Shown here: piece by piece, positions 1 to 64,000 of the stretch | Numbering within the stretch: position 1 is the stretch's first letter | Layout: the number at the start of each line of letters is the position of its first letter | DNA from: Sphingobacteriales bacterium | GTDB lineage: Bacteria; Bacteroidota; Bacteroidia; Chitinophagales; CAIOSU01 | Length of the DNA: 64,000 bases | NCBI GenBank assembly: GCA_027483645.1 | Contig: JAIXUD010000007.1 | Coordinates: forward strand, 62,001-126,000 | Direction: 5' to 3' | The notes under the pieces: generated by a model | What the model was told of the DNA's origin: nothing | Database searches by the model: none | What the model saw: only the letters and a program-made list of their open reading frames with translations | Made by a program: the position numbers and the translations under genes

Positions 1-15
1 CTATCATGCCCATTT

Positions 16-77
16 AAACCGTTAAAACGGTTACATGTGACGGGCTATACAATACCCACGGTTAAAACCATGGGCTT
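16..77. repeat. REP-like two-palindrome unit, copy 1
   Basis: Palindrome P1 (arms AACCGTT/AACGGTT) lies at 16-32. After a spacer ending in tatacaata, palindrome P2 follows at 55-74 with arms CCCACGGTT and AACCATGGG (one mismatch). The same P1-spacer-P2 order recurs near 23.9, 29.3, 41.8 and 62.2 kb. The layout resembles REP/BIME elements spread by RAYT transposases, but no such transposase is in the window. Confidence 0.8.
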
Positions 78-454
78 AGTTAAGAGCCTAATTAAACTAT
101 GTGTGAGTTCACAACCAAACTTCCACAACCTTTACTATCCCTACATTCCTATCCCTTCCATTTTCGCTACACCATATAAATATCCCCCATCTAAGACCTT
201 TACGTTTGGGTTCGGCTCTATGGCGTAGTATGTTTGTCATACCCTCAGTAATTACATACGCAACTAGTTGAAGGCCATCCAAGTCCCCTGGATGGCCTTT
301 GTTTTTAATCTTCGCAACACTTCCGTGTTTTTTCCGTGCCTTTCTCCAGCTTGCCTCGCCTTAGGCGATGGTGGTTAAATTTTTAACAACACTTGCTTTT
401 CTTAATCCAACCGCTTACCTTCGTTAGACATTTAGACAATTATCTAACTATCTA
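78..454. other. Intergenic region before the SdpR-like gene
   Basis: No convincing gene is seen. A short open frame running through the REP unit has no family resemblance and is treated as chance. A terminator hairpin lies at 271-306. A word resembling ttttccgtgcctt at about 328-341 recurs near 39.89 kb and, inverted, near 25.43 kb. Confidence 0.6.
271..306 (+). terminator. Rho-independent terminator
   Basis: A perfect 11-bp stem (271-281 with 289-299) closes a 7-nt loop and is followed by TGTTTTT. It would end a plus-strand transcript entering from left of the window. Confidence 0.7.
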
Positions 455-727
455 ATGAAGAACTTCTTCAAAGCACTGGACGACCCCACAAGGCGGAAGA
501 TACTGGAGATGCTTCGCGAGCGCGACATGACCGCCGGCGAAATAGCCGATGCCTTTAACATCAGTAAGCCCAGCATATCCTACCACCTCGATTTGCTCAA
601 ACAGGCCGACTTGGTGACGACCGAGAAAAAAGGCCAATTTATCAACTATACCCTCAACACCACCGTATTCGATGAAGTGATTAGTTGGATGCTCGATTTC
701 AAAAACCCTAAAAACGAAAAGCCATGA
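455..727 (+). CDS. ArsR-family HTH regulator, SdpR-like
   Basis: This 90-residue protein is almost entirely one winged-helix domain. The opening KALDDPTRRKIL and the recognition segment ISKPSISYHLDLL are typical of ArsR/SdpR autorepressors. No metal-binding cysteine pair is present, which fits the SdpR branch rather than metal sensors. Its stop overlaps the start of the next gene (724), an SdpI-like membrane protein, so the two are cotranscribed. In Bacillus, SdpR represses sdpRI and is sequestered at the membrane by SdpI; that mode here is inferred from the pairing. The final residues (KNPKNEKP) are a polar tail. Confidence 0.88.
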   Translation: MKNFFKALDDPTRRKILEMLRERDMTAGEIADAFNISKPSISYHLDLLKQADLVTTEKKGQFINYTLNTTVFDEVISWMLDFKNPKNEKP

Positions 728-1371
728 ACAACCGCATCTTTTATCCGCTGTTGGCCATTTTGGTGCTCCTGCCTTGCATTGTTACCGCATGGTTTTGGAG
801 CCAAATACCCGATACTGTACCCATCCATTACAACATCAACATGGAACCGGATAGGTGGGGGCCCAAGCTGAGCATTTGGATAATGCCAGGCATTATGACG
901 TTTATAATTGCCCTACTGGCTGTAGCACCAAAGATAGACCCGAAGCTCGCCAAAGCATCTCAATTAGGCGCTCAAAAAGGCATCACTTTAGCAGTCATTA
1001 CCTTCATGTCGGCCTTTGTTTGTGTGGGCGTTTTTAAGCTAGTGGGCTACCCCATCAGTCTCAACTTTATCCACTTAGCCATCATCGTGCTGCTGGGCGT
1101 TATCGGTAATGTAATGTTGAAATTGAAGCCCAACTACTTCTTCGGTATACGCACCCCGTGGACACTAGAAAGCCCTGAGGTGTGGCGCAGAACCCACCGC
1201 TTAGGTGGTTATCTGTGGGTATTCGGCTCGGTGTTGATGATTCCAATTTACCTATTTGCCTCATCTGCGCTGTATCTGTATTTGTTTTTTGCCTACATCG
1301 TGGTGCTCGCCATTATTCCCATCGTCTATTCGGCAGTATTGTTTTTCCGGTTAAAGAAAGAGCAAAATTAA
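724..1371 (+). CDS. SdpI-family membrane protein (DUF1648 plus SdpI domain)
   Basis: This 215-residue integral membrane protein has about six hydrophobic segments. The N-terminal part (IPDTVPIHYNINMEPDRWG) is a DUF1648 signature. The C-terminal part with NYFFGIRTPWTLES and VWRRTHRLGGYLW is the conserved SdpI domain. In Bacillus, SdpI gives immunity to the SdpC killing factor and signals to SdpR. No SdpC-like gene is nearby, so here it could be an envelope sensor or immunity protein of unknown trigger. Its ATG overlaps the SdpR-like stop by 4 nt. Confidence 0.88.
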   Translation: MNNRIFYPLLAILVLLPCIVTAWFWSQIPDTVPIHYNINMEPDRWGPKLSIWIMPGIMTFIIALLAVAPKIDPKLAKASQLGAQKGITLAVITFMSAFVCVGVFKLVGYPISLNFIHLAIIVLLGVIGNVMLKLKPNYFFGIRTPWTLESPEVWRRTHRLGGYLWVFGSVLMIPIYLFASSALYLYLFFAYIVVLAIIPIVYSAVLFFRLKKEQN

Positions 1372-1408
1372 GGTTAATCCTTATCTTTGATTCAAACCCA
1401 CCACCACC

Positions 1409-1995
1409 ATGCACCCGATACTCAACAAGAACCTCTTCTTTGTAAAAGAGCAAGTAGGCGTTTTTAAAGCGGCCAACAACTTCGATATTTTTGATGCAGA
1501 AACCCAAGAGCAGCTGCTTACTTGCCGCGAACCCAATTTGGGCATCTTTACCAAAATGTTCCGCTTTACCGATTACAAACGGATGACCCCGTTCCACATC
1601 GAAATACGCAGTATGAGCGGCGAGCTGGTGATGGAAATAAAGCGTGGCATCACCTTTTTAACCTCCGATGTATCCGTATTAACGATAAGGGCCAACTAGT
1701 TGGCAGCTTCGAGCAGAAGTTCTTCTCCATCGGCGGTAAATTCAACGTGCGCGACGCCAATGGCCAGATATTGTGCCAATTGCAAGGCAAGTGGACCAGT
1801 TGGGATTTCAAGTTCAGCCGCGACGGCATTGAGTTTGCCCACGTAACCAAGAAATGGGCCGGCCTTGGCAAAGAGCTCTTTACCACTGCCGACAACTACA
1901 TCCTCAACATTGATGGCAAAGTACCCGCTAACAACGACCTCCGTGTACTGATTATGGCTGCGGTAATGTGCATTGATATGGTGTTGAAAGAGTAG
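1409..1995 (+). pseudogene. Frameshifted LURP-one/phospholipid scramblase-like protein
   Basis: Two overlapping frames together make one protein of about 195 residues. The first (from ATG 1409) reads MHPILNKNLFFVKEQVGVFK through a beta-rich section to FLTSDVSV and hits a stop at 1697. The second frame continues the family pattern from about 1681 with NDKGQLVGSF, FFSIGGKFNV, CQLQGKWTSWDFKF and a C-terminal hydrophobic helix. The switch to a frame one base back implies loss of one base near 1678-1684. Homologues (LURP-one-like, tubby-type beta barrel) are single ORFs. It is either a recent frameshift or a sequencing error. Each half is otherwise intact, so decay would be recent. Confidence 0.75.
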
Positions 1996-2051
1996 TGCTG
2001 TCGGTTAATCGGTTTGCTATTGTTTTACTTCGTATCGTCGGTTAATATTAT

Positions 2052-2110
2052 AAAACGAATCACCAATCAACCAATTAACGAATCAACCGATCAACCAATC
2101 AACCAAACCC
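2052..2110. repeat. CAATCAAC-type short-word tandem repeat
   Basis: A degenerate tandem array of words such as aatcaacc, caattaacg and gatcaacc (about seven units) lies directly before the DUF1835 start. It encodes a spurious asparagine/proline-rich N-terminal extension if read in frame. Confidence 0.75.
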
Positions 2111-2112
2111 CC

Positions 2113-2892
2113 ATGCCCTACCACATCCTCAACGGCGATACGCTTGCCAGCCAACTGCTCACTGCCAGTATTGGCGGGCCAACCATTATTTGCAGGGAGT
2201 GTTTGGTGGAAGGCCCGGTATCGCCCGTAGCGGATGAGAGCTTCTGGAGTGCTCGCAACGCCTACATCGGCGAGACTTATGCCGAAACTCCTGAAGGCTT
2301 TCGCCAAAAAGTACAGGCCGAGTTTGATGCCATAAACGAACTGCCAGTGGATTCGGAACTGAACCTATGGTTCGAGGATGATTTGTTTTGCCAGGCCAAC
2401 CTGTGGTTTATCCTCCATTTGTTAAAGGAGCGCAACCACCAAGGCGATATATACCGGGTGTTCCCAGTAATTGCTGAAGGGGCCAACCATTGGGGCGGTT
2501 TCGGCTGGAGCGATAAACCTGAATTAACCCAGGCTTTGCAACAACGCATATTATTTACCCATGATGACATTGCCCTGGGCCAAGCGCTCTGGCATGCCTA
2601 CAGCACGCAAAACTTCGCACAGCTTACCGAGCTAGCCCAAACGTCCACGCAAGCCTTTGCTCATTTGCCAGAAGTAGTACAAGCCCACATCGGCCGGTTT
2701 GAAAGTAGCGAACAGCTTGGCAGACCACAACGGGTGGTAAAAGAGCTTATTGATAAAGGGCTGCCCAACTTCAAGCAAGTGTTCTTAGCCTTTGTGGCGC
2801 AAGAGGGTGTATACGGCTTTACCGATTTGCAGGTGAAGCAGTTTTATGATGAGATTAAAGTGTGGACCATGGACGATAGACCATGGTTTTAA
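2113..2892 (+). CDS. DUF1835 domain-containing protein
   Basis: From the ATG at 2113 the protein has 259 residues and opens MPYHILNGDTLASQL, the usual start of the DUF1835 family. That family is found in Bacteroidota and Firmicutes and has no established function. A longer in-frame start at 2014 would translate the upstream tandem repeat and is rejected. Conserved-looking elements are the ICRECLVEGPV segment and LNLWFEDDLFCQANLWFIL. The last ten codons (VWTMDDRPWF) lie inside a dispersed GGACCATGG-type repeat, so the natural C-terminus seems to have been replaced or extended by repeat DNA. Confidence 0.82.
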   Translation: MPYHILNGDTLASQLLTASIGGPTIICRECLVEGPVSPVADESFWSARNAYIGETYAETPEGFRQKVQAEFDAINELPVDSELNLWFEDDLFCQANLWFILHLLKERNHQGDIYRVFPVIAEGANHWGGFGWSDKPELTQALQQRILFTHDDIALGQALWHAYSTQNFAQLTELAQTSTQAFAHLPEVVQAHIGRFESSEQLGRPQRVVKELIDKGLPNFKQVFLAFVAQEGVYGFTDLQVKQFYDEIKVWTMDDRPWF

Positions 2893-3072
2893 CCACAGAC
2901 GACAGACCACAGACCACTATATAATATCATAGGACATTGGACTTTAGAACACGGCGAAATCTGTTTTCTAAAGAAGATTAAGTATAGCCAGAATTGCAGG
3001 AATAATTGAAGCAACAGTGGTCCGTCGTCAGTCGTCCATGGTCTAATTTGAAGCAACCATGGTCCATCGTCC
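2862..3072. repeat. GGACCATGG-type word repeats, locus 1
   Basis: At 2862-2917 words gtggaccatggacgat and accacagacgacagaccac occur. At 3017-3046 and 3055-3072 the inverse words gtggtccgtcgtc and ccatggtccatcgtcc occur. The two blocks are roughly inverted copies around 100 bp of plain DNA. The same vocabulary recurs near 7.73, 9.55, 12.69, 24.05 and 50.5 kb. Confidence 0.85.
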
Positions 3073-3078
3073 AAAAAA

Positions 3079-3474
3079 CTATTTCTTATCCGTCGCTATC
3101 ACAATGTTAAGCTGCAGGCGGCTGCCGATTTGCAGCACGTCCACCATATCTTGCGCTTGCAGGTTGTAGGGCACGCGCAGCACAATGGTTTTGTCGGTAC
3201 GGGTAGCCATCAGGCCAGCCAATGTGGATTCCAATTGCTCGAACGAGGTTTCGCTTTTATCCAGGAAGTAGCGCTTGTTCTCATCAATGGTTAGCGTAAG
3301 CTTCGCATTTTTGGTCGTCTCGCTATCGGGCGCCTTCGGCAGGGTCAGCTTTATCACGTTAGGGTTGGCCAGTGTGGAGATAATCAAGAAGAAGAGCAAC
3401 AAGAAGAACATAATGTCGCTCATGGACCCTACCGGTATCTCCGTCTGGAAACGTTTGTTTCTCTTAATTCTCAT
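3079..3474 (-). CDS. exbD: ExbD/TolR-type biopolymer transport protein
   Basis: This 131-residue protein has a short cytoplasmic N-terminus, one membrane helix (about residues 19-37) and a periplasmic domain. The conserved proton-relay aspartate is Asp20 in the MSDIMFFLLLFFL segment. It partners ExbB, whose 3' end overlaps this gene start by 11 nt (3464-3474). Together they form a proton-driven motor that normally energises TonB or TolA across the envelope. No TonB gene is adjacent. Confidence 0.9.
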   Translation of the reverse strand: MRIKRNKRFQTEIPVGSMSDIMFFLLLFFLIISTLANPNVIKLTLPKAPDSETTKNAKLTLTIDENKRYFLDKSETSFEQLESTLAGLMATRTDKTIVLRVPYNLQAQDMVDVLQIGSRLQLNIVIATDKK

Positions 3475-4174
3475 GGTCGGGCTTGATAATGGTATGGATG
3501 AAATACAAAGCCTGCTGTTGTGCCTTGAGCGCGAAATTGTCGATCATGATGTTGTAGATGTGGTAGCCGGCATATGCAAACACCGCCACAAAAAGGCCCG
3601 CGCCGCTGCTGATCATCTTCTGGTAAAGGCCTTCAGAAATGCTGGAGATACTGATGTCCTCGGTTACGGCAATCGAGTAGAAGATAGTGATTACACCCAA
3701 AATGGTACCGATAAAACCTAAGATAGGCGCGATACTAGCCACCAAGCCCAAGTAACCCAAGCCTTTCTCCATTTTACCAATCTCGATGTTAAGCGACTTC
3801 TCCATTACCGCCTCAATATCGGCTACCGGCTGCCCGATAAGCGATACCCCATTCTTTAAGATGGTGCTCATGGAAGCGTTCGGCATGCGGTCGCATAGGC
3901 GCACAGCAGATTCTACCTTGCCGGCCTTTAACTCGCGTATCAGGTCGTCCACCAGGCGGGTATCTTGCTTGGTGAGCTTGATGAGCGTAAACAGGCGCTC
4001 GAAAATGATATATAGCGTAAGGAACATTAGCAGGATGAGGGGTACCATCATCACACCACCCTTCATCAAAAACTCCAGATATGATATAAAGCCATCGTCG
4101 CCCACGCTATCGGTAACGGCATTGCCGGGAATGGAATCCACTGTAACTTGAAGAAAAAAAGTGAGCACGTTCAT
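3464..4174 (-). CDS. exbB: MotA/TolQ/ExbB proton channel protein
   Basis: From ATG 4174 the protein has 236 residues (an in-frame TTG at 4183 is less likely). It opens with a hydrophobic stretch, has a membrane helix at VMMVPLILLMFLTLYIIFE, a long cytoplasmic loop, and the family core GLVASIAPILGFIGTILGVI followed by SSGAGLFVAVFAYAGYHIYN. These are the two pore helices of the ExbB/TolQ family. It is the first gene of a two-gene unit with exbD. Confidence 0.9.
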   Translation of the reverse strand: MNVLTFFLQVTVDSIPGNAVTDSVGDDGFISYLEFLMKGGVMMVPLILLMFLTLYIIFERLFTLIKLTKQDTRLVDDLIRELKAGKVESAVRLCDRMPNASMSTILKNGVSLIGQPVADIEAVMEKSLNIEIGKMEKGLGYLGLVASIAPILGFIGTILGVITIFYSIAVTEDISISSISEGLYQKMISSGAGLFVAVFAYAGYHIYNIMIDNFALKAQQQALYFIHTIIKPDHEN

Positions 4175-4410
4175 ACAGTACAATTAAGGTCTTTTACGGG
4201 GCAAAGTAATACAGGTGTAAATTTAGCCAACGAGTTGAGAACCCCGCCAGCCGATATCCACACCTCCCTAGCCCATAAACAAAGCGTTTGTACCATTAAC
4301 GATACATGGTTGCACAATATTGAGTTATTATGTTGGCGGCGTTATTGTGTAGGGGATGGGATATTTTTTGTAAAGGCGGGGTGACTTTGTGGTTTTTTAA
4401 AGAAGCCTAG

Positions 4411-4530
4411 GCAGTCATCCTGAGCTTTTTGTCGAAGGGTGCCAGCGATTGCGATGCCCGCTGGAGCTTTTCGCGGAGGCGGGCTAGGTGCGGGCGCGGG
4501 TGGTGCGGAGGTGGAGTGATGTTTTTGCGG
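4411..4530 (+). repeat. Left copy of an inverted repeat flanking the GHKL gene
   Basis: The stretch begins GTCATCCTGAGC, continues TGTCGAAGGGTGCCAGCGAT and then a gcggg-rich part. It aligns for roughly 110 bp with the reverse complement of 7588-7697. Shared blocks include gtcgaagggtgccagcgatt, aggcgrgc and gtgcggg. The rest of 4184-4770 shows no gene. Confidence 0.75.
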
Positions 4531-4806
4531 GGTTGAAATCCCAACCGCCCCAAAGAGTTTTGTCGTGTACTTTTATATAATGAGGATGCGCGTTTCATGA
4601 ATTTGGGGTAGATGTTTAATCACCAATAAACGGCTGCATACCGTTAGTACCTGGTGGCATCATACCAATAACCATTAGGCGGGAATTATTGCGCTTTGTC
4701 AACGCAGGCGGCAGCAAGGGCAATGATTAGCATCTGCTCGACTTAAATTTACCCGAACATATGTTTTAATGTGATAGCTTCACTATTTTTACTGAAAATA
4801 TCCGAT

Positions 4807-7437
4807 ATGCAAAATACTTATGATGAACATGAGGTTAAGGAATTGTTTGAAGTAGTTTTTAAGCTTTCTGCTAAAGATATTAATGATAAATTAATTAAAG
4901 TTCATAACAGAATCGATATTGCGAAACGCCGATGGTTCTGGGAACTATTACAAAATGCGAAAGATTCGGTCCCCAAAGGAGATGCTGTATCCGTAAGACT
5001 TGTTGTGGAAAATGTTTTGGCACAAAAGAGCGTTAAGTTTTCACACAATGGAAATCCTTTTAAGTATCAAGATGCTAAGAATTTAATTTTCCCCTATTCA
5101 GATAAGAGTGAAGAAGAAGATTCTGACAAATCTGGACGTTTTGGCACAGGTTTTTTAGCAACGCATGTTTTGTCTCCTAAAATAATTGTAAATGGAGTTT
5201 ATATAAATGATTCCAAGGTGTTTGGTTTTGATTTTACGCTGAACCGTTCTTTGGAGGGAAAAGTCGCTATTGCAGACAGTATTAACAATACTTGGAAACA
5301 ATTTCGTGAGAAACGAGTGCAAATAGAAAGTTGGCAGCATAATAAGGAAACGTATGATACATCGTTTAGGTATGAAATAGAAGACGATACCTTAAGTCTG
5401 ATAAAAGATTCTATTGGAGACATAGAGAATTCGTTGCCGTATGCATTAACCTTTGTTCCTAAAATTCGAAAGGTAGAGATTATAGACCAGATAGATAATT
5501 TCCGAATCTCATACCATAAATTAGAGGAGGAAACAAAAGAATTAACAGAACATATTAAAATATATACCATAGAGCGCACTCTGGATAAGAATACAGTTGA
5601 AGAAAAAACCAAAGTTTACATTGTGGTATGTTCAAATGGACAGGTGGATATTGCCATAGAGGTGGGGAAGACTCATGAAGGATTAGAAATAAAGGAACTT
5701 GCTGATTCAACTCCAATGTTATTTAGCCCATTTCCACTAATTGGAATAAATGAATTTAAATTTCCGTTAATTGTAAACAGTAATGAATTTTTGCCAAAGG
5801 AAGAGCGTGACGGAATTTGGCTCAACAATGATGGTTATGGTTCTTTGAATCAGCAATTATTCGAACAAACTGTAGCATTGTACCATGAGTTAGCAACCTT
5901 TGCATCTTCACAAAACTGGTCTAATACTTATCTTTTATTTAAAAGTTTAAAGGAAACGTTAGTCTTACAAGATTTCAACTCGTCATGGTTTAAAGAAAGG
6001 ATACAGGATCCGATAAAAACTTTAGCCAAGACCATCCCTTTAGTTGATCTGGAGAATGGCGAGAGAGAGCCTATGGTTTCTTTATTTTTTCCACATGACA
6101 TAAAGGAGTCTAACCGTATTGTCTTATGGGAATTCTTGCAAAAGCTCTTTCCAAACCAAGTATCAAAAAGAGAAGACGTTAATTATTGGTACAATGTAAC
6201 TTGGCCCGAACTTCCTAGAGTTACCATAGAGTCCTTAACTAAACATTTATCTGGTCTAAGAACCGTAGAAACCTTAGCTGAAAAATTGCAGATTAATGAA
6301 AATGACGCAATAACCTGGTTAAACGGGTATGTTGGGTTCATTTCAAAGGAAGCTCCTGAATTATTAGATTTACAAGAAGCTCAAATTTTACCTGACCAGT
6401 TTGGAAATTTCAAACGAAAGTCTGAACTGGATTTAGATGACGATACTATTGATTTAGAGCTTAAGCTTATTCTAGCTGAAATATCGAAAGTTACTCCCAA
6501 AGTTAGCGATTGGCGGGTTGAAATGCTGGATAAGCGAATTTATCTTGAATTGCCGGAGACAAGGGTTAGAAGTATCTCTAAAATTGGAGTAGCTATTTCT
6601 GACGTAATTAAGGATTTGCTTAATTATGATAACCCAAGTAATGACCATCGGAACATATTTTCTAGACTTCTTAACTGGTGTAATGAAAATAATACAAAAG
6701 CAAGAGAATACTTTAAAGGAATAAAAACTGATGCACTACTTTATAAAACTGCGAACGAAAGTAAGATAAAACACATTACTGATTTACTGCAAAATGATAG
6801 AGATGGGTTAATATCTGTTGAAGAATTATCAAATCTAAATGCGTCGCAAATTGCATTGTTGCAGGATCCAGATTTAGCGTTGAAAGTGCAATTAGGAGAG
6901 CAAGTGTTAGCAGATAAAAATAAACAGCAGATTGAGTTTTTGGTTAGGAAAAAGGTCGGAGACATATTTGAGAAGCTGTTTAAACAGCTAATTAACCGTG
7001 ATGAACGATTTGGCATAAAAAAAGTTGAGGGGGAAGAAGACTTTTTAGTTACTAATATATCTTCGGGAAGAGTTTTTTACATAGAAATTAAATCAATAAA
7101 ACTAGGCGAATCACATATTCAAATGACCCACAAGCAGGTAAAAAAAGCATATTCTTATCATCGAGATTATATACTGTGCGTAGTCCCAAATGATGGCTCT
7201 GATATTGATGAAGCATATTTTCTGCAATATGCTCTCTTTGATAATTTAATAGGAGTGAAATTGACAAATAAAGTCACTCAAGCTATTGCTTTTAAAAGTG
7301 ACGAAGTTGGTCTTAAAGTTGAATTTGAAGATGAATTTTTAGCTGTATATAGTAAATATCGATATAAAATTAGCATTGAAAATAGCATATGGGGCAATTC
7401 TAATTTCGAGTTGTTCAAATTGGAATTACTTAATTAA
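4807..7437 (+). CDS. GHKL (Hsp90/MORC/sacsin-like) ATPase with C-terminal DUF3883/PD-(D/E)xK-like domain
   Basis: This 876-residue protein (a GTG at 4771 would add 12) opens with a GHKL ATPase domain. The N-box is WELLQNAKDS (Glu46, Asn50, Asp53). The usual DxGxG box is replaced by SHNGNPF at about 79-85, and the lid-like motif is GRFGTGFLATH at 110-120. A long helical middle of about 550 residues follows. The C-terminus (about 720-876) contains FYIEIKS with Glu760-x-Lys762 and an upstream Asp745, resembling the nuclease fold of DUF3883 (NO VEIN C-terminal) domains. The gene is far richer in A+T than its neighbours, stands alone, and sits between inverted repeats. Large ATPases of this kind are often found among bacterial defence genes; that role here is inference. 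Confidence 0.8.
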   Translation: MQNTYDEHEVKELFEVVFKLSAKDINDKLIKVHNRIDIAKRRWFWELLQNAKDSVPKGDAVSVRLVVENVLAQKSVKFSHNGNPFKYQDAKNLIFPYSDKSEEEDSDKSGRFGTGFLATHVLSPKIIVNGVYINDSKVFGFDFTLNRSLEGKVAIADSINNTWKQFREKRVQIESWQHNKETYDTSFRYEIEDDTLSLIKDSIGDIENSLPYALTFVPKIRKVEIIDQIDNFRISYHKLEEETKELTEHIKIYTIERTLDKNTVEEKTKVYIVVCSNGQVDIAIEVGKTHEGLEIKELADSTPMLFSPFPLIGINEFKFPLIVNSNEFLPKEERDGIWLNNDGYGSLNQQLFEQTVALYHELATFASSQNWSNTYLLFKSLKETLVLQDFNSSWFKERIQDPIKTLAKTIPLVDLENGEREPMVSLFFPHDIKESNRIVLWEFLQKLFPNQVSKREDVNYWYNVTWPELPRVTIESLTKHLSGLRTVETLAEKLQINENDAITWLNGYVGFISKEAPELLDLQEAQILPDQFGNFKRKSELDLDDDTIDLELKLILAEISKVTPKVSDWRVEMLDKRIYLELPETRVRSISKIGVAISDVIKDLLNYDNPSNDHRNIFSRLLNWCNENNTKAREYFKGIKTDALLYKTANESKIKHITDLLQNDRDGLISVEELSNLNASQIALLQDPDLALKVQLGEQVLADKNKQQIEFLVRKKVGDIFEKLFKQLINRDERFGIKKVEGEEDFLVTNISSGRVFYIEIKSIKLGESHIQMTHKQVKKAYSYHRDYILCVVPNDGSDIDEAYFLQYALFDNLIGVKLTNKVTQAIAFKSDEVGLKVEFEDEFLAVYSKYRYKISIENSIWGNSNFELFKLELLN

Positions 7438-7587
7438 ATGTAAAGGAAGGCTCCCCTATATAGTGTAAATATTATAGTTATATCTGTCTCAAATTTTTCA
7501 ATTTGTGTCTACCATGAGACAATCACTGACTGCGAGTACAGCATATTCAATGTGTAAAACCTGGTACTTCCTATCGCCGCACAATAT

Positions 7588-7697
7588 TCAATCGAAACCC
7601 CACCTTCTTCACCCGCACTTTGCTCGCCTACGTGAAAAACTTTGGCTCGCTTAGCAATCGCTGGCACCCTTCGACAGGCTCAGGGTGACATGCTGGT
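7588..7697 (-). repeat. Right copy of the inverted repeat flanking the GHKL gene
   Basis: Read on the minus strand this is GTCACCCTGAGCCTGTCGAA followed by gggtgccagcgattgc and a degenerate gtgcgggtg tail, matching 4411-4530. The core resembles a GTCATCCTGAGC...TCGAAGG family; a short related piece lies at about 23528-23558. The rest of 7438-7747 shows no gene. Confidence 0.75.
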
Positions 7698-7721
7698 TTC
7701 CACAAAAAATTGCAGCAATCC

Positions 7722-7748
7722 GTGGACCATCGACTGTGGACCGTCGAC
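7722..7748. repeat. GGACCATGG-type word repeat, locus 2
   Basis: The words gtggaccatcgac and gtggaccgtcgac directly abut the lysC stop codon (TAG, 7748-7750). Confidence 0.7.
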
Positions 7749-9028
7749 TACCCAACTACATACCGCGCCATCACCTTCCCTTCTTGGCTGATGATGGGGT
7801 CGCGGCCTTTTAGGGCTTGCTTTAGGGTGTCGGCATCAAAGTGGCGGATGGTTACTAATTGTAGATTCTCCTGACTTTCAACACGATAATCTTGCTCTAG
7901 TGTTTTTATTAGCGAAGGCAGCTTGGCCTTATCATGGTCGATACAAACGGTGAAGTTGATGGCCGTGGCCTGCATCATGCCCACCTTTACGCCAAAATCG
8001 GCAAACAGGCGGAAGATGTGGCTCAGATTCTCTTCAATGATAAAGGAAAAGTCCTTAGTGCCAAGCGTTAGTAGGGCTTGATTTTGCTTGTAGATGATGG
8101 ACGGTATCTCATGGTCATGCCCGGTGGCGGTGCTTACAATGGTGCCCTCATCGGTGGGGTAGATGAACGAGCGCACCCGCAACGTGATGTTCTTATTTTG
8201 TAGCGGTTTGATGGTCTTCGGGTGGATAACCGTGGCGCCGTAGTAGGCCAGTTCCACCGCCTCACTGTAGCTTATCTTTTTCAGCAGGCGCGCATCGGGG
8301 AACAGGCGCGGGTCGGCGTTCAGCACGCCGGGCACGTCTTTCCATATCACCAGTTCCTCGGCATCCAGGCAATAGGCCATAATTGCCGCCGTATAATCCG
8401 AACCCTCGCGGCCGAGCGTGGTGGTGTGGTTCTCCACGGTACTGCCCAAGAAACCTTGTGTAATCACCAGTTGGCTATCAATAAGTGGTTGCAACTTGGC
8501 TTGTATCAGTTGCTCGGTAACCTCCCAGTTTACGCCGCCCTCGCGGTAGCGGCTGTCGGTTTTCAGCACAGTACGCACATCCAGCCAATATACGGGTAGG
8601 CTGCGGTGGCGCAGGTAGTGGCTCACCATATTGGTGCTCATCAGCTCTCCGAAAGATACAATTTGGTCGTACAGGTAGTCGTAACCTGCATCAATAGTGA
8701 TATTTTTAAGCGTATAGAAACGCTGTATATCCATCAAACGCTCAAAAAATTGCTCCAAATCGCGGAAGGCGATATGTTGCTTATCCTCAAACAGCTCATC
8801 CAAAATGGCGAAGTGGCCCGCCTTCAGCGCATCTATACGCTCGGCAGAAAGCTCTGCTTCTTTGTTGTAGATGGCGTCGGCAATCTCCTCCAGGGCGTTG
8901 GTGGTTTTGCCCAGCGCACTCACTACCAGCACCAGCTTGCCGTTTTTGTAATTGGTTACTATCTCGGCTACGTTCCTAATGGCATCGGCGTTTTTTATGG
9001 ATGCCCCGCCAAATTTGAATACACGCAT
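7748..9028 (-). CDS. lysC: Aspartate kinase (monofunctional)
   Basis: This 426-residue enzyme phosphorylates aspartate, the first step to lysine, threonine, methionine and diaminopimelate. The N-terminal kinase motif is VFKFGGASIK. The substrate segment TTLGREGSDYTAAIMA and the region DVPGVLNADPR are family signatures. Two ACT regulatory domains occupy roughly residues 300-426 (LTLGTKDFSFI and LVTIRHFD). There is no fused homoserine dehydrogenase or decarboxylase. It lies 4 nt downstream of an acetyltransferase gene, so the two probably share a transcript. Confidence 0.93.
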   Translation of the reverse strand: MRVFKFGGASIKNADAIRNVAEIVTNYKNGKLVLVVSALGKTTNALEEIADAIYNKEAELSAERIDALKAGHFAILDELFEDKQHIAFRDLEQFFERLMDIQRFYTLKNITIDAGYDYLYDQIVSFGELMSTNMVSHYLRHRSLPVYWLDVRTVLKTDSRYREGGVNWEVTEQLIQAKLQPLIDSQLVITQGFLGSTVENHTTTLGREGSDYTAAIMAYCLDAEELVIWKDVPGVLNADPRLFPDARLLKKISYSEAVELAYYGATVIHPKTIKPLQNKNITLRVRSFIYPTDEGTIVSTATGHDHEIPSIIYKQNQALLTLGTKDFSFIIEENLSHIFRLFADFGVKVGMMQATAINFTVCIDHDKAKLPSLIKTLEQDYRVESQENLQLVTIRHFDADTLKQALKGRDPIISQEGKVMARYVVG

Positions 9029-9032
9029 GGGT

Positions 9033-9518
9033 TTATGAGGGTTGGGTGGTGGTGGTTAATGCTTCAGTCATGATGCGGCAGTTGAGCCACTCCCCATCGA
9101 AGCTTACGGGGTATTGTTTGTAGAATTTGATGGCCGGCTTGTTCCAATCGAGCACCTGCCATTTTACCAAGTTGGCCTTGGTTTGGCGGGCATACTCAAA
9201 CACGCTTTCCAGCAACAACTTGCCGATGCCCTGCCCACGGCGCTCTTGGCGCACCACTAGGTCGTCAAGGTATATCATGCGGCCCTTCCAGGTGCTGTAA
9301 CCGGTATAGAACAAAGCTATGCCAACCACTTCACCAGCGGTTTCGGCCACATGTACGGTAAAGATGGGGTCTGTGCCGAAGCCTTCGCGAAGTACGTCTT
9401 CCTCGTTTACCAGCACTTCTGCAGGGGCATTCTCATAGTCGGCCAGCTCGCGTATTAGCGACATAATGGCCGGTGCGTCTTCCGCAAATGCAGGGCGTAT
9501 GGTAACAGTGGTGGTCAT
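9033..9518 (-). CDS. GNAT N-acetyltransferase, diamine acetyltransferase-like
   Basis: From ATG 9518 the protein has 161 residues and begins MTTTVTIRPAFAEDAPAIM, a standard GNAT opening. An upstream start at 9710 would translate repeat DNA and is rejected. The acetyl-CoA loop is ERRGQGIGKLLL, preceded by the beta-4 strand IYLDDLVV. The C-terminal WNKPAIKFYKQ is common in spermidine/spermine-type acetyltransferases, so a polyamine or other amine is the likely but unproven substrate. A -7-like box lies 9 nt before the start. lysC follows after 4 nt. Confidence 0.88.
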   Translation of the reverse strand: MTTTVTIRPAFAEDAPAIMSLIRELADYENAPAEVLVNEEDVLREGFGTDPIFTVHVAETAGEVVGIALFYTGYSTWKGRMIYLDDLVVRQERRGQGIGKLLLESVFEYARQTKANLVKWQVLDWNKPAIKFYKQYPVSFDGEWLNCRIMTEALTTTTQPS

Positions 9519-9527
9519 TTCAGAGTG

Positions 9528-9535
9528 CAAAGATA
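9528..9535 (-). promoter_or_regulatory. -7 box (TATCTTTG) before the acetyltransferase
   Basis: TATCTTTG matches the Bacteroidota -7 consensus TAnnTTTG. It ends only 9 nt before the ATG, implying a very short leader. No TTTG is seen at the -33 spacing because repeat DNA lies there. Confidence 0.45.
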
Positions 9536-9543
9536 GTATTTTT

Positions 9544-9577
9544 TGGACGATGGACGATGGACGAAGGACGATGGACT
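9544..9577. repeat. GGACGATGG-type word repeat, locus 3
   Basis: Four tandem words ggacgatgg/ggacgaagg lie just upstream of the acetyltransferase promoter box. Confidence 0.8.
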
Positions 9578-9792
9578 GCTGCAAAATGGACAGTAGATGA
9601 AAGGCAATGATAAGCTTTTCACCCACTTTTTCGGTGGAGCCGCAATTTCGCTTGGGGTTGATTGGAGCTGGCGGAAATTTGTTAGTAAACATCCCTAATT
9701 CGCCATGCATTTATTACCTTCAAAAAGGCTACCTACCATATCGTTTTTTCATTATCTTCACGCATTGCACACTAAAAATCAAATCTTAAGAG

Positions 9793-12141
<2,349 letters not shown>

Positions 12142-12160
12142 ACTTTAATGCTTGATACCA

Positions 12161-12196
12161 AAACGCCACACCAGTTATGCTGGTGTGGCGTTTTTT
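12161..12196 (+). terminator. Rho-independent terminator of the collagen-like gene
   Basis: A 12-bp stem, ACGCCACACCAG (12163-12174) pairing with 12180-12191, closes a 5-nt loop and is followed by T6. It begins 20 nt after the stop codon. Confidence 0.9.
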
Positions 12197-12364
12197 ATGT
12201 CAGGTTGCATAGCAGGCAGTGAAGGCATAGGCTTGACTACAGAAAAGTTGGCTGTGTTATGTTTAGTGGCCAGATCAACGCCTGCCTTTAAAAAGAAAGG
12301 GTTTTAGTTAACGGGTTATACCATTTAGACTTCAAAACCATTGTCATTTGTGCAGTCCCCACGC

Positions 12365-12485
12365 TGTCATGGTGAGCGGAGCCGAACCATCCGTAATACG
12401 GTCGCGAAACACCGTCACTGTGTGGGTAATGTGTATGCATTATGCCACCTACATTATGGATGGTTCGGCTCCGCTCACCATGACA
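12365..12485. repeat. Long inverted-repeat element (GTCATGGTGAGCGGAGCC type)
   Basis: Two 33-bp arms (12365-12397 and 12453-12485) are inverted copies with one mismatch, separated by 55 bp. The shape fits a small non-autonomous element. The remaining DNA of 12197-12660 shows no gene. Confidence 0.8.
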
Positions 12486-12660
12486 CACTTTTTAGAGTAG
12501 CTTATGGCTTGCTGATTTTAAAATATAAATTATATTATATCCAACAATCAAACTTACCGCTCTTAGCATGGTATTGATCTGACCACTCATTTCGGGAAAC
12601 GCATTATGTTTTTACTTAGAAGGAGGACATTTCTGTTCCATTTTACATCCATTTTACAAC

Positions 12661-12722
12661 GTGGTCCGTGGTCAGTGGTCTGTCGTCCAATTTTGTCCAT
12701 CGTCCATCGTCTATGGTCTAAT
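12661..12722. repeat. GGTCCATCGTCC-type word repeat, locus 4
   Basis: Words gtggtccgtggtcagtggtc, tgtcgtcc, gtccatcgtccatcgtc and tatggtctaat. It contains both vocabularies seen at locus 1 (GACCATGG and CAGACGACAG, inverted). Confidence 0.85.
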
Positions 12723-12732
12723 AACAAGACAC

Positions 12733-12762
12733 AAAGGCCACTCCTTGGGGGAGCGGCCTCAT
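12733..12762 (-). terminator. Terminator of the thrS-infC-rpmI-rplT operon
   Basis: The stem AGGCCACTCC (12735-12744) with GGAGCGGCCT (12750-12759) closes a 5-nt loop. On the minus strand the hairpin is followed by a weak TTTGTG tract, 23 nt after the rplT stop. Confidence 0.65.
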
Positions 12763-12784
12763 GTAGCTTATGGGTGTTAGTGGA

Positions 12785-13129
12785 TTACTTTACCTTGGCA
12801 ACCACGGCTTTGAAAGCCTCTGGGTGGTTCATGGCCAAATCGGCCAAAACCTTGCGGTTTAGGTTAAGTTTCGCCACATCCAACTTGTGGATGAATTGGC
12901 TGTAGCTCAAACCTTCTGGGCGAACGGCTGCATTGATACGGGCGATCCACAAAGAGCGGAACGTACGTTTCTTTACTTTACGGTCACGGTATGCATATAC
13001 CAAACCTTTTTCAATGGCATTCTTTGCTACTGTCCAAACGTTCTTCCGGCGGCCGAAATAACCTTTGGCCAACTTCAGCATCCTCTTGCGGCGAGCGCGG
13101 GAAGCAACGTGATTGACTGACCTAGGCAT
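12785..13129 (-). CDS. rplT: 50S ribosomal protein L20
   Basis: The protein has 114 residues, the usual length. It opens [20 protein letters not shown] and contains [20 protein letters not shown] and [11 protein letters not shown], all diagnostic of L20. L20 nucleates assembly of the large subunit and in several bacteria represses its own operon. It is the last gene after rpmI, 63 nt downstream, in the conserved infC-rpmI-rplT order. Confidence 0.97.
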
Positions 13130-13192
13130 TGTTGTATTGTTTTAATCTCTGTTCTCTAAACTGTTTTATCTCTCTATGTTGCGCGGCAAGTA

Positions 13193-13390
13193 TTAAGCCA
13201 TGCACAACATACGCTTTACGCGCTGCTCGTTGGTTGGATCCACTACCGCCATTAGGCCAAGGGCTTTCTTGCGCTTGTGGCTCTTTTTGGTAAGGATGTG
13301 GTTCTTGAACGCGTGTGCACGTTTCACTTTACCGGTGCCCGTCAATTTGAAACGTTTTTTGGCACTCGAATTGGTTTTCATCTTAGGCAT
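13193..13390 (-). CDS. rpmI: 50S ribosomal protein L35
   Basis: From ATG 13390 the protein has 65 residues and starts [20 protein letters not shown], the L35 signature. A longer in-frame start at 13408 is unlikely. It is rich in Lys and Arg ([11 protein letters not shown]). A TATCTTTG box at 13406-13413 lies 15 nt before the ATG and could be an internal promoter for rpmI-rplT, though no -33 TTTG accompanies it. Confidence 0.96.
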
Positions 13391-13456
13391 TGGTAAAAAT
13401 TTTGGCAAAGATACGGTTAATATTTCGTTCTGTCTATAGGCGACGGCCTCAATTCT

Positions 13457-14014
13457 CTATGTTTTTTTCGGCTTAGGGGCCAAGAATGCTATCATCCTTC
13501 GTCCTTCTAGCTTTGGCATCTGCTCCAGTACGCCCAATTCGGCCAATCGCTCGGCAAATTTCAGCAACATCAGCTCGCCACGTTCTTGAAACAAGATACC
13601 ACGACCTTTGAACTGCACATAGGCTTTCACCTTGGCGCCTTCTTTTAGGAAGTTTTCGGCATGCTTGGTTTTGAACTCAAAATCATGATCATCAGTGTTC
13701 GGCGTAAAGCGTACTTCCTTAATCACGGTTTTGGTTGCCTTGGCCTTGATTTCCTTTTCCTTCTTCTTCTTCTCGTACAGGAATTTCTTATAGTCCACAA
13801 TTCGGCAAACCGGAGGATCGGCCTTAGGAGATATCTCCACTAGGTCTAATCCCAGCTCTTCGGCCATTGATAGGGCCTTGCGGGTATCAAAAATTCCCGG
13901 CTCCACGTTTTCGCCTACCAAACGGATGTTGGGTACACGAATGTCACGGTTAAGGCGGTGCAGTGATTCCTGCACATGTGGGCGGCGATCAAAGGATCTT
14001 TTTGGCTTTAACAA
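13457..14014 (-). CDS. infC: Translation initiation factor IF-3
   Basis: This 185-residue IF-3 has the N-domain segment ENVEPGIFDTRKALSMAEE and DLVEISPKADPPVCRI, a basic linker (KKKKEKEIKAKATK) and the C-domain RFTPNTDDHDFEFKTKHAENFL. The only start in frame before conserved sequence is TTG at 14014; a stop lies upstream and no ATG or GTG is present. Non-AUG starts are typical of infC because IF-3 discriminates against them, giving autoregulation in E. coli (AUU). It follows thrS by 21 nt. Confidence 0.95.
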   Translation of the reverse strand: MLKPKRSFDRRPHVQESLHRLNRDIRVPNIRLVGENVEPGIFDTRKALSMAEELGLDLVEISPKADPPVCRIVDYKKFLYEKKKKEKEIKAKATKTVIKEVRFTPNTDDHDFEFKTKHAENFLKEGAKVKAYVQFKGRGILFQERGELMLLKFAERLAELGVLEQMPKLEGRRMIAFLAPKPKKT

Positions 14015-14035
14015 ATTAGTATTCTTATGTTTAGT

Positions 14036-15973
14036 TTAATGATTCAATTGTTTGTTCACAGTATCTTTCACCAGCTTCTCGAACTCTGCGGCAGTCATCG
14101 TGCCCAGGTCGCCTTCGCCATGTTTTCTTACTGATACGGTTCCGTTTTCTGTTTCTTGCTCCCCGATGATCAACATATAGGGAACTTTGCCAACTTCTGC
14201 GTCGCGTATCTTCCTGCCGATCTTCTCGTTACGAACATCCACGGAGGTGCGAATATCGCTATTTTTTAGATAATCAGAAACTTTTTCTGCATACTCATTA
14301 TACTTATCGCTAATCGGCAATATAATACCCTGCTCAGGAGTGAGCCACAGCGGGAAGTTTCCGGCGCAGTGCTCAATTAGCACGGCCACAAATCGCTCCA
14401 GCGAACCGAACGGCGCACGGTGAATCATCACTGGGCGGTGCTTGGCATTGTCACTACCAACATATTCCAGCTCAAATCGTTCAGGAAGGTTGTAATCCAC
14501 CTGTATGGTACCCAACTGCCAGCGGCGGCCAATGGCGTCTTTCACCATAAAATCGAGCTTAGGGCCATAGAAAGCCGCCTCGCCGTATTCTACCACGGTT
14601 TGCAGTCCTTTCTCGGCTGCGGCTTCGATAATGGCGCTCTCGGCCTTCTCCCAATTCTCGTCAGAGCCGATGTATTTGGCTCGGTCTTCCTTATCGCGAA
14701 GGGAAACTTGAGCGGTATAGTTATCAAAGCCCAAAGACTTGAACACGTACAACACCAAGTCGATTACTTTCACAAATTCTTCCTTCACCTGATCCGGACG
14801 GCAGAAAATGTGAGCATCATCCTGCGTAAAGCCACGCACGCGGGTCAACCCGTGAAGCTCGCCACTTTGCTCATAGCGGTAAACGGTACCAAACTCAGCC
14901 AAACGCAACGGTAGGTCGCGGTAAGACCGTGGCTTGGTTTTATATATCTCGCAGTGGTGCGGGCAGTTCATCGGTTTCAGGAAATACTCCTCCCCTTCTT
15001 GTGGGGTTTTGATGGGCTGGAACGAATCCTTGCCATATTTCTCGTAGTGGCCGCTGGTTACATACAGCTCTTTGTGGCCGATGTGCGGGGTAATAACCTG
15101 GCTGTAGCCGCCTTTCTTTTGTGCCGCCTTAAGGAAATCAACCAAGCGCTCGCGCAACTCGGTGCCCTTTGGCAACCACAACGGCAAGCCCAAGCCCACC
15201 TTTTGGCTGATGGCAAATAATTCCAGCTCTTTGCCCAGTTTACGGTGGTCGCGCTTCTTAGCCTCTTCCAACAAAATCAGGTAATCGCTCAACTCTTGCG
15301 CCTTCGGGAAGGTGATGGCATAGATGCGGGTGAGTTGCTTGTTTTTTTCGTTGCCGCGCCAGTAAGCACCGGCCACGCTTAATAGTTTTACGGCTTTAAT
15401 AAAGCTCGTATCGGGGATGTGCGGGCCACGGCAGAGGTCGGTAAAGTTACCTTGGGTGTAGAAGGTAATGGTACCGTCTGCTAGGTCTTTCAGCAAGTCC
15501 AGCTTATATTCGTCGTCTTTATCTGTAAAATAGGCAATAGCCTCATCTTTGCCCACTTCTTTGCGCACGTAGGCGTTCTTTTGGCGGGCCAGTTCAGTCA
15601 TTTTGTTCTCTATCTCCTTAAACTCCGTTTCGGAAAGGGAACGTCCACCCAAGTCGATATCATAATAAAAACCGTTCTCGATTGGTGGGCCAATGCCAAA
15701 TTTGGTGCCTGGGTATAATGCCTCTAGCGCCTCGGCCATCAAGTGGGCAGAAGAGTGCCAAAGGGTATTTTTGCCCTCAGGGTCATTCCACGTCAATAGG
15801 CGCAGTTTGGTTTCTGCCGGCAATGCACGGGTGGCATCCCAGGTTTCGCCATTCACTACTGCGGCCAGCACGTTGCGGGCCAGGCCTTCGCTGATGCTTT
15901 TGGCCACATCAAGCGCCGTTGCGCCTTGTTCGTATTCCCTAACGGAACCGTCGGGCAGGGTAACCTTTATCAT
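14036..15973 (-). CDS. thrS: Threonine--tRNA ligase
   Basis: The protein has 645 residues with the full bacterial architecture: TGS domain (about 1-62, [16 protein letters not shown]), editing domain with [11 protein letters not shown] and CRGPHIPDT, class II catalytic core with [12 protein letters not shown] (zinc cysteine) and [13 protein letters not shown], and a C-terminal anticodon-binding domain (about 535-640). Its start overlaps the stop of the upstream TPR lipoprotein gene by 4 nt, and infC follows. Confidence 0.97.
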
Positions 15974-17022
15974 TTCCTTTGTTGCTTTAGTCGGTTAAAA
16001 CCAGCGATGGCGTTCATGTGCTGCGCGTCAATCCGCAAGGTTTGGTCGTAATAGTATTCGGCATTCTTCACATCGCCTACCGATTCGGCCACCAGGCCTC
16101 GCATGTAGTAGGCATCGGTAAAATCGGGCTTGATGCTGGCAGCTAGCTTGAAGGCTGCATCGGCCTGGCTTATGCTATCCATCTGGAAGTATACCCAGCC
16201 CATGCCGTAGTGGGCATTTTCGTACTGTGGCGATTCTTTGATGATGGCGCGGTACTCCTCCAGTGCTTCTTTGTACTTCTTTTGGTCTTGCAAGGCCAGT
16301 GCCAGGGCGTAGCGGGCATCATTGTCGCGCGGGTCAAGCTTCACGGCATTGCGCAGGTAGTCAGCAGCCAATGGGTCTTTCCTTTTGCTTAACAATAGGC
16401 CCAACTCGGTATATGCCTCTACGAACTCTGGGTCTTGCTCCACAGCGGTTTGCAGGTTACTTATGGCTTTAGCTGTATCCTTTATCTCCAAAAAAATATA
16501 GGCCTTATGAAAGTACGCCTGCGCATAACCTGGGTCAATCCTCAACGCCGCATCGGCAGATTTGATGCTCTTCTCATGCTCACTGTTGTAAAAGTAGTAG
16601 CGGCTAAGTACCAAGGCAATTTCTTTACTTCGCGGCAATACGCCAGCTCCCGCCTCAAGGGCTTTAATGGCGCGGGTAACATCGCGCTTGGCAAAGTACA
16701 TATCCCCTAGCAACAGGTAGCTTTTGGCAATGGTGTCGTTTAGGGTAATGGCCTTATCCAAATCGGTAATCGCGGCATCATAGTTTTCCAGCTTACCGTG
16801 TATCAATGCCCTATCTATGTACACCTGTGCATCATCGGGGTTTTCGGCAATGCGAGCACTGGCTTCGTCAAGTGCGGGGCTGCTTACTATTTCGGTAGCT
16901 GTGGAATCAGTGGGGGTTTCACCAGTTCCTTCGCCCTCGCCCGCACCATCGCCACAAGCGGCAAACAAGCAGCATAGGCCAAGCAATATTATCCAGCTAT
17001 ATTTTAAGGTAGTAGTAAACAT
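15970..17022 (-). CDS. TPR-repeat lipoprotein
   Basis: This 350-residue protein has a lipoprotein signal ending LFAACG (Cys23), then a Gly/Glu/Thr-rich linker and about eight tetratricopeptide repeats (roughly 57-345; for example [23 protein letters not shown] in part and [20 protein letters not shown]). It should be a membrane-anchored scaffold in the periplasm. Translational coupling to thrS (ATGA overlap) is unusual for an envelope protein and puts it at the head of the translation operon. A -7 box (TAACTTTG, 17030-17037) sits 7 nt before the ATG. Confidence 0.88.
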
Positions 17023-17029
17023 TAGGGTG

Positions 17030-17037
17030 CAAAGTTA
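17030..17037 (-). promoter_or_regulatory. -7 box (TAACTTTG) of the TPR-thrS operon
   Basis: The match to TAnnTTTG is exact. It lies 7 nt before the start codon, which would leave an almost leaderless mRNA. No good -33 TTTG is seen at the expected spacing. Confidence 0.4.
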
Positions 17038-17224
17038 CTTAATTCGTCTGAATCAGAATTTAAGGAGTAGTGGGAATATAGAATTAATATTCTGAGGTTC
17101 TTTTGTTGGCATATGCCTGCGATAATCGAGCATTCTATGCATACCCAAGTTCAAAAACGGAATGATGCACCAAAAAACATCACAATCATCGAAAAATCAT
17201 CTTCCTTCCTCTTACAGTTATTGC

Positions 17225-17232
17225 TAATTTTG
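17225..17232 (+). promoter_or_regulatory. -7 box (TAATTTTG) of fabD
   Basis: TAATTTTG fits TAnnTTTG and lies 25 nt before the fabD ATG, the spacing expected for a short leader. No clear -33 element is visible. Confidence 0.4.
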
Positions 17233-17257
17233 TTACTGTATTAACCAACCAGTGCTT

Positions 17258-18130
17258 ATGCATGCATTTGTATTTCCGGGGCAGGGCTCGCAGTTTTCAG
17301 GAATGGGGAAAGATTTGTATGAGCAATCGTTGCAAGCCAAGTCCCTTTTTGAGCAAGCCAATGATATACTAGGCTTCCGCATTACCGATGTCATGTTTGA
17401 TGGTACCGATGAGGAACTGAAGCAAACCAAAGTAACCCAGCCGGCTATTTTCATCCACTCGGTCATCCTTGCAAAAGAAAAAAACATACAGCCGCAAATG
17501 GTAGCCGGGCATTCGCTGGGCGAGTTTTCGGCACTTGTGGCAGCAAAGGTTTTTACCTTTGAAGATGGCTTGAGGCTGGTAGCCCAACGCGCCATGGCCA
17601 TGCAAGAAGCCTGCGACTTGCAACCTAGCACCATGGCCGCAGTGCTAGGCTTAGAGGATGATGTGATTGTAAAAGTGCTGGCCGACATTACTAGCGAAAT
17701 AGTGGTACCCGCCAACTTTAACTGCCCTGGGCAGGTGGTAATATCAGGTTCTATAGAAGGCGTTGAAATAGCTGCCGAGGCCTTAAAAGCCGCTGGTGCC
17801 AAGCGCGTATTGGTGTTGAACGTGGCTGGGGCCTTCCACTCGCCACTGATGAAGCCAGCACAAGAAAAATTAAATACGGCCATTGAGGCAACCACTTTTA
17901 GTGAGGCTGCGTTTCCTGTCTATCAAAATGTAACAGCACAAGCAGTTACTGACCCTGACATGATACGCCATAACCTAAACTTGCAACTAACCGCACCAGT
18001 AAAGTGGACGCAAACGGTACAGCAAATGATAGCCGACGGGGCTAGCACGTTTACAGAAACCGGCCCTGGAACGGTGTTGCAAGGCTTGATAAAGAAGATA
18101 AATAAGGAAATGGTATTAGTAGCGATTTGA
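17258..18130 (+). CDS. fabD: Malonyl-CoA:ACP transacylase
   Basis: The 290-residue enzyme loads malonyl groups on acyl carrier protein for fatty-acid synthesis. It starts MHAFVFPGQGSQFSGMGK (ATG 17258; a GTG two codons earlier is possible). The nucleophile motif is GHSLGEFSAL. The second half has GAKRVLVLNVAGAFHSPLM, containing the catalytic histidine, and TETGPGTVLQGL near the end. No other fab genes are adjacent. Confidence 0.96.
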   Translation: MHAFVFPGQGSQFSGMGKDLYEQSLQAKSLFEQANDILGFRITDVMFDGTDEELKQTKVTQPAIFIHSVILAKEKNIQPQMVAGHSLGEFSALVAAKVFTFEDGLRLVAQRAMAMQEACDLQPSTMAAVLGLEDDVIVKVLADITSEIVVPANFNCPGQVVISGSIEGVEIAAEALKAAGAKRVLVLNVAGAFHSPLMKPAQEKLNTAIEATTFSEAAFPVYQNVTAQAVTDPDMIRHNLNLQLTAPVKWTQTVQQMIADGASTFTETGPGTVLQGLIKKINKEMVLVAI

Positions 18131-18169
18131 TATTGGGGCGATTTGATAATTGTGTGAAAAACTAAGACT

Positions 18170-18763
18170 ATGAATAAACTGTTCCACTTAATTTTGATGA
18201 TGGCGGCACTTGCCATGACAATGCCGGCACAAGCGCAAGAAGAAATAGAAGCCCCGCGCAGGCACCGCACGGTAATAGCCGTAGGCCCCTCTAGCTTTTG
18301 GAGCCCAACCCTTAAATTTGAGCAAGGCATTGGCGACTGGGTATCGTTAGGCTTTCATGGCAAGGCCCGCTTTGTTATGTGGGAAGGTGGCAAAATAGAG
18401 CCCTTTGTGCGCATTTATTTCACCGAAAACTCGCCACAGGGGCCGTTTATCCAAGTAAAAGGCAGCTTCGGAGCGCACAGGCGCAACTTTATTTTTGAAG
18501 ACAACTGCTACTATGATGCAAATGGCGACTACGTATGCGATGATAACTATGATGAGCAATATTTCAAGAGTTTTGGCGGCGGTGTAGCAGGTGGGTATCA
18601 GTTCTTCTTCGGCAGAAATGAGCATTTTGCACTCGATTTATTTGGTGGATTTCAATACATTCGACAAGAAAACCAAAATAGCTACAACGACTATAGGTAT
18701 ATTCGCCGTATATTCATTAATTTTCCAGTGGACATTGGTTTAAGGTTGGGAGTAGCGTTTTAA
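18170..18763 (+). CDS. Outer-membrane beta-barrel-like protein of unknown function
   Basis: This 197-residue protein has a signal peptide (1-23, ending PAQAQ). The mature part alternates aromatic and polar residues as in small beta barrels (SLGFHGKARFVMWEGGKIEPFVRIYF, described here only in outline) and ends GLRLGVAF, a typical C-terminal strand. A loop with two cysteines and many Asp/Tyr residues (CYYDANGDYVCDDNYDEQY) could bind calcium; that is a guess. It starts 39 nt after fabD. Confidence 0.7.
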   Translation: MNKLFHLILMMAALAMTMPAQAQEEIEAPRRHRTVIAVGPSSFWSPTLKFEQGIGDWVSLGFHGKARFVMWEGGKIEPFVRIYFTENSPQGPFIQVKGSFGAHRRNFIFEDNCYYDANGDYVCDDNYDEQYFKSFGGGVAGGYQFFFGRNEHFALDLFGGFQYIRQENQNSYNDYRYIRRIFINFPVDIGLRLGVAF

Positions 18764-18857
18764 CAAAAAAGGCAATTAATTGTTACTTTCCTCAATAATG
18801 TGATTTTACGTATAACTATCAATTTAATTAAACACTATTTTTCTCAAAAAACCGACT

Positions 18858-19574
18858 ATGAAAAACATGAAACTCTCGTGGACGCTGATGCTGGGCATCG
18901 TAAGCGTTATGTTCTTAAACTCTTGTAGCAGCAGCCGCGGCTTTGAAGGCTACTACCCTGAAAACCGTATTGAAGGCAAAGGCTACGGCTACAACAATGT
19001 GGAGCAACCTACGCAAACACCAACCCAAACTGTAGAAGTACCAGCTGAAGAAGTGGTGGTAGTGGAAGAAACCACCACTGAACATACCGCTGCAGAAGTG
19101 GCTCCAACCGAAGGCACCGTAGTGGCCACCGCACCAACCGCATTACCAACTGTTGACATGAGCCAACTTAGCGCCCGTGAACAAAGGTGGGTAAAAAGAT
19201 TAGGTGTTGGCCAGTTGGTTGATCCTACTGCGCAGCCTGAAAAACAGAATTTTATTGAGCGTGGCATGACCAAATTGTTCTCTAAAATGGCCAAGCGCCA
19301 AATGGAGAAACACTTTGGCGGTACTGATGTACAGCGCATGGACATTGCCGACATTTTCGCCATCGTATCCCTAGCAAGCGGCGTTATGGCTTTTATAACC
19401 TTCTATGGCGTGTTTCTTTTCGGTATAGCCGCCATCGTGTTTGGCGTGTTGGCCCTTAAACGTGGCACTAGCCGCCGTGGTATGGCCATTGCCGGTATCG
19501 TATTGGGCGCAATTGCTTTGTTCTTCTGGATATTGCTATTCAGCTTTGTATTCGGCGGTGGTTGGTTCTACTAG
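18858..19574 (+). CDS. Lipoprotein with C-terminal DUF4190-like membrane domain
   Basis: This 238-residue protein has a lipoprotein signal with lipobox FLNSC (Cys23). A Thr/Val/Glu-rich low-complexity segment follows (about 49-95). A basic middle has AREQRWVKRLGVGQL. The C-terminus carries two hydrophobic helices around GVLALKRGTSRRGMAIAGIVLG, which is a DUF4190 pattern. A lipid anchor combined with a helical hairpin suggests the inner membrane. Function unknown. Confidence 0.75.
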   Translation: MKNMKLSWTLMLGIVSVMFLNSCSSSRGFEGYYPENRIEGKGYGYNNVEQPTQTPTQTVEVPAEEVVVVEETTTEHTAAEVAPTEGTVVATAPTALPTVDMSQLSAREQRWVKRLGVGQLVDPTAQPEKQNFIERGMTKLFSKMAKRQMEKHFGGTDVQRMDIADIFAIVSLASGVMAFITFYGVFLFGIAAIVFGVLALKRGTSRRGMAIAGIVLGAIALFFWILLFSFVFGGGWFY

Positions 19575-19604
19575 TAAACCTCCCGTAGCCTAAACCTTAT
19601 ATTG

Positions 19605-19637
19605 AAAGAGGCCGCCCCTTGTGGAGCGGCCTCTTTT
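19605..19637. terminator. Bidirectional terminator between convergent genes
   Basis: The perfect 11-bp stem AAAGAGGCCGC/GCGGCCTCTTT (19605-19615 with 19626-19636) is followed by T-rich sequence on the plus strand. It abuts the stop of the convergent PLP enzyme gene, so it likely serves both transcripts. Confidence 0.85.
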
Positions 19638-20872
19638 TATTTCGCCAATGCCAGTTCCAGGTCAGCTATTATATCTTCCACATCTTCAATACCTACGGAT
19701 AGGCGCACCAATCCATCGGTAATACCAAATTGCAGGCGCTGGGCCTTGTCCACCTGTACGTGGGTCATGCTGGCTGGATGTTGTATCAGCGTATCGGCCG
19801 TACCTAGTGATGCTGTGAGCACGCAATGCTCTACCCCGTTCATCAGTTTGATGCCCGCTTTTACACCACCCTTCAACTCAAAGCTCAATATACCTCCAAA
19901 ACGGCGCATTTGGCTTATGGCCAGCTCATGATCGGCGTGCGAGGGCAGGCCTGTGTAGTTTACCCGCTCTACCGCTGGGTGGGCTTGTAGCCATTCTGCT
20001 ACGCGCTCCGCATTGTCGCAATGCTTCTCCATTCGCAGTACCAAGGTTTTGATGCCATTGTTGAGCAAAAATGCATCGAACGGGCTGGGTGTGCCGCCTA
20101 GTAGCTTGCGCATGCGCCACACCTGCTTCATTTTCTCTTTATCAGTGCCAACTACAATACCGCCAATGGCGTTGCCATGCCCATTGAGGAACTTGGTGGT
20201 GGAGTGCACCACAAAATCGATACCGTGGCTAAGGGGTTGCTGCAAGTAAGGCGTTGCGAAAGTATTATCAGCCGCAGTAAGCCTGCCGTATTGCTTGGCC
20301 AAAGCCGAAAGCGCTTGCAAATCGTAGCAATCCAACGTGGGGTTGGCAGGCGTTTCGATATAAATAACTTTAATGGACTTGTTCTTTTTTAGCAACTTCC
20401 CTACCCTATCCAAGTCTTTCAGGTTTTCGTAAAGAATGGTAATGCCATGCAAGCCCAAGATGGTGTTCAGCATTTCGGTAGTAGTGCCGTATAGGTTGCC
20501 CTGGGTAAGCACCGCATCGCCCTGCTTTAATCCAAGTGATAAAAACATACTGCTGATGGCCGCCATACCAGAGCTAAACAATACCGCTTGCGGCGTTTCG
20601 ATGCCCAGCCCGTAACTCTCCAGCAGGGCAATCTTCTCCTCAATAACCGAGAAGGTCGGGTTGTGCCAGCGGCCGTATATGTATGCCTCTTCCTTTCCTT
20701 GGAAAACGCTCATAGCCTTCTCAGCACTTTCATATACAAAAGTGGAGGTGGCATGAATAGGCGGTACGTGCGAAAAGTGCTCGGTGCGGCTTGTTAATCG
20801 GTCGCTTACGCATATAGTTTCAAAGCCCCGGGTGGAAGTTTTTTTTGACATGTTGGTGATGTTTGCAGACAT
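19637..20872 (-). CDS. Cys/Met-metabolism PLP enzyme (methionine gamma-lyase / trans-sulfuration family)
   Basis: This 411-residue fold-type I PLP enzyme has YIYGRWHNPT (phosphate-binding Tyr and Arg), SSGMAAISSMF, the PLP aspartate in ADNTFATPYLQQPL, and Lys227 in VVHSTTKFLNGHG. These fit cystathionine gamma-lyase/synthase or methionine gamma-lyase; the exact substrate cannot be read from sequence. An alternative ATG lies 7 codons in (20851). It is divergent from the DinB gene with only 50 bp between starts. Confidence 0.88.
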   Translation of the reverse strand: MSANITNMSKKTSTRGFETICVSDRLTSRTEHFSHVPPIHATSTFVYESAEKAMSVFQGKEEAYIYGRWHNPTFSVIEEKIALLESYGLGIETPQAVLFSSGMAAISSMFLSLGLKQGDAVLTQGNLYGTTTEMLNTILGLHGITILYENLKDLDRVGKLLKKNKSIKVIYIETPANPTLDCYDLQALSALAKQYGRLTAADNTFATPYLQQPLSHGIDFVVHSTTKFLNGHGNAIGGIVVGTDKEKMKQVWRMRKLLGGTPSPFDAFLLNNGIKTLVLRMEKHCDNAERVAEWLQAHPAVERVNYTGLPSHADHELAISQMRRFGGILSFELKGGVKAGIKLMNGVEHCVLTASLGTADTLIQHPASMTHVQVDKAQRLQFGITDGLVRLSVGIEDVEDIIADLELALAK

Positions 20873-20922
20873 TTGATGTTTAAACAGGTAATTTTCCTGT
20901 TCGCTTTATCAAAAGTACCGTA

Positions 20923-21411
20923 ATGAAACAGATATTCACACAATATGCCGCATATAATCTTTGGGCCAACACCCAATTTGCTGAGTCTATAAGCGGCCTA
21001 ACCCCCTCGTACTTTGATAAAGAAATAGAAAGCAGTTTCCCCAGTATACGCGCCACCATAAACCACATACGCGCCGCAGAGTATATTTGGCTGAATCGCC
21101 TGCAAGGCAACTCTATCACTGAGTGGCCCCAATACGACCCCAACGAAAAGCCAAAAGAGGTGGCTGCCGCTTGGCTAAAAGGCTCTCAAACCCTCGCCCT
21201 GCGCATTGAAAAATTACTGGATACCGACTTTGACGGGCTATATAATTACCTTGACATGAGCGGCAACCCCCGCCGCGACATGCTTAATGATATGCTGATG
21301 CACGTTTTCAACCACTCTACCTACCACCGCGGGCAGTTGGTTACGCTATTCCGCCAGACTGGCATCGGCAATATACCTAGGACAGATTATATGGTGTATG
21401 CGCGAGGGTAG
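20923..21411 (+). CDS. DinB-family metal-binding protein
   Basis: This 162-residue four-helix protein has the three-histidine metal site of the DinB/YfiT superfamily: His48 in ATINHIRAAEYIW, and the pair in MHVFNHSTYHRGQ near the C-terminus. Family members are often thiol-dependent S-transferases, but substrate is unknown here. It is divergent from the PLP enzyme and stands alone. Confidence 0.88.
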   Translation: MKQIFTQYAAYNLWANTQFAESISGLTPSYFDKEIESSFPSIRATINHIRAAEYIWLNRLQGNSITEWPQYDPNEKPKEVAAAWLKGSQTLALRIEKLLDTDFDGLYNYLDMSGNPRRDMLNDMLMHVFNHSTYHRGQLVTLFRQTGIGNIPRTDYMVYARG

Positions 21412-21483
21412 AAGTGTGTTGTGCATAAACGTATTGCGTCCCTAGGGCGAGATTAATTTAACTACAAAATAATTTTCCGGTAA

Positions 21484-21775
21484 TGAGTGGTCTGACGGCT
21501 TTGCTTGGTAGAGTCAGGAATTTACAATTATTGGGAGGGCTTTGCCACAATCGCCGTCCGAACACTTCTTTTCTGCCTATTGGAGATGCCTAGCCGAAGC
21601 GTTCGGACGACTCTTTGGGGCATTAGCCTAGGTAAACTAGAGCACATGCTCATTGCACCGAAGTCGTCAGACCGCTCAGCGAATTCCTTAATTTTGATAC
21701 CTGAACGCATTTTGTCCGGAGGGCGTTGCCCCCCGCTAGTATTCTTATGCCCCTTTGGGGCGTACCGTGGTCCGG
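21484..21775. repeat. Nested palindromic intergenic element
   Basis: An outer inverted repeat, TGAGTGGTCTGACG (21484-21497) with CGTCAGACCGCTCA (21665-21678), encloses an inner one, GTCCGAACACTTC (21556-21568) with GAAGCGTTCGGAC (21596-21608). Downstream, TCCGGAGGGCGTTGCCCCCC and GCCCCTTTGGGGC add more palindromes. No coding gene is supported between 21412 and 21834. Confidence 0.75.
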
Positions 21776-21834
21776 TTAAAAGTTTTTGAAGCAGTCCTGA
21801 TACTTGATACTTGCGTCTTGATAGTAACGGAAGA

Positions 21835-23508
21835 CTAGTTCTCCGCCAAGTACTCGTGTACAAACTTAATAGCCATCGCGCCCTCGCCTACTGCTGAGGC
21901 AACCCGGTTCATGGCGCCGGAGCGCACATCGCCAGCGGCGAAAATACCGGGCACACAGGTTTCTAGCATCATGGGTTCCCGCTCCAGTTTCCAGGCACGC
22001 TTGTAGGTATCATTGGTCAATAGGTCGCGGCCCGTGATTACAAAGCCCTTGTCGTCTTTGATGATTTTATCGCCCAGCCAATCGGTATAAGGTTTTGCGC
22101 CGATGAATACGAACATGGCGCTGGCCTCAATAGTCTGCGTTTCTTTGGTAGCTATATGGTTTATCAGCAGGTGCTCCAGCTTGCCGTCGCCTAGTACTTC
22201 GGTTACCTCTGTTTCGCCCCATAGCTCAATATTGGGCGTACCCGCAATCTGGTCAATCAAGTATTGCGACATGGTTGCCGAAAGGTCTTTCTGGCGGATA
22301 ATAATAACCACCTTACTTGCAAACTGGGAGAGGTACATAGCACCCTGCCCTGCGGAGTTGCCGCCACCAACTACCACAATGGTTTTGCTTTTGCAGGCGC
22401 TGGCCTCCGTCATAGCTGCACCATAGTACACGCCCATACCAGCCAGCTCCGCCGCGCCTTTGGCGGGGTGGTAGCGGTAGTTTACACCGGTGGTTATCAC
22501 TATGGTTTTAGTTACTATTTCGCTGCCATCAGCGCACTTTATACGCTTGTAGTTTTGGTCGGGCACTATGTCCACCACCTCTTGGGGGGTAATCAGCTCC
22601 GCACCAAAACGGGTAGCTTGGGTAACGGCCCTTCGTGCGAGGTCAGAACCGCTCAACCCGTTCGGGAAACCCAAATAATTCTCAATTCGAGAGCTGGTAC
22701 CGGCTTGGCCGCCAGGTGCGCGCTTCTCTATCAATGCCGTTTTCAATCCTTCACTGGCACCATACACCGCAGCACCCAACCCTGATGGGCCTGCACCAAT
22801 GATTACTACATCGTACAGCTCTTGGGTGGCTTTTGGCCTCATGCCAATTTTTTCCGCTACATCGCTCAAATCGGGGCTTGCCTCAAAAGTACCATCCTCA
22901 AAAAACACCACCGGCAATTGCTTGGTCTCCAATTGGTTGCGCTCCAGCAGTTCTTTTGCCTTAGGGTTGGTTTCTACATCCAACCACTGGTATGGAATGA
23001 GGTTGGCACTCAGGAAATCCTTAATAGTATGCGACTTGGGCGAGAACTGGTACCCTATCAACTTAATACCATCAAAATCTGGGCGATATAGCGCCTGCCA
23101 GCTTTCTAGCAAGTCATCTAGCACAGGGAAGAGTTTCTCTTCCGGCGGGTCCCAAGGTTTGGTTAGGTAATAATCCAGTTGCACATCGTTGATGGCCTTA
23201 ATGGCCGCATCAATGTCTGAATAAGCTGTTAACAGCACCCGCTTAGCATCGGGGAAGGTCTTCTTTGCCTTCTCCAAAAAATCGACACCCAGCATATCAG
23301 GCATACGCTGGTCGCTTAAGAACATGGCCACCGTTTCGTTCTTGTTCTTCAACTCTTTTAGTGAGTCCAGTGCTTCTTGAGGCGATTCGGTGCTTAGTAT
23401 TCGATAATCTTTACGGTATCGGCCACGTAGGTCGCGCGCAATTGCCTTAAGTACGGCGCTATCGTCGTCTATCGCGAATATGATGGGTTGTTTGGTCTTC
23501 TTTTCCAA
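21835..23508 (-). CDS. Fused response regulator / glutaredoxin-like / thioredoxin reductase-like FAD protein
   Basis: This 557-residue protein has three parts. Residues 8-135 form a receiver domain with acidic DDD at 14-16, phospho-acceptor Asp66 (LSDQRMP) and Lys117. Residues 147-225 resemble a glutaredoxin-type fold but have FSPKSHTI where a CxxC would be. Residues 232-557 form an FAD/NAD(P) oxidoreductase with GAGPSG (238-243), an NADPH motif GGGNSAG (381-387) and a C-terminal FAD motif FAAGDVRSGAMNR. The redox CxxC of true thioredoxin reductases is absent (GAAMTEASAC at 363-372). It may act as a phosphorylation-gated flavin oxidoreductase. Confidence 0.88.
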   Translation of the reverse strand: MEKKTKQPIIFAIDDDSAVLKAIARDLRGRYRKDYRILSTESPQEALDSLKELKNKNETVAMFLSDQRMPDMLGVDFLEKAKKTFPDAKRVLLTAYSDIDAAIKAINDVQLDYYLTKPWDPPEEKLFPVLDDLLESWQALYRPDFDGIKLIGYQFSPKSHTIKDFLSANLIPYQWLDVETNPKAKELLERNQLETKQLPVVFFEDGTFEASPDLSDVAEKIGMRPKATQELYDVVIIGAGPSGLGAAVYGASEGLKTALIEKRAPGGQAGTSSRIENYLGFPNGLSGSDLARRAVTQATRFGAELITPQEVVDIVPDQNYKRIKCADGSEIVTKTIVITTGVNYRYHPAKGAAELAGMGVYYGAAMTEASACKSKTIVVVGGGNSAGQGAMYLSQFASKVVIIIRQKDLSATMSQYLIDQIAGTPNIELWGETEVTEVLGDGKLEHLLINHIATKETQTIEASAMFVFIGAKPYTDWLGDKIIKDDKGFVITGRDLLTNDTYKRAWKLEREPMMLETCVPGIFAAGDVRSGAMNRVASAVGEGAMAIKFVHEYLAEN

Positions 23509-23510
23509 TG

Positions 23511-23558
23511 TAGTATCAAGTAATGAGTGTCATCCTTCGGCAAAAGCTCAGGATAAAA
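23511..23558. repeat. AGTATCAAGTA word followed by GTCATCCTTCGGC...AGCTCAGGAT fragment
   Basis: The words tagtatcaagtaatgag match those at about 41153 and 43272. The next piece resembles the core of the inverted repeats at 4411 and 7588. The rest of 23559-23757 shows no gene. Confidence 0.6.
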
Positions 23559-23757
23559 TCCTCAAGATTGTGGTAAAATTGTTTTGCAAAGTACTATGCA
23601 TTTGGCAATATAAATGTACGATGTTCAGGTGGAAATATTGTATGCTGCAAAGTACGTTAGTGGCAACGAATATTGGGTTGTTTTTGACATCCGTTTGAGA
23701 CGAAATAGCAACTATTAACATTTGGCTTGCTTTTTTGTCTGAATCAGAACTGCACTC

Positions 23758-23864
23758 GTCCTCGCTTAAAGCGAGGATGCTGTAACGCTGAGCTTTCGGC
23801 TCTTTTCAGTGTTACGTGCGAGCTGGAAGCTCGGAGTTACTGAGTTCTCGTTAGAAACGAGGAC
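23758..23864. other. Multi-hairpin palindromic element
   Basis: The 107-bp block is bounded by inverted GTCCTCG (23758-23764) and CGAGGAC (23858-23864). Inside are CCTCGCT-TAA-AGCGAGG (23760-23776), GTAACGCTGA (23782-23791) with TCAGTGTTAC (23806-23815), GAGCT/AGCTC (23820-23832) and CTCGTT-AGA-AACGAG (23847-23861). It could be a repeat element or a structured RNA; no gene is associated. Confidence 0.7.
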
Positions 23865-23909
23865 TAGTGTTGCGTTTGATTACCCAGAATGCATGCTTCC
23901 ATGTTTGGT

Positions 23910-23970
23910 AAACCGTTGAAACGGTTGGCACTTTGTCCCCATCCTTTCCCACGGTTAAAACCGTGGGCTT
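23910..23970. repeat. REP-like two-palindrome unit, copy 2
   Basis: P1 AAACCGTTGAAACGGTT is at 23910-23926 and P2 CCCACGGTTAAAACCGTGGG lies at 23948-23967. Same order and orientation as copy 1. Confidence 0.85.
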
Positions 23971-24040
23971 GGTTTAAAATTTAGCTATGGTATTTTAAGC
24001 TAAGCTAATTCTCCTTTCCTATTTCCTATTTCTTTTTGTT

Positions 24041-24072
24041 GTCCACGGTCCATCGTCCATGGTCTATCGTCC
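24041..24072. repeat. GTCCATCGTCC-type word repeat, locus 5
   Basis: Words gtccacggtccatcgtcc, atggtc and tatcgtcc end 12 nt before the -7 box of the alcohol dehydrogenase gene and occupy its -33 region. Confidence 0.8.
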
Positions 24073-24083
24073 AATCAAAATAC

Positions 24084-24091
24084 TACCTTTG
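24084..24091 (+). promoter_or_regulatory. -7 box (TACCTTTG) of the alcohol dehydrogenase gene
   Basis: An exact TAnnTTTG match 23 nt before the ATG. The -33 position falls inside repeat DNA and shows no TTTG. Confidence 0.45.
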
Positions 24092-24114
24092 TAACGGCGA
24101 AAAAATGCCCGTGC

Positions 24115-25251
24115 ATGATACACCAATTCAACTTCCCTACCGTTATCCGTTTTGGCGCCGGAGCCGTTGCCGAACTGGGCCCATACTTGGTTTCTGAAGG
24201 CTTGAAACGCCCCCTGATTTCTACCGACCCCATAGTGGCTGGCTTGCCGTTCTTCAAAAAAATATTGGCTTCTTTGAAAGCATTGGGATTGACCCCGGTG
24301 GTGTTTAAAGACATCCACAAAAACCCAGTGAAGAGCGACGTGTTGGCCGGTGGCGACGTGTATGCCCAAAATAATTGCGATAGTATAGTAGGTATTGGTG
24401 GAGGTGCCGGGTTGGATGTGGCGCGTGCCATTGCCCTGCGCATCAACCACCGCGAAGATTTGTTTGTTTATGATGATTTGATTGGTGGCGACCAGTTTGT
24501 AACCAACGATGTGCCGCACTTTGTAACCATCCCTACTACAGCAGGTACTGGCAGCGAAGTGGGCCGCAGCGCCATCATAAGCGAAGACGATACACACCGC
24601 AAGCGCATTTTGTTCGCCCCTAAGCTATTGGCAAAACGCGTATTTGCCGACCCAGAACTGACTTACGACCTCCCCGCAGCGGTAACCGCCGCAACCGGTA
24701 TGGATGCGCTTACGCACAACATGGAGGCCTACCTCGCTAAAAACTACCACCCGATGGCTGATGGTATTGCTTTGGAAGGAGTAAAGCTTATAACCAAGTC
24801 ATTGGAAAAAGCAGTGAACACCCCTGACCCACAAAGCCGTGCAGATATGATGCTGGGCTCATTGATGGGTGCCGTGGCCTTCCAGAAAGGCTTGGGCGTG
24901 GTACACTCGCTGGCGCACCCGCTTTCTACTTTGCTGGATATGCACCACGGCTTGGCCAATGCCTTGATGATACCGTATGGCATGGGCTTTAACATTGAAG
25001 GGCAAGAAACCCGCTTTGAGGCTTTGGCTCATGCCCTTGGCCTAAAAACCCACACTGGCCAAGCAGTGGTTGACCACCTGTTTGCCCTCAACGACCAAAT
25101 AGGCATCCCCCGCAAACTGAGCAGCCAAGGCGTAAAAGAAGAACACCTAGAGCAACTGGCCGACCTTGCCTTTGCCGACTTCTGCCACCCAAACAACCCT
25201 AAACCAGTTACTCGGGAAGATTTTTTGAAGTTGTATAAGCAAGCGCTGTAG
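24115..25251 (+). CDS. Iron-containing (group III) alcohol dehydrogenase
   Basis: This 378-residue enzyme has the NAD(P)-binding GIGGGAGLDVARAIAL (94-108), the family motif IPTTAGTGSEV (139-149) and the metal ligands Asp197, His201, His268 and His278 (MDALTHNMEA, VVHSLAHPL, DMHHGLANA). All four ligands are present, so it should be active on a small alcohol or aldehyde with NAD(P)H. Specific substrate unknown. It stands alone, with a -7 box at 24084. Confidence 0.92.
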   Translation: MIHQFNFPTVIRFGAGAVAELGPYLVSEGLKRPLISTDPIVAGLPFFKKILASLKALGLTPVVFKDIHKNPVKSDVLAGGDVYAQNNCDSIVGIGGGAGLDVARAIALRINHREDLFVYDDLIGGDQFVTNDVPHFVTIPTTAGTGSEVGRSAIISEDDTHRKRILFAPKLLAKRVFADPELTYDLPAAVTAATGMDALTHNMEAYLAKNYHPMADGIALEGVKLITKSLEKAVNTPDPQSRADMMLGSLMGAVAFQKGLGVVHSLAHPLSTLLDMHHGLANALMIPYGMGFNIEGQETRFEALAHALGLKTHTGQAVVDHLFALNDQIGIPRKLSSQGVKEEHLEQLADLAFADFCHPNNPKPVTREDFLKLYKQAL

Positions 25252-25330
25252 GGAAGTTATTGGTTATTGGTTGCGAGCTGCTTTTACCATATGATTCAGT
25301 AGTTTTTTATTGGAATGTGTTGCGCGTTTA

Positions 25331-25445
25331 ACCACTAAGAACACAAGGGAACTTCACCATAGCCAGGGGCGAGGCAGGCAAGAACACTAAGCCAGTAATA
25401 TGTACTTAGTGGTAAACCATATAAGCACAGAAAAGGCACGAAACT
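25331..25445. repeat. ACCACTAAGAACAC-type word repeat
   Basis: ACCACTAAG (25331-25339) and its inverse CTTAGTGGT (25405-25413) bracket words such as aacacaaggg and gaacactaag; cacagaaaaggcacg follows. Related words occur at 45750-45835. Confidence 0.7.
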
Positions 25446-25484
25446 CAAGTTAACCAATTGAGCACGCGCATTTTTGATACAGCA

Positions 25485-28400
25485 TTAAAATATCGCCCTA
25501 ATCTGCGCCCTGCCGATGTGCACCATCTTAGCCTCACCGGTTTTACGGCCCTCATAGCTTAGGTTGAGTTGGATGTTTTTGGCCAGGCTGCGGTCGAAGC
25601 CCAACACCCATAGAAAGTTGTTGCCCGCCTTTAGCCCTTGCAGCATAGCGAATTCAATAGCGGTGTTGGCTGCACCTGTGTATTGCACAGCCGCATAGGT
25701 TAAGCGCAGGCTGATGCTGCTTTTGGTAACTACGCTAAAGCGAGAGTCCACCGTCATCTGCTGCGTGCGGGTGCGCTCGCCTAGGCCACCGGTTAAAGTG
25801 TTTTCACTACGGCCATATAGGTATTGCAGCGATATGCGGAACTTGGCTTTGAAGAGGTAAATCAGCTCTGGCTCTGCGGTGTAATAATTGATGTCGTAAT
25901 TGCGATCGGCAAAGTTGCCGCTCAGGCCACCACGCTTACCGAAGGTAGCCTTGGCAATGGCGGTAAAATCCTTCACAAAGTTGGAGCGCACCCTAAACAA
26001 GTGCTCGCGCAGGGTACGCACATCAAACCCCGTGGAGAGGTTGAGCTTGTTACGGTTTTCTTGCAGGGTATACTCAAAGTTGTACTTTGTTTCCGTTCGG
26101 TTGAAGAATATGCTATTGCGCACGTTGGCATTGAGCGCCACCAGGGCAGTATCCTCCACATTAAATACAAATGGGTTGAACGGAGAAATCTCCGCACCGG
26201 TAAACACCCGCCTATCCAATTGTATGGAAGTCATGGTGTTAAATCGCGCAACAAAGCCCTTGATGCCCTTTTCGCCCCGCCAAACATTGCCGGGTGTAAG
26301 GGTGAGCACCTGGTTGTAAACGGTAATGTTCACCGGGTCAAACTCGTTGGTAGGGTTCGCCACCCTAATATACATGGTGTCGCTGGTGAGGGTGGCAATC
26401 TCAAACTCGTTCTCTTCTTGCAAGCCGTTGCCGTTGTAGTCGTTCCAGATGTAGTTGCCCTCGCCTGCGGGCACGGGCAGGTAGGTAAAATCCCTGCGCT
26501 GCTCTTGCCCTGCGCCCAATTCGTAAAGGATGTTGGTGGTAATGGCGCCCTTCAATACCGTCAAGCCATACTGTATCCTACCCAAGTAAAACGTTTCCAG
26601 CTCCAGCGAGGCATTGGTTCTATCCTCAAAGCGGCGGTAAGTGGCCTGCCACGATAGGTTGTGAACTGGGTTACTGGTCCAGTCTCCCGTCCAGTTCCAA
26701 GTATTGCTGGCCGAGAAAAGGTTTAGCGAATCTCCAGTGGTTTCAGGGCGCCACTCCAAGCGGCGGATGTACTCCAGCTTGGTGTGGTACTTGGCCGTAT
26801 CGCTAATGCTGTTGGCCACATATACCCGCCAATCGGTAAAGACAAATGAACTTAACAGTAGGTCGTTAGTGCCAGGGGTAAAGCGCTTGTTGTTGTCATG
26901 CTCGTAGTATCCGCCCAAGCGCCAGCCCTTTAGCTTTGCAAACGTTTTTTCAGCAGTTAAGAACGGGCGTATAAATCTAGAGTCTTCCCTAGTAGATTCG
27001 CTATTCAATAGGCTTAGCCTAAAGTTCAGCCTATAGCCCTTATTGTCATATCGGCTGGTTATATTGTGCATGTAGCCTTGGTAGGTGCCACCAACTATTT
27101 CGTAGTAGCCTAGGTCATAGCCCACCGTGCCGTGCTCGCTCCATAATAGGTTCACCCCGCCATTCGCCAAGTGTTGGTCCAGCGGTATGCTATCTTGCCC
27201 AGTCAGGTTCCAGTTTCGGTTAAACTCTACATGACGGTAGCGATCTAGCGGGTTGAAGTTGCGGTTCACAAACTCATAGGTACCACCTGCCATCATATAC
27301 CAGCGTTGTACCTTTTCAGTGCGTATCAGCGTGCTGTCGGGCGTGTAGTAGTTTACGGTTTTGGGTGCCCCAAAATTGATGCGCCTCTTATATCCTGCCA
27401 GCGTCGCCAAGCCGATGTTGTCGCCTTGGTCTTTGTCGCTAAAGGTATTTAAGTCATCGTTGTTTAAGGCGCCTTCTAATATAATAGTATCGGTGGCGGT
27501 GGGTGCCCAATCTAAGCCCAGCACGGTCATTTGGCGGCGCTTGGGTGTCACCAGTATTATTACCGGCTCATAGGTTCCTTGCGGCACGCCATTGCTGGGG
27601 GCTATCCATTCAAATATGCGCCCGTTGGCCGTGGCGTTGGCAGGGCGGTAGTTGCCCCTATTGGTACCCACAAAGGCATAAGTAACCGAATACAACTGCC
27701 CTTCAGTAGCCGTCGAAAACACAAATACCGAATCGTAGATTACACCATTTACCGAACTGTCTCGTAGTTCGTACAGCACCCTGTTGGGCTCATAAGCGGT
27801 CGGCTTGTAACCTGGGAACTCTGCCCCACCAAGGTCGTCTCCTAAGTCGGCCAAAAACTGTTTTTGCTCTTGGCTCAGGTCGGCCTGCACGGGTTGGTTG
27901 CGGTTGTCGGCTTCGTTAAAAAAGCTAAACTTCAGCTTCAATTTATCCGTTACTGCAAACTCGTTGTTGGTACTCACAAACGTGCGGAAGTAGTTCTGCT
28001 CGCTGTATTCGAACTCCACTATTACCCGCAAATCCTCGGTAATCAGCACATTGGGCGTAAAGGTTATCTCGCCCAAGTTATAGTCCATCACATAGTCGTT
28101 CTCCGAGCCGCGAACGAGCTGCCTACCATTTACGTATACCCGCTCGGTACCGGCCATGACAATTATAAACGTTTCGCCATTAGCACCCGTAAGCTTGTAG
28201 GGGCCTTGGTTGCCCTCGGTTACGGCCAGTTGGTTGCGGCTAAACCGCCCCTTCGCCAGCGCCAAGCTGGTTTGGGTGCGTAGGCTGATGCTATCCGTAA
28301 TATCAAACTGCCCACTGTACTGCGCGCCTTGCAGGTTGCGGTAAAACTTCATAAAGTGCCCCGGCGGACCGCCCACCTCATAGTCGCCCACAATAAGCTT

Positions 28401-29033
28401 GTGCGGCTTCTTCGTAATTTGAATAAACACCCGATCAAACTCTTGCAATGTTTGCGTATTGCCCTCGGGCTGTATGGGCACGTTGGCATCAGTTAGGGCA
28501 GCCACAATCTCAATGTCTTGCCCAAGGTTACCTTGTAACTGTAAGTTGAAACTGGAGCTGAGCACCACATCTTGGTTGTTGCCCACACTCAGCCCTCTGC
28601 TAAAGCTACCGTTGTAATCCAGGTTGCCGAAATCGATGATGCCGGTGCTGCCTCTTCCGTTGGGATTGTAGCTAAATGGGTCGAGCAGAAACTCCTCTGT
28701 TTGGGCGAGGTTGGTAATATCTTTGTTTTGGCGGGTTTCATCCAGCCTCAGGGGGATGACCCGATAGACGACTTTGATGCTATCCAACTCAGGGCGTTGC
28801 AGCCAAACCAAGGTTCCGGCTACGGCGTCTACTCGGTAGGTGCTGCTGTCCAGGCGAGTATCGCCATCCCATATCATCAGGCTGCCGGGCAGTAGGCTTA
28901 AGCTATCCAGTTGCAGGGTATCGCCGGTTATAGGTACCATCTTCATCCGAAACTGCGAAAGCTGTTGCGCACGGACCGCCGAAAAGCCCATTACTATTAG
29001 CAACAACACCATTAATACCCGCAATACGGCCAT
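25485..29033 (-). CDS. Giant secreted or outer-membrane beta-structure protein, unknown function
   Basis: This 1182-residue protein has a signal peptide (1-22, ending VRAQ). The N-terminal 350 residues include SFSRGLSVGNNQDVVLSSS, NVPIQPEGNTQTLQEFDRVF and MKFYRNLQGAQYSG; my impression is that these resemble the repeated N-terminal modules of SprA, the T9SS translocon of Bacteroidota. The remaining 800 residues are alternating aromatic beta-strands typical of a large barrel. It is about half the size of SprA and has no T9SS sorting tail (it ends GRAQIRAIF). Function is not assigned. Confidence 0.7.
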   Translation of the reverse strand: MAVLRVLMVLLLIVMGFSAVRAQQLSQFRMKMVPITGDTLQLDSLSLLPGSLMIWDGDTRLDSSTYRVDAVAGTLVWLQRPELDSIKVVYRVIPLRLDETRQNKDITNLAQTEEFLLDPFSYNPNGRGSTGIIDFGNLDYNGSFSRGLSVGNNQDVVLSSSFNLQLQGNLGQDIEIVAALTDANVPIQPEGNTQTLQEFDRVFIQITKKPHKLIVGDYEVGGPPGHFMKFYRNLQGAQYSGQFDITDSISLRTQTSLALAKGRFSRNQLAVTEGNQGPYKLTGANGETFIIVMAGTERVYVNGRQLVRGSENDYVMDYNLGEITFTPNVLITEDLRVIVEFEYSEQNYFRTFVSTNNEFAVTDKLKLKFSFFNEADNRNQPVQADLSQEQKQFLADLGDDLGGAEFPGYKPTAYEPNRVLYELRDSSVNGVIYDSVFVFSTATEGQLYSVTYAFVGTNRGNYRPANATANGRIFEWIAPSNGVPQGTYEPVIILVTPKRRQMTVLGLDWAPTATDTIILEGALNNDDLNTFSDKDQGDNIGLATLAGYKRRINFGAPKTVNYYTPDSTLIRTEKVQRWYMMAGGTYEFVNRNFNPLDRYRHVEFNRNWNLTGQDSIPLDQHLANGGVNLLWSEHGTVGYDLGYYEIVGGTYQGYMHNITSRYDNKGYRLNFRLSLLNSESTREDSRFIRPFLTAEKTFAKLKGWRLGGYYEHDNNKRFTPGTNDLLLSSFVFTDWRVYVANSISDTAKYHTKLEYIRRLEWRPETTGDSLNLFSASNTWNWTGDWTSNPVHNLSWQATYRRFEDRTNASLELETFYLGRIQYGLTVLKGAITTNILYELGAGQEQRRDFTYLPVPAGEGNYIWNDYNGNGLQEENEFEIATLTSDTMYIRVANPTNEFDPVNITVYNQVLTLTPGNVWRGEKGIKGFVARFNTMTSIQLDRRVFTGAEISPFNPFVFNVEDTALVALNANVRNSIFFNRTETKYNFEYTLQENRNKLNLSTGFDVRTLREHLFRVRSNFVKDFTAIAKATFGKRGGLSGNFADRNYDINYYTAEPELIYLFKAKFRISLQYLYGRSENTLTGGLGERTRTQQMTVDSRFSVVTKSSISLRLTYAAVQYTGAANTAIEFAMLQGLKAGNNFLWVLGFDRSLAKNIQLNLSYEGRKTGEAKMVHIGRAQIRAIF

Positions 29034-29053
29034 ATACCCACAAGATAATTAGA

Positions 29054-29110
29054 ATGTGCCAATGTGCTGATGTGGTTATTAATGTGCTGATGTGCTGATG
29101 TACCGATTCA
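29054..29110. repeat. ATGTGCTG-type short-word tandem repeat
   Basis: Words atgtgccaatgtgctgatg, aatgtgctg and atgtgctgatgtacc form a degenerate tandem array upstream of the giant surface protein gene. Confidence 0.7.
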
Positions 29111-29199
29111 ATTTGAAAATGACGAAATTTGTCTCGCGTCAGGGGAGATGAAAATGGAGGTTAATGTATCAATGGAATGCGTCTCAACTGCTTATCAAA

Positions 29200-29356
29200 C
29201 CAAGCCCATGGTTTCAACCGTGGGTAGGCAAACACATTTTACTCAACCGTTTCAACGGCTTACCACACGCCGCACCTTTATAATGGTCTCATTTAAACCG
29301 TTAAAACGGTTGTTACATTGGGGCACTTTCCCACGGTTAAAACCGTGGGCTTGGTT
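29200..29356. repeat. REP-like element, head-to-head inverted pair (copy 3)
   Basis: Order is P2 inverted (29203-29223), P1 inverted (29244-29260), then P1 (29295-29311) and P2 (29330-29349). The unit therefore occurs twice in mirrored orientation, like a BIME. Confidence 0.85.
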
Positions 29357-29377
29357 CTAAATAGCTAGTCGTCTCAT

Positions 29378-29411
29378 AAAAAAAAGGGCCACCACTTACG
29401 TGCTGGCCCTT
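29378..29411 (-). terminator. Terminator of dnaA
   Basis: Read on the minus strand, AAGGGCCAGCAC and GTGGTGGCCCTT (one mismatch) close a 4-nt loop and are followed by T8. It lies 28 nt after the dnaA stop. Confidence 0.85.
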
Positions 29412-29439
29412 CTGGTTGTTGGTTAGCTAGGTTAAGCGT

Positions 29440-30879
29440 TTAGGTAATGCTCAACTGAATCTTCTTTTGAATCTCCTTTACGCTGTCGCGGAAGTCGCCA
29501 TCGGTATCGATGAGGTTCTGCACCGCTTGGCAAGAGTGGATTACCGTGCTGTGGTCTCGGCCACCGAAGTGCTTGCCGATAACCTTGAGCGAGTTCTTGG
29601 TGAAGTTTTTGGCCAAGAACATGGACAGTTGGCGCGCCTGAACAATGGCGCGCTTGCGGGTCTTTTCCTTCAGCTTATCCACCGGTATCTCAAAGTGCTC
29701 GCATACGGTTTTCTGTATGTACTCAATAGATACCTCGCGGCTGATGCTCTTCACAAAGTTTTTGATAATCTTCTTGGCCAGCTCAATATCAATCTCCTTT
29801 TTGTTGAGGCTAGCCTGTGCCAATAGCGATATTAGCGCACCTTCTAGCTCACGGATGTTGGTATTGATGTTATAGGCCACAAATTCCACTACCTCCCTAG
29901 GTAGTTCTATGCCATCGGCATACATTTTCTTCTCGAGGATGGCGATTCGTGTCTCAAAATCAGGCACCTGCAAATCGGCAGAAAGACCCCACTTAAAACG
30001 GCTCAACAGGCGCTCTTCCATACCTTCCAGGTCGCGCGGGCTGCGGTCGCTGGTTAGTATCAACTGCTTGCCACCTTGGTGCAGGTGGTTGAACACGTGG
30101 AAGAAGATATCCTGTGTTTTGTCTTTGTTCGCAAAAAACTGGATGTCGTCCACTATCAGCACATCTATGAGCTGGTAGAAGTGGATAAAATCGTTCACTG
30201 CGTTATTCTTCAGGGCATCAATAAACTGGTTAGTGAATTTCTCAGAAGAAACGTAAAGAACCGTTTTGTTAGGGAAATGCTGCTTAAACTGGTTGCCAAT
30301 AGCCTGCGCCAAGTGGGTTTTGCCCAATCCTACGCCACCATACACTACCAACGGGTTGAAGGCCGTGGTGCCCGGTGGCTTGGTAGCCACGGCAAAGCCT
30401 GCCGAACGTGCCAAACGGTTGCAATCACCCTCCACAAAGTTGTCGAAGTTGTAAGCGGGTTGCAATTGCGACTCGATGTTCACCTTCTTGAGGCCCGGGA
30501 TGATGAACGGATTTTTGATTGAGTTCCCCATAACTAAAGGTGCGGCTACTTCAGGATTTTTGTTATTGCCCGTGTTGTAGTTGGGGTAGTTTACGGTAAA
30601 CGGTTTCGCGTTTCCGTTGCTAGTGTTATCCACCACAATACGGTACTCCAATCGTGCATCAATGCCCAGTTCGCGTTTAATGGTTTTGCGAAGCAAACCT
30701 ACATAGTGCTCTTCCAGCCATTCGTAAAAGAATTGGCTAGGCACTTGTATGGTGAGCACGCTATTTTCCAGCCTTACTGGCTTAATAGGTTCGAACCAGG
30801 TTTTGAACGATTGCAAGCTAACATTATCCCGAATGATTTTAAGACAGTTTTTCCATACATCTTCATAGGTAGTTTCCAT
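29440..30879 (-). CDS. dnaA: Chromosomal replication initiator DnaA
   Basis: From ATG 30879 the protein has 479 residues and starts METTYEDVWKNCLKII; earlier in-frame starts at 30885 and 30960 exist, the latter reading through a hairpin. Domain I is followed by a short linker, then the AAA+ domain with GGVGLGKTHLAQAIGN (Walker A), VLIVDDIQF (Walker B) and ILTSDRSPRDLEGMEERLLSR, and the DNA-binding domain IV with GGRDHSTVIHSCQAV. It is monocistronic between a terminator and a palindrome-rich upstream region. Confidence 0.97.
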   Translation of the reverse strand: METTYEDVWKNCLKIIRDNVSLQSFKTWFEPIKPVRLENSVLTIQVPSQFFYEWLEEHYVGLLRKTIKRELGIDARLEYRIVVDNTSNGNAKPFTVNYPNYNTGNNKNPEVAAPLVMGNSIKNPFIIPGLKKVNIESQLQPAYNFDNFVEGDCNRLARSAGFAVATKPPGTTAFNPLVVYGGVGLGKTHLAQAIGNQFKQHFPNKTVLYVSSEKFTNQFIDALKNNAVNDFIHFYQLIDVLIVDDIQFFANKDKTQDIFFHVFNHLHQGGKQLILTSDRSPRDLEGMEERLLSRFKWGLSADLQVPDFETRIAILEKKMYADGIELPREVVEFVAYNINTNIRELEGALISLLAQASLNKKEIDIELAKKIIKNFVKSISREVSIEYIQKTVCEHFEIPVDKLKEKTRKRAIVQARQLSMFLAKNFTKNSLKVIGKHFGGRDHSTVIHSCQAVQNLIDTDGDFRDSVKEIQKKIQLSIT

Positions 30880-30923
30880 GTACATAAACTGTTTTATTGA
30901 ATTGGTTATAGCTTCGGAATTTC

Positions 30924-30952
30924 TCACACCCGCCCTTTCGGAGGGGGTGTGA
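30924..30952 (-). promoter_or_regulatory. Hairpin in the dnaA leader region
   Basis: TCACACCC (30924-30931) and GGGTGTGA (30945-30952) form a perfect 8-bp stem, 45 nt before the dnaA ATG. It could shape the 5' untranslated region; it has no T-tract on the minus strand. Confidence 0.5.
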
Positions 30953-30960
30953 AATTGCAT

Positions 30961-31400
30961 TAAATAACTTTAAAAAAAAAATCAATTTTCAGTTGTTTTT
31001 TCGCAATAATTTACGTCAGCGAAAAGATGGATGAGTGCCCCTTCAACCATGCTATGAATATAGACAATAAATGGGGGAAAGAAAGAGAAAAAAGACCAAA
31101 ATATTATTTTTTTTTCTTCATGAGGATTTGGCGGTTTGATAACAAATACAGGCACAGTTTTTGAACGGTGCACGCCCCTTGTTTTTCAAAAGATGTTGCT
31201 ACACCTATCTTTGGCCAAGTACAAATGCCCATTTGTACTAAAATTGTATACATGATTGGTCAATTGACCGATGTAGTAATTATGTCTAGTTTATGAAAAA
31301 ATACGGTTTAATTTTATCTACTATAAATAACTGATTGGAGGTACTCTTAAGCGGTTGTTATCACTTGTTTTAGGGGTGTTTTTAGGGAGGAATTAAGACG
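30961..31400. other. AT-rich region upstream of dnaA
   Basis: No supported gene is seen; a 63-codon open frame at 30982-31173 lacks any family features. The region has poly-A/T tracts and a palindrome cluster at 31218-31269. I see no canonical DnaA boxes (TTATCCACA), so an origin is not claimed. Confidence 0.55.
31218..31269. promoter_or_regulatory. Cluster of three perfect palindromes upstream of dnaA
   Basis: AGTACAAATG-CC-CATTTGTACT spans 31218-31239, TGTATACA 31245-31252 and GGTCAATTGACC 31258-31269. All are perfect. The first has operator-like dimensions. They lie 340-390 bp upstream of the dnaA ATG and 130 bp after the next gene's stop. Confidence 0.55.
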
Positions 31401-33083
31401 CTATTCCAGCACCAGTTTTCCAGTTTCGAGGGTACCATTGTGCACTATGCGGTAGCCGTAAATACCCTTGTTGATAAGCGATAAATCTACCGAGGTTTCG
31501 GTTGCAGTCAATACCACTTCCGCCACCCGCTGCCCCAGCAGGTTGTATAATTGGAAATTGGCATTAAGCACCGGCGAAAACAATTGGATGGTTAACTGCC
31601 CAGTGGTGGGATTGGGGTAAATTCGTGCGTTTACCGCAGCTATTTCGTCCAAGCCAGTGCAGGCGCTCACCTTTACGTATACGCTATCGGTATGTACTCC
31701 GCAGCCGTCAGTTGCGGTAAGGTAGTACCAAGTGCTTTGGGTTGGGTTGGCGGTGGGTTGGGCGATATTGGTGGCGTTGAGGCCTTGGGTAGGCTGCCAA
31801 GAGTAGGTTATATGGGTCACTGCTGCTGTGCCTATCGTAACGCCGCCGCTGTTGAGGCATGTTACGGTGTCTTCACCTGCCGTGGCTGGGAATACGTCCG
31901 ATGGGCCAAGGTTGTAGTTTGGGAAGTTAGGAAGGCCAAGATGAACAGATGCGCTATCCCCCATAAAAAGATAATTGGTAACAAACCGTGCTGTATCTCT
32001 CTCCGGATTCTTTATTATGCTCAGATGTTTTTGAAACTTTCGCTTTAATATACTGTCAAAACCCATATACCTACAGGAAACCCAAATATTACCGTCGGGA
32101 CCTTTTTCAATTTGAGACGTTTGTAAATCCGGAACATTTTCTTTGTGAAACAAAACCAGTGGAGATATTGAATCTGCATAGATTTGAGCTCTATAAATTT
32201 CAATCCCTGTTGCCGTATTATTCTCTACTACTGCTATGTATATGTACGGTTCAATTATGCAACCACTATATACAGATGAGGTTAAAGAGACAAAATCTAT
32301 ACTGTCAAGTTTACTTATAGAGCCGTTACAGCGATTAAATCTGCTTAAAAAGACTTTATTGTCTTGCGGCACAATATCCATCAACAAATTTCCAGCGGAA
32401 TTAAAAACCAATTCCCCCACGTAACTGTAAATAGCATTATGGTCATTAACGAATACAGAATCAGAAAAGGTTATACTTTTTCCTACATTGAAGAGATAGA
32501 AAATCCCACCCGGGCTTACATTGCTTCTTTGTTTCTGTACTAGTAACCACCAATCAATACCATTTGCTTTTCTTACAAGCGCTATGGATTCTTCGACTAT
32601 TGGAAGAAACAATGGGATATTCTTTTGCCTTGCTTCCCATTTACCAAAAGAGTTACGTACTATCAAAGTGTGATACAACCTATAACACCTGTCGTAATCG
32701 CAGGTTTGGCTGTATTCGTCAATGTGGAAAAGGTAGATACTATCCTTGGTGCCTGGAATAGGCACAAACACCGCTCCATTGGTTGCTGAAGAATGAATTT
32801 TTATTCCTTCCCCATTGATTATAGTATCATTCGTGGCATCTCGGATGCTCCCTTGCATCCAGGTATACATGGTATATGATAAATACAACTGCAAGTTTCC
32901 TGCTGAGTCTGATATTGATGCGTTTGGTTCAGTATGATTGGCGTTTGAGTAAAATGAGAATGGTGCTGAGGCATTCTGAAAATTTATCCCGCACCCTTTT
33001 CCAAACACCCAATTCGCGTCATACTTCGCCTGCGCCACGCCCAAGAGCGGCCACAACAGCAGGCAAAACAAGAGATATTTCAT
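31401..33083 (-). CDS. Secreted protein with T9SS type A sorting domain
   Basis: From ATG 33083 the protein has 560 residues with signal peptide MKYLLFCLLLWPLLGVAQA. An upstream start at 33167 is unlikely. The body (about 25-400) looks beta-propeller-like, with repeats such as PDGNIWVSCRYMGFDS. A region at about 400-470 (AGEDTVTCLNSGGVTIG, YSWQPTQGLNATNIAQP) is an Ig/PKD-like module. The C-terminus (NARIYPNPTTGQLTI, GIYGYRIVHNG) is a typical T9SS sorting domain for export and surface anchoring. Confidence 0.87.
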   Translation of the reverse strand: MKYLLFCLLLWPLLGVAQAKYDANWVFGKGCGINFQNASAPFSFYSNANHTEPNASISDSAGNLQLYLSYTMYTWMQGSIRDATNDTIINGEGIKIHSSATNGAVFVPIPGTKDSIYLFHIDEYSQTCDYDRCYRLYHTLIVRNSFGKWEARQKNIPLFLPIVEESIALVRKANGIDWWLLVQKQRSNVSPGGIFYLFNVGKSITFSDSVFVNDHNAIYSYVGELVFNSAGNLLMDIVPQDNKVFLSRFNRCNGSISKLDSIDFVSLTSSVYSGCIIEPYIYIAVVENNTATGIEIYRAQIYADSISPLVLFHKENVPDLQTSQIEKGPDGNIWVSCRYMGFDSILKRKFQKHLSIIKNPERDTARFVTNYLFMGDSASVHLGLPNFPNYNLGPSDVFPATAGEDTVTCLNSGGVTIGTAAVTHITYSWQPTQGLNATNIAQPTANPTQSTWYYLTATDGCGVHTDSVYVKVSACTGLDEIAAVNARIYPNPTTGQLTIQLFSPVLNANFQLYNLLGQRVAEVVLTATETSVDLSLINKGIYGYRIVHNGTLETGKLVLE

Positions 33084-33161
33084 ATGCCTAAGATAGGGAT
33101 AAACAATAAAGGGTTGTCGGGGGAGGAACAAAAGATGGAAGTACTGTAGAAAAAAAATGAA

Positions 33162-33367
33162 CGTCATTGCGAAGGCTTACTTGATTTTGGCTTACTGATA
33201 CTCTCTGAATGCCTGAAGCTACTTTTCTCACTGCTTTTTGCAGTAATCCCCTTACTTTCGGTGTTGTGTGTTTGGTGTATTGGTAATATGTAAACCTCGC
33301 TTCGGTGCAGGGGATTGCTTCGTCATTCAACTCCGCGAAAAGCTACGTTTCATTCCTCGCAATGACG
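33162..33367. repeat. Inverted CGTCATTGCGA-type element
   Basis: CGTCATTGCGAAG (33162-33174) and CCTCGCAATGACG (33355-33367) form a 13-bp inverted repeat (one mismatch) around about 180 bp without a supported gene. It accounts for most of the intergenic stretch 33084-33408. Confidence 0.65.
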
Positions 33368-33408
33368 GTTATCGGGAGGCTTGTGTCTTGTGTATTATAT
33401 CTCGTGTC

Positions 33409-34902
33409 TCAAAAAAACCTCCCAATCGCCCTTCCCAGGTGTTCCACTATATCCCCAGCAATCAATCCTTCTTGCCCATGGGTTTCGGCGGCGAGGTCTC
33501 CGGCGCTGCCGTGCAGGTAAACGGCATTGATGGTGGCTTGTAGCGGCTCATACCCTTGCGCGAGCATACCGGTGATGATGCCCGTGAGCACATCGCCGCT
33601 ACCGCCGGTGGCCATGCCGGGGTTGCCGGTGCTATTGAACCACACCTCTTGCTGCGGACTGATGATGGACGTATAAGCGCCCTTCAAAACAATGATAATG
33701 TTGTGCTCCTTGGCATGCCTGCGGGCCAACTCCAACCGCTCCAAGCTGTCATTCGATGGGCCAAAGAGCCGTTCAAACTCTTTGGGGTGCGGGGTGAGGA
33801 TGCTGTTGGCGGGCAGTTTGTTGAGCCACTGGGTGTGTTGCGAGAGCAGGTTGAGCGCATCAGCATCCAGCACCAGGGGTTTGTGTGCTTTTTGAATGAG
33901 GAGTATCAGCGCATCCAGCGTTTCCTTTTCCTGCCCAATGCCTGGGCCGATGGCGATGGCTTGATAGATGGATACATTTTCGGGTATAGCTGTTATCTTT
34001 CGGTCGTGTGCATCGGTTAGTACCATTACCTCGGGTAAGCCCGCTTGTATGGCATTATATCCGCATTGCGGTACGCAGGCGGTTACCAGCCCTGCACCCG
34101 TGCGTAGGCAAGCTTTGCTGGCAAGTATGGCCGCACCTATTTTACCGTAGCTGCCCGCAATAATCAAGCTGTGCCCATAGGTGCCCTTGTGGCTATGGCG
34201 AGTGCGGGGTTTCAAGTGAACATCGTTAGGGGCAATAATGCGATACGGGCTTACAACCTGCCCCACAAAGCCTTCATGCAGGCCAATACTGCGGTATTCC
34301 CATTCGCCCACATAATCGCCGTGCTCGGCAAATAAAAAGGAGAGCCTTGGGGTTTCGAAACTAAGCGTATGGTGCGCTTTGAAGATGGTGCCCTCGCTAA
34401 TACTATCAGCGTACATACCCGAAGGAATGTCCACTGATACGCGGGTAACGGGCTGCTCATTTAGGTGGTTAATCAAATCAGCTACCCAGCCAGATACCGG
34501 TCTATTCAACCCTGATCCAAATATGGCATCAATAACCACGGCGCGGTCGTTTAGCGTGGGCAGTGCATCTCCTTCCGCCAGTTGGTGCTGTGGTATATCT
34601 TTCATACCTGCCAAACGCTGCGCGTTGATGTCGCGGTCTTTGGTAGTGTTGCCGCCATCCAACAGCCACACGCTTACTTGATAGCCTTTTTCTGATAGCA
34701 AACGGGCAATGGCCAACCCGTCGCCACCATTATTACCATTGCCGCAAAAGATGGCCAAGGGCTGCGCCGGCGTAAACTTGGCCACATACCACAACACGAA
34801 GACATTAGATGCTCGCTCCATCAACAAGGTGGAGGAAATGGGCTCGTGGGCAATGGTGTAGGCATCGGCCTCACGTATCTGGCTGGCGGAGAGTATTTTC
34901 AT
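33409..34902 (-). CDS. nnrD: Bifunctional NAD(P)H-hydrate epimerase / ADP-dependent NAD(P)H-hydrate dehydratase
   Basis: This 497-residue metabolite-repair enzyme reverses hydration damage to NAD(P)H. The N-terminal YjeF_N epimerase domain (1-210) has FCGNGNNGGDGLAIARLL and DAIFGSGLNR. The C-terminal ribokinase-like dehydratase (about 225-497) has GSYGKIGAAILASKACLRTG, LDADALNLL, LTPHPKEFERLFG and the catalytic GMATGGSGDVLTGIITGML. Both halves are complete. The gene stands alone. Confidence 0.95.
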   Translation of the reverse strand: MKILSASQIREADAYTIAHEPISSTLLMERASNVFVLWYVAKFTPAQPLAIFCGNGNNGGDGLAIARLLSEKGYQVSVWLLDGGNTTKDRDINAQRLAGMKDIPQHQLAEGDALPTLNDRAVVIDAIFGSGLNRPVSGWVADLINHLNEQPVTRVSVDIPSGMYADSISEGTIFKAHHTLSFETPRLSFLFAEHGDYVGEWEYRSIGLHEGFVGQVVSPYRIIAPNDVHLKPRTRHSHKGTYGHSLIIAGSYGKIGAAILASKACLRTGAGLVTACVPQCGYNAIQAGLPEVMVLTDAHDRKITAIPENVSIYQAIAIGPGIGQEKETLDALILLIQKAHKPLVLDADALNLLSQHTQWLNKLPANSILTPHPKEFERLFGPSNDSLERLELARRHAKEHNIIIVLKGAYTSIISPQQEVWFNSTGNPGMATGGSGDVLTGIITGMLAQGYEPLQATINAVYLHGSAGDLAAETHGQEGLIAGDIVEHLGRAIGRFF

Positions 34903-35063
34903 AGGGTATTAAAATTAGGGATTTTTCCCTCACCTAGCCTCTCCCCCGTTCGACAAAAGCTCAGGGCGGGCTTCAGGAGAGGGACTTACATATTGCGAGT
35001 CTTTATCGCTAGTTATGGATGTATTATCTTGTGCCTGATGTCCAACAATCTTTTGTTTTTATA

Positions 35064-35615
35064 ATGGCCTCAGCATTTGCGCATGCTATAGCGGCAGTGG
35101 CCGTGGGTAAAGCGTTCAGCTTAAAAAACTCATGGAAGTTTTGGCTGCTGGGTATGCTATGCGCCATCATCCCTGATTTTGATGCCATCGGGTTTGCGCT
35201 TGACGTGCCCTATGAAAGCTTCTGGGGTCATCGCGGCTTTACCCACTCATTTGTGTTTGCGGCTTTGCTGGCCGTAATAGTAGTGGTGGTGTTTTACCGC
35301 TCCGTGTTGCCCAACCAAAAACAATGGTGGCTACTGTGGCTGTACTTCTTCCTTGCCACGGCATCGCACAGCATTCTGGATGCGATGACTACTGGCGGAT
35401 TGGGCGTGGCGTTTTTTTCGCCGTTTGATGATGCCCGTTACTTCCTGCCGTGGCGGCCTATACAGGTATCACCCATCGGTATCGCAAAGTTCTTTAGCGA
35501 GAAAGGATTGCGGGTAATCAAAAGCGAATCTGTGTGGGTATTTCTGCCGTGTTTAGGCTTTATTGCCGCTATGTATTTGGTAAAACGAAAGCCTGCCAAA
35601 ACTACCAACACTTAA
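35064..35615 (+). CDS. YdjM-family membrane-bound metal-dependent hydrolase
   Basis: From ATG 35064 the protein has 183 residues (an upstream start at 35019 is unlikely). It opens MASAFAHAIAAVAVGKAF and has the family residues IPDFDAIGF, WGHRGFTHSFVFA and ATASHSILDAMTTGGLG, with His and Asp positions forming the predicted metal site. About four membrane helices are visible. Its 3' end overlaps by 14 nt the 3' end of the convergent VTT-like gene. Confidence 0.9.
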   Translation: MASAFAHAIAAVAVGKAFSLKNSWKFWLLGMLCAIIPDFDAIGFALDVPYESFWGHRGFTHSFVFAALLAVIVVVVFYRSVLPNQKQWWLLWLYFFLATASHSILDAMTTGGLGVAFFSPFDDARYFLPWRPIQVSPIGIAKFFSEKGLRVIKSESVWVFLPCLGFIAAMYLVKRKPAKTTNT

Positions 35616-36261
35616 GCGAGGCTGCTTCGGGCAGGGGAAGGTTGTTGATGCTAGATGTTGCCGGTGCTTCTGGCACGGGTACTTGGTTATAATTGCCCAA
35701 CTGATAAAAGAGATAACCATATACTACAAAACGAAGTATAATTGGGCTGGCAAAAAGCAAGTACTTGCGCAAAGGAAACCCCAACGCACCTGATATAAGG
35801 CTGATGGTAGCCGATGGAACAGGCGTAATAGCAGCCAACAAAATAAGCACCCCTCCATACTTTTTATACAAAGCTATGTTCGCAGCAAACCTAGGCCTTG
35901 CGGTAAGCCGGTGAATAACATCCACCCTATCCAACAAGCGACCAAAATGAAACGCCACTATCCCGCCAATGTAAGATAGCACCGCCATAATACCGATGTG
36001 CAGACAATATATCTGTGGGCCGCTACTTTTATATATCTCCATAATTATCTCCGGAGGCAAAAGCCCCATGGTGGTTTCGGAAATAAAGAAAATGCTGTAG
36101 ATAAGGAAGTGCTGGCCCTGTAAACCAAATAAGATGCCTTCGTAATCATCAATAAGACTGCGAAGGGTAATGAAAGCAAGAATAATGAGCCCAAAACCAA
36201 GCAACCCGCGCAGCAGGTTGGTGGTTATAAACTTCAAGAGTTCTTTGCGTTGCTCTAGCAT
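35602..36261 (-). CDS. VTT/SNARE-associated-like membrane protein
   Basis: This 219-residue protein has about five hydrophobic helices. The segment SYIGGIVAFHFGRLLDR, followed by YGGVLILLAAITPVPSATIS and GALGFPLRKYLLFASP, fits the VTT (DedA-like) fold, where a Gly- and Pro-rich re-entrant loop is diagnostic. The family includes lipid scramblases and flippases; the substrate is unknown. It lies 6 nt downstream of kbl on the same strand, so the two are probably cotranscribed. Confidence 0.75.
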   Translation of the reverse strand: MLEQRKELLKFITTNLLRGLLGFGLIILAFITLRSLIDDYEGILFGLQGQHFLIYSIFFISETTMGLLPPEIIMEIYKSSGPQIYCLHIGIMAVLSYIGGIVAFHFGRLLDRVDVIHRLTARPRFAANIALYKKYGGVLILLAAITPVPSATISLISGALGFPLRKYLLFASPIILRFVVYGYLFYQLGNYNQVPVPEAPATSSINNLPLPEAASLKCW

Positions 36262-36267
36262 ATTGTT

Positions 36268-37458
36268 TTACTTAATAACGCCTAGTTTTTTTCCTGCTTT
36301 GGTAAATGCCGCAATCGCTTGGTCGAGGTGTGTACGTTCATGGGCCGCCGATAGTTGCACCCTTATGCGGGCCTGGCCTTTCGGTACCACAGGGTAATAG
36401 AACCCTATCACGTATATGCCATCAGCCAACACGGCCTCCGCCATCTGCTGCGACAGCTTGGCATCATAAAGCATAATAGGCACTATAGCATGCTCCCCAG
36501 GTTTAATGTCGAATCCGGCGGCAGTAATATTGTCGCGGAAGTATTGGGTGTTTTCCGCCAGTTTGTCTCGAAGGGCTGTGGTTTGGCTCAATATATCCAA
36601 AACGGCAATAGATGCGCCAGTGATGGATGGTGCCAAGGTGTTGCTAAATAGGTATGGGCGTGAGCGCTGGCGAAGCAGCTCAATAATCTCTTTTCGGCCA
36701 GTGGTAAAGCCACCCGACGCACCGCCTAGGGCCTTACCTAGTGTGGAAGTAATAATGTCGATACGGCCCATCACATTGCGGTGCTCGTGCGTGCCCCGGC
36801 CGGTTTTACCCACAAAGCCGGTGGCGTGGCACTCATCCACCATTACCAAGGCATTGTATTTATCTGCCAGGTCGCAAATCTTATCCAATTGCGCGATGGT
36901 GCCATCCATACTAAACACGCCATCAGTAACAATGATACGGAAGCGTTGTGCTTGCGCCTCTTGTAAACGCAACTCCAGTTCGGCCATATCATTGTGCTTG
37001 TAGCGGTAGCGAACCGATTTGCACAACCGTACGCCATCAATAATAGAAGCGTGGTTGAGTTCATCGCTAATAATGGCATCTTGCTCACCCAACAATGGCT
37101 CGAAAACCCCACCGTTGGCATCAAAAGCGGCTGCATACAATATGGTATCCTCCGTGCCGAGGAATTCGGCAATCTTGGCTTCTAGCTGCTTGTGTATATC
37201 TTGTGTGCCGCAAATAAAGCGCACACTGCTCAGTCCAAAACCTCTATCGTCAATTGCTTGGTGGGCGGCTTTGATTACGGCGGGATGGCTGCTGAGACCC
37301 AAATAATTGTTTGCACAAAAGTTGATTACCTCGCGGCCGTCTTCCAGCTTGATAACCGCGCCTTGTGGCGAGGCAATAATGCGCTCGTTTTTATACAGCC
37401 CCGCCTCTCGGATACCGTCAATTTCCTGTTGTAAATGCTGCTTAAAATCGCCGTACAT
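36268..37458 (-). CDS. kbl: Glycine C-acetyltransferase (2-amino-3-ketobutyrate CoA ligase)
   Basis: This 396-residue alpha-oxoamine synthase has [27 protein letters not shown], the PLP aspartate and histidine in [13 protein letters not shown], and the PLP lysine Lys242 in [14 protein letters not shown]. Sequence and length fit Kbl, which splits 2-amino-3-ketobutyrate to glycine and acetyl-CoA in threonine breakdown. The partner threonine dehydrogenase (tdh) is not in the window. BioF or serine palmitoyltransferase is less likely. Confidence 0.9.
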
Positions 37459-37520
37459 AGCTCACGTTTTTATCTAACTCAATGGTACTGCAAGATAGTA
37501 GATTTTTGAGCGAAAAATCA

Positions 37521-37728
37521 GACGCAAGACATAAGACACAAGACACAAGACTAAAATGCGCCAGGTACTCTCAAAAAATTAGGCGAAAGGGAGATGCAAG
37601 ACACGAGACACAACCTGCCTGCCGGCAGGCAGGGACACAAGACCAAAAACACGTTATGCGCACCCAAAAATCAGCAAATTTTTCAAACGTAAAATCTTGT
37701 GTCTTGAGTCTTGTGTCTTGTGTCTATA
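37521..37728. repeat. CACAAGA-type heptamer repeats and a 20-bp perfect palindrome
   Basis: Words agacacaagacacaagac occur at 37521-37552 and 37594-37645 and, inverted, cttgtgtcttg at 37696-37728. A perfect palindrome CCTGCCTGCCGGCAGGCAGG lies at 37614-37633; a near copy is at 41169-41188. No gene is supported in 37459-37796. Confidence 0.85.
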
Positions 37729-37796
37729 CCGCATTGGAATAGAATTTGCTTAAATATTCGCATCTTACATTTATCATTACCAAATAAAGGACTGCC

Positions 37797-38078
37797 ATGA
37801 GCGATCAAAAAAACGAGGAACAAGAAATGAACAACCAACCGGCCGAACGCAGCGATGCATATAAGTACATCTTGGTATTTTTAGGCGGTTTGGCTGCCGG
37901 TGTGGCACTGGGCCTATACCTTAACTCAAAGCAAGGCAAAGAGTTGCGCAAGCAATTTACCAACCGCATGAGCAAAATGGAGCAAGAAATTGAAAGCAAA
38001 GTGAGTGCAGCTATGGAGGAAATAAACCGCCTAGCCGAGAAAGGCGGTATGGGAAAAAATAAGAGCCAAGAGGGCTAA
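37797..38078 (+). CDS. YtxH domain-containing protein
   Basis: This 93-residue protein has one membrane helix (about 25-42, YILVFLGGLAAGVALGLYLN) followed by SKQGKELRKQFTNRMSKMEQE, the YtxH signature, and an amphipathic helix. YtxH proteins are general-stress-associated envelope proteins of unclear mechanism. It heads a three-gene unit with a holin-like protein (47 nt downstream) and an uncharacterised protein. AAAGGA before the ATG is a weak Shine-Dalgarno. Confidence 0.87.
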   Translation: MSDQKNEEQEMNNQPAERSDAYKYILVFLGGLAAGVALGLYLNSKQGKELRKQFTNRMSKMEQEIESKVSAAMEEINRLAEKGGMGKNKSQEG

Positions 38079-38125
38079 GATTATTGCCACGGCCTGTAAA
38101 CCATATCCATCACAACTAACTCAAT

Positions 38126-38512
38126 ATGAGCGATAACAGAGACCTATCGGAAATAGCCGACGACACCAAGGAGGCAGCCCAGCTCTACGTAAAGTATAAA
38201 ATCGACTACTACAAGTTGCACGTGGCCGAAAGGCTTACCCGCTTGGCAACCTTTGCCATTGGTGGGGTACTGTTTTTAGCCATGCTTTTGCTTTTTTTAT
38301 TATTTACGTCGCTCGCGGCAGCTATATATTTGGGAGATGTGCTGGGTAACAACATCTTCGGTTTCCTCATAGTGGGTATATTTTACCTCATCGGCATGGC
38401 TGTGTTATTGCTTTTGCGAGGCCGATTGATACAGAAACCGATACTCAAAATCGTTATCAACGAGCTATTTCCTGAACCTAAAATAAGAAGGCATGAAAAC
38501 CGGGAAATATAG
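38126..38512 (+). CDS. Phage-holin-superfamily membrane protein (Phage_holin_3_6-like)
   Basis: This 128-residue protein has an N-terminal amphipathic part (AAQLYVKYKIDYYKLHVAERLTR in outline) and two membrane helices separated by SLAAAIYLGDVLGNNIFG. The fold name comes from phage holins, but this chromosomal version next to YtxH is a housekeeping envelope protein in many Bacteroidota, not evidence of prophage. It overlaps the next gene by 20 nt. Confidence 0.8.
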   Translation: MSDNRDLSEIADDTKEAAQLYVKYKIDYYKLHVAERLTRLATFAIGGVLFLAMLLLFLLFTSLAAAIYLGDVLGNNIFGFLIVGIFYLIGMAVLLLLRGRLIQKPILKIVINELFPEPKIRRHENREI

Positions 38513-38822
38513 GCCACAAGGCGGCATTAGAGACATCTCGTCGATGGAGGAATTGCAATACCACAAAATGCGCCTCGACCTTGCCAGCAACTTTCTGGAA
38601 GACAAGCTTGAGGATAACATTAAAGAGGTAAAATACCGCTTATCGCCAAAGCATTTGTTCAGAACGGTACTTACTTCCGTTTTTTCTTTAATCGGCAACC
38701 GCCGCAGCAAAAAGCACGACCCAGACCAAAGTGACGACCACCAGCACGAAGAGGGGGATGATAGCAATATGTTTATGGATGGTATTGCGGGATTGATAAA
38801 GGCAATGTTTAGGGCGGGGTGA
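38493..38822 (+). CDS. Uncharacterised third gene of the YtxH/holin-like unit
   Basis: This 109-residue soluble, charged protein begins MKTGKYRPQGGIRDISSMEE and has a helical middle (YHKMRLDLASNFLEDKL), then an Asp/His-rich tail (DPDQSDDHQHEEGDDS). No family is recognised. Its start overlaps the holin-like gene, so translation is probably coupled, and it likely acts with the two upstream envelope proteins. Confidence 0.7.
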   Translation: MKTGKYRPQGGIRDISSMEELQYHKMRLDLASNFLEDKLEDNIKEVKYRLSPKHLFRTVLTSVFSLIGNRRSKKHDPDQSDDHQHEEGDDSNMFMDGIAGLIKAMFRAG

Positions 38823-38855
38823 GAACTCCCTCCATCTGGATATCATCAATATTTC

Positions 38856-39044
38856 TCAACGTATTTGTATCCAATTTGCCCCATCTGAAATTAGCTCTAT
38901 AGCACTCCCTACCGGCAATGTATTTGTTGCAGCACCTCCTAGTGCAGTAAAGGTGCTTATGGTGGTTGGGGCACCAGTATTGTTTACCAGTACATACCGC
39001 CTATTAGCAGTACTGCTTGCTATTGGCAAGGTTATATTGTTATG
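38856..39044 (-). pseudogene. 3' remnant of a surface-protein gene
   Basis: The minus strand reads ITLPIASSTANRRYVLVNNT, then GAPTTISTFTALGGAATNTL and PVGSAIELISDGANWIQIR before a stop, about 62 codons. This is the pattern of C-terminal domains of large secreted Bacteroidota proteins. In-frame upstream there is an immediate TAG and no start codon, so only the 3' end survives. The strand is opposite to both neighbours. It explains most of the 356-bp gap between 38823 and 39178. Confidence 0.7.
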
Positions 39045-39178
39045 CTATCATCATTTTAATATGGTATTACGCCTTTGTAAAAGACCTGCTAAAAACGCAT
39101 AAGATGGCGTTGCCCGAACCACACACCACCTAACACGATAGGCAAATGCGTACCTTCGTAAGGTAAGCCAAACCCGTT

Positions 39179-39871
39179 ATGAACCAACTACTGCTACTTC
39201 ATGGTGCCCTGGGCACAGCCAAACAATTGCAACCGCTCGCCCAAACCCTTAGCACCGATAGGGATGTGCACACCCTCAACTTTTCGGGCCATGGCGGTAC
39301 CGATGCACCTCCTGGTGGTTATACTTTTGATGGCTTTGTATCGGATATTTTGCAATATATGGACGCAAACGATTTACAGCAGGTTGACATATTTGGGTAT
39401 AGCATGGGGGGCTATGCAGCCTTGTGCTTTGCTTTGAAGTACCCTGATAGGGTTGGTAAAATAGCCACATTGGGTACCAAGCTTCGGTGGACGGCAGAAG
39501 GTTCTCAACAAGAAGTAAAGATGCTGGATGCCGACAAAATTGAAGCTAAGGTGCCCGCTTTTGCAGAGCAGCTAAAGCAACAGCATGGTGCGGAAAACTG
39601 GCGGAATGTACTGGTATCAACAGCCAATATGATGCTAAACCTAGGCAACAACCCAGTATTGAAGGATAGCGACTACCAAGCCGTGAAACACGAAATACTC
39701 ATTGGTATTGGCGATAGGGACAACACCGCAGGCCTAGAAGATACCGTTGCCGTGTACCGCCAACTACTGCAAGCCCAACTGTGGGTACTGCCCGGCACGC
39801 CACACCCTATGGATAAAGTAAACACCGCTTTCTTGGCCAATGGGTTGAGGAGGTTTTTGAGCGACAATTGA
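39179..39871 (+). CDS. Alpha/beta hydrolase
   Basis: This 230-residue hydrolase has the oxyanion segment LLLHGALGTAKQL, the nucleophile elbow GYSMGGYAA (Ser near residue 75), the acid in IGIGDRDNTAG and the histidine in PGTPHPMDK. All three catalytic elements are present, so it should be an active esterase or similar. Substrate unknown. A TACCTTCG box at 39151-39158 resembles the local -7 promoter element. Confidence 0.85.
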   Translation: MNQLLLLHGALGTAKQLQPLAQTLSTDRDVHTLNFSGHGGTDAPPGGYTFDGFVSDILQYMDANDLQQVDIFGYSMGGYAALCFALKYPDRVGKIATLGTKLRWTAEGSQQEVKMLDADKIEAKVPAFAEQLKQQHGAENWRNVLVSTANMMLNLGNNPVLKDSDYQAVKHEILIGIGDRDNTAGLEDTVAVYRQLLQAQLWVLPGTPHPMDKVNTAFLANGLRRFLSDN

Positions 39872-39937
39872 TTCCGGTCCTTTTCCATGCCTTTTTCCGT
39901 GCCTTCTGTGGTTTAAAAAAAACAGAACACGAAAAAC

Positions 39938-41146
39938 TTACTTCTTCCGCTGCAACACCGCTGCATAAAACCCATCAAACCCCAACTCCGAAGGCAAATA
40001 ATAATGCTGTTCTAGCAGTTCAAACTGGGAAGTACTTTCCAATAACTGCTCCACTTGTTTTTCATCCTCCGAAGGTAAAATACTGCATGTAGCGTAGACC
40101 ATAATACCACCTGGTTTTAGCATGGGCCAATATTCGGTAAGGATGCGTTGTTGCAGTTGCTGTACTTCAGCGATGTGCTCAGGGGTTAGCTTCCACTTGG
40201 CATCGGCATTGCGTTTCAATACGCCAAGGCCGCTGCACGGTACATCCAGCAAGAGCCTGTCGGCCTTGCCGGTGTATTGCTTAATCACTTCTGGCGAAGA
40301 AAGATGCACCGATTGTATGATGTTGAACCCTGCGCGCTTGCTGCGTATATCGGTATTTTTTAGCTTAATGGCCTCAGGCTCCATGGCCGCTATCCGGCCT
40401 TGGTTGCGCATGATGTCGGCAATTTGCAGGGTTTTGCCACCCGCCCCAGCGCAAGCATCTATCACCATTTGGCCGGGTTTCAATTGCAACAATGGTGCTA
40501 TCAATTGCGAAGCTGCGTCTTGTATTTCAAACAGGCCCTCTTTAAACTCAGGCAGATTGGTTAAATGCTTACGTTTGGCAAGCACCAATGCATCGGGTGC
40601 CCAAGGCAGCATATGGGTTTCTATCTCTTGCTTGGCGAATCGCTCCGCTAATTTCGCAGGTGAAATGCGCGTGGTATTAACCCGCAGCACCACGCTCGGC
40701 GATTGGTGCATCGCTTCCACCTCCTTAATCCAGGCATCAGCGCCCAATTCTTTCACGCCCAATTCATCCAACCAATCTGGCAAAGAAAAGAAGATGGCAC
40801 GATGCTTCTGCGCTGCTTCATATCGGGCATCTACAAAAGCCTTATCTAATCCATCAAACTCTGTCCATTCCGGTAGTTCAGATCCCTCTTTTAGCCACCA
40901 AGCAGCAAACAGTTGCCAATGGTTGATGTCGCTACTACCCCACTCTTGCCCAGATAAATAGGTGGCTAAACGATAGTTGCGTACCAACACAATAGTGGTT
41001 TCCACAATAAAAGACCGGTCTCGAGAGCCCCATTTCGGGTTGCTGCCGATAACCGTTTCAATGGCTTTCTCCGCATACTGCCCACCAAGGACAATATCCT
41101 TAATCAATTGAACGACGGCGGTAACGAGGGATTTGTGGAGTTTCAA
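39938..41146 (-). CDS. RsmB/RsmF (NOP2)-family rRNA m5C methyltransferase
   Basis: The enzyme has 402 residues if it starts at TTG 41146 (MKLHKSLVTAVVQLIKDI). The only ATG, at 41206, would add 20 residues encoded by an intergenic word repeat. The N-terminal helical domain is NusB-like. The catalytic domain has the SAM motif VIDACAGAGGKTLQIA, and the two cysteines of m5C methyltransferases in LLLDVPCSGLGVLKRN and VYATCSILPSEDEKQVE. The target is probably 16S rRNA cytosine; the exact position is not deducible. Confidence 0.9.
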   Translation of the reverse strand: MKLHKSLVTAVVQLIKDIVLGGQYAEKAIETVIGSNPKWGSRDRSFIVETTIVLVRNYRLATYLSGQEWGSSDINHWQLFAAWWLKEGSELPEWTEFDGLDKAFVDARYEAAQKHRAIFFSLPDWLDELGVKELGADAWIKEVEAMHQSPSVVLRVNTTRISPAKLAERFAKQEIETHMLPWAPDALVLAKRKHLTNLPEFKEGLFEIQDAASQLIAPLLQLKPGQMVIDACAGAGGKTLQIADIMRNQGRIAAMEPEAIKLKNTDIRSKRAGFNIIQSVHLSSPEVIKQYTGKADRLLLDVPCSGLGVLKRNADAKWKLTPEHIAEVQQLQQRILTEYWPMLKPGGIMVYATCSILPSEDEKQVEQLLESTSQFELLEQHYYLPSELGFDGFYAAVLQRKK

Positions 41147-41152
41147 GATGTT

Positions 41153-41197
41153 AGTATCAAGTAGTGAGCCTGCCTGCCGGTAGGCAGGTATCAAGTA
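41153..41197. repeat. AGTATCAAGTA words around a CCTGCCTGCCGG palindrome
   Basis: agtatcaagtagtgag, the near palindrome CCTGCCTGCCGGTAGGCAGG (41169-41188) and tatcaagtaacg. This is a combination of two repeat families also seen apart, at about 43272 and 37614. Confidence 0.8.
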
Positions 41198-41247
41198 ACG
41201 CTGCAAGATACAACCAATTGTAAATGGATTGGGTCGCTGAGAATTTG

Positions 41248-41769
41248 CTATCGAAATAAAAATTCGCTGTTTACAACTTTGAAATCGAAAGTTTTGGTAT
41301 GGATATGGTACTCAATCATAAATATGGTGTTTGGCAAACTAGCTAAATCCTTGTAACCTGCATAGTCCATGTCTGCCTCTTTGAATAAACCCACCGTATT
41401 CCTATCCAATATAAAATATAGCGCTAGATGGTTGCTTGCTATGCCGTTTTGGAAGTAATAAGTAGCGGTCCACATTTTCTGAACATAATATAATCTCAAT
41501 GATTCGTGGAGATAATTATCAAATTCATTGTGCGTGTAGGCTATTGTATCACGTAAAATATATGTAGCCGGTTTATCTATCACAATAAAGCTATCCGCAC
41601 TTTCCCGCGTGAGTAACAGTTTCACCTCATATCTTTCATCAACTAACCTGATACAGTACTCCAACTTACCATCTATTTCCGGAACCGAGGCCAAATAACA
41701 GTTTTGTCCAAAGGCATTGCCCGCAGCCAATAATGCTAACAAAAACATAAGGGGCTTCAAAGTTTTCAT
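41248..41769 (-). CDS. Secreted hypothetical protein
   Basis: This 173-residue protein has a clear signal peptide (MKTLKPLMFLLALLAAGNAFG). The mature part has two cysteines (NCYLASVP and LEYCIRLV) that may pair, then mixed alpha/beta sequence with many Tyr and Asp residues. No family is recognised. It stands alone, flanked on both sides by repeat elements. Confidence 0.65.
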   Translation of the reverse strand: MKTLKPLMFLLALLAAGNAFGQNCYLASVPEIDGKLEYCIRLVDERYEVKLLLTRESADSFIVIDKPATYILRDTIAYTHNEFDNYLHESLRLYYVQKMWTATYYFQNGIASNHLALYFILDRNTVGLFKEADMDYAGYKDLASLPNTIFMIEYHIHTKTFDFKVVNSEFLFR

Positions 41770-41786
41770 TTAAGTATGAGTTCCAT

Positions 41787-41846
41787 AAACCGTTAAAACG
41801 GTTGTTAATTGAGGCTTATTTCACCCCACGATTGAAATCGTGGGCT
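41787..41846. repeat. REP-like two-palindrome unit, copy 4
   Basis: P1 AAACCGTTAAAACGGTT lies at 41787-41803. P2 here is CCCACGATTGAAATCGTGGG (41825-41844). P2 carries paired changes in both arms (G to A left, C to T right), so the palindrome has been kept by compensation. Confidence 0.85.
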
Positions 41847-41862
41847 GGGTGCAAATGAAGCA

Positions 41863-41895
41863 ATCTTGTGTCTTGTGTCTTGGATCTTGTGTCTA
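41863..41895. repeat. TGTCTTG heptamer repeat
   Basis: tcttgtgtcttgtgtcttgg and atcttgtgtct, ending 3 nt before the radA stop codon. Confidence 0.75.
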
Positions 41896-41898
41896 TTT

Positions 41899-43266
41899 TC
41901 AAAACAGCCGCTCATACAACTCCTGCACCTTATTCACCGCTACCACTTCAATGTTGAATTTACGAAGATCTAAACCCTTTACGCTGGCGCCGCTTACGAA
42001 TATCTTTTTAAAGCCCAATTTGTCGGCTTCGCTTACGCGCTGGTCGATGCGATTTACCGCGCGTATCTCGCCACTAAGGCCCACTTCTCCACTAAAACAG
42101 TAGGTGGGCGGTATCACTTGGTCTTCGAATGAGCTTAGCAAGGCGCAAACTACGGCTAAGTCAATCGCTGGGTCTTCTACTCGAAGGCCACCGGCAATGT
42201 TCAAGAAAACGTCTTTAGTGCCAAAAGCAAAGCCGCTGCGCTTTTCTAACACGGCCAGTAGCATTTGCAAGCGCCTCAAATCAAAACCCGTGGCGCTGCG
42301 CTGCGGGCTGCCGTATACGGCGTGGGTTACCAATGCTTGGGTCTCTATCAGCATCGGGCGCATTCCCTCAATGGTTCCGGCAATAGTTACGCCGCTAAGT
42401 ACTTCTTCGTGCTGGTTGAGGAGGAATTCGCTCGGGTTGCTCACTTCACGCAAGCCGCCGTTGCCCATTTCGTATATGCCCAGCTCACTGGTACTGCCGA
42501 AACGGTTTTTACTGGTTCGTAATATGCGGTAGTTATAGTTCCGGTCACCCTCGAATTGCAATACCGTATCCACTATATGTTCCAATACTTTTGGGCCCGC
42601 AATGCTTCCTTCTTTGGTGATATGCCCAATAAGCATCACAGGTGTGGAGGTTTCCTTGGCGTAGCGCTGCATCTCGGCGGCGCACTCCCGAATCTGCGAT
42701 ACACTGCCCGGGGTAGACTCAATATACTGCGACTGCAACGTCTGTATCGAATCGATGATTACCAGCCCCGGTTTCAATTCCTTCAAGTGGCGGAAAATTT
42801 TGTACGTGGCCGTTTCGGTAAGTATGTAGCAGTTCTCTGCTTTCAAACCCAACCTACGTGCCCGCATGGCTATCTGTTCCGCGCTTTCCTCGCCGCTTAC
42901 ATAAACTACTTTCAGCTTTGGTACACTTAGCGCCAATTGCAGCATCAAGGTAGATTTGCCGATACCCGGATCGCCCGCAATCAATACCAACGACCCTGGC
43001 ACAATACCTCCGCCCAGCACCCTGTTCAGTTCTTGGTCGGGCATGGCGATGCGGTAGGTTTGCCGCTCTTCAATATCATCCAACAACTGTGGCATAGCTT
43101 CTGCCGAGCCGATGTCTTTCTTCAGTTGGGCTTTGGGCGTATCTTCCTTCTCTACTACCTCTTCTACATAAGTATTCCACTGTCCGCACGACGAGCAGCG
43201 GCCAATCCACTTGGGTGATTGCGCGCCACAATTCTGGCAGATATAGGCGGTGCGGAGTTTGGTCAT
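41899..43266 (-). CDS. radA: DNA repair protein RadA
   Basis: This 455-residue protein has an N-terminal C4 zinc finger (Cys10, 13, 24, 27: YICQNCGAQSPKWIGRCSSC), a RecA-like ATPase with Walker A LIAGDPGIGKSTLMLQLA, the RadA motif KNRFGS within LRTSKNRFGSTSE, and a C-terminal Lon-protease-like domain (FLNIAGGLRVEDPAIDLAVV). RadA drives branch migration in recombination. It is the last of a same-strand run, downstream of htpG and a small gene. Confidence 0.97.
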   Translation of the reverse strand: MTKLRTAYICQNCGAQSPKWIGRCSSCGQWNTYVEEVVEKEDTPKAQLKKDIGSAEAMPQLLDDIEERQTYRIAMPDQELNRVLGGGIVPGSLVLIAGDPGIGKSTLMLQLALSVPKLKVVYVSGEESAEQIAMRARRLGLKAENCYILTETATYKIFRHLKELKPGLVIIDSIQTLQSQYIESTPGSVSQIRECAAEMQRYAKETSTPVMLIGHITKEGSIAGPKVLEHIVDTVLQFEGDRNYNYRILRTSKNRFGSTSELGIYEMGNGGLREVSNPSEFLLNQHEEVLSGVTIAGTIEGMRPMLIETQALVTHAVYGSPQRSATGFDLRRLQMLLAVLEKRSGFAFGTKDVFLNIAGGLRVEDPAIDLAVVCALLSSFEDQVIPPTYCFSGEVGLSGEIRAVNRIDQRVSEADKLGFKKIFVSGASVKGLDLRKFNIEVVAVNKVQELYERLF

Positions 43267-43271
43267 TTCAT

Positions 43272-43354
43272 GTCAGTATCAAGTAGTGAGTATCAAGTAT
43301 CAAGACCTGCTACAAAAAGAAGTACAATGTACGATGTACAAAGTACAATGTAAT
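43272..43354. repeat. AGTATCAAG and GTACAATGTAC word repeats
   Basis: agtatcaagtagtgagtatc and aagtatcaag occupy 43272-43302, followed by agtacaatgtacgatgtac and aaagtacaatgta at 43321-43352. These are two separate word families placed side by side upstream of radA. Confidence 0.75.
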
Positions 43355-43388
43355 TGAGGTTTGAATGCTTGACCTGCGAAGTTAGGGA

Positions 43389-43556
43389 TTAGGCGCTTAA
43401 ACGCATGCGCCAGTTTACTAGGTGCAGCTTTTCATTGATTCGGTTGCGAACCTCTTCGAGGTTATGAACTTGGCCGGTGATAATATTAGTGCGCAATTTG
43501 GGAATTGTGGCCGAAACGTCCATAGATTTTCTCCTGCGCCTTACTTGCTTTTCCAT
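43389..43556 (-). CDS. Small basic protein, 55 residues
   Basis: An uninterrupted reading frame from ATG 43556 to TAA 43389 encodes a protein opening MEKQVRRRRKSMDVSATIPK and ending LVNWRMRLSA. The N-terminus is strongly basic; the middle (HNLEEVRNRINEKLHL) would form an amphipathic helix. No family is recognised. Support for it being real is its own upstream palindrome (43597-43613), a TATCTTAG box (43577-43584) resembling a -7 element, and position between the htpG terminator and radA. A second ATG at codon 12 is possible. Confidence 0.5.
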   Translation of the reverse strand: MEKQVRRRRKSMDVSATIPKLRTNIITGQVHNLEEVRNRINEKLHLVNWRMRLSA

Positions 43557-43596
43557 AACTAATGATTTTAGTTGTTAGGATGCTAAGATACGCAAA

Positions 43597-43613
43597 TGCA
43601 AATTATATTTGCA
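43597..43613. promoter_or_regulatory. Operator-like palindrome before the small basic protein
   Basis: TGCAAAT-TAT-ATTTGCA is a perfect 7-bp inverted repeat. A second palindrome, ATTTGCAAAT, overlaps it at 43607-43616. On the minus strand it falls between about -10 and -40 relative to the putative -7 box, where a repressor could block transcription. Confidence 0.5.
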
Positions 43614-43702
43614 AATAAAACTAAAATTATTGGGTAACTATTTTAGCAAATCGTGATTGCAATAGTGGTAAAGGGTTGTAACTCTCTCGCCCAGCCATAA
43701 AT

Positions 43703-43730
43703 AAAAAAGGCCACCCAATCGGGCGGCCTC
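43703..43730 (-). terminator. Terminator of htpG
   Basis: On the minus strand AGGCCGCCC and GGGTGGCCT pair (one G-U) across a 4-nt loop and run into T6. It begins 27 nt after the htpG stop. Confidence 0.85.
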
Positions 43731-43756
43731 TTCATATCAATTGCTCTAAATCAATA

Positions 43757-45652
43757 TCAGTTCATCAAACCCACGCTGCGCTTAATAAACTCGGTGAGCT
43801 TCTGGCCACGCAATAGGTTTTGGCTTAGTAAGGCCAAATCGTACAATTGGGTGGTGAGGCGGGTTTGCTCGGCAGCTTCCGCGCTTAGCAGCTTGGTTAT
43901 TAGCGGATGGTTGGTGTTTACTACCAGGTTCAGTTGCTCGGGCAGGTTCCCGAAACCAAAAGCACCGCCACCGCCGCCGCTAACGGCCGCCATGTCTTTC
44001 ATGCGGCGCATCCACTCGGGCTTGGTAATGAGCACCGGTTGCTCCTCTGGGCTTAGTGCCTTGGTTACCACGCTTACGTGCGCATCGCTAATGCTATCGG
44101 TAAATATGTTGCGAACCTTGTCCTCGTCTTCCTTGCTCAATACCGATTCCGGCGTTTCATCCTTCTCAATCAGGTTGTTCAAGGTATCGGCATCTACGCG
44201 CTTGAAGCTGGTTTTCTCCAGTTTGCCTTCCAGTTGGTTGATAAAATGGTTATCCAGCATATTAGTGAGCAACACTACATCATATCCGCGGCCTTTGGCA
44301 GCTTGTATAAATGCATCTTGATCGTCGGCATTGGTGGCGTAAAGCACCACCGCCTGGCCATTCTTATCGGTTTGGTTGGCTTTGATATGCTCAGTATATT
44401 CTTCAAAGGTGAAGTGCTTGCCTTCGGTATTTTTCAGCAGGGCAAAGTTCTTTGCACGGTCGTAAAACTTCTCGTCGCTTATCATACCAAACTTCACGAA
44501 AAGCTCAATCTGATCCCACTTGGTCTCAAAATCTTCACGGCTGCTGTTAAATAGCTCTTGCAGCTTGTCGGCAACCTTTTTGGTAATGTGGGCGTTGATT
44601 TTCTTCACGTTCGGGTCACCCTGCAAGTAGCTGCGCGACACGTTCAAAGGAATATCCGGAGAATCGATCACGCCGTGCATATGCATCAAAAACTCCGGCA
44701 CAATGTTCTCCACCGCATCGGTCACAAACACTTGGTTGCTGTACAACTGTATTTTGTTGCGCTGCATCTCGAAGTTGTTCCCCACCTTAGGGAAATACAG
44801 TATGCCTGTAAGGGTGAACGGGAAATCGACATTTAAATGGATCCAGAACAATGGCGGCTCGCTAAATGGGTATAGCTCGCGATAGAAGTCTTGGTAATCC
44901 TCGTCCTTCAATTCGCTTGGTTGGCGGGTCCAGGCCGGGTTAGTATTGTTGATGATGTTTGGTACTTGTATGGTCTCGTCTTTCGCGTCCTCGCCTTCGC
45001 CAACGGTATTGGTTTGGTCGGTAGTGCCAAATTGGATGGGCACTGGCAAGAATTTGCAATACTTATCCAGCAAGGTTTGTACGCGGTGCTGCTCTAGGTA
45101 TTCTTTGTTTTCTTCGTTGATGTATAGGATGATGTCCGTGCCACGCTCTTCCTTTTCTACCTCCTCAATGGTATATGATGGGCTACCATCGCAACTCCAC
45201 TTAACCGCCTGGGCACCATCTTTATAGCTTTTGGTTACAATTTCAACATGGTCAGCCACCATAAAGGCACTATAAAAGCCCAAGCCAAAATGACCGATAA
45301 TGTTGGTTTTGTCACCCGCATCGGCCTTCTTGAATTTATCCAAAAACTCCGTAGCGCTGCTAAAGGCGATTTGGTTGATATACTTTTTTACTTCGTCGGC
45401 CGTCATACCGATGCCTTTGTCGCTAACCGTTAAGGTCTTGGCTGTCTCGTCAATGGTGATTTCGATATTAATGTTGCCTATTTCGCCCTTCACCTCGCCT
45501 AAGGCTGATAGCTTCTTAAGCTTTTGGGTAGCATCAGTAGCGTTGCTCACCAATTCGCGAAGGAAGATTTCGTGGTCAGAATACAGGAATTTCTTGATTA
45601 TAGGGAAGATGTTTTCGGTCTGAACCTGTATGTGTCCGGTTTCCAATGTCAT
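43757..45652 (-). CDS. htpG: Chaperone protein HtpG (Hsp90)
   Basis: This 631-residue chaperone has the GHKL ATPase N-domain: FLRELVSNATDATQKL (N-box), LTVSDKGIGMTADE (DxGxG) and IGHFGLGFYSAFMVAD (lid). The middle domain contains PLFWIHLNVDFPFTLTGILYFP and NKIQLYSNQVFVTDAVENI. The C-terminal dimerisation domain ends SVGLMN. A Gly-rich GGGGGAFGFG insert at about residue 557 is in a loop. Its intact DxGxG makes a useful contrast with the altered motif in the GHKL gene at 4.8 kb. Confidence 0.97.
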   Translation of the reverse strand: MTLETGHIQVQTENIFPIIKKFLYSDHEIFLRELVSNATDATQKLKKLSALGEVKGEIGNINIEITIDETAKTLTVSDKGIGMTADEVKKYINQIAFSSATEFLDKFKKADAGDKTNIIGHFGLGFYSAFMVADHVEIVTKSYKDGAQAVKWSCDGSPSYTIEEVEKEERGTDIILYINEENKEYLEQHRVQTLLDKYCKFLPVPIQFGTTDQTNTVGEGEDAKDETIQVPNIINNTNPAWTRQPSELKDEDYQDFYRELYPFSEPPLFWIHLNVDFPFTLTGILYFPKVGNNFEMQRNKIQLYSNQVFVTDAVENIVPEFLMHMHGVIDSPDIPLNVSRSYLQGDPNVKKINAHITKKVADKLQELFNSSREDFETKWDQIELFVKFGMISDEKFYDRAKNFALLKNTEGKHFTFEEYTEHIKANQTDKNGQAVVLYATNADDQDAFIQAAKGRGYDVVLLTNMLDNHFINQLEGKLEKTSFKRVDADTLNNLIEKDETPESVLSKEDEDKVRNIFTDSISDAHVSVVTKALSPEEQPVLITKPEWMRRMKDMAAVSGGGGGAFGFGNLPEQLNLVVNTNHPLITKLLSAEAAEQTRLTTQLYDLALLSQNLLRGQKLTEFIKRSVGLMN

Positions 45653-45747
45653 AGTGTAGCGTTTAAGTTTTTTGTATGGGTGCTGGGCTTAACGCAAAGG
45701 GTGTGCCATGGGTGTTTGGGTGACAAAATGGCGGTGGGCAATACGAT

Positions 45748-45842
45748 TTAACCACAAAGAACACTGAGAAAATTTCGCAAAGGACACAAAGAAATGCTAA
45801 GTGAACTTAGTGTTTTAACCTTTGTGCACCTAGTGTTTAAAT
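45748..45842. repeat. ACCACAAAGAACACTGAG-type word repeat
   Basis: aaccacaaagaacactgag, gcaaaggacacaaag, tgaacttagtgttttaacc and ttgtgcacctagtgttt form an imperfect inverted set, the same vocabulary as 25331-25413. No gene is supported in 45653-45916. Confidence 0.65.
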
Positions 45843-45916
45843 CCGCAACTCCATTGCTCACATCAGAACCTTCTCAACCCCCGAAAACGTTATATTTATA
45901 ACCAAGACCTACTGCC

Positions 45917-46381
45917 ATGACTCCGAACGAAGATTTGATACACCACTTCTATACCTCGTTTAAGTTGAAAGACTACCGGGGCATGCAGGAATGCTATGCG
46001 GACAATGCCATCTTTAGCGATGCGGTTTTCAAAAACCTCAATGCCGACCAAGTGCGTGCCATGTGGCAGATGCTGATAAGCCGTGGCAAGGATTTGCAGA
46101 TTGATTTCCGGGTCACTTCTTCACAGGATAGCTTAGTTAATGCGGAGTGGATAGCCAATTACACTTTCAGTGCTACCCGTAGGCCGGTTACCAACCATGT
46201 TAAGGCAGCCTTTGTGCTAGAGGAAGGTAAAATCATTAATCATACTGATACCTTCGGCTTCTATCAATGGGCCCGCCAAGCACTAGGGCCAACAGGTTTG
46301 CTATTGGGCTGGACGCCCTTTTTGCAAGCCAAGGTGCAAAAGACTGCCATGAAGGGTTTGGGGGATTTTATGGGGCGGTAA
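45917..46381 (+). CDS. NTF2/SnoaL-like protein
   Basis: This 154-residue protein opens MTPNEDLIHHFYTSFKLKDY with a typical SnoaL-like helix and ECYADNAIFSDAVF. The cone-shaped beta sheet follows (LQIDFRVTSSQDSLVNAEWI in outline) with HTDTFGFYQWARQALGPTG at the end of the pocket. Family members are isomerases, hydrolases or carriers, so no reaction is assigned. It is convergent with the toxin remnant, 3 nt apart. Confidence 0.85.
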   Translation: MTPNEDLIHHFYTSFKLKDYRGMQECYADNAIFSDAVFKNLNADQVRAMWQMLISRGKDLQIDFRVTSSQDSLVNAEWIANYTFSATRRPVTNHVKAAFVLEEGKIINHTDTFGFYQWARQALGPTGLLLGWTPFLQAKVQKTAMKGLGDFMGR

Positions 46382-46384
46382 GAC

Positions 46385-46771
46385 TTACTGCTCAAACGGA
46401 TTAAACAACTTTATTAAGGGAATGCTCATAAAGTCACTAGTGTTTCGAGTGATCAGCTGCATTTCAAAAACAATAGCCGTTGCTGCGATGATTGCGTCTG
46501 GCAATTTGATTTTATGAGCTTTTCGCAATGAGGCAGTTTGAAGTTTGATTTCTTTGTCAAGTTCAAAGACCCAACAATCACCAATAAAACGTTGTAATAG
46601 CTCTGTGTCTTTTTCGGTTGATGCTTTCCAGCAGAGTAGTTCAATCTCTGTAATTACGGATATTGCTGGTAGCGACTCAGTGAGAATTTTATCCATTACT
46701 TTTTCGGCAGAGGGCGGGAATTGTTGCTACAAATAATAGATAGCGGTATTGGTATCCCAAAGGTATTTCAT
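46385..46771 (-). pseudogene. VapC-like PIN-domain toxin with in-frame amber codon
   Basis: Read from ATG 46771 the frame gives MKYLWDTNTAIYYL, then TAG (46727-46729), then QQFPPSAEKVMDKILTES and the rest of a 128-residue PIN domain. The active-site residues are Asp6 (before the stop), Glu42, Asp92 and Asp113. A single change from CAG would restore Gln15. The rest is intact, so the lesion is young. The start overlaps the antitoxin stop (ATGA), the classic layout of toxin-antitoxin pairs. Restart at Met26 (46696) would lack Asp6 and be inactive. Confidence 0.82.
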
Positions 46772-46980
46772 TCCCAATCGTTTCTAAGCTCATTTAGTTG
46801 CTCATCCACCTTGGCTAAAGGCTCTTTGGTCATAGCCCCTTTGTATTTAGCTTGCCAATCGACAGGTTTTTCGACTTCGGCTTGGTCACGCCTTAATCTA
46901 ATCAACTTCATCAACTCTAAATCCTTCAATAGATTGAGCGCTTTTTCATTAATAATATCTATTGTGACAGTGCGTATCAT
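46768..46980 (-). CDS. Antitoxin of the PIN toxin-antitoxin pair
   Basis: This 70-residue protein begins MIRTVTIDIINEKALNLLKD, with a beta strand and helix as in antitoxins paired with Bacteroidota PIN toxins, and ends in an acidic helix (KVDEQLNELRNDWE) expected to wrap the toxin. The middle AKYKGAMTKE is typical. It is intact and overlaps the disrupted toxin gene by 4 nt. With the toxin broken, its retention suggests a recent mutation or a role of its own. Confidence 0.8.
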   Translation of the reverse strand: MIRTVTIDIINEKALNLLKDLELMKLIRLRRDQAEVEKPVDWQAKYKGAMTKEPLAKVDEQLNELRNDWE

Positions 46981-47073
46981 AATTTAGTTGTGTTGTCGCT
47001 TACCAAATATCGGGATTATTAATAACAATAGCTTTCTTGCTAACGGAATTTTGGTTGCTCATAGTTCACACTA

Positions 47074-47547
47074 CTATTTGGCAATAGTAAATAACTTCAA
47101 TATTCCCCTTGCCTCCGCCAACTTCTCCTCATTAAAACCCATCAAATACTTCGTAATCACCAACCGCTTTTTCATTTCGCGAGGCAATTGGTTCAGCAGG
47201 GTGTTGTCATCAATAATGAGGTAATGCTCGAGCTTATTTTCGCGGATAAAAAGGAGGGCTTCATCTTTACGATTCATATCCTCATCATATACAGGTACTA
47301 AACCAGCGATTGGCGCATGGATGCCTCGGGCTTGGAATATAGCTTGCAGTTCGGGCAGGGTTTTACCTTTGCGGCGGGTGGATATCACCCACACCTCGGC
47401 ATCCAATCCTTTCAGTAAATCGTTAAAGCAGTTTACGCAATGTTGGTTAAAGGCTGAATATCCATCATCGTGGATTTCATCAGCTTTCCAAGGCGGGGTG
47501 GTGATAAGTACCCCGTCAAGGTCAAGGATGACGGTAAGTTGTGGCAT
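47074..47547 (-). CDS. HAD-superfamily phosphatase-like protein
   Basis: This 157-residue protein has the HAD nucleophile motif VILDLDGVLITTP near the N-terminus, a motif II-like Thr in VWVISTRRKGKTL and motif IV LIIDDNTLL. It resembles small HAD domains annotated in RNA-repair-like proteins; the substrate is unknown. Its ATG shares a base with the dnaJ stop (TAATG), so it is a third gene of the grpE-dnaJ operon. Confidence 0.8.
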   Translation of the reverse strand: MPQLTVILDLDGVLITTPPWKADEIHDDGYSAFNQHCVNCFNDLLKGLDAEVWVISTRRKGKTLPELQAIFQARGIHAPIAGLVPVYDEDMNRKDEALLFIRENKLEHYLIIDDNTLLNQLPREMKKRLVITKYLMGFNEEKLAEARGILKLFTIAK

Positions 47548-48710
47548 TATTGGAAGATGTCCTTCATCTTTTGGAAGAAGCCGCCTTCTTCCTTCATATT
47601 GCCGGGCTGGAAGTTAGGCGAGTCGCGGAGTTTCTCCAGCGTGGCCTTTTCGTCTTCGCTTAGGTTGCGGGGTATCCATACGTTTACACGTACTTGCTGA
47701 TCGCCCACTTCGTATGAGTTATTGATGCTCGGTATACCCTTGCCTTTCAAACGGAACACCTTGCCCGATGGCGTGCCCGGTGGCACTTTTATCTTGGCTT
47801 TGGCATCCACGGTAGGCACTTCGGTTTGCAGGCCGAGAGCAGCATCCACAAAACTGATGTTAAGGTTGTAAACGATGTCGTTTTCCTCGCGTATCAACTC
47901 TTCGTGTGCTTCTTCCTCAATCACTACAATCAAGTCGCCCGGCGAGCCGCCACGGTCGCCAGCGTTACCGCGGCCAGTCATGCTCAGTTGTATGCCTTCG
48001 CCTACGCCAGCAGGTATATCCAGCGTTACGGTATCTTCTCCAAACACCTTGCCTTCGCCCTTACACTTACCACATTTGGCAGTAATCGCAGTGCCCTCAC
48101 CATGGCAGGTTGGGCAGGTGCTGGTGGTTTGCATTTGGCCCAATATGGTTTGGGTTACTCGGCGCACTTGGCCTTGACCGTGGCAAGTGCCACAGGTTGA
48201 AATAGAGTTTTTATCCTTCGCGCCGCTGCCGTTACAGATGTCGCAGGTAACATGCTTGTTGAGTTTTATGGTCTTTTTGGCACCATAAACAATCTCTTTT
48301 AGGTCGAGCTTTACCTTAATACGCAAGTTGCTGCCCTTGCGGCCTTGCCTACCCCGACCGCCGCCGCCACGCTGTCCGCCAAAAAAGGCTTCAAACGGGT
48401 CGAAGTTGCCGCCACCAGCACCACCGCCAAACACATCGCCAAAATGGCTGAATATGTCATCCATGTTTTGCGAATGATGGCTACCGCCCTTTACGCCTGC
48501 ATGGCCAAAGCGGTCGTACTTGGCACGCTTTTCCTCGCTGCCTAGTATCTCGTAGGCTTCCGCCGCTTCCTTAAACTTGGCCTCGGCCCCTGGGTTATCC
48601 GGATTACGGTCAGGGTGATGTTGAAGCGCTACCTTGCGGTAGGCTTTCTTAATCTCGTCCTGAGTCGCAGTGCGCGCTACGCTCAGTATTTCGTAGTAAT
48701 CTCTAGCCAT
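47547..48710 (-). CDS. dnaJ: Chaperone protein DnaJ
   Basis: This 387-residue type I DnaJ has the J-domain (1-70) with HHPDRNPDN, a Gly/Phe-rich linker (about 85-125), four CxxCxGxG zinc repeats ([29 protein letters not shown] preceded by CGK) and a C-terminal substrate-binding domain. It stimulates DnaK ATPase. It follows grpE by 4 nt; dnaK itself is not in the window. Confidence 0.97.
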
Positions 48711-48714
48711 ATTC

Positions 48715-49257
48715 TTATTTCCCTACCACTACTTTAGCATAGCGTATTATACGGTCATTTAGGTAATATCCTTTCTCTACCACATCCACCACTTTTCCTT
48801 TCAGGTCTTCGGTAGGCGCGGGTATCTCTGTTATAGCTTCGTGATACTCAGCGTCAAAAGCCTCGCCCTTAGGGTTTACCGCTTTCAAGCCTTTCTGCTC
48901 CAGGTTCTTGATTAACTTGTGCTGTATCAAGGTCATGCCCTCTGCAACCGGTGCTACCTCGGTAGCGGTTTCGGCAGCACGCAGCGCACGTTCAAAATCG
49001 TCCAAAATGGGCAAAAGGTTCATTATCACGTCTTTGCTGGCATCTTTTATCAGCTCCAAGCGCTCGCGTGCTACTCGTTTTTTATAGTTGTCGAAATCGG
49101 CAAACAGGCGTACATACTTATCTTTCAACTCGTCGTTCTTGGCTTGCAAATCGTTTGCTGCAGGGGCTTCCGCTTGTGCGGTAGGCTGCTCTTCGGTCTG
49201 CGTTTCGTTCACTTCTGGGTTGTCCACAATGTCTTGATTCTCGTTTTCGTTACTCAT
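48715..49257 (-). CDS. grpE: Nucleotide exchange factor GrpE
   Basis: From ATG 49257 the protein has 180 residues; an upstream in-frame start (49383) would translate heptamer-repeat DNA. An acidic Gln/Glu-rich N-terminus precedes the long helix ([20 protein letters not shown]) and the C-terminal beta domain ending [17 protein letters not shown]. It is the first gene of grpE-dnaJ-HAD and has the clearest promoter in the window. Confidence 0.96.
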
Positions 49258-49281
49258 AGCTCCGAAATTTTTTAGGATTGG

Positions 49282-49312
49282 CAAAGTTATCACAAAATCC
49301 CTGCCAGTCAAA
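49282..49312 (-). promoter_or_regulatory. Bacteroidota-type promoter of grpE-dnaJ
   Basis: On the minus strand a TTTG (-33, 49309-49312) is separated by exactly 19 nt from TAACTTTG (-7, 49282-49289). Both match the TTTG-N19-TAnnTTTG consensus of the main Bacteroidota sigma factor. The ATG lies 24 nt downstream. No CIRCE element is seen. Confidence 0.75.
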
Positions 49313-49342
49313 GTGTTGCGGACAATTTGGCAGCTTTGTGTT

Positions 49343-49375
49343 AGACATAAGACGCAAGACACAAGACACAAGACT
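49343..49375. repeat. ACACAAGA heptamer repeat upstream of grpE
   Basis: Words agacataagacgcaagac and acaagacacaagacta, about five units. Confidence 0.75.
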
Positions 49376-49441
49376 AGCTTCAACTTGAAATAGATCCAAG
49401 CATTATTCCAATATACTTATATTAAAACAATAAAACAACAA

Positions 49442-49515
49442 TCTTGTGTCTTGTGTCTTGTGTCTTGTGTCTTGTGTCTTGTGTCTTGTGTCTTGTGTCT
49501 TGTGTCTTGTGTCTT
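49442..49515. repeat. Perfect TGTCTTG heptamer tandem array
   Basis: About ten uninterrupted copies of the 7-mer tgtcttg, the longest and most regular such array in the window. It touches the stop codon of the thioredoxin-like gene (TAA at 49514-49516). Confidence 0.92.
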
Positions 49516-50026
49516 ATTTTACAAGTCTATTTTCCAACACTTTTCCCAAATCATACATACTTAGGTCTTTGCCGATGATGTTGCCCTTTTCGTCGAGGAG
49601 GAAAGAGGATGGGATGGACTCTAACTCATATAGCGCCACCACCGTTGATTCCCAGCCTTTCAATTCGCTTACGTGATTGGGCCAGTCGAGTTTGTCTTTT
49701 GCAATAGCGCCAAGCCATGCATCGGCTTTAGTATCTAGCGATACTTGGTAAATCACAAAGCCTTCGGCGTTTTGAAATTTAGCATCGCGGTACTTGTTGT
49801 ATACCTCCACCAGCTTTGGGTGCTGCTTGCGGCAAGGGGTGCACCAACTGGCCCATATATCCACCAGCACAATGTTGCCCCGCAACGATTCCAGCGCCAG
49901 GGGTTGTTGGTTTCTATCGGGTGCAGTAATTACTGGCAATGCTACGCCATTGATAAATTTACCCTTTTGCGAATCGCATGAAGCCAACAACAGCACCGCC
50001 ACTAGTATGGTTATCAAAAATCTCAT
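49514..50026 (-). CDS. TlpA-like thioredoxin-fold lipoprotein
   Basis: This 170-residue protein has a lipoprotein signal with lipobox LLASC (Cys17). The redox motif is WASWCTPCRKQHP, and SIPSSFLLDEKGNIIG carries the cis-proline-like loop. It is a membrane-anchored disulfide oxidoreductase, probably reducing, of the TlpA/ResA type. It lies 6 nt downstream of a thioesterase gene. A heptamer repeat begins at its stop codon. Confidence 0.88.
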   Translation of the reverse strand: MRFLITILVAVLLLASCDSQKGKFINGVALPVITAPDRNQQPLALESLRGNIVLVDIWASWCTPCRKQHPKLVEVYNKYRDAKFQNAEGFVIYQVSLDTKADAWLGAIAKDKLDWPNHVSELKGWESTVVALYELESIPSSFLLDEKGNIIGKDLSMYDLGKVLENRLVK

Positions 50027-50032
50027 TTCGGC

Positions 50033-50473
50033 TTATTTATCTACTGATGAAGGGTTATCAAATACAATTAACTTTTGCCTCCAGGCATCCGGCAGGGCCA
50101 CCGGCAACTTGGTATCATAATCATACGCTACCATTACGGTATGCCCCACTGCCATTAACACTTGGCCAGTGCTTTCGGTTTTGCGTAGTTCATATTCCAA
50201 ATCGAAGCTCTTGTTGCCGATGCGGCTACAGCGCGTGTATACCTTAATGTCATCGCCCAGGTGTATCGGGCGGCGGTACTCTACCGTTGCCTTGGCAAGA
50301 ATAACGCTATAGCGCTCATCCATTTTCATGGCCAGCACCTGCTCCAAGTATACTATACGCGCCAACTCAAGGTATGTAAGGTAGTTGGCGTTGTTTACGT
50401 GGTTCAGCGAATCCAAATCGGCAAAGCGCAGTTGAACGGGCGTTTCGTGGCGGAATAATAAGGGATTGTCCAT
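50033..50473 (-). CDS. Acyl-CoA thioesterase, hotdog fold (4HBT)
   Basis: From ATG 50473 the protein has 146 residues; a start at 50521 would translate repeat DNA. The active-site segment LRFADLDSLNHVNNANYLTYLE has the Asp and Asn typical of 4-hydroxybenzoyl-CoA-thioesterase relatives such as YbgC, and TVEYRRPIHLGDDI is the second conserved part. It should hydrolyse acyl-CoAs. A TATCTTTG box ends 4 nt before the ATG. The thioredoxin gene follows after 6 nt. Confidence 0.87.
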   Translation of the reverse strand: MDNPLLFRHETPVQLRFADLDSLNHVNNANYLTYLELARIVYLEQVLAMKMDERYSVILAKATVEYRRPIHLGDDIKVYTRCSRIGNKSFDLEYELRKTESTGQVLMAVGHTVMVAYDYDTKLPVALPDAWRQKLIVFDNPSSVDK

Positions 50474-50477
50474 AAGG

Positions 50478-50485
50478 CAAAGATA
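50478..50485 (-). promoter_or_regulatory. -7 box (TATCTTTG) before the thioesterase
   Basis: An exact TAnnTTTG match only 4 nt from the start codon, with a word repeat in the -33 position. If used, the transcript would be leaderless or nearly so. Confidence 0.4.
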
Positions 50486-50493
50486 GGGGTTTT

Positions 50494-50560
50494 GGACGAT
50501 GGACCATGGACGATGGACCATGAAAAAACGACCACAGACGACAGACGACGGACCACGACT
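50494..50560. repeat. GGACGATGGACC-type word repeat, locus 6
   Basis: ggacgatggaccatggacga and tggaccatg followed by gaccacagacgacagacgac and ggaccacgact. It contains both vocabularies in the same order as locus 1. Confidence 0.87.
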
Positions 50561-50620
50561 GAAGGGGGGAAATGTTATGTTATTACCTACAACTAATAAC
50601 TAATAAACCAATACCAAAAC

Positions 50621-50655
50621 AAAAATAGCCCTCCCGGTAATCACTCCGGGAGGGC
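50621..50655 (-). terminator. Terminator of the DUF4476 gene
   Basis: A perfect 10-bp stem, GCCCTCCCGG (50628-50637) with CCGGGAGGGC (50646-50655), closes an 8-nt loop. The minus strand then runs TATTTTTG. It lies 22 nt after the stop. Confidence 0.88.
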
Positions 50656-50677
50656 GCATGCGTGTTTATGAAAGGAA

Positions 50678-51439
50678 TTAAAGACTAGCCATATAATCGC
50701 TTAACTGGCGTACGCTGCTATCGAAAGTGAAGGCATCGAACACGATGTAGAAGCGCTCAGGGTCAACAGTGCGGGTGTAGGCCAGTTTGGCTACCTCCAA
50801 CCTGCTGCTCTCGAAGCTGAACAAGCTCAGCATACGCAATATTTGGTGCGAGGTAAAGTAGTTGCTGCCCAAAGCTTGTGCGGCCAACTGGCGCTTGGTG
50901 CTATCAAAAGGGCGATTGTTGATTACGCCCAATAGGTTATTGAACTCACCATCGTGCATCGGGTAGATAACAGGGGCTTGTGGTACTGGGTTGTAAACTG
51001 GGTGGCTTACCGGATAGTTTACGGGGCGGCTACCGCCTATATTGCCAGGTACAGCACATACTACACCGCCACCAATGTGTACCGGCTCAGGGCCCATAGC
51101 TATCATTTGGTTTACATCCAAGTGGTTGTATGGGTTTACGGTAGTGTGTACTTCGTAGCCGAAGGGCAAGTTTACTGGGCCGTTGTATATTACTTGCTGG
51201 GTGTTGTAGGCGCTATATGGGTTAGTGTATAGGGCCAACACGCGCAAGTTGTGCACTCCGGGGGCAATGCCGGCCAACTTATGGCGATTAGAAAATGGAC
51301 CGTACTCCACCCCGTCGATATAAACAACTATCGGTGCGTTGTCATAAGAAGCGATGTGGAGGCGGGTTGAAGCGTTAACCGTGAAGGCACTCAAGGCCAA
51401 GGTAACGATCATGGTAGAAAGTAAAAGTAAACGTTTCAT
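50678..51439 (-). CDS. Secreted DUF4476 protein
   Basis: This 253-residue protein has a signal peptide (1-23, ending VNA). The N-terminal part (ARLHIASYDNAPIVVYIDGV in close form, then GIAPGVHNLRVLALY) looks like a PEGA-type beta module. A proline/valine-rich linker with NYPVSHPVYNPVPQAP follows. The C-terminus (about 160-253) is a helical DUF4476 domain with DSTKRQLAAQAL and SSRLEVAKLAY. Function unknown. It has an uncommon strong Shine-Dalgarno and its own terminator. Confidence 0.85.
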   Translation of the reverse strand: MKRLLLLSTMIVTLALSAFTVNASTRLHIASYDNAPIVVYIDGVEYGPFSNRHKLAGIAPGVHNLRVLALYTNPYSAYNTQQVIYNGPVNLPFGYEVHTTVNPYNHLDVNQMIAMGPEPVHIGGGVVCAVPGNIGGSRPVNYPVSHPVYNPVPQAPVIYPMHDGEFNNLLGVINNRPFDSTKRQLAAQALGSNYFTSHQILRMLSLFSFESSRLEVAKLAYTRTVDPERFYIVFDAFTFDSSVRQLSDYMASL

Positions 51440-51443
51440 AACA

Positions 51444-51450
51444 ACCTCCT
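51444..51450 (-). promoter_or_regulatory. Strong Shine-Dalgarno of the DUF4476 gene
   Basis: AGGAGGT lies 4 nt before the ATG at 51439. Such sequences are rare in Bacteroidota, and most genes in this window lack one. Confidence 0.65.
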
Positions 51451-51950
51451 GTTTTTAATGGTTTGATGTACTAGAAGCAACAGGTATGCCAAAAACGAAA
51501 TTGAGTTGTTTTGGGTGAAAATAATTTAGAATAGTATTGATAATGAGGTAATTAATTTTTTAACCGAGCACTGTTTTTGTTCTTTCGCCGGTTGCTATTG
51601 TATTAAAAGGGCTAGTTAAGAAGAGAGATTAAGACAACTACTGCTAGTAAAGGAAAGCGGATAACGCGCATTATCATGAGACTTACGGCTTGGTTCGTCA
51701 AATTTACCAAATAAGCATACCTCCAGCGTTCCAAAAACCGGGTTGGGCGCCATTAGCATAGAGAGTAGGGCTTACAAAAGCCAATATCACTAGCCAAATG
51801 ATGGTATTAAAGACTCTTCATTACTCGAAATTTAACTATTTCTTATCGCTTTTCAATAAAAACAAGCGCGGTTCGATTATTCGCCGTATCTTACTGAACG
51901 ATTTCCGATACTTTTCTTGTTATTATAAGGTACAATAAATCCTATCTAAT
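51451..51950. other. Intergenic region without recognised gene
   Basis: The two flanking genes diverge from here. A 45-codon frame at 51801-51938 is open but has no recognisable features. I see no RNA gene, repeat family or clear promoter pair. Confidence 0.5.
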
Positions 51951-52250
51951 ATGTCATCCAATATCACAACCAAGCACCCATCAGGTCAACAAGGTTTAGT
52001 AATGAGCCCTACCGATTATGATGTAGTAAGAGAAACAGTGCTTACCATTATGGAAACGCACCAAACCATTAACATGCCCGAGCTTACCCGCTTAGCGTTT
52101 AATGAGCTTAACGGTAAAATAAAGGGTGATGCCGTAGCTGCTACTAAAGCAGTGCAAAACGATTTGGAAGCTAAGGGTTTGCTATCGCGCAAATATCGCG
52201 CTGGTCAGCACCAGGTTATTTTCACCAAGCAGCCTGCAGCCGAAGTTTAA
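51951..52250 (+). CDS. Small winged-helix-like conserved hypothetical
   Basis: This 99-residue protein has an unstructured start and then a helical part, YDVVRETVLTIMETHQTINM, PELTRLAFNELNGKI, AVQNDLEAKGLL and a basic beta-hairpin-like end (SRKYRAGQHQVIF). The layout fits a winged-helix fold, perhaps binding DNA or RNA. I do not recognise a named family with confidence. It is convergent with the SUI1 gene, 15 nt apart. Confidence 0.7.
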   Translation: MSSNITTKHPSGQQGLVMSPTDYDVVRETVLTIMETHQTINMPELTRLAFNELNGKIKGDAVAATKAVQNDLEAKGLLSRKYRAGQHQVIFTKQPAAEV

Positions 52251-52265
52251 ACTACTCCTTAAGGC

Positions 52266-52613
52266 TTAACCGCCTTTCAACTTTACTTTATAGCCAGCAT
52301 CCTGAAGGATGTTGGCTATTTTTTGTTTATGTTCACCTTGAATTAATATTACCCCTTCTTTCACATTACCACCCACGCCGCATTTGTTTTTAAGCAGCTT
52401 GCCCAGCTCCAGCAAATCGACTTCAACGCCCACAAAGCCTTCTACCAGTGTTACTGTCTTGCCGCCACGCTGTTTACGGTCAAGTGATACATAGAGTAGT
52501 TGGTCTTTCGGTGCTAATGTTTCCGCATCGTCTTGGTCGTCGTGCGGTAATTGAAAGTCAGGATCGGTGGAAAATACCACTCCGCCCTGTCCGAATTTCT
52601 TTTTGGCTGCCAT
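52266..52613 (-). CDS. SUI1/YciH-family translation factor
   Basis: This 115-residue protein has the eIF1/SUI1 fold: VSLDRKQRGGKTVTLVEGF with the basic loop, then LGKLLKNKCGVGGNVKEGVI and IQGEHKQKIANILQDAGY. These are family signatures. The bacterial YciH influences start-site fidelity in vitro. It starts MAAKKKFGQGGVVFSTDP, the normal length. Confidence 0.92.
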   Translation of the reverse strand: MAAKKKFGQGGVVFSTDPDFQLPHDDQDDAETLAPKDQLLYVSLDRKQRGGKTVTLVEGFVGVEVDLLELGKLLKNKCGVGGNVKEGVILIQGEHKQKIANILQDAGYKVKLKGG

Positions 52614-52662
52614 TGGTGTTAATTTTATCGTTATTTAGCAACGAGGTCATTAAAAAAACATT

Positions 52663-52815
52663 CGTAAAGTCCCCTCTGGGGACGATATGTTGGTAGTAAA
52701 ATTAGAATTGCCTTTCCACAAAGTCCCTTTAGGGACAATATATCATCCCTACGGGATTTTTGGAACGGGGATAACTTTTCTTTCTACCAATATATAACCC
52801 CTACGGGGCTTTACA
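52663..52815. repeat. GTCCCTTTAGGGAC-type palindromic words
   Basis: agtcccctctggggacgata, aagtccctttagggacaata, atccctacgggat and acccctacggggct are four related short palindromes, spaced 40-75 bp, each next to an ATAT-rich tail. They fill most of 52614-52859. Confidence 0.75.
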
Positions 52816-52859
52816 TACTTAAGATGCCTCAAAAGTAAAACAATCTAGAGAAACCGAAC

Positions 52860-53489
52860 ATGAGATATACCATTGTAATTCTAATCATTGCCTGCTGCTT
52901 TGCCGCTTGCCAGCGCGATAGCGGCCAGGGAAAAACGACTACCAAGGCCGATATTGAACAACAATACCTTAACGACCCATTGATACTGCCCATTGCCAAA
53001 GAATACTACAAAGGCAAAAAACCAGCGGAGAACGTGCAAACGCTAGATATGCTAGACAGCTTATTTATACAAGACTCCATGCGGTTGCGCTTTTACTTTG
53101 CGGCCACTACCAAACTTATTGGCCAGCAAATGAATTTTAGGGAAATAGTAAGCCTCTACGCATTCAAATTTGTGCGCGATAGGCCTAAGCAGTTCATCAG
53201 CCAGTTTACCAAAGACAATGTGCTGCTAGACCCAAACACGGCATGGGATGTATGGTGCCTAAACGTGGGCTACGAAAGTATGATGAAGGATACTGCCAAC
53301 CCTTATGCCGCATTGGGCGTGCTGGAAACGAGCATGAAAGCCAGTTTCCGTACGGTGAGTGCCAATGCTATGGAAATGGGCGCCACCTTTATTGAAAACA
53401 CCCGAGCCAAAATAAACAAACTGCAACAGGAACAAGGAATGGTGGCACCGAAGGATACGATGCCCGCTGCCACTGAACCGAAAAAGTAA
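52860..53489 (+). CDS. Lipoprotein of unknown function
   Basis: This 209-residue protein has a lipoprotein signal with lipobox CFAAC (Cys17). The mature part is mostly helical, with ADIEQQYLNDPLILPIAKEY and a long segment rich in Met, Phe and Gln (KLIGQQMNFREIVSLYAFKF in outline). It ends in a charged Pro/Ala tail. No family is recognised. It is 19 nt upstream of a hydrolase gene and probably cotranscribed with it. Confidence 0.7.
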   Translation: MRYTIVILIIACCFAACQRDSGQGKTTTKADIEQQYLNDPLILPIAKEYYKGKKPAENVQTLDMLDSLFIQDSMRLRFYFAATTKLIGQQMNFREIVSLYAFKFVRDRPKQFISQFTKDNVLLDPNTAWDVWCLNVGYESMMKDTANPYAALGVLETSMKASFRTVSANAMEMGATFIENTRAKINKLQQEQGMVAPKDTMPAATEPKK

Positions 53490-53508
53490 TCCGCAAACCA
53501 ATAGCAAT

Positions 53509-54273
53509 ATGTCATTGAATTTCAAAGTTTCCGGTAGCGGTAGTCCGTTGATTATATTGCATGGCTTGCTGGGCTCGCTGGATAATTGGCAGAGCCACGC
53601 CCGCAGCTTAAGCGATATGGCGCAAGTGTACATAGTAGACCAACGCAACCATGGCCGAAGCCCGCACTTCCCTGAGCACAATTACGCCCTGCTGGCGGAA
53701 GACTTAAAGCAATTTATGGATGAGCAAGGCCTGGAGAAGGCTTCGATGCTGGGGCACTCTATGGGAGGCAAAACGGTGATGGAGTTCGCCAACCGATATC
53801 CGCAGATGATTGATAAGCTTATAATTGCCGACATATCGCCACGACAATATAAATGGAATTACGATGAGATTTTCGATGCATTGAAGCACGTAGAACTGGA
53901 TAAAGTGGAAAACCGCACCGATGCAGAACGAATGCTGGGCGAAAAGATAAGCGAACCCAACATGTTGCAGTTTCTGCTAAAAAGCCTCGACCGCAACCCA
54001 GACGGCCGCTACGAATGGAAGATGAATGTGGAGGTGCTTGAAAAAGAATTCCCAGAAGTGGTAAAAGGCGTTGAGCTGAAAGGCGAATACCCCTTTCCTA
54101 CCCTAGTTATACGCGGCGAGAAATCAAAGTATGTATTGGATGCTGACATAGCGGTGTTCCGAAAACACTTCCCTACGCTTGAAATAGTTACCTTAGCAAA
54201 TGCGGGCCACTGGCTACATGCCGAAGCGCCGAAGGAATTTCTGGAGGCGGTGAGAAACTTTTTGGCGGAGTAG
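53509..54273 (+). CDS. Alpha/beta hydrolase, YbfF-like
   Basis: This 254-residue hydrolase begins MSLNFKVSGSGSPLIILHGL, has the oxyanion loop LLGSLDNWQSHAR, DQRNHGRSPH, the nucleophile GHSMGGKTVMEFA, an acid in VIRGEKSKYVLDADI and the catalytic histidine in NAGHWLHAEAP. The pattern fits YbfF-type esterases acting on short acyl esters. The triad is complete. Confidence 0.9.
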   Translation: MSLNFKVSGSGSPLIILHGLLGSLDNWQSHARSLSDMAQVYIVDQRNHGRSPHFPEHNYALLAEDLKQFMDEQGLEKASMLGHSMGGKTVMEFANRYPQMIDKLIIADISPRQYKWNYDEIFDALKHVELDKVENRTDAERMLGEKISEPNMLQFLLKSLDRNPDGRYEWKMNVEVLEKEFPEVVKGVELKGEYPFPTLVIRGEKSKYVLDADIAVFRKHFPTLEIVTLANAGHWLHAEAPKEFLEAVRNFLAE

Positions 54274-54279
54274 AACCAA

Positions 54280-54819
54280 TTAAATGCTAGCAAGTAACTC
54301 TGTCAAACTTAACTGCACCTCACAGTCGCCATGTATTGTGAAACTAGTAATTTCGCTTTGCTCCAAGTATTGCCCATTTACAAGCACAAAAACATTGTAT
54401 AGTTTCGTCTCAGGCTCAACAAGGATGTAGTACTTCACTTCTTCCTCTTCATAGATTTCGAATTTGTGATTTCTATCCCTTAAAGCGGTAGCAGGTGACA
54501 GTACTTCCACAATTAGTATCGGAGTTTGATAGATAAACTTTGCGGTCTCGTTGCAAACAATCGTCAAATCTGGCCTTAAAACCGTATGCTCGTTAACATG
54601 CCAATCTACATCTGATAGCACTTTGCAATTACCGCATCCACCATCTACATTTTTCACTTTTCCTCTCAATTCTGCATTTATAGCTCCAAGAATATCTTGG
54701 TGAGGAATGCCAGGAGATGGCGTCATTGCATAAGCTAGCCCATCTATCAATTCCCAATCACCCTCCCAAAGGCGGTAATCTTCAACTGTGTAATGGGGCA
54801 AGTACTTCTCCGATCGCAT
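54280..54819 (-). CDS. Uma2-family (DUF820) PD-(D/E)xK protein
   Basis: From ATG 54819 the protein has 179 residues and begins MRSEKYLPHYTVEDYRLWEG, a usual Uma2 opening; a start at 54918 seems too long. Nuclease-fold residues are LRPDLTIVC (Asp) and PILIVEVLSPATALRD (Glu-Val-Leu in the ExK-like place), followed by YYILVEPETKL. Uma2 proteins are abundant in cyanobacteria and Bacteroidota; some are called endonucleases but activity is mostly untested. It is convergent with the hydrolase gene, 6 nt apart. Confidence 0.87.
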   Translation of the reverse strand: MRSEKYLPHYTVEDYRLWEGDWELIDGLAYAMTPSPGIPHQDILGAINAELRGKVKNVDGGCGNCKVLSDVDWHVNEHTVLRPDLTIVCNETAKFIYQTPILIVEVLSPATALRDRNHKFEIYEEEEVKYYILVEPETKLYNVFVLVNGQYLEQSEITSFTIHGDCEVQLSLTELLASI

Positions 54820-54923
54820 AAACCAAAGATAATGATTAATAACCTTTCCTGAAACAAGCAAAGCCGCCCCAATAAAGGTACGGCTCTGCGTTGTAGGCAT
54901 TATATACAATCTAATCAATTCTC

Positions 54924-57230
54924 TTATCTCACCAGCAGCTTGTGGTTTTGTACTTCCACATTGTTGGCAATACGTACCAAGTAGGCACCGGCGGCCAAGC
55001 CATCTGGCACATCTAGCAAATGGTTTTGGCTTGCTGTTTCGGCATTATAAACCAATCGGCCACTACCAATCTCATAAATTTCAACCGTAAATTTGGCATC
55101 GGAGTTGGCAATGTTTATCTGTACTTGTTGTCCAGTGTTGGCAGGGTTCGGGTATACGGTAATTTCGGCAGTAGGCTCAGCTACACCAATGGTTACGTTT
55201 ACCATGCCGCTATATTCAAAGCCGCCATCAAAGTCGGTCTGCTTTAAGCGGTAGTAGCTAAGGCCAGATACTGGGGCAGCATCTACAGTACTGTAAGTAT
55301 TCTCTTGTTGGCTATTTCCTGCGCCATTTACTAGGGCTACCTCTTCAAAGTTTACCCCGTCGGTGCTGCGCTCAATGGTAAAGTAGTCGTTATTAATTTC
55401 CAATGCAGTCGTCCAGTTCAGCACCACTTGTTTTTCAGCGTTAGGCTGTGCAGTAAAGCTCACCAACTCAATTGGTAGTGGGTTGCCATTAGTACTAGCT
55501 CGGCCTATTCCGAACTCAGAGAAACTGGCTAAGCCCATGCGCAAAGCATATCCGTCAGCAATTAATCTGCCTGCGCCATTATCGCCATTCATAGTACCTG
55601 GAGCACTCCAATCTGCACCACTGGTTGAGCCATCGTTACGTTTTAGTATACCAAATTGGTTATCGGTAAAGATGCCCATATTGGTAAGGTTTAAGCGTAC
55701 ATCGTAACTACCGCCAGGTTGTGCATTGGGGGTTAGGTGCCATACTCCGGCAGGGGCAACAGAAAGGTAAGTCATGTAGCTATCACTTGCAGTCATGTCA
55801 CCATCATTATGGTTGGTAAGCGCGCCGTAGCGAGAGTCTATATAGCTTACGCCTGTCATGTTATTATTTATTATTTCAGCCAAGTGATAGTTGTTGCTGG
55901 CAACGCCGTTCCCTACAGGGAAAGCATAAGTGCTTGTGTTGGTAGTTATATAGCGACGCAAGCGGCCATTTACAAATGAATTGCTGCTGTACCCGCTAAT
56001 GGCACTCGCGGAGGTATTCTCAATACTTAGGCGGTTAATGCCTGTGTTTACAACCCCATCAGTAAACGTAATACCATTGGTTACGGTCATGTTATCGTTT
56101 AGCGTAATGCCGCTAATATTGGAATTATTGAAGGTAGCATTATAAAAAGTACTGGCATTAGAGGTTATTGATTGTGCCGAAGTACCATTAAATGTTACCG
56201 AACCAGCACGGGCCGTAAAAGTGGCACTGTTAATGAAGTTACCGCCAACGGTTAGGCTATAGTTGTTAGTATTGCTTACATCCAGCGTACCCGCCGAAAT
56301 GTTTAAGTTACCCCTCACCGTAGTATTGGCTCCCAAGGTTTTAGTGCCCGAACCGCCAATGGTAAGGTTGCCATACGTTTGGCTGTTGTTTAGCGCACCT
56401 ATCGTTTGGGTACTGCCACCATAATTAATGGTGCTTGTACTAGCCACTACCATATTAAATACGGTAGGTAGTGCGGTAGTTCCTGTCATTTGATAGGTTC
56501 CACCACTACCTACTGTAAATGTGTTGCCCGAGCGGCCAACCATTGCAAAACCGCCGTTATTAAGGGTTCCGTTAGTAATGTTGATGCTTCCATAAACGTT
56601 GGTAGCCGAAACAGCGCCGCCCATAGTAATTACACCACTGGTGTTAACTACTATATGATGATACACCATTTGCGATACGGGTAGTGTTCTACTAGTAGAG
56701 CCTAAAAGATTCAAGGTGTAGACATTGGTAGTAGGAGCAGTGAAGATCCGGCCAAAATCCAGCTTAAAGATTTGCCCATACAAAGTAATGCTGCTGTTAT
56801 TACCCATGTTTACGCGCGCTTCATTGCCGCCGGTTTCACCATTCAGGTGCAAGTCGCCGCCAATAATCAGGTTGCCTGCACATACAATTTCCGATGCTGC
56901 ATCAAAGTTGCCAATAATGGTAACATCACCAGTTACGGTTAGTGTATAACCGCTACCGATGCTAAAGCCTGTATTAGAGTAGTTTACGGTTGCATCTATC
57001 ACCAAGCTATTTACGGTAACGTTGGATGATAGCGATATGCCATTGTTTACAATCTGCACATCATCGGCACTGGTTGGGGGGGTTCCGCTATCCCAGTTGC
57101 TGCCTGTTTCCCACGGGCCGCTGTTGACGCTAGTAATGGTAGCCGCATTTGTGTTTACGGAGTATAGTGCACCTATGCACACTAATAAAAAGATGACAGC
57201 CATCCTACTCCTCGTGTTCATTCTCCTCAT
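54924..57230 (-). CDS. Secreted beta-helix-like adhesin with T9SS sorting domain
   Basis: This 768-residue protein has a signal peptide (about 1-29, ending NTNA). It is followed by SGPWETGSNWDSGTPPTSAD, a common start of Bacteroidota surface proteins, and by many Thr/Asn/Gly beta-strand repeats up to about residue 560 that suggest a parallel beta-helix. A fibronectin-like module (about 600-680; ELVSFTAQPNAEKQVVLNWT) precedes the T9SS sorting domain (ITVYPNPANTGQQVQINI to the end). The start at 57230 is supported by a good Shine-Dalgarno. Confidence 0.9.
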   Translation of the reverse strand: MRRMNTRSRMAVIFLLVCIGALYSVNTNAATITSVNSGPWETGSNWDSGTPPTSADDVQIVNNGISLSSNVTVNSLVIDATVNYSNTGFSIGSGYTLTVTGDVTIIGNFDAASEIVCAGNLIIGGDLHLNGETGGNEARVNMGNNSSITLYGQIFKLDFGRIFTAPTTNVYTLNLLGSTSRTLPVSQMVYHHIVVNTSGVITMGGAVSATNVYGSINITNGTLNNGGFAMVGRSGNTFTVGSGGTYQMTGTTALPTVFNMVVASTSTINYGGSTQTIGALNNSQTYGNLTIGGSGTKTLGANTTVRGNLNISAGTLDVSNTNNYSLTVGGNFINSATFTARAGSVTFNGTSAQSITSNASTFYNATFNNSNISGITLNDNMTVTNGITFTDGVVNTGINRLSIENTSASAISGYSSNSFVNGRLRRYITTNTSTYAFPVGNGVASNNYHLAEIINNNMTGVSYIDSRYGALTNHNDGDMTASDSYMTYLSVAPAGVWHLTPNAQPGGSYDVRLNLTNMGIFTDNQFGILKRNDGSTSGADWSAPGTMNGDNGAGRLIADGYALRMGLASFSEFGIGRASTNGNPLPIELVSFTAQPNAEKQVVLNWTTALEINNDYFTIERSTDGVNFEEVALVNGAGNSQQENTYSTVDAAPVSGLSYYRLKQTDFDGGFEYSGMVNVTIGVAEPTAEITVYPNPANTGQQVQINIANSDAKFTVEIYEIGSGRLVYNAETASQNHLLDVPDGLAAGAYLVRIANNVEVQNHKLLVR

Positions 57231-57237
57231 GGTAATA

Positions 57238-57244
57238 TCCTCCT
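57238..57244 (-). promoter_or_regulatory. Shine-Dalgarno of the T9SS adhesin gene
   Basis: AGGAGGA lies 7 nt before the ATG at 57230, the optimal spacing, and decides the start over a second ATG at 57221. Confidence 0.65.
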
Positions 57245-57540
57245 TTGGTCAGGTTTGAGGGCTAATGGTCGTTAGCCTACACATCTTTACGAGGGGGGAT
57301 ACAAAAGGTTACAACCATACAGGTCACCTAGCATGAGAGTGAGACTGTACCTACAAAATTTTTTGGGTAGAATTTTCGTTACTTTTAAATTAGCGTGCAA
57401 AGAGTACGCACAAATGGTTTTTGTTCCAAATATTTTTTATGGTCGTAAAAATAAATTACCTTATTCTTTGAAAACCTGCCACTTAGAAAATTCGACACTA
57501 GGTTTAAACTTTTGTTTAACCTTGTAGTCAAACCCACAGC
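57245..57540. other. Divergent intergenic region without gene
   Basis: An inverted repeat GGCTAA-N12-TTAGCC (57260-57277) lies in the leader of the adhesin gene. A 64-codon frame at 57333-57527 has no family features. No sigma-factor gene is present here, although one would be expected before the next gene pair. Confidence 0.5.
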
Positions 57541-58050
57541 ATGAACCCAGATAAGCCCAACAACAACCCAAGCAGCAGTGAGGAAGTACGCCAAGAACTG
57601 GCGCAGCTATCGCCACTGCTTGCCAAGCTGGCTAAACCTGATGTGCCTATGCCTGCTGATAGCTATTTTGCTTCACTGGCTGATGCCGCTATGCCCAGAA
57701 CCGCACCACAAGCGGCCAAGCCTACACGCATCTTCAGATTGATGCCTGTAGCGGCTAGTATGGCAGTGGCTGCATCTATTACCCTAGCCATTATTTTTTG
57801 GCCTACCACCACGGCTGATGCCCCTACTCCTTTCTCCCTCAGCAGCCTTACCGATGCTGAACTGATGCAACTGGCCTTACAAGATGACGACTTAATGGAA
57901 GACCGTATGCTGGATGATGGCGCGCTATTGGCAAAACTAGATGCCAACGATGCCTTTCAATATTTTGGCGCACCCAAAGCAGCAGATGAAGCATATAATA
58001 AGCTACTTTTGGAATTGATTGATGACGAAACCCTTTCGGAGGACTGGTAA
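57541..58050 (+). CDS. Anti-sigma-factor-like single-pass membrane protein
   Basis: This 169-residue protein has a cytoplasmic helical N-terminus (EEVRQELAQLSPLLAKLAK), one membrane helix (about 67-86, PVAASMAVAASITLAIIFW) and an acidic periplasmic part (LMQLALQDDDLMEDRML). The layout is that of anti-sigma factors in Bacteroidota ECF operons. Its stop and the next start share a base (TAATG). No ECF sigma gene is adjacent, so the partner must be elsewhere or lost. Confidence 0.65.
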   Translation: MNPDKPNNNPSSSEEVRQELAQLSPLLAKLAKPDVPMPADSYFASLADAAMPRTAPQAAKPTRIFRLMPVAASMAVAASITLAIIFWPTTTADAPTPFSLSSLTDAELMQLALQDDDLMEDRMLDDGALLAKLDANDAFQYFGAPKAADEAYNKLLLELIDDETLSEDW

Positions 58051-58490
58051 TGAAAAAGACCATACAATACGCAGCCATACTATTACTATTGTTGGTAAAC
58101 CTGGCTACTTATGCCCAAGGCGATGAGATGCCACACGAAAAAATAAAGACCCTTAAGGTAGCCTACCTTACCAGCAAGCTTAGTTTCACAAGTGAAGAGG
58201 CGCAAGTGTTTTGGCCGATATACAATGAGTACCAGGATAAGAAACTGGCCATAAACAAAAAGCGCAAAAGCATCGGTAAAGCTGTAGATGGCGATTTGAA
58301 CCAGTTTACCGATGCGGAGCTGAACAAGATGCTGGATGACTACATTGTCCTAAAGCAACAGGAAACCAGCTTGGATGCCGAGTACTTGCAAAAATTCCGC
58401 AAGGTATTGCCGGTGAAGAAGGTAGCCATGCTCCAAAAAGCCGAGCGAGACTTTAAAATGGAAGTACTGGAGGAGTATAAAAAAAGGTGA
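58050..58490 (+). CDS. Periplasmic Spy/CpxP-like helical protein ('sensor of ECF-type sigma factor')
   Basis: This 146-residue secreted protein has a signal peptide (1-22, ending TYAQ) and a four-helix body: KVAYLTSKLSFTSEEAQVFW, PIYNEYQDKK, LNKMLDDYIVLKQQETSLDA and FRKVLPVKKVAML. Proteins of this kind usually follow an ECF sigma factor and its anti-sigma and are annotated as its sensor. It is translationally coupled to the anti-sigma-like gene. Confidence 0.75.
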   Translation: MKKTIQYAAILLLLLVNLATYAQGDEMPHEKIKTLKVAYLTSKLSFTSEEAQVFWPIYNEYQDKKLAINKKRKSIGKAVDGDLNQFTDAELNKMLDDYIVLKQQETSLDAEYLQKFRKVLPVKKVAMLQKAERDFKMEVLEEYKKR

Positions 58491-58529
58491 GAAGAGCTGT
58501 TGCCGGGCAGTAAAAATTAAGAGGCCAAT

Positions 58530-60395
58530 TCAATACTTCTTAATAGTAAAGTAGAAAGTGGTGCCGTACCCCAATCGAGAATCTACCCATATTTTGCCGC
58601 CGTGGCGCTCTACTATGTTTTTGGTAATGGCTAGGCCCATACCCGAACCGGGGTAGTCATCGCGCTTATTGAGGCGCTTAAAAATCTCAAAAATCTTATC
58701 CTTGTACTGCGGGTCGAAACCGATACCGTTGTCTTGCACGGAGAACAGCCAATCGAACTCCCTGCTCTCATAGCCTATCGTTATCTCGAGTGGTTTATCT
58801 ATCTGCCTAAACTTAATGGCATTACCTATCAAGTTTTGGAAAACCTGTACAAAATTGCTCTGCACGCCGCGTATCTCTGGCATGCCGCTATTATGTATTT
58901 GTGCTTCGCTGCCGGTTATTTCCTTATCCAGCTTTTTAATAGTAGCCGCCAGCACCTCGTTTAGGTCAATCGTTTCAAAATCCTTTACATCAGTGCGTAT
59001 GTGCGAGTATTCGAAGAGATCGTTAATAATGGTGTGCATGCGGTCAACCCCTTCCACCACATAGCCCATAAACTCTTTCGCCTCGTCGTCATACACATTG
59101 CGATAGCGGCGCTGCAGTAGCTGTATGTAGCTGGTTATCATCCGCAGGGGCTCAATCAAGTCGTGCGTGGTAACATAGGCAAACTGCTCCAAGTCACTGT
59201 TATATCGGTCCAGTAACTCTTCGGCCTGCTGCTTAATATAGGCATTGCTTTTCAGTAGCTCTTCTTGGTTTAGGCGCAGTTGCTCCGTCATGCTATTAAA
59301 CGAGTCGGTAAGCTCCCCAATTTCGTCGTTAGAGTTTTTCCTTATGACTAGGCTCAAATTGCCCTCCGAAACGGTTCGGGTACCCTCGGTAAGCTTTACA
59401 ATAGGGGTAATCAACCAGCGGGTAACGTTTACCGAAGTTACCACCGTAAGGATAAGGATGGCACCCAAAATCGCCACCGCCACTAAGCCCATGGAACGAT
59501 TGGTATCCAGTATAAATGACTCTACCAAAGCTTGGTTATCATTAACTGTAGCCAGCGCTTGCTCCACTGGTATCTCTATGACCGTAATCCAGCCATACTT
59601 GTTGGTGAAGTAAGAAACTAGGCTGGTGGCAGTTTGTATAGTACCGTTTTTGGTCTTGATAATCTCGCGAATGTACTCGTACTTACTGTAATCTGAATTT
59701 TGGTAAAGCTCCCTTTTGGATGGATGCGAAATCAATTGCCCTTTAGGCGAAATGATGTAAAGCATTCCGCTCTCGCCCACTTGCTTACTGGCGGCAATAT
59801 CCCAAATAAAGCTCAAGTTAAGGTTGAGCACAATGCCACCAGCAAAGTTGCCACCAAACTGAATAACGGGCTGCCCAAGCGTAACATAAGGCAATTGCGA
59901 ACGGCTCGAAATACTTACTTCCGATAGGTACGATTCTTTGGTTTGTATCGTTTTTAGCAGCTCCTCATCTATTAACTCGCTGTATTCCTCACTCATTACC
60001 GAAAGTGAGTTCACCTTATCATACACCACCTCGCCCCACTTATTTACCACGGCAAGCTCTAAGATAGCCGGCTCATTGCTGATGATATTCTCCACATAGG
60101 TATTGATGGAGAGCAGGTCTAGGTCAATAAACTCCGGTGCTAGGGCCATCGCACTTATCTTGTTGCCAATTCGGTCAATTTCGCCCTCCACATGCAAGCC
60201 CTCGGTTTTGGCAATAGCTTCGTCTTTATAAGATATCTCTCGGGTAAGCACCTGCGACACTTGGGTATTAAGGTCGCTCTCCAGTTGATTCATGTTTACC
60301 CTAATGAACGAAATAAGCAACATACCCCCGAAAAACGCGGGGATAATGGAGATGGCCAACAGCGAAACAAGGTACTTTACGAAAAGCTTGTTCAT
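58530..60395 (-). CDS. Sensor histidine kinase with periplasmic Cache domain
   Basis: This 621-residue kinase has a membrane helix (about 8-30), a large double-Cache-like sensor region (about 35-295, with GESGMLYIISPKGQLISHP), a second helix (302-324), a HAMP domain (324-378), a short coiled coil, HisKA with the phospho-acceptor His411 in FAYVTTHDLIEPLRMI, and an ATPase domain with FQNLIGNAIKF, VQDNGIGFD and GSGMGLAITKNIVERHGG. The H-box THDLIEPLR is the phytochrome-like type. No response regulator is adjacent. A small extracellular ligand is likely. Confidence 0.93.
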   Translation of the reverse strand: MNKLFVKYLVSLLAISIIPAFFGGMLLISFIRVNMNQLESDLNTQVSQVLTREISYKDEAIAKTEGLHVEGEIDRIGNKISAMALAPEFIDLDLLSINTYVENIISNEPAILELAVVNKWGEVVYDKVNSLSVMSEEYSELIDEELLKTIQTKESYLSEVSISSRSQLPYVTLGQPVIQFGGNFAGGIVLNLNLSFIWDIAASKQVGESGMLYIISPKGQLISHPSKRELYQNSDYSKYEYIREIIKTKNGTIQTATSLVSYFTNKYGWITVIEIPVEQALATVNDNQALVESFILDTNRSMGLVAVAILGAILILTVVTSVNVTRWLITPIVKLTEGTRTVSEGNLSLVIRKNSNDEIGELTDSFNSMTEQLRLNQEELLKSNAYIKQQAEELLDRYNSDLEQFAYVTTHDLIEPLRMITSYIQLLQRRYRNVYDDEAKEFMGYVVEGVDRMHTIINDLFEYSHIRTDVKDFETIDLNEVLAATIKKLDKEITGSEAQIHNSGMPEIRGVQSNFVQVFQNLIGNAIKFRQIDKPLEITIGYESREFDWLFSVQDNGIGFDPQYKDKIFEIFKRLNKRDDYPGSGMGLAITKNIVERHGGKIWVDSRLGYGTTFYFTIKKY

Positions 60396-60561
60396 AGGTA
60401 GAGGTGTGCGCAGTAAGTGCAGGCAGGTCGCTCTTTAGTATAAAAATAGTAAATCCACTCGATGTAGGTATTTTACGGGAGGAAATAAAAGTTATTGGAG
60501 CTTGGTTGCGGGTATTATATGCTTTTTCACTATCTTTTGCACCATTAATTTCCAGCTACCT

Positions 60562-62097
60562 ATGGCCCGAATGCTACTCCTCCTACTTTGCTTGTGCCTA
60601 ACTTCCCAAGCATGGGCACAGAAAACTTATTTCCACACCAGCTATGCCGAAACAGGCGATAGCTTTTTGTTAAGCCAGGTAAGCATTTTCGACTTAGGCA
60701 ACGAAGATTTTAGGCCAACTGGCGCCAATGTAGTGTGGGACCACAACAACTTATACCCCTACGCCCAACGCATCGCTAACTTTGTAACACCCAACAATAC
60801 TGGCTTTCTAGCGGCTTATTTGCTTACTTGTACGTTCAACTGTTTCAACTCTTGCAACACGCCTTGTGTGGCCAATGGCGGTAATACCGTAGTGTGTGCG
60901 GGCCTATGCAACGCCAGCTGTGGAACCGATTGCCTTAGCAACTGGGGCAGCGACTTTAACCTGGCCGAACTTACGAACGACAGCATAAACCTAGGCGTAA
61001 CCAGCATTACACAAGTATATAACTTCTACAAAAAAGACCAATCAGGGCTGTACCGTAATGCTATTGGTGCCCGCATAGCCAATATCCCCATCGTGGCTTC
61101 ATTCGATTCGCCGGATAGGGTTTACCGTTTCCCAATGCGATACGGCGACAGTGCCACCTCGGTAAGCAGCTTTGCTATACAGTTGGATACCATACCAGGC
61201 ACGGGTATCAACTTCAACTTCTCCTACAAACATGCCCAAACCCGCACCAACTATGTGGATGGCTGGGGTACCCTGATTACCCCTTATGCCACCTATGATA
61301 GTGTGCTGAAACACCGCTCGGTAATACACAACCGCGACAGCGTAACTGTGTTGGGCAACACTATAACCCTCGATAACTTTTTGCCTGACGAGTTTGTGCC
61401 TGATACGGTAATTGAATATAGCTGGTTTGACCGTAGCGAGGGCGTGCCCGTGCTGAAGGTAACGGCATGGCTCATTAATGGCGATGAAATATACCAAAGC
61501 GCCGAGTTTAGGGATACGATACGGTGCTTCGACCCTTTTGCGGTGTTTGGCTATTTGCCAATACCCGCCACCCTAAACAATGGTGACGATAGCGTAGAAG
61601 TAAACTTCTACAACCTATCGTTTAATGCCAACACCTTCGACTGGAACTTTGATGACGCCAACAGTACCAACAACACGGCGCAGGGCCAAAGCCCATCGCA
61701 CTGGTATACCCGCGGGGGGCTATACAATGTTACCCTTACCATCTGCAACACAGGTTGCCCTGCAGGCTTGTGCGAAGATGTAACCCTGCCCGTGCTGGTG
61801 GTGGACAACCGCACTACCCTTGGCCTGAACGCGATTGACGCAAGCAATGATTGGATAATTGGCCCAAACCCCTTTACCACCGCACTTGCGCTGGAATATG
61901 GCGGTAACCTAACCACCCAACCCCAGTTTACGCTACTAGATATTACCGGCCGCCAAATACCCTTAGCCAATCCCCTGCAAAACGGAAACCAATACCAATG
62001 GGTAGGGCTAGAAGCGTTGCCCGAAGGGGTGTATGTTATGTATATTGAGCAGGGCGATAGCCATTCGGCTTTGCGATTAGTGAAATTAGGGTGGTAA
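60562..62097 (+). CDS. Secreted PKD protein with cysteine ladder and T9SS-type C-terminus
   Basis: From ATG 60562 the protein has 511 residues with signal peptide MARMLLLLLCLCLTSQAWAQ. An upstream TTG frame is rejected. Residues 90-124 hold eight cysteines in two blocks of four, each C-x3-C-x3-C-x3-C, nine residues apart. A PKD-like domain (about 350-415) has VNFYNLSFNANTFDWNFDD and GGLYNVTLTICN. The C-terminus (DWIIGPNPFTTALAL, then LPEGVYVMYIEQGD) is a T9SS sorting domain. Confidence 0.85.
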   Translation: MARMLLLLLCLCLTSQAWAQKTYFHTSYAETGDSFLLSQVSIFDLGNEDFRPTGANVVWDHNNLYPYAQRIANFVTPNNTGFLAAYLLTCTFNCFNSCNTPCVANGGNTVVCAGLCNASCGTDCLSNWGSDFNLAELTNDSINLGVTSITQVYNFYKKDQSGLYRNAIGARIANIPIVASFDSPDRVYRFPMRYGDSATSVSSFAIQLDTIPGTGINFNFSYKHAQTRTNYVDGWGTLITPYATYDSVLKHRSVIHNRDSVTVLGNTITLDNFLPDEFVPDTVIEYSWFDRSEGVPVLKVTAWLINGDEIYQSAEFRDTIRCFDPFAVFGYLPIPATLNNGDDSVEVNFYNLSFNANTFDWNFDDANSTNNTAQGQSPSHWYTRGGLYNVTLTICNTGCPAGLCEDVTLPVLVVDNRTTLGLNAIDASNDWIIGPNPFTTALALEYGGNLTTQPQFTLLDITGRQIPLANPLQNGNQYQWVGLEALPEGVYVMYIEQGDSHSALRLVKLGW

Positions 62098-62105
62098 AAT
62101 GTACA

Positions 62106-62262
62106 ACCAAGCCCACGGTTTTAACCGTGGGTTAAGCACATAAATTTTACCAACCGTTTCAACGGTTTACCCCATAACAGGTACTACACGTAATTTAAAC
62201 CGTTAAAACGGTTGTGTGTTTCGAGTTATACAATACCCACGGTTAAAACCGTGGGCTAGGTT
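62106..62262. repeat. REP-like element, head-to-head inverted pair (copy 5)
   Basis: Order is P2 inverted (62111-62131), P1 inverted (62151-62168), P1 (62196-62213) and P2 (62236-62255). The spacer before the last P2 ends tatacaata as in copy 1. It lies between the convergent T9SS gene and gluQ. Confidence 0.87.
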
Positions 62263-62285
62263 TGCGATAATTATGGTACAAACCT

Positions 62286-63179
62286 TTAACTCCGCTTTTT
62301 AAAAGGCTTTGATTCCTTCCAACTAGCCAATAAACCCAAAGGGCTAAGCTCGCTACTATACATTTCAATACCGGCCCACTCGACAAAATTGTGCAGTAAC
62401 ACTACTGCCGCTTCATCATTTTCGCGTAGGTGCCGCAACGACATGCTTCCTGCTGATTTGGAAAGCTTCTGACCCTCGGCATCCAGCAATAGCGGATGGT
62501 GATAAAATTGGGATTGGGTAAAAGCATCTAGCCCTAGCAAGCGCGCCAAATAAAGCTGAGAGGCGGTGGAAGAAAGTAAATCGATGCCGCGAGCGATGTG
62601 GGTAATGCCAAACTGCACATCATCAACCAGCGAGGCTATTTGGTAAGCGGGTATACCATCGCGCCTGCGCACCACGAAGCTACCTACCTCCTGCCCTAGC
62701 GCCATAGTAATTTCGCCCTGCCACCCATCCATAAAGTGTATCGTTTCGTTGGCATCCACCGTTACTCGCCAAGCAACATCTGGCTGGTCGAATGGAATAT
62801 TCTTGTGCCGGCAGGTGCCAGAATAAACGCCTCCCAATTCGGCTAGCGTTTTGCGAGAACATTCGCAGGCAAAGAGGTGGCCTTCGGTTCGCAACCTTTC
62901 TAGTAAAACATGATAAAGCGGTAATCGATGGTTTTGGCTCCACGTTTCCGCTAAGTCTACTGGATTAGTGGGTCCTAAATCCCATTCGAGGCTTAGCCAC
63001 TCCAAAGTTTCGAAAACATCGGCAACATACTCCGGTTTCGCACGGGGCGCATCCAAATCATCCACCCGCAGCAATACCTTGCCTCCCTGCGCACGGGCCA
63101 TGAGCCAGTTAAGCAAGAAGTTGAAGGCATTACCTTGGTGCAGGTAGCCGCTAGGTGTAGGTGCAATGCGCGTAATCAT
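62286..63179 (-). CDS. gluQ: Glutamyl-Q tRNA(Asp) synthetase
   Basis: This 297-residue protein is a class I glutamyl-tRNA synthetase catalytic domain without an anticodon-binding domain. It has RIAPTPSGYLHQGNAFNFL (HIGH-type), LLRVDDLDAPRAKPEYV, a zinc-binding FACECSRK with a later Cys in YSGTCRH, YQIASLVDDVQFGITHIARG, and QKLSKSAGS (KMSKS-type). GluQRS attaches glutamate to queuosine of tRNA-Asp. No queuosine synthesis genes are nearby. A short glutamyl-tRNA ligase is excluded by length. Confidence 0.93.
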   Translation of the reverse strand: MITRIAPTPSGYLHQGNAFNFLLNWLMARAQGGKVLLRVDDLDAPRAKPEYVADVFETLEWLSLEWDLGPTNPVDLAETWSQNHRLPLYHVLLERLRTEGHLFACECSRKTLAELGGVYSGTCRHKNIPFDQPDVAWRVTVDANETIHFMDGWQGEITMALGQEVGSFVVRRRDGIPAYQIASLVDDVQFGITHIARGIDLLSSTASQLYLARLLGLDAFTQSQFYHHPLLLDAEGQKLSKSAGSMSLRHLRENDEAAVVLLHNFVEWAGIEMYSSELSPLGLLASWKESKPFKKRS

Positions 63180-63282
63180 ATCAGACTAAAATTAGCACAT
63201 TCGCCGCTTTTCTGAAGCTATAACCGCACTTTCGCCTATCTAGCATAAGATGTTGCAGTAGTAGCGTTGCCTATAAAAAAAA

Positions 63283-63325
63283 GCAAAAAAGGCCATTCCG
63301 GTTACCCGAAATGGCCTTGATTTTT
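63283..63325 (-). terminator. Terminator of the small lipoprotein gene
   Basis: AAGGCCATT (63289-63297) pairs with AATGGCCTT (63310-63318). T/A-rich tracts on both sides allow use in either direction. It lies about 20 nt after the stop of the gene at 63341. Confidence 0.85.
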
Positions 63326-63340
63326 TTACCCGCAGATTGA

Positions 63341-63562
63341 TTACTGTGGAGTAGTAGCAGTAGAGTCAACTACAGTAGAATCTACTGGAGTAGCAGCCTC
63401 TTCAACTGGAGGAGTTACTGGCTCAACTGGAGTTACTACAGCAGTAGTATCAGCAGCAGTTGCTTCTTCAGTACCTTCGCCACCAGCGCAAGATACAAAC
63501 ATACCAGTTGCAGAAATCATTAGTGCAAAAAACAAAGTTTTGCCGAAAGAGTTGGTTTTCAT
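63341..63562 (-). CDS. Small low-complexity lipoprotein
   Basis: From ATG 63562 the protein has 73 residues. The lipoprotein signal ends MFVSC (Cys25), followed by an Ala/Thr/Glu/Pro/Val-rich tail (TEEATAADTTAVV, PVEPVTPPVEE, DSTVVDST) with no hydrophobic core. It is probably a surface or periplasmic tether. Simple composition could mislead family searches. The codon pattern (many gta/act repeats) is repetitive at DNA level. Confidence 0.7.
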   Translation of the reverse strand: MKTNSFGKTLFFALMISATGMFVSCAGGEGTEEATAADTTAVVTPVEPVTPPVEEAATPVDSTVVDSTATTPQ

Positions 63563-63630
63563 GTTCTTAGGAGATTTGACCACGAAAGTACGACGAAAAA
63601 TATATCAGTAGTAGCAGTTAGGGTAAAATT

Positions 63631-63651
63631 TTATCCACCTGATTATCAACA
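63631..63651. other. Pair of DnaA-box-like sequences
   Basis: TTATCCACC (63631-63639) and TTATCAACA (63643-63651) each differ by one base from the TTATCCACA consensus and are 3 nt apart in the same direction. This may be chance; the site is 33 kb from dnaA. Confidence 0.25.
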
Positions 63652-63743
63652 TAGTATGGGTTTAAGAGGACAATTGTCTATAAATGAGGATAATTTTTTC
63701 GGAAAACACCTCTTTCGGTGGCCTCCAAATACCGTTACCCCCA

Positions 63744-64000
63744 TTAAAACTGCAAATAAATAAACGGCACCATATCCGCCGAAACTGACTGATAAATGAC
63801 GAAAACCACAAAAACAGAGAACGCTACCTGCAATGAAGCTGGCGCATCAATGAAAGTTTGCTCAGCCTTGCCCTTCCAGCTATATGGTAGCCAATGCAAT
63901 ATCAACCCTAAAGCCGCAACTGCAAACACCCATTTGTAAGACCATATCACCTTCGGTATCAGCTCCCAAGCAAAGTTATTAGCTACCTGATGGAAGAAAG
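63744..64000 (-). CDS. MBOAT-family O-acyltransferase, C-terminal part (gene runs off the window)
   Basis: The open frame continues to the window edge. Its last 85 codons read FFHQVANNFAWELIPKVIW, then WVFAVAALGLILHWLPYSWK, and end FIYLQF at the stop (63744). This is the C-terminal pair of membrane helices of AlgI-like MBOAT acyltransferases in Bacteroidota, which add acyl groups to polysaccharide or other surface polymers. A GTG at 63950 is internal, not the start. The N-terminal three quarters lie outside. Confidence 0.8.
   Translation of the reverse strand, partial: FFHQVANNFAWELIPKVIWSYKWVFAVAALGLILHWLPYSWKGKAEQTFIDAPASLQVAFSVFVVFVIYQSVSADMVPFIYLQF

Follow-up and report, generated by a model that had tools for sequence, protein, structure and literature searches.

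What is a single AT-rich gene doing between two housekeeping genes, and might it defend the bacterium that carries it? In a 64,000-nucleotide stretch of a Sphingobacteriales genome (hereafter, the window), an intact frame of 876 codons lies between exbB and lysC and encodes the predicted protein P0001 (Table 1); a GTG at 4771 offers an alternative start that would give 888 aa. With a probability of about 0.68, we read P0001 as a TmtA/Tiamat-family protein, gained by horizontal transfer, that forms a single-gene defence against phages (or mobile elements) and in which a sensing clamp would license a nuclease.

Table 1. Features of the P0001 locus, in window coordinates; residue numbers refer to the 876-aa product.
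Feature	Coordinates	Strand	Basis or remarks
Dispersed genomic repeat, left copy	4430..4508		Self-alignment; context only, outside the system
AT-rich stretch of foreign composition	4740..7520		GC profile; boundaries approximate
TmtA/Tiamat-family gene (ATG 4807, stop 7437)	4807..7437	+	Product of 876 aa that joins a sacsin/Hsp90-like ATPase to PD-(D/E)xK (NOV_C/DUF3883); ORF, PADLOC profile and full-length relatives
GHKL ATPase domain, about residues 22-238	4870..5520	+	NCBIfam sacsin ATP-binding-like match; sacsin SR1 fold match
N-box W43-F-W-E46-L-L-Q-N50-A-K-D53	4933..4965	+	E46, N50, D53 in 64/64 members
G1-box equivalent F78-S-H80-N81-G82-N-P-F85, in place of DxGxG	5038..5061	+	Family alignment
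ATP-lid motif G110-R-F-G-T-G-F116	5134..5154	+	110 and 112-116 in 64/64 members
Middle region (about residues 239-640), S5-like at first and helical thereafter	5521..6726	+	R334 in 64/64 members; structural matches
Predicted PD-(D/E)xK nuclease domain with leading helix, residues 700-876	6904..7434	+	NOV_C profile; E722, D745, E760-x-K762, Q777 in 10/10 type-B members; Hjc fold
Dispersed genomic repeat, right copy, inverted	7598..7676		Self-alignment and genome matches; context only

The gene is the most AT-rich part of the window, with a GC content of 33.8% against 47.5% for the remainder; 558 background segments of 2,631 nt each, placed to avoid the island, had a mean of 47.5% (SD 2.3) and a minimum of 41.1%. 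P0001 has no second homologue in its own genome. The gene is absent from all six other genomes of the same taxonomic family returned by our searches, including all four congeners (genomes 78-97% complete), and TmtA homologues occur in 14 of the 396 genomes of the order, its own counted. Because lysC and exbB adjoin other genes in the congeners in which both sides are readable, the exbB-lysC junction is not common to them. A preliminary description of this DNA had remarked on the A+T richness and proposed an acquired gene; we found neither presence throughout the genus nor host-like composition, and the proposal is supported by both the foreign composition and the absence from the four congeners. 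Across TmtA loci, GC content was below that of the flanks in 64 of 75. Promoter and terminator scans at the locus returned 12 promoter-like sites, against 11.0 in shuffled sequence, and 1 terminator-like site, against 2.2.

By profile, P0001 is a member of the known defence family TmtA (Tiamat). The PADLOC model PDLC03967 matched it at E 1.3e-143 (478.8 bits), confirming the suspected link to defence gene collections, and two other TmtA models matched at 1.3e-14 and 1.6e-6 and a fourth at 0.031. The shared part is N-terminal: the best stretch joins residues 14-559 of P0001 (the N-terminal 60%) to positions 13-551 of 1,063 and stops there. Coverage is short of the whole profile, as it also is for P0002-P0004, because the C-terminus varies within the family, and what we claim is membership rather than an identical full architecture. 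Five full-length relatives share 49-53% identity with P0001. A profile match alone is no proof of defence, since in plant-associated metagenomes the Tiamat calls described in the accessible part of one study all fell on plant sequence (PMC12409356). Tiamat is also described, in the portion available of another, as enriched in Pseudomonas genomic-island hotspots (PMC12629846).

The N-terminal half has the fold and most of the motifs of a GHKL ATPase, as the preliminary description had held. An NCBIfam model of the sacsin N-terminal ATP-binding-like domain matched residues 41-126 above its own cut-off (E 3.9e-17), and the AlphaFold model of the whole protein (pLDDT 85.2) has a Bergerat fold, with sacsin SR1, Hsp90, MORC, topo VI and GyrB at Z 12.5-15.7 among the matches listed. 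Sacsin SR1 was the best of these (Z 15.7, 171-173 residues aligned, 3.4 A), followed by Hsp90/TRAP1; matches to Hsp90/TRAP1, SMCHD1, MORC and topo VI extend to about residue 370-484. Searching PDB sequences with full-length P0001 gave three matches, all sub-threshold. The motifs WELLQNAKDS (residues 45-54), SHNGNP (79-84) and GRFGTGFLATH (110-120) lie where they had been placed. We aligned P0001 with 63 of the 82 other family loci; the remaining 19 comprise 11 with short, open-ended or split frames, 7 close to included members, and L102, which is intact. E46, N50 and D53 are invariant in all 64 members, a count to be read in the light of R42-Q49 having formed part of a pattern used to choose loci, and the Gly-rich lid (G110, F112-F116) is equally constant, its motif (110-116) having likewise served as a search pattern. 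R334 of the middle region is also invariant.

The adenine-binding DxGxG box is missing. The change to SHNGNP that had been described is real, and the intact DKGIG with which it had been compared is present at residue 78 of htpG (named by eye; 43757-45652, minus strand), but the change is not peculiar to P0001: HNG is common to the family, with H80 in 63 of 64 members, position 81 occupied by N in 56, D in 6 and T in 2, and F85 in all 64. We therefore rejected damage to this copy as an explanation. As the adenine-binding Asp is replaced family-wide, ATP binding is not assured; P0001 may nevertheless hydrolyse ATP and dimerise.

The C-terminus has a predicted PD-(D/E)xK (NOV_C/DUF3883) fold and is supported, by profile and model, as a putative nuclease. 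NOV_C matched P0001 at E 1.9e-8 (34.7 bits against a cut-off of 22.1), and it matched all ten type-B members (defined below) at E up to 0.1, some of them below the cut-off (P0002, 19.9 bits). E722, D745 and E760-x-K762 are invariant in the ten type-B C-termini. In the AlphaFold model of this region (pLDDT 81.8), resolvase and restriction-enzyme folds were the top matches: Hjc at Z 11.3 (112 aligned, 2.5 A), a SPARDA complex chain at 9.8 and RecU at 9.5. The nuclease of DUF3883 type in the preliminary description, with D745 and E760-x-K762 at the positions it gave, thus agrees with the profile, the residues and the predicted core fold.

Comparison of the family set (83 proteins: 82 loci and P0001) indicated that relatives exchange their C-termini. 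Type A accounts for 57 of the 83 and types B (nine loci and the window gene) and C (four loci) for 14; the other 12 are untyped, ten of them short, open-ended or split and two (L095 and L128) intact. NOV_C-type C-termini occur in other TmtA models too (P0003, residues 1001-1073, to PDLC03965). Pfam assigned no family to the type-A C-terminus in the 22 members scanned (scattered matches, best E 0.012), and PDB sequences gave no match to it either (best E 0.093). Searching with profiles against all frames of at least 60 aa in the 82 loci and the window, we found that a Schlafen-AlbA_2 gene follows the TmtA gene in 48 of the 57 type-A members; in L084, of type A, the two frames overlap where the TmtA frame ends, and in nine of the 57 no partner was found. 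These partners close with a module of HEPN-like, TIR or nuclease-like type. No such partner was found in the 14 type-B or type-C members (nine B loci, the window and four C loci), and one lies behind three of the 12 untyped frames (L085, L092 and L131, all short or split), five of the 12 ending within 100 nt of the TmtA frame, where no partner could show.

Because the AlbA_2 partner follows 48 of 57 type-A genes and none of the 14 of types B and C, these data suggest one sensor whose effector acts in trans or, as in P0001, is fused in cis, a pattern that rests on few independent events. We give even odds to a fuller version, in which TmtA/Tiamat would be a common infection sensor, a divergent sacsin/Hsp90 clamp with HNG for DxGxG, coupled to exchangeable effectors, with more than one switch between the two forms having taken place at about residue 650. 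The trans form would act through the operon partner, AlbA_2 with its HEPN-like, TIR or nuclease-like module, for which the type-A C-terminus, itself unnamed, may serve as the dock; the cis form would act through a fused PD-(D/E)xK nuclease. In the literature, whose texts were covered in part, we recognised no paper describing TmtA with an AlbA_2 partner, and the partner's novelty is not established; the accessible text of PMC12839542 cites a preprint from 2025 on phage defence and bacterial Schlafens.

Among known systems, VcSduA (GHKL-Shedu type I-D, formerly paraMORC3) resembles P0001 in joining a GHKL ATPase, a middle domain and a C-terminal PD-(D/E)xK domain, and there, in the part of the report available, phage defence was lost when either the glutamate of the ATPase or the lysine of the nuclease was changed (PMC12137116). 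By analogy, it is an experimental precedent for how P0001 could work. However, its nuclease is DUF4263, whereas that of P0001 is NOV_C/DUF3883, and it is described there with motifs I-IV, while P0001 lacks the DxGxG Asp. DUF4263 had no match in P0001 at E up to 1, nor in the ten type-B C-termini at 0.1, and we rejected membership of Shedu (SduA) on this ground. By description, as given in the excerpt available, paraMORC3 also combines GHKL and S5 with a C-terminal RE-fold E-D-ExK, like P0001, and paraMORC4, whose TIR domain is either part of the protein or the product of an adjacent gene, sets a precedent in print for exchanging effectors between cis and trans, although both are described with conserved ATP-binding motifs, unlike TmtA (PMC2292703). 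With its type-B nuclease C-terminus, P0001 also differs from most of its TmtA relatives, which are of type A and have a partner gene. Among solved structures, animal sacsin SR1 is nearest in fold to the ATPase half but shares only 12-14% identity with it; sacsin is, in the part of the source available, a giant protein, chaperone-like and equipped with a HEPN domain, unlike P0001 (PMC3710099). The Hjc/RecU resolvases and the SPARDA complex chain share the fold of the C-terminus (Z 8.4-11.3) at 8-19% identity; their partners and triggers differ.

Four other explanations have to be weighed. We regard as scarcely credible the preliminary picture of a self-contained transposon-like module with terminal inverted repeats of its own at its borders. 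Inverted arms do surround the gene, but they align over 79 nt at 76% rather than about 110 bp, and the repeat is dispersed: the right arm has 23 genome matches (itself included) on nine contigs, and 16 of the 22 other copies outscore the facing left arm. The repeats therefore do not mark the gene, and we rejected them as element ends; with one TmtA homologue in the genome, the other copies flank none. Improbable, too, is a pseudoenzyme or decaying gene, in which the altered G1 box would mean no ATP turnover and leave a scaffold or an inactive protein. Pfam HATPase models do score below their cut-offs on P0001, and SHNGNP stands where DxGxG would, but the family keeps HNG along with an invariant N-box and lid, the frame is intact, and full-length relatives at about 50% identity accompany invariant nuclease residues.

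Protein quality control or stress is a less remote reading, though still unlikely: a sacsin/Hsp90-like chaperone whose nuclease-like domain answers unfolded protein or stress, not phage. The leading structural matches of the N-terminal half fit it, and stress roles have been proposed for sacsin and its HEPN domain (PMC3710099, in part). It is disfavoured because patchiness, AT-richness in most hosts and the exchange of toxic-type modules among relatives are the behaviour of an accessory conflict gene. Slightly better placed, but also unlikely, is a mobile-element weapon that excludes rival elements or enforces its own retention, here a stranded cargo gene. One type-B relative (P0002/L071) adjoins a gene read as a tyrosine recombinase, with Phage_integrase matching 1 of the 96 type-B neighbours, relatives lie on three plasmid records (two at 59-60% coverage, one at 16%), and two loci (L066 and L068) seem, by eye, to have further element-like genes in common. 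Against this, the ORF list, judged by eye, has no recombinase-like ORF beside the P0001 gene, 50,697 phage records held no match, and Tiamat in Actinobacteria is reported, in the available text of PMC10482375, as almost always chromosomal. Two relatives occur in viral contigs; a single-sequence scan of viral contigs and PHROGs gave no match. The 96 ORFs near the nine type-B loci also include, in a raw listing, AbiEii, a TIR-like gene, DNA methylases and candidate defence families. A mobile-element weapon would be compatible with phage defence.

Under the preferred reading, P0001 as an acquired phage-defence protein, a sacsin/Hsp90-like ATPase clamp, built from residues 1 to about 640, would sense an infection product, and ATP binding or dimer closure would license the fused Mrr/Hjc-like PD-(D/E)xK nuclease to cut nucleic acid, either invader DNA (direct restriction) or that of the host (suicidal cleavage). 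That exbB and lysC, on either side, belong to housekeeping counts against this reading.

The mechanism of Tiamat is listed as unknown in the accessible tables of PMC12926258 and PMC10855318 and in the accessible text of PMC10482375. The family comparison turns this into a prediction, that sensing and switching reside in the N-terminal 640 residues and killing in the remainder or a partner, and singles out two residues, E46 and K762, and two arrangements to compare. The C-terminal domain is presumably, from the Pfam domain name NOV_C, kin to plant NO VEIN. Should a sacsin-like clamp prove to sense phage, the finding would bear on the origin of animal sacsin and plant NO VEIN.

The window protein is an addition to the already known TmtA (Tiamat) family, matching its PADLOC profile (PDLC03967) over residues 14-559 with an E value of 1.3e-143. 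The preliminary description had read the two ends as a GHKL ATPase and a DUF3883-type nuclease, and profile searches bore this out: a sacsin N-terminal ATP-binding-like domain was matched in NCBIfam (E 3.9e-17), with the Pfam HATPase models scoring under their cut-offs, and NOV_C, which we take to be the same family as DUF3883, exceeded its Pfam cut-off at residues 745-799. Both folds were also found in predicted structures. A model of the whole protein (64 sequences, pLDDT 85.2, pTM 0.67) best matched sacsin SR1 (Z 15.7 over 171-173 residues, 3.4 Å), followed by Hsp90/TRAP1, SMCHD1, topo VI and MORC at Z of about 12.5-14. A 197-residue C-terminal model (10 sequences, pLDDT 81.8) was topped by Holliday-junction resolvases (2eo0, Z 11.3 over 112 residues, 2.5 Å), with SPARDA chains, RecU and restriction enzymes next. 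Foldseek concurred, though its scores were modest (only one match under 0.001, at E 9e-4), and a profile search of PDB sequences returned three sub-threshold hits (best E 0.26), two of them to an fdxN-element excision factor and the resolvase ST1444. DUF3883 is called a novel REase domain in the available text of one study (PMC3710099).

Among 64 aligned members, E46, N50, D53, F85, S98, G110, F112-F116, T119, H120 and R334 were invariant; H80 was present in 63, and position 81 was N in 56, D in 6 and T in 2. As the RW.WELLQ and G.FGTGF stretches doubled as locus search patterns, their conservation is partly chosen, and N50, D53, H80, F85, T119, H120 and R334 lie outside them. Presumably E46, N50 and D53 form the Hsp90 E-x3-N-x2-D box, and R334 may be the basic finger of the S5 domain.

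We found no second copy of the gene in its own genome and none in the four congeners (78-97% complete) or in two genomes from other genera of the family. A first search of 99 genomes, its own included, gave matches in its own and three others, all from outside its family; when 396 genomes from the order were searched with a profile at E 1e-20, 14 matched (own included), and none of the six other genomes of the family did. The gene is thus no fixture of this locus throughout the genus, nor is its composition host-like: as had been described, it is richer in A+T than its surroundings, with 33.8% GC against a mean of 47.5% for the rest of the window (SD 2.3, minimum 41.1%, 558 same-length windows), and the 25 lowest-GC windows listed all overlap it. 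TmtA genes are low in GC as a family, averaging 34.0% against 39.3% for their flanks across the 75 of 82 loci with more than 4 kb of flank, and the gene falls below its own flanks at 64 of the 75. Elsewhere in the window, positions 9793-12141, where GC reaches up to 60%, encode a protein of 782 aa that looks secreted and has long, collagen-like stretches of Gly-rich repeats (GATGATG...).

The inverted repeats of about 110 bp said to bound the gene did not hold up as ends of its element. The arms align over only 79 nt at 76% identity, the right arm has 23 matches (itself counted) on nine contigs of the genome, and 16 of the 22 others outscore the facing arm; these are copies of a dispersed repeat, and a search of 39 further genomes found its core, CCCTTCGACARGCTCAGGG, in six. 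All six relatives of the family have lysC, and exbB was not found in the six stretches read around it, the contig of relative G001 stopping about 200 nt past lysC. An alpha-amylase gene follows lysC in relatives G002 and G003 (with one small gene between in G002), and exbB-exbD adjoins dnaA in G003, the amylase and dnaA being named by eye; the matching dnaA lies at 29440-30960 of the window. Because exbB is beside dnaA in G003 and lysC near the amylase in both, the window gene sits at the junction of two rearranged neighbourhoods. In its own genome (G000) the amylase is now on contig C1, 146 bp from a further repeat copy on the side facing away from the old lysC junction. Repeat-mediated rearrangement is a possible cause of the altered neighbourhood.

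Features of the TmtA-family gene, its surroundings and its relatives' partners
Feature	Location	Strand	Remark
TmtA-family gene	4807-7437	+	open frame, 876 residues from ATG
Junction of rearranged neighbourhoods	window 4184-4806 and 7438-7747; G000 C1:443423-445102		
Dispersed repeat copies	window 4430-4508 and 7598-7676		two of 23 places in G000
AlbA_2 partner family, HEPN-like, TIR or nuclease-like ends	loci L072-L146		downstream of type-A TmtA genes

One scan of named genomes gave 322 relatives, of which the best 80 were used, and two more came from viral contigs. Five full-length relatives among these best 80 share 49-53% identity with the window protein (Flavobacterium, Parachlamydiaceae, Fulvivirga, Splendidivirga and Flavobacteriales), the Parachlamydiaceae one coming from a possibly misbinned MAG. 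In a tree of residues 1-545, the window protein fell in a six-member clade (SH-aLRT 100) whose members all share its C-terminal type, and phylum labels required eight changes, a pattern consistent with lateral transfer. L066, from a MAG labelled Parachlamydiaceae, holds a same-strand run (388-8273) of an AbiEii nucleotidyltransferase, a GHKL ATPase whose end is weakly HSDR_N-like, a kinase-like gene (by eye), the TmtA relative and an HNH_5 gene; seemingly the same set of element genes, consisting of a GVGKT-type ATPase plus two adjacent genes, lies near the relative at L066:8690-10842 and L068:11936-14243, again by eye. The relatives at L092 and L139 are each split in two frames, the second ORF following immediately and encoding a further part of the protein. 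The L062 relative, carried by a conjugative Dolichospermum plasmid, has an annotated tyrosine recombinase one gene away, and the L063 relative, carried by a Calothrix plasmid, has an annotated TIR protein nearby.

The last 200 residues sorted 64 members into types A (48), B (10, including the window protein) and C (4), with two others. Type labels required seven changes on the N-terminal tree against a minimum of three, with B taking four, three of them forced by starred branches. L071 (B) and L075 (A) are 42-80% identical per 50 residues up to about residue 650 and 12-17% thereafter. Invariant in all ten type-B C-termini are G718, E722, D745, E760, K762, S763, Q777, A781, C791 and F870.

At 47 of the 82 loci, a same-strand gene starts -22 to +38 nt from the TmtA stop, and these genes form one single-linkage family. 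SLFN_AlbA_2 scored above its cut-off in six of seven proteins scanned (L102 fell below). Behind it, module group 1 (32 proteins) has a conserved Rx4H, with R296 and H301 in 31, which we read as HEPN-like even though Pfam HEPN gave no match in three scanned; PADLOC gave none in L073, L075 or L121. Group 2 (seven) includes L118 and L145, with TIR_2, group 3 (four) includes L081, with a CAP12/Pycsar TIR, and group 4 also has four, of which L102 matches the LmuA profile (E 1.4e-6). Profile typing assigned 57 of 83 proteins to type A, ten to B and four to C and left 12 untyped; when every frame in the loci was searched by profile, the partner was found with 48, 0, 0 and 3 of these, respectively. 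On a narrower count, in which 47 of 57 type A and none of the 14 B and C members had the partner, Fisher's test gave p 8e-9 with relatedness ignored; correcting for the tree left three independent contrasts on supported branches, one to three with the pattern and none against it, too few to reach significance. No partner was seen for nine type-A members, including cyanobacterial L101, L104, L113 (whose locus has only 352 nt past the gene) and L126, so the partner is either not obligatory or able to be unlinked. The window's genome has one SLFN_AlbA_2 gene elsewhere, at C16:85763-86104 in a 574-codon open frame, away from the TmtA gene.

Because the nuclease-type domain of the window protein occupies the place of the unnamed end and toxic-type partner of other members, these comparisons argue that it may be the effector. 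VcSduA, also GHKL plus PD-(D/E)xK, offers an experimental model: in the available text, E27A and K557A each lose activity, and its authors consider growth data consistent with direct phage restriction (PMC12137116). ParaMORCs are a precedent for effectors in cis or trans, the text available describing some GHKL proteins that end in an RE-fold domain and others with a TIR domain fused or next door (PMC2292703); for TmtA, such an arrangement was not found in the portions of the literature searched. The family-level pattern of C-terminus and partner makes an unexplained defence system testable.
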